This document shows positions 1 to 12,286 of a DNA stretch of 12,286 nucleotides, piece by piece. Numbering within the stretch: position 1 is the stretch's first letter; each line of letters starts with the position of its first letter. Made by a program: the position numbers and the translations under genes. This DNA comes from a bacterium. GTDB lineage: Bacteria > Thermosulfidibacterota > Thermosulfidibacteria > Thermosulfidibacterales > Thermosulfidibacteraceae. The stretch spans positions 1 through 12,286 of the forward strand of contig JALVZS010000058.1 of NCBI GenBank assembly GCA_027022065.1. The letters are read 5' to 3'. Under the pieces are notes generated by a model. That model had not been told where the DNA came from. It saw only the letters and a list, made by a program, of their open reading frames with translations, and searched no databases.

Positions 1-2
1 TT

Positions 3-875
3 GTTGAAGAAACAGTTGAGGAGCTAAAGGAAGAGGTAGAAGGTGTTGAAAACCAAGAAGTCAAAGAAGAAGTTGAGGAGAGGGAGGAGATGGCAGAGGA
101 AAAGCTTAATAACAATAATATAGATGATCTCCTTAAAGAATTTGGTATAGATCCCAGTGAGCTGCAGGAGGATAAGGAGCCCGAAAAGGCCAAGGAGGAA
201 GAGGCTGTTCCTGCAGATGATATTGATGCACTGATAGAGTCTGTGCAAAGCCAGGGAGGCCAGGAGGTAGCTTCTGAAGAAACAGCTTCTGGGGAGGATG
301 TTCCGGATATTGTGGATGAGATCCTAGCCGAGCTTGAGTCGGGTAAAATGGGTAGAGAAGGTGCAACCAACGAGTCTGGTGCCTATGAGGTTCCCACTGT
401 GGAGAAGCTTTCTGGAAGGGAGGACATAGAGGAGGTTATAGCGAAGCTTGAGGATAAGCTTGCCAACCTTACCGCTGAGGATGAGCATCTAAAGCTGGAG
501 CTTGTGGCTTTAATAGAAACCCTAAAGAAGGAGCTTGAGAGGAGACAGTATCAGGAAGAGGGCAAGGTCATAGCAAAACTCTACAAGGTAACCAGAGAAA
601 CGGAGGAAGAGACTGTTAAGCTCATGGAGATGATAGAAAAGGCCATGGATATAACAACAGAATGCACTAGCATAGCAGATGAGGTGGAGAACGAGGATGT
701 GAAGAAGAGGCTTACAGATAAACTTAACGAGCTTAACGACATACTCTTTAACGCCATAAACCATCTGCAGTTCCAGGATATCACAAGGCAGAAGATAGAG
801 AGGGTAATCGTTGCACTAAAGAAGCTGAACGACTACCTCAACGAGTGGTTCGGCACAGACTTTATCGGGGATTGA
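3..875 (+). CDS. CheZ-like protein phosphatase, probably 5'-truncated by the window edge
   Basis: Residues are numbered from the ATG at base 90 (261 aa from there). The frame stays open to base 3 with Glu/Val/Lys codons, so the true start is probably upstream; the purine-rich run before ATG 90 can be read as Glu codons or as a ribosome site. The C-terminal half (about 110-255) is predicted helical. It holds [15 protein letters not shown], matching the CheZ signature with the catalytic Asp-x-x-x-Gln pair (here D230 and Q234) that dephosphorylates CheY-P. The first 110 residues are acidic and probably disordered. They carry short amphipathic segments, [11 protein letters not shown] (9-19), [11 protein letters not shown] (43-53) and [12 protein letters not shown] (73-84), resembling the C-terminal CheY-binding tail of E. 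coli CheZ. The role is inferred: a phosphatase for a CheY-like receiver, perhaps linked to the flagellar motor. No chemotaxis gene is visible nearby. The next gene starts one base after the stop. Confidence 0.72.
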
Positions 876-876
876 T

Positions 877-2094
877 ATGAACAGAAAGTACATAGTGGTT
901 CTGATGGACGGAGCAAGTGGCTGGCCTCTGGAGGAGTTGGGAGGGGCCACAACGCTGGAGAAGGCTCATACTCCCAATCTTGACTGGCTTGCCCAGCATG
1001 GGATATGCGGATGGACCAGAAATGTCCCAGATGGAATGCATCCTGGCTCCGATGTGGCGATACTTTCTGTTTTGGGATGTGATCCCAAGAGGTTCTACAC
1101 GGGAAGGGCTCCTTTGGAAGCAGCGAGTATGGGCGTTGAGCTTGTTCCAGAGGATGTGGCCTTCCGGTGCAACCTCGTGCGGGTGGAAGACGGGGTAATG
1201 AAGGACTACAGCGCAGGCCACATATCTACAGAAGAAGCAAGGGAAGTTATAGAGCTTTTGAATGAAAAGCTTTCTGATGAAGAGATAAGATTCTATCCAG
1301 GTGTGAGCTACAGGCACCTTATGGTTTGGAAGGGCGGAAAGGATAGTATGCAGTGCACTCCTCCCCACGATATTACAGGAGAACCTGTGGATGATTACCT
1401 CCCAAAGGGGGATGGGGCTGATAGGCTTTTGGAGCTTATGCAGGCATCTGTCGAAATTCTAAAGGACCATCCCAAATGCAATATGATATGGCTTTGGGGG
1501 CAGGGAAGAAGACCCTCTCTTCCATCGTTTGAAGAGCTTTACGGTGTTAAGGGAGGGGTTATTTCTGCTGTGGATCTCATAAGGGGCATAGGGGCTCTTT
1601 TGGGTATGGAAGTGATAGATGTGCCGGGAATAACAGGTTACATAGATACCAACTACGAAGGCAAGGCGGAGTATGCCATAGAATTTCTCAAAAACAAGGG
1701 CGACTTTGTGTTTATCCACATAGAAGCTCCCGATGAGGCAGGACACAACAGGAGTATAGAAGACAAGATAAAGGCTATTGAGAATATAGACAGTAAGATT
1801 GTAGGTAAGATCCTTTCCTGGATTGAGGATGAAAAGGTTCCTGCAAGGGTTCTGGTGCTTCCCGATCATCCCACACCCATAAAGCTGGGAACTCACACTG
1901 CCGAGCCTGTTCCTTATGTTATGTACAGCAGTGTCTTAAAGGTAAGAGGGGAAGGGGCCTTTAACGAGCGTGCCCTTGAGTATCTTAAGGAGTTTACCCT
2001 TGATGAAGGCCACAGGCTCATGAGCCTGTTTATGGGAAAGGTGTGCACCAATTGCGAAAACTGTCCCTTGAGTAGTAATTGCCAGCTTAAGTAG
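877..2094 (+). CDS. apgM: 2,3-bisphosphoglycerate-independent phosphoglycerate mutase, archaeal type
   Basis: This enzyme interconverts 3- and 2-phosphoglycerate in cytosolic glycolysis and gluconeogenesis. The 405-aa length fits the archaeal-type (ApgM) family of the alkaline-phosphatase superfamily, not the roughly 510-aa GpmI type. The N-terminus has [11 protein letters not shown] with metal ligand D11, and HPGSDVA with the likely phospho-accepting S58. Later metal-site segments are [10 protein letters not shown] (D286, H290), PDHPTP (D330, H331) and GTHTAEP (H340). The ATG lies one base after the stop of the CheZ-like gene, so the two are probably co-transcribed, with translational coupling. 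Oddity: the last 16 residues hold four cysteines (C390, C393, C396, C402), a CxxCxxCx5C pattern that I do not associate with the catalytic fold and that could bind a metal or cluster. The 3' end overlaps the convergent mnmA gene by 8 bases. The identification is firm. Confidence 0.93.
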
Positions 2095-3073
2095 CTTTCT
2101 CTATTATCCCTGCTCCCGCAACAAGGTTTCCCCTGTAAAAGCAGGCTATCTGACCTGGGGTTATGGCCCTTTGGGGTGTGTCAAATACAACCAATCCATC
2201 TGGGTGCACTGTGGCTTTCTGTGGTGTATGCTGCCTTCTTATCTTTACCTCTGCCCTAAATGGCCTGTTTTCGTAGATAAACCAGTTTATGTGTGCAACC
2301 TGCATGGCGCTTTTGTAAAGCTCCTGTTCGTCTCCCAAAACCACAAGATTTTCGTTGGCCAGAATATCAACCACATACAGAGGCCTGCCCAGGGATATCC
2401 CCAACCCCCTTCTTTGGCCAATTGTAAATAAAAAATGTCCTTTATGGTTTCCCAAGACCTTGCCCGATGTGTCCACAAATCTTCCGGGCCTTTCCCCTAT
2501 CCTCTCAAGCAAAAAATCTTGATAGCTTTTTCCCTTCAAGAAGCAGATCTCCTGGCTCTCTTTTGATGGAACTATCTCTCTTATTCTCTCTTCAACCTTT
2601 CTTTTTTCTTCTGCGCAGAGGGGAAACAGAACATTTGAAAAGCCTTCTTTGGGAACCAGGGATAAAAAGTATGACTGATCCTTTGTTTCGTCTTTTCCCT
2701 TTGCCAGTATGAGGTTTTTAAGACAAGCGTAGTGTCCCGTGGCAAATAGCTCTACTCCAAGCCCTTTTAGCTGCTCCCTCAGCACGCCGAACTTTACCTT
2801 TCTATTGCAAATGGCGCAGGGATTGGGTGTTTTTCCCTTTAGATACTCCTCTATGAAGTATTTTACTACGAGTTCTTCAAACTCCTCTTTCAGTCTTAAT
2901 ATGTGAAGCGGTATTCCCAGCCTGAATGCTGCAAGCTTTGCCCTGTCTAGGGCCTCATAGCCAAGGCCGAGGTCCATAAAGGCTCCTATGACATTGTATC
3001 CCTCCTTTTTAAGCTTTAGGACTGCGTAAGCAGAGTCAGCTCCTCCACTCAGGGCGACAAAAACATCTTTCAT
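2087..3073 (-). CDS. mnmA: tRNA-specific 2-thiouridylase MnmA, CxxC (probable Fe-S) type
   Basis: MnmA adenylates and thiolates U34 of tRNA-Lys, -Glu and -Gln to give s2U34. The N-terminus has the PP-loop LSGGADSA (S9-S14) for [18 protein letters not shown] follows at 82-96 with C89 at the usual catalytic position, then ATGHYA (111-116), [16 protein letters not shown] with the second catalytic C177, and GQRRGLGIS (219-227). The C-terminal beta-barrel is short, so at 328 aa the protein is smaller than E. coli MnmA (368). The extra C86 makes a CxxC and, with C177, gives three cysteines. That is the arrangement of the described Fe-S-dependent 'ancient' MnmA class, so cluster binding is inferred. 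The ATG shares one base with the upstream stop (TGATG), which implies coupled translation. It is the last gene of the seven-gene operon. Confidence 0.93.
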
Positions 3074-4047
3074 CAGGTCTTGATTATTCCCTTATTCTTT
3101 AGGATTTCCTCTATTTGGAGGGCTACCTTTAAGGACTTTAACTCTTCTTCTACTTTAACCATCCTTTTGGAGTTGCCAAGGGCCAAATCTATAAAGTGCA
3201 TAAGCTCAAGCTTCAAAGGATTTCCTTTATGCACAAAAACTTGTTCTATTATAGAACTTTGCCTGTATCTCAACTGGTCTCTAAATCTTACGGCTTCAGA
3301 GAAGGCCTGTCTGTGTATGTGTATGTCCTGCTCTGTGAAGTTGAGGAACACATAGAAATCTTTTTCCGATACGGCGAGCGTTCTTATCTTGTGCTGCGTC
3401 ACCCTGCTTGCGGTGAGGGTGGCAACACAACCGCTTTCAAACCTCAGATTGACCGTTGCCACATCGCACCTGTCTGTGTAGTAGGAGAGTCCAGTTGCTT
3501 CCACTTCCTTAAGCTCGGATCTTGCAAGTCTGAGAACGATATCTATGTCGTGGATCATTAGGTCCAAAACCACACTGTCTCTTGAGACCCTTGGAGAAAA
3601 CGGCCCCAATCTTCGGGTTTCTATCAGAAGAGGATTCTGAACTATGTTCATAAGCTCCTGAACTGCGCCGTTGAATCTCTCCACATGCCCCACGCACAGC
3701 ACCACTTTGCATTCTTCTGCTATTCTGAACATCTCCTCTGCTTCTTCAAGGGTGTATGCAATGGGCTTTTCAACGAGAACATGAACTCCTCTTCTCATAC
3801 ACTCCACAGCTATGGGGTAGTGCAGGTGTGTGGGAACCGCCACACTGACCACATCTACTTTGTCAAGTAGCTCTCTAAAGTCGGTGTAGCCAGGCACCTC
3901 GTATCTTTCGCAAATGGTCTTAAGCCTTTCCTCATCAACATCCGCTACACCAACCAGCTCAACGTAGTGTATCTCTGTATAGGCTCCGCAGTGGTACTCC
4001 CCCATTTTGCCTACGCCTATAACCCCTGCCCTAACCTTGCCTTGCAA
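3073..4047 (-). CDS. gnnA: Gfo/Idh/MocA-family dehydrogenase, probable UDP-GlcNAc 3-dehydrogenase (GnnA-like)
   Basis: The 324-aa protein has an N-terminal Rossmann fold with GVGKMG (11-16), the family's EKP motif (E93-P95) where the Lys supports hydride transfer, and MIHDIDIVL (164-172) with the conserved His (H166) of the substrate domain. The family uses NAD(P) to oxidise sugars. The specific call rests on context. It overlaps lpxA by 17 bases, and GnnA, which oxidises the 3-OH of UDP-GlcNAc for GlcN3N lipid A, is typically encoded beside lpxA (for example in Acidithiobacillus). Its partner aminotransferase GnnB is not in this window. The start is TTG: the next in-frame ATG (M15) would cut the Rossmann motif, and a good ribosome site precedes the TTG. 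Alternative: another nucleotide-sugar dehydrogenase. The family call is very sure, the substrate moderately so. Confidence 0.68.
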
Positions 4048-4813
4048 ACCTTGCCACTCCCCTCTTTGATTTTTTTATGAACTCCACAAAGGCCTTAACA
4101 TAAGGAGAATCATACTTCTCAAGCTCTGCCAGGGCCTCCTTTCTGGGTATCTCTTTTCTGTAGAAGAGATCAAAGGCCCTTTTTATGTTGAGCCTTTCCT
4201 CCTCTGGGATACCGGCCCGCTTTAGTCCAACTATGTTCAGCCCCACAACCTTGGCCGGCCTTCCAGAGGCTATTACAAAAGGCGGGATGTCCTGTCCCAA
4301 AAAGGATCCCCCTGAGATTATGGCAAGAGACCCTATGCGGACAAATTGGTGTATTCCAACATGGCCAGATATAACTGCCCTGTCTCCTATTTCCACAAAC
4401 CCCGATATTCCAGCATAGTTGGTGATAATGACGCCATTTCCGATTTTGCAATCGTGGGCAATGTGGGCATAGGCCATTATGTAGCAGTTATTCCCCACCT
4501 TTGTGGTGCATCCCTCCCTTGATGCCCTGTGGATGGTTACAAATTCCCTTATTGTGTTGTTGTCACCAATTTCAAGAAAGGTAGGTTGTCCCTTATATGA
4601 AACATCCTGGGGATCTCCCCCTATGACGGAACCTACGCCTATGTAGTTGTTCTTTCCTATTCGCACGTTTCCAAAAATAACAGCATGAGCGTCTATCTTC
4701 GTTCCATCCCTTATAACAGCCCCCTTGTGCACCACTGCAAAGGGACCTACTTCCACATCTTTTCCCAGCTCGGCTTCTGGATGGACCTGTGCACTGGGAT
4801 GGATGATTGTCAT
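4031..4813 (-). CDS. lpxA: Acyl-ACP--UDP-N-acylaminosugar O/N-acyltransferase LpxA
   Basis: LpxA is the first acyltransferase of lipid A synthesis: it moves a 3-hydroxyacyl chain from ACP to the 3-position of UDP-GlcNAc or UDP-GlcNAc3N. The protein is a left-handed beta-helix of hexapeptide repeats (about 3-190) followed by a helical C-terminus. Residues are counted from the GTG at 4816. Landmarks are [10 protein letters not shown] with catalytic H121, [13 protein letters not shown] (151-163), [10 protein letters not shown] and GLKRAGI. Length (260-261 aa) matches the family. The segment PQDVSYKG has S73 where E. coli LpxA has the active-site K76, an unusual substitution. The ATG at 4813 shares a base with the upstream stop (TGATG), just as in mnmA, so I prefer it to the GTG one codon earlier. 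With the gnnA-like neighbour, a 3-amino substrate is likely. A Gram-negative outer membrane is implied. Confidence 0.95.
4057..4063 (-). promoter_or_regulatory. Ribosome binding site fixing the TTG start of the gnnA-like gene
   Basis: On the minus strand AGGGGAG lies nine bases before the TTG at 4047, inside the 3' end of lpxA. It supports TTG as the real start. Confidence 0.6.
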
Positions 4814-6150
4814 CACTCTTTTACTGCCTGGTTTGCTGCTATTGAGAGGGGATCCCAGGCAGGAGAAAACGGTGGAGAGTAAGCCATATCCACATTCTTG
4901 AGATCCTCAATGGTGGAGTGCTTGTGCAGAAGGGCGGATACCACATCAATTCTTTTGACTGCTGTATAAGGTCCAACCATCTGGGCACCAAGTAACCTTC
5001 CACTTTCCTTTTCCCACACAAGCTTTATCCAGAGCCTTCCCGCTCCTGGGAAGTAGTGGGCCTTGTCAAGGGCCTTTACCAGAACACTTGCAGTATTAAA
5101 GCCTTCGTTAATTGCTTCTCTTTCGGTTAGGCCCGTTTTTGCTATGCCCAATTCAAAGAACTTAAACACGGTGCCTGCCGCAACGGGGGCCATTATTGCC
5201 TTTCCCCCTGCCGCATTTGTGCCTGCCACCCTTCCATGCCTGTTGGCGATGCTTCCCAGAGGGAGATATATGGGCTTTCCTGTAACCACGCTATAGCAGT
5301 GGGTACAGTCTCCAGCAGCGTAAATCCCCTCCTCGCTTGTCTGCATATGCTCATCCACCTTTATGCTTTCGGCCACGGAAAGCTCAAGCCCGGCTTCCTT
5401 TGCGAGCTTTGAATTGGGCTTCACTCCCACGGCCATTATCACCATATCCACTTCAACAATTTCTCCACTTTTCAGCCTTACCCTTTCAACCCTTTCCCTT
5501 CCCTCAATCTCCTCAAGCTCTGTGTTCCAGAGCTTCTTGACACCCTTTTCATCAAGCTTTGATAAAACAGGCTCCACTACATCCCGGTCAAAACGAGAGG
5601 GCACATGACCTTTGTAATACAGGCTGTAAACATCAAACCCCCTTTCCCTGAATGCGCTTATTAGCTCAAGTGCTATGAAGCCTCCTCCAACGATGAGAAT
5701 TTTGTTTACATTTTCCTTTTTTATGTAGGATTCTATGGCTATGAGATCATCAAGGCCCTTTACCGTAAAAACCCCTCTTAGATTACTTCCAGGAACGTCA
5801 AGTTTTCTTGCCGATGCCCCTGTTGCTATTATGAGTCTATCAAAAGGATCCTCAAAGGTTCTCCCCTGCGGGTCCCTAACGAGTACTTTCCTTTTGTCCA
5901 GATCTATACCAACTACCTCGTGTTCCAGTTTTACTTTTATACCGCTTTTTTCAAAGTCCTCAGGCCTTCTCACAATAAGTTTTTCTGGTCCTGGTATGTA
6001 TCCACCCAGTACATAGGGAATGCCACATGCTCCCACGGACACATATTTTCCCTTTTCATATATGACTATTTCTGCGCTTTTGTTGGTTCTTTTGGCCTTG
6101 GCTGCGGCACTTGTCCCTCCCGCTATTCCTCCAATAACCACGATCTTCAT
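4813..6150 (-). CDS. FAD-dependent pyridine nucleotide-disulfide oxidoreductase, CoA-disulfide reductase/NADH oxidase type
   Basis: This 445-aa flavoprotein has an FAD-binding start, [18 protein letters not shown] (4-21), a single redox cysteine in GACGIPY (C42), an NAD(P)H site VGGGFIA (154-160), the second FAD motif YAAGDC (277-282) and the usual C-terminal dimerisation domain. One active Cys, rather than a CxxxxC pair, places it with CoA-disulfide reductase, NADH oxidase/peroxidase and NAD(P)H persulfide or sulfur reductase. Tyrosines at HYFPGA (Y366) and AYSPPF (Y424) match the two Tyr of CoA-disulfide reductases, which favours CoA or persulfide chemistry over plain oxidase activity. AAGGAG lies eight bases before the ATG, which overlaps the transketolase stop as ATGA. 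Substrate cannot be settled from sequence; in a sulfur-using thermophile a role in thiol or sulfur redox is an inference. Confidence 0.85.
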
Positions 6151-8081
6151 CTTTCAATCTCCTTCTTTACAACATTAACTAAATCTTCAACGGAAAGCTT
6201 TTCCACCTTATACAGCTCCTCGGGAGAGCCGGATGGTGCGTATCTTTTCACTCCCATCTTTATCAGAGGGATGCAGGCCCTCTTTTCCATAAGCATATCC
6301 GCCACTATGGAACCTAGTCCGCTTCTTATGTTATGATCCTCATAGACGATAACTGGGCCTTTTCTACCCCACTCTATCACCTTCTCAATTTCAGGATCCA
6401 GCACACACGGCACATTTACCACCCTTACCTTTATTCCCTCCTCTTTTAATATTCTGCTTGCCTTGATGGCCCTGTGTAGCATGTTGCCGTAGGATAGAAT
6501 GGTGGCATCGCTTCCCTCAGCAACCACATCCATCTTGCCGTATTCAAATACATAATCGCCGCCAAAGATAGGTGTTCCGTTTTCATCCGTTATTATGGGC
6601 TGGGATTCCCTGCCCATACCTATGGCGTAGTTTCCATACCTTGAAAGTGCATATCTTACCGCTCTATCTGTTTGGTTGGCGTCCGCTGGTATTATAAGCT
6701 TGAAGTGGTACAGGTTTCTGATGAGCCCGATGTAATCTATGCAGTGGTGGGTTTTGCCGTCTTGGCCCACATCAATACCCAGGTGGGTAAGTATAAGCTT
6801 GAGGTTTGTGCAGTTTATGTCATTTAGCCTCTGCTGGTTGTAGACTTCGTCTATTCCAAATACGCCAAAATCAGCAAACACAGAGATTACACCGCAAACC
6901 GAGGTAGCTCCTGCAACCGTGGCAGTGTTGTGTTCCTGCACCCCCATTTCAAAGAAGTAGTCGGGGAACTCTCTGGAAAACCAGCGGGTTCTAACGGAAT
7001 CCATAAGATCACAGTCAAACACAATAATGGGCGTTCTTCCCTCTACGCCGCAGTTTCTCCTTCCAAGATCCAAAAGGGCCTTGCCAAAAGCGCTTCTATT
7101 ATCCACTTTATCCTCGGGAGTATATGTGGCTGGTGTTCCCACATCCAGGTTTATGCTGTACCTTCTACAGCTTTCGGTTTTCTCCTTTATCTGGGTGCTT
7201 TCTCTTATCTTTCTGTACTTTTCCCTATCGTTTTCTACATTGAGCTCCGCAAGGGCTTTTAGCATTTCTTCCTCTTTCAAGGCCCTTCCATGGTACTGCT
7301 CGTCATCTTCCATAAAGGATATGCCTTTGCCCATAACGGTGTTTGCTATAATGGCGTAGGGAGCAGATGTGTCTTCAACCGCTTTTTTAATGGCGCTGTA
7401 GAGCTCCTTGTAGTTGTGTCCGTCAACCTCTAGAACCTTCCATCCATCTGCCTCATAATTCGCTCTTATGTCCATGGGCATTATATCCATAAAAGCACCA
7501 CTTATCTGCTTGTTGTTGTAGTCTATGACCACGGTTATGTTGTCCAATCCAAACTTTTTTGCGAACTTTCTAGCTTCTGATACCTGTCCTTTTACTTGCT
7601 CTGCATCGGACATAAGTACAAAGGTGTGGTAGTCCATCCCCCTAACCTTTCCAGCAAGGGCGAATCCACAGCCTGCGGAAAGCCCCTGTCCCAAGTTACC
7701 CGTTGACCACTCAACCCCTGGAATTATGCGTTCCACATGCCCTTCAAATATGCTTCCCGCCTTTCTGAAGGTTGCTATGGCCTCATCAATGCTGAAGAAG
7801 CCAAGCCTGCCCAGCACAGCGTATACCGCTGGTGACGTGTGTCCATGACTTACAACAATTCTGTCCCTGTCTTCCCTTAGAGGTTCTTCTGGAAAGATCC
7901 TAGCGTAGGAGAAAACCACAAGGTATATGTCAAGAGAGGATATGGAACCTCCAGGATGGCCAGAGCCTGCAATGTTGGTCATCTTTAGTATGTCTCCCTT
8001 ACAGGTGCGGGAGAGCTCTCTTAGCCTTTTTTCTTCTTCATCAGGCAGAGATGGAAAGGGAAAGCGTAACTTATCGGCCAT
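6147..8081 (-). CDS. tkt: Transketolase, full length with altered GDG motif
   Basis: Transketolase moves two-carbon units between sugar phosphates with thiamine diphosphate, in the pentose phosphate pathway. This 644-aa protein has the whole domain set in one chain: the ThDP-binding N-terminal domain with GSGHPGGS (39-46), SHGHTSP (78-84), [10 protein letters not shown] (128-137) and DYNNKQISG (187-195), the Pyr domain with GVQEHN (catalytic Glu E383), and a C-terminal domain from about 510. The Mg/ThDP motif normally read as GDGE is SDAEQ here (158-162). The metal-binding Asp (D159) and downstream Asn remain, but both flanking glycines are replaced. I chose the ATG at 8081, which has GGGGGAG three bases upstream; a TTG four codons earlier has no ribosome site. 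It starts 27 bases after the sufB-like stop. It could be a related ThDP enzyme with a different donor, but transketolase is the best call. Confidence 0.88.
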
Positions 8082-8108
8082 TTTCTCCCCCAAGATTTTA
8101 TCTTGGCT

Positions 8109-9164
8109 TTACATGGCAGAATCGCTCATCTCTATAATTTTATCCAGCTCCCTTTTCAAGGCTTCTGGGATACCTATGATATCAACGTTGAGGAATCCCC
8201 TTACAATTGTGGCCACAGCCTCATCTTCGCTTAGGCCTCTGGCCATAAGGTACTCTATCTCCTCCTTTGCTATCTTTCCAACGGCGGCCTCATGGGACAT
8301 CTCAAGGTCCTTTGCCCTTCCCTCAAGCTCTGGTATAGCATGCATTACTCCTTTGTCGGAAAGCAAAAGGCCCTTGCACTCAAGGTGTGCTTTTACCCCT
8401 GGATACTCTCCTATAAGGTGCCCCCTTGCTATAATGGTGCCTCCAAAGCAAACGCTTCTTGATATGATTTCTGCTCTTGTTTCTGCCTCTTTCAGGTAAA
8501 CTCTGTTGCCTAGATCTATGTAGGATCCCGGTGTTGAAACGGTTATGCTCTGAAGCCTGGCAGTGGCTCCTCTGCCGTTTAGATACACTGTGGGATACGC
8601 CTTTATCTTTGCCGCAGGATGTAAACATATATAGTCTGATATGAACACTCCCCCTTCTTCCACAACTACTGCTGTTTTGGGAAGCACCTCAACCTCTCTT
8701 CCCCACATATGGATCATGGTGAAGTGAAGCTTGCCACCCTTTTTAACATAAAACTCGCTTATCCCTATGTGTTTTCCCCTCTGGGGGACGCTCGCACAAC
8801 CCGTTATGACATTCAGTTCTGCGTCTTCCTCAACCACTATAATATTGTGAACGTGCTGCTTCTCCTCTTCCTCTATGAGAAGGCAGGCCTGCACGGGAAA
8901 CAGAGGCTTAACGCCTTTTCTGACCACTATAAAATACCCGTTGGAAAAGTCTCCTAGGCTGTCATCCTTTTCAAGAGCGTTCCACAGGTAGTTTTTCGCA
9001 TCGGACAGGGTTTCAAGGGCTTCTCTGGTGGGGTATATCTCAACGCCTTCCTGCTTCACTGTACAGCGCAGAACTCCACTGTCCACCTGCATGTAGGATC
9101 CTGCTCTCTCCTTCTCCTCCTGGTCTATCCCTATCTTTTCCAGCTCAATCTTCTTTACAGACAT
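8109..9164 (-). CDS. sufB: SufB/SufD-family Fe-S assembly scaffold (SmsB-like)
   Basis: SufB/D proteins form the scaffold on which the SufC ATPase drives Fe-S cluster assembly in the cytosol. The 351-aa protein has a short helical N-terminus, a long beta-strand-rich middle (about 75-265) of the right-handed helix type, and the family's C-terminal block: [11 protein letters not shown] (260-270), [10 protein letters not shown] (289-298) and [13 protein letters not shown] (304-316). C263 aligns by eye with the catalytic Cys of E. coli SufB (C405). It is shorter than E. coli SufB (495) and SufD (423), and only one B/D protein is encoded. This matches the two-gene archaeal-style SUF, also called SMS (SmsC/SmsB). 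AAGGAGT lies seven bases before the ATG, which overlaps the end of sufC by 10 bases. No sufS, sufE or sufU is present in the window. Confidence 0.9.
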
Positions 9165-9916
9165 CTTTCACACTCCTTGTATCCGTATTTTTCTATGGTT
9201 CTCAGTATCTCAAGAGGATTGCCAGAGCACACAATTCTCCCCTTTATAAGCACATAACCGATGTCCGCATCAATGTAGTTAAGTATATGACCAGTGTGGG
9301 TGATTATTAAGGCGCTCTTCTTTCTGGCAGCTTTAAGCTCCTTTATGCTTTTGCCCTCAACGGGCTCAATGTTCCTTCCTAAGATTTTGTTTATGGCCCT
9401 TCCCAAAAGGCCTATGCTTTCAAGATCCACGCCTGATTCTGGCTCATCAAGTAATAGCAAATCGGGGTCCATGGCCATAAGCTGTAGAATTTCTGAGCGC
9501 TTCATCTCACCGCCGGAGAAGCCCAAGTTCACCTCTCTATCAAGGAACTCTTCCATGTTCACCTCTTGGGCAAGCTCGTAGGGATCTACCTCTTTCCCTC
9601 TTACAGATGCGGCTATCTCAACAATCTGCCTGGTTTTAACTCCCCTGATCACAGGAGGCCTTTGAAAGGCCAGTCCTATACCCATCTTTGCCCTTTCGTG
9701 CACGGGAAGGTGGGTTATGTCTCTTCCCTTAAAAATTATCCTACCTGATGTTACCTCGTATCCTGAAAACCCCATTATGGTCATTATAAGTGTGGTCTTC
9801 CCTGAGCCATTGGGTCCCATAAGGGTTACCACCTTTCCCTCTGGGACCTCTAGGTCTATACCGTGGAGAATCTCTTTTCCCTCAACATTCACCTTTAGCC
9901 CTTCAATTTTCAGCAA
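9155..9916 (-). CDS. sufC: Fe-S assembly ATPase SufC (SmsC-like)
   Basis: SufC is the cytosolic ABC-type ATPase that works on the SufB-like scaffold encoded just downstream. The 253 aa contain Walker [10 protein letters not shown] (34-42), Q-loop FQRPP (84-88), a signature segment GFSGGEMKR (132-140), Walker [13 protein letters not shown] (153-164) and H-loop THTGH (H207). FSGGEMKR and DEPESGVD are SufC hallmarks that separate it from transporter ATPases. The start is TTG, preceded at good spacing by AAAGGAGG. Unlike E. coli SufC, it has an insert (about 178-198) before the H-loop strand and ends with C249xxC252, which could bind a metal or cluster. It is the first gene of the seven-gene run, with its own promoter. 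Two-gene sufCB without sufD resembles the SMS type. Confidence 0.92.
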
Positions 9917-9923
9917 CTTTGAA

Positions 9924-9931
9924 CCTCCTTT
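9924..9931 (-). promoter_or_regulatory. Strong ribosome binding site for the sufC TTG start
   Basis: AAAGGAGG reads on the minus strand seven bases before the TTG at 9916. It is among the best Shine-Dalgarno matches in the window and supports a rare start codon for the operon's first gene. Confidence 0.75.
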
Positions 9932-9944
9932 CCCCTTTAGGCTT

Positions 9945-9969
9945 AAATATAACTTTTATTGTTATATTT
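9945..9969. repeat. Perfect 9-bp inverted repeat, possible operator
   Basis: AAATATAAC (9945-9953) and GTTATATTT (9961-9969) are exact reverse complements across a 7-base centre. The dyad fills the spacer and -10 of the suf promoter, so a bound dimer would block RNA polymerase. Fe-S genes are often controlled by Fe-S-sensing or iron-sensing repressors, but this site matches none that I can name. The stem is A/T-only except for one G:C pair per arm, so a terminator is less likely. Confidence 0.55.
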
Positions 9970-9974
9970 GTCAA
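9946..9974 (-). promoter_or_regulatory. sigma70-type promoter of the suf operon
   Basis: On the minus strand a perfect -35 TTGACA (9974-9969), a 17-base spacer and a -10 TATATT (9951-9946, five of six consensus bases) stand upstream of sufC. Transcription should begin near 9938-9940, giving a leader of about 22-24 bases that contains the ribosome site. The -35 box overlaps the stop codon of the upstream ABC ATPase gene. The promoter lies over the 9945-9969 inverted repeat, so control by a repressor there is plausible (inference). Confidence 0.7.
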
Positions 9975-10909
9975 ATATTAAAGCACCTGACCTTGTGCTC
10001 TCCCTTCACGGCCTTCCAAGAGGGTTCTTCTCTGTAGCAGATATCCAAAGCTTTTGCACATCTTGGTGCGTAAGGACAGCCCTGGGATGCCTTTCTAGAT
10101 TCCGTTGTTCTGATTACCTTAATAGGTCTGGTGTCTGGAAGAGGCACTGATTCAATCAGGGAAACTGTATATGGATGCTTTGGATCAGATAATACTTCCT
10201 CAAGTTTTCCTTCCTCCACCAGGGTTCCTCTATATAGCACTCCTATTCTATTTCCTATCTCTGCCGCTACCGATACATCGTGGGTCACAAAAAGCATAGA
10301 GGTTTCCCTTTTCTCCACAAGCATCTTCAAGAGCCTAAGTATCTGGGCTTGGACCGTGACATCTAGAGCAGTTGTTGGCTCGTCTGCGAGGATAAGCTTG
10401 GGGTTGGCTATTGTGGCCATGGCTATTACAACCCTCTGCCTCATTCCACCGCTTAAAAGATGCGGATAGTAGTAGTATCTTTCCTCTGGATCGGGTATTT
10501 CAAGCTCTTCAAAGGCCTTAATAACCCTTTTCCTTGCCTCTTCATCTTTCATTCCGAAGTGATGCTTCAGCACTTCAGCCACCTGTTGTCCTACTCTCAT
10601 GGTGGGGTTGAGGGCCGTCATGGGTTCCTGAAACACCATCCCTATAGCTTTTCCTCTATACCTTATTTTCTCTGATTCTGGAAGGCTTAAGAGATCCTTT
10701 CCCTCAAAAAACACACTTCCAGAAGCCTCGGCATTTGGGGGAAGAAGGCCCATAATACAGCGAAGTATCATGGTCTTACCAGAGCCAGATTCTCCTAGAA
10801 GGCAATAAACCTCACCTTTTCTAATAAAGAAGGAGACCCCCTTCAGGGCCTCCTTCTTATGGCCGTTTATCCTGAAAGCCAGTTTAAGATTTTTAACTTC
10901 CAGTAGCAA
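9971..10909 (-). CDS. Oligopeptide/dipeptide-type ABC transporter ATP-binding protein (OppD/DppD-like)
   Basis: This is a 312-aa ATPase of the peptide/nickel import family, acting at the inner face of the membrane. It has Walker A GESGSGKT (39-46), Q-loop [10 protein letters not shown] (93-102), signature LSGGMRQR (152-159), Walker [13 protein letters not shown] (172-183) and H-loop THD (H210). The C-terminal oligopeptide domain carries HPYT and four cysteines (C278, C284, C291, C309), the arrangement known to bind a [4Fe-4S] cluster in DppD-type proteins. The start is a TTG directly after the TAA of the upstream gene, without a clear ribosome site, so translation is probably coupled. No permease, binding protein or second ATPase (OppF) is in the window, so the transporter is either encoded elsewhere or unusual. 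The family is certain; the substrate is unknown. Confidence 0.88.
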
Positions 10910-11668
10910 TTACTTGGCCAGCTTTTCTCCTATGCTCTTCCAGAAAAGATACACGCTCTTAAGACCGCTGGCCTTTTCCTCTTCAGCCTTCTTGGGCTTT
11001 GCAGGAGACTTTTTTATCTCTTCCTTCTTAGCTTCGGTTTTTTCCTCTTTCTTTTCGACCTTTTTCTCTACTTCTTTCTTTTCCTCGGCTTTCTTTACTG
11101 CTTCTTCCTTCTTTTCAACCTTTTCCCTAACAGGGGCCTTTTCCTCAACCTTTACCTCTTTTTCCTCGGGAGCCTTTACCTCAACAGCAGCTATCTTTGC
11201 AGAAAGGTCACTCCTCAACTTGGCTATGAGCTGGGGTATAGGAGAGGGTCCCTTCTCTATCTCAGCCTTGAGAGCCTCAAGAGCGGAGTCTACTTCCTGG
11301 GCCTTTTCCTTGCTAAGATAGCCTTTGATCTGGGCGTAAAGCCCCTCGGCCTTGGCAAGCTCTCCAGCGGCCTTGGAATAGTCCCTGTCAATCATGGTGA
11401 GCACATAAATCCTGTCTAGGCTTGATAGAAGCTCCATCTGAACGGCCTTTATCTCAAGGTTGGCGGTTTTCTTCTCCAGCACAGATTCCTTCTTAGCTAG
11501 CTCCTTTGTCCTTTTCTCAACCTTCGCCAGTTGTTCCTTAACTCCCACGTTGGAAAGGGCTATGACCAGAGCTATTATGCCTATAACAATTCCTATAAGG
11601 CCTATTATCCTTCCTCCAGAACCTCCTGCCTTGGTCTCGTAGGAGTTGACTACCGCCTTCTCTTCCAT
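10910..11668 (-). CDS. Membrane-anchored Lys/Glu-rich coiled-coil protein, function unknown
   Basis: I do not recognise a family. From the ATG at 11668 the protein has 252 aa. Residues 1-20 are polar; 21-40 form one strongly hydrophobic helix (IIGLIGIVIGIIALVIALSN), probably an N-in signal anchor. Residues 42-75 are heptad-like coiled coil. Residues 77-160 are helical with a segment around LDRIYVLTMIDRDYSKAAG. Residues 162-232 are almost pure Lys/Glu/Val with degenerate VEKKEE units. The tail (235-252) is a short amphipathic helix with aromatic residues. The start is set by a strong AAAAGGAGGG; a longer reading frame to a TTG at 11734 has no ribosome site and its TTG falls in a -35-like box. 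The topology resembles HemX-like proteins, but this is only a resemblance. It abuts the ABC ATPase gene and is probably co-transcribed with it. Confidence 0.75.
   Translation of the reverse strand: MEEKAVVNSYETKAGGSGGRIIGLIGIVIGIIALVIALSNVGVKEQLAKVEKRTKELAKKESVLEKKTANLEIKAVQMELLSSLDRIYVLTMIDRDYSKAAGELAKAEGLYAQIKGYLSKEKAQEVDSALEALKAEIEKGPSPIPQLIAKLRSDLSAKIAAVEVKAPEEKEVKVEEKAPVREKVEKKEEAVKKAEEKKEVEKKVEKKEEKTEAKKEEIKKSPAKPKKAEEEKASGLKSVYLFWKSIGEKLAK
11033..11184 (-). repeat. Degenerate Lys/Glu-repeat coding tract
   Basis: Within the coiled-coil protein, codons for VEKKEE, VEEK and AEEKKEV-like units recur, giving a pyrimidine-rich plus strand with repeated TTCTTTT/CTCTTCTT words. Such tracts vary in length by slippage, so copy number may differ between strains. 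It is low-complexity coding sequence, not a mobile repeat. Confidence 0.5.
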
Positions 11669-11673
11669 TTCCA

Positions 11674-11683
11674 CCCTCCTTTT
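11674..11683 (-). promoter_or_regulatory. Ribosome binding site fixing the start of the coiled-coil protein
   Basis: AAAAGGAGGG reads on the minus strand five bases before the ATG at 11668. It decides the start against in-frame ATG and TTG codons further upstream, which have no such site. Confidence 0.75.
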
Positions 11684-11705
11684 CGCCATTTTAATTTTTA
11701 AGAAG

Positions 11706-11734
11706 AGATACCTAATATACGGTGGAGTTGTCAA
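11706..11734 (-). promoter_or_regulatory. Candidate promoter for the coiled-coil protein/ABC ATPase pair
   Basis: A perfect -35 TTGACA (11734-11729, minus strand) is followed at 17-18 bases by a weak -10 (GTATCT/TATCTC). A better -10 word, TATATT (11719-11714), is present but only nine bases after that -35. The elements conflict, so the exact promoter is uncertain. Confidence 0.4.
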
Positions 11735-11742
11735 TCCTTGAC
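11730..11742. repeat. Short dyad joining the two divergent -35 elements
   Basis: GTCAA-TCC-TTGAC is a perfect 5-bp inverted repeat. It arises because the minus-strand -35 (TTGACA) and the plus-strand -35 (TTGACC) stand back to back three bases apart. It may be only that, or a small operator for both genes. Confidence 0.4.
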
Positions 11743-11766
11743 CAGCGCAAAACGAAAGGTAATAAA
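11738..11766 (+). promoter_or_regulatory. Candidate divergent promoter for the ketosynthase-like gene
   Basis: TTGACC (11738-11743) and, after 16-17 bases, TAATAA/AATAAA (11760-11766) make a modest sigma70-like promoter. The predicted transcript start falls at or next to the ATG at 11773, so the mRNA may be leaderless or nearly so. Confidence 0.35.
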
Positions 11767-11772
11767 AGGGGC

Positions 11773-12286
11773 ATGTCAGTTATAGTTGAAGGGGCATACA
11801 TAAAGGCTGAGTCTTTCACTAACACAGAGGGACTTCCTGTAAGGTTTTACGGGAGGATAGATTGGAAAAAGCACATTAGGCCTCCCAAGAGGAGATGGAA
11901 GTTTTTTAAAAGGCTTCCCGATGCCCTTAAAGTGCTTATTGGACTTCTGGATGGACTTTTATATGTGGAGTCTTTTCTTAAGGAAAGGATTGCAGTTGTA
12001 ACGGCGGCGAAGCTTGAAGCGGAAAGGGATGAGGTGGCATTAAGGGGTGAGCAGGTTTCTCCCTCTGACGGCTTTATTTTTACCCATAATGCTGTAAACT
12101 TCGTTATAGCAAGCTATCTCGGAATAGACTTTTATCTGGGAATAGGCGTGGATCATGTGTGCTCCTCGGGGATTGATGTGCTGGGCATTGCCCATGAGAT
12201 GATATCCTCCGGGCAGGTGGATGCCGCTATTGTCTGCGCTCTGAACAGTATGGCCTCTGTGTGCAGGACTGCCTACCATCTTAAAG
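11773..12286 (+). CDS. Beta-ketoacyl-synthase/thiolase-fold protein, N-terminal part (runs off the window)
   Basis: The ATG at 11773 opens a frame that continues past the right edge (171 residues seen). The segment VDHVCSSGIDVLGIAHEM (126-143), followed by SSGQVDAAIVCALN, matches the nucleophile-elbow region of ketosynthases and thiolase-fold enzymes, where the Cys (C130) takes the acyl chain. FIFTHNAVNFVIASYLGI (101-118) corresponds to the strand-helix region before it. The usual N-terminal VVITGxG motif is missing; instead there is a basic stretch, KKHIRPPKRRWKFFKRLPD (32-50), then a hydrophobic one. So this is a divergent ketosynthase, not standard FabF or FabH. The His residues that would set the class lie beyond the window. 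In-frame GTG (11722) and TTG (11728) starts are possible but overlap promoter elements. Role unknown; lipid or secondary-metabolite chain extension is an inference. Confidence 0.7.
   Translation, partial: MSVIVEGAYIKAESFTNTEGLPVRFYGRIDWKKHIRPPKRRWKFFKRLPDALKVLIGLLDGLLYVESFLKERIAVVTAAKLEAERDEVALRGEQVSPSDGFIFTHNAVNFVIASYLGIDFYLGIGVDHVCSSGIDVLGIAHEMISSGQVDAAIVCALNSMASVCRTAYHLK

Follow-up and report, generated by a model that had tools for sequence, protein, structure and literature searches.

The closest described counterparts of the locus reported here are the operators of two Rrf2 proteins, IscR and RisR. The 25-bp IscR type 1 consensus (ATASYYGACTRWWWYAGTCRRSTAT) is centred on GAC-N7-GTC (PMC3899308). 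The Myxococcus protein RisR recognises T(t/g)GAC-N7-GTCC(t/a) flanked by AT-rich sequence, protecting both the -35 and the -10 of Psuf, and Rrf2 proteins are known to have taken over the control of Fe-S assembly repeatedly and independently (PMC9973013). On the side of the target genes, the nearest relative is the SMS system (SmsC2B2) of methanogens and Thermococcus, which is encoded by a two-gene smsC-smsB unit, and whose transcriptional control none of the papers that we found describes.

The palindrome that precedes sufC in the window, by which we mean the whole 12,286-nucleotide stretch of DNA analysed, shares with the IscR type 1 site at the isc promoter of E. coli and Pseudomonas a 25-bp dyad, an AC-N7-GT core and an AT-rich centre, and it likewise overlaps the RNA polymerase site of a promoter that drives an Fe-S assembly operon. 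It differs in having AAC/GTT at its core where IscR sites have GAC/GTC, such that it fits 15 of the 25 consensus positions (60%), and also in a candidate regulator that is not iscR-linked and a target that consists of a two-gene system of the SMS type. The comparison with the RisR sites that Myxococcus xanthus carries at its isc and suf promoters is similar: the xAC-N7-GTx arrangement, the AT-rich flanks and the coverage of -35 and -10 at Psuf recur, and we count as a further likeness to the reading developed below that RisR is an autoregulated, Fe-S-binding Rrf2 repressor. In contrast, the RisR core is GGAC/GTCC, its target is a complete SUF system, and risR lies with the suf genes while the rrf2 gene considered here lies elsewhere, beside purC. 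Measured against an Rrf2/IscR-type operator, the locus thus has the dyad, the position over the promoter of an Fe-S assembly operon and, in the same genome, an Rrf2 protein with ligand-like cysteines and a like site at its gene; the consensus letters of IscR type 1 or RisR (GAC/GTC core) and a conserved site in related genomes are missing. The first-pass annotation had stated that the sequence resembles no IscR site, which is true of the letters and does not hold for the layout.

The sufC promoter and its gene run

On the minus strand, TTGACA (9974-9969) and TATATT (9951-9946) are separated by a 17-nt spacer and precede sufC, matching 11 of the 12 consensus bases. The TGA stop codon (9973-9971) of an upstream oppD-like ABC ATPase gene (9971-10909, minus) sits within the -35 hexamer, and further downstream a Shine-Dalgarno sequence, AGGAGG (9924-9929, minus), precedes the TTG start of sufC at 9916. 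A perfect inverted repeat, AAATATAAC-N7-GTTATATTT, with 9-bp arms and no mismatches, occupies positions 9945-9969 (no strand assigned) and is the sole copy within the window; the first-pass end coordinate of 9974 takes in the -35 hexamer as well. Its N7 centre consists of A and T only (TTTTATT on the forward strand, AATAAAA on the minus strand), and the palindrome covers the spacer and the -10, with the TATATT hexamer lying inside one arm.

Relatives whose SufB proteins are 62-78% identical have a similar promoter at the same place, including those with a different gene upstream. In the two genomes of the sister genus (G001 and G002) it reads TTGACT-17-TATATT and TTGATT-17-TATATT, respectively, in both cases at the end of oppD and with the -10 kept, and in the next family it reads TTGACT-17-TAACAT or TACATT behind another gene. 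Given this conservation, the sufC promoter is, judging from its sequence, a genuine near-consensus promoter of the sigma-70 type.

Downstream of the promoter, seven genes follow on the minus strand with overlaps or short gaps: sufC, encoding an smsC-like ATPase (9155-9916), sufB, encoding an smsB-like scaffold subunit (8109-9164), and genes for transketolase (6147-8093; NF004556), a CoA-disulfide-reductase-like flavoprotein (4813-6150), LpxA (4031-4816), a Gfo/Idh/MocA oxidoreductase (3073-4047) and, as the final gene of the run, MnmA (2087-3073). The same strand carries oppD and one more gene upstream, so the run may be longer and the sufC promoter internal to it. A thiolase/HMG-CoA-synthase-like gene (11722-12285) diverges from the hyp-oppD-suf run, an arrangement kept in G001 and G002. 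The near-consensus promoter, the perfect repeat in its spacer and -10, and the seven-gene run described in the first-pass annotation are all borne out by this analysis, and its remark on geometry was apt, as a dimeric repressor bound at the dyad would stand in the way of RNA polymerase.

Homologues of SufC and SufB alone make up the Fe-S assembly unit, which contains neither SufD nor other SUF genes, and the genome encodes only one SufB/D-type protein. The SufC homologue scores 206.2 bits against TIGR01978 (cut-off 212.8) and carries Cys230 and, in a C-x2-C motif, Cys249 and Cys252 near its C-terminus, a pattern that matches the cluster ligands C218, C239 and C242 of M. jannaschii SmsC. For the SufB homologue the best model is NF052511 (SmsB), a narrow model of the 'exception' type, although the score of 168 bits is well below the curated cut-off of 650. 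Taken from sequence, the two-gene unit appears to fit SMS better than full SUF; unlike the unit of methanogens and Thermococcus, it is bacterial and is followed by the transketolase and the other genes. The three genomes of the family contain no NifU_N/IscU scaffold, on which ground an ISC scaffold was rejected as an alternative target, and bacteria of this lineage seem to depend on an SMS-type system that lacks IscU/NifU. Relatives of SufB at about 50% identity are found in deltaproteobacterial, Omnitrophota and methanogen genomes. On an Omnitrophota contig (L028), an Rrf2-like gene (43-426) lies about 600 bp upstream of smsCB-type genes (1043-1744), and in genome G039 (L052) such a gene directly precedes sufC; hence, Rrf2-SMS pairs occur elsewhere.

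The Rrf2 protein and a second site at its gene

The search for regulators was confined to the Rrf2 and FUR families, and yielded a single Rrf2 match (2.1e-33) and a single Fur-family protein in the genome. The rrf2 gene (G000, contig C97:4386-4769) is unlinked to sufC and divergent from purC. Its product of 138-140 residues contains the motif C-x6-C-x5-C-x2-H, in which the cysteines correspond to IscR-like cluster ligands and suggest that the protein may bind a cluster, and its best functional models are the TIGR02944 SUF regulator and RirA, both with scores below the cut-off.

Four bp upstream of the first possible rrf2 start codon lies TTTAC-TAAAAAA-GTAAA, with the same core and spacing as at sufC (site sequence in the rrf2 upstream region, C97:4776-4890: TTTACTAAAAAAGTAAA). 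Shuffled versions of this region yield such a site in 0.64% of cases if symmetry is demanded, in 0.13% if the W pattern is, and in 0.025% if both are, figures that carry some hindsight in that the rrf2 promoter was inspected first; Rrf2 was, on the other hand, one of the two regulators named beforehand (Rrf2 and Fur), and the spacing was drawn from known sites. When every A/T position of the sufC site is relaxed to W, the resulting pattern, WWWAC-W7-GTWWW, occurs three times in the 1.57-Mb assembly, namely at sufC, upstream of rrf2 and upstream of a ParM-like gene, and a requirement for symmetry leaves the sufC and rrf2 sites only. The narrower form WTWAC-W7-GTWAW has exactly two sites in the assembly, but was written after both had been seen; the fairer WWWAC form still gives three. 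Similarly, among 226 intergenic stretches within the 53% of the genome that was sampled, those of sufC and rrf2 are the only ones with a symmetric AT-rich site. Occurrence at random sites had been named in the first-pass annotation as an outcome that would speak against an operator, and it is not what the genome displays, the only other symmetric relaxed site being the one upstream of rrf2.

The third WWWAC site, ATAAC-W7-GTATT, is asymmetric and lies upstream of the ParM/actin-like gene (L232, 1700-2710), which together with a small downstream ORF suggests a plasmid or integrated element in the assembly.

Chance, conservation and other readings

The serious rival is that this is an ordinary constitutive sigma-70 promoter whose AT-rich spacer mirrors the -10 by chance, with no regulator involved, a reading that we find quite conceivable while rating it as somewhat short of probable. 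About 0.6 perfect repeats with arms of at least 9 bp are expected over the 12-kb window and one was observed, so the repeat alone is unremarkable at this scale and constitutes weak evidence. At the scale of the promoter the picture is different: a perfect repeat with arms of 9 bp or more (loop 3-12) arises in only 0.1-0.8% of dinucleotide shuffles of the sufC intergenic region, and of the 25 promoter-like noncoding sites that 833 kb of the genome contain, the sufC site alone has arms of 9 bp, one other having 8 bp and the rest at most 6. These background statistics derive from 833 kb of the 1.57 Mb (53% of the assembly), while the pattern searches covered all of it. Copies of the palindrome elsewhere offer chance a further point in its favour. 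None besides sufC was found in the genome with up to three mismatches, and with up to five there are seven noncoding sites against 5.05 +/- 2.4 for shuffled arms, which is no excess; a regulon of near-identical copies was rejected on these counts. Arm spacings of 3 to 12 other than 7 gave scattered matches only, mostly in coding sequence, and AC-N7-GT is not commoner in the genome than other gap lengths. A further point against chance is that just one more symmetric site of this form exists, and it adjoins rrf2.

Conservation, which the first-pass annotation had proposed as a check on an operator, came out against it. Nine genomes of the order were compared (this one and eight others), and the palindrome is absent from the sufC promoters of all eight others, the sister genus included; these relatives keep the promoter hexamers, and share the arm that contains the -10 and not the other arm. 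This absence counts against a widely conserved operator and accords with a chance palindrome. The Rrf2 protein itself is present in the sister genus (57% identical in G002, similar in G001), although neither rrf2 promoter there has an AC-N7-GT site, no palindrome with this core is common to the sufC and rrf2 promoters inside either genome, and the four degenerate palindrome matches in the G002 genome are fewer than its control count. In three of the nine, sufCB is present and an Rrf2 match is lacking. The putative recognition helix reads KSFLPRII in this genome as opposed to K/RSFLPGII in G001 and G002, and one may conjecture that the palindrome is missing from the sister genus as a result of changed Rrf2 specificity; the same absence can be read just as fairly as the loss of any function.

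Other dyads do occur in G001. About 102-73 bp upstream of its sufC, within the end of oppD, there is a 10-bp perfect repeat, CATTTAACCC-N9-GGGTTAAATG (L038), which is absent from the window, and its rrf2 promoter carries a different dyad, TTTTTGAG-N10-CTCAAAAA (L093), with no counterpart by eye at the G001 sufC promoter.

An operator for some other dimeric regulator, for example of the ArsR, MarR, TetR or Fur family, as first suggested for this locus, strikes us as improbable. A perfect dyad over a promoter would suit any such protein, and the genome does encode a Fur-family member among the two families searched; however, no regulator gene adjoins sufC, the palindrome lacks the 7-1-7 layout of a Fur box, no second site was found near the fur gene, and both the spacing and the rrf2 site favour Rrf2. 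Fur itself was rejected as the regulator, the genome having one fur gene and no matching box or site. It is very improbable indeed that the repeat acts as RNA, either as an oppD terminator or as a 5'-terminal hairpin of the sufC message, for while the minus-strand RNA folds at -5.5 kcal/mol (z = -3.6), its nine pairs include one G-C, there is no U-tract and no terminator call, which led us to reject a terminator, and the predicted start point, near 9939, is downstream of the repeat, which would leave the repeat outside the sufC message.

Proposed control of the smsCB unit

The explanation that we favour, with a confidence just better than even, is that the sufC palindrome is a lineage-specific operator for the IscR-like Rrf2 repressor of this genome, placed over the promoter of a minimal SmsCB operon. 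The only close symmetric match adjoins the Rrf2 gene, and the operator is therefore probably that of Rrf2. By analogy with IscR and RisR, a cluster-loaded Rrf2 dimer would bind the 25-bp palindrome and cover the -35, the spacer and the -10, excluding RNA polymerase; when clusters become scarce, Rrf2 would come off the DNA and allow transcription of smsCB, and its effect might reach over all seven genes. Through the second site, Rrf2 might also repress its own gene. Where the first-pass annotation invoked an unknown sensor, the genome thus offers an Rrf2 protein whose cysteines are IscR-like and at whose gene the only other symmetric site lies; the earlier interpretation stands as regards the promoter, the placement of the dyad and the gene run, and gives way on the unknown sensor and the lack of likeness to IscR. 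The fuller proposal, that an unlinked and autoregulated Fe-S-sensing Rrf2 exerts feedback control over a minimal, ancestral-type SmsCB in a lineage of uncultured bacteria, by way of an operator with an AAC-N7-GTT core and a specificity of its own, is more tentative, and we place it slightly below an even chance.

The sufC and rrf2 sites together with Rrf2 constitute a candidate regulator-operator pair ready for a binding assay. If the palindrome is an Rrf2 site, it would link a regulator of this family to a two-gene SMS system and would imply a change of operator between sister genera. If the proposal is true as a whole, IscR-like homeostasis would act on SMS, and the control of Fe-S assembly in this lineage would represent a recent, lineage-specific rewiring.
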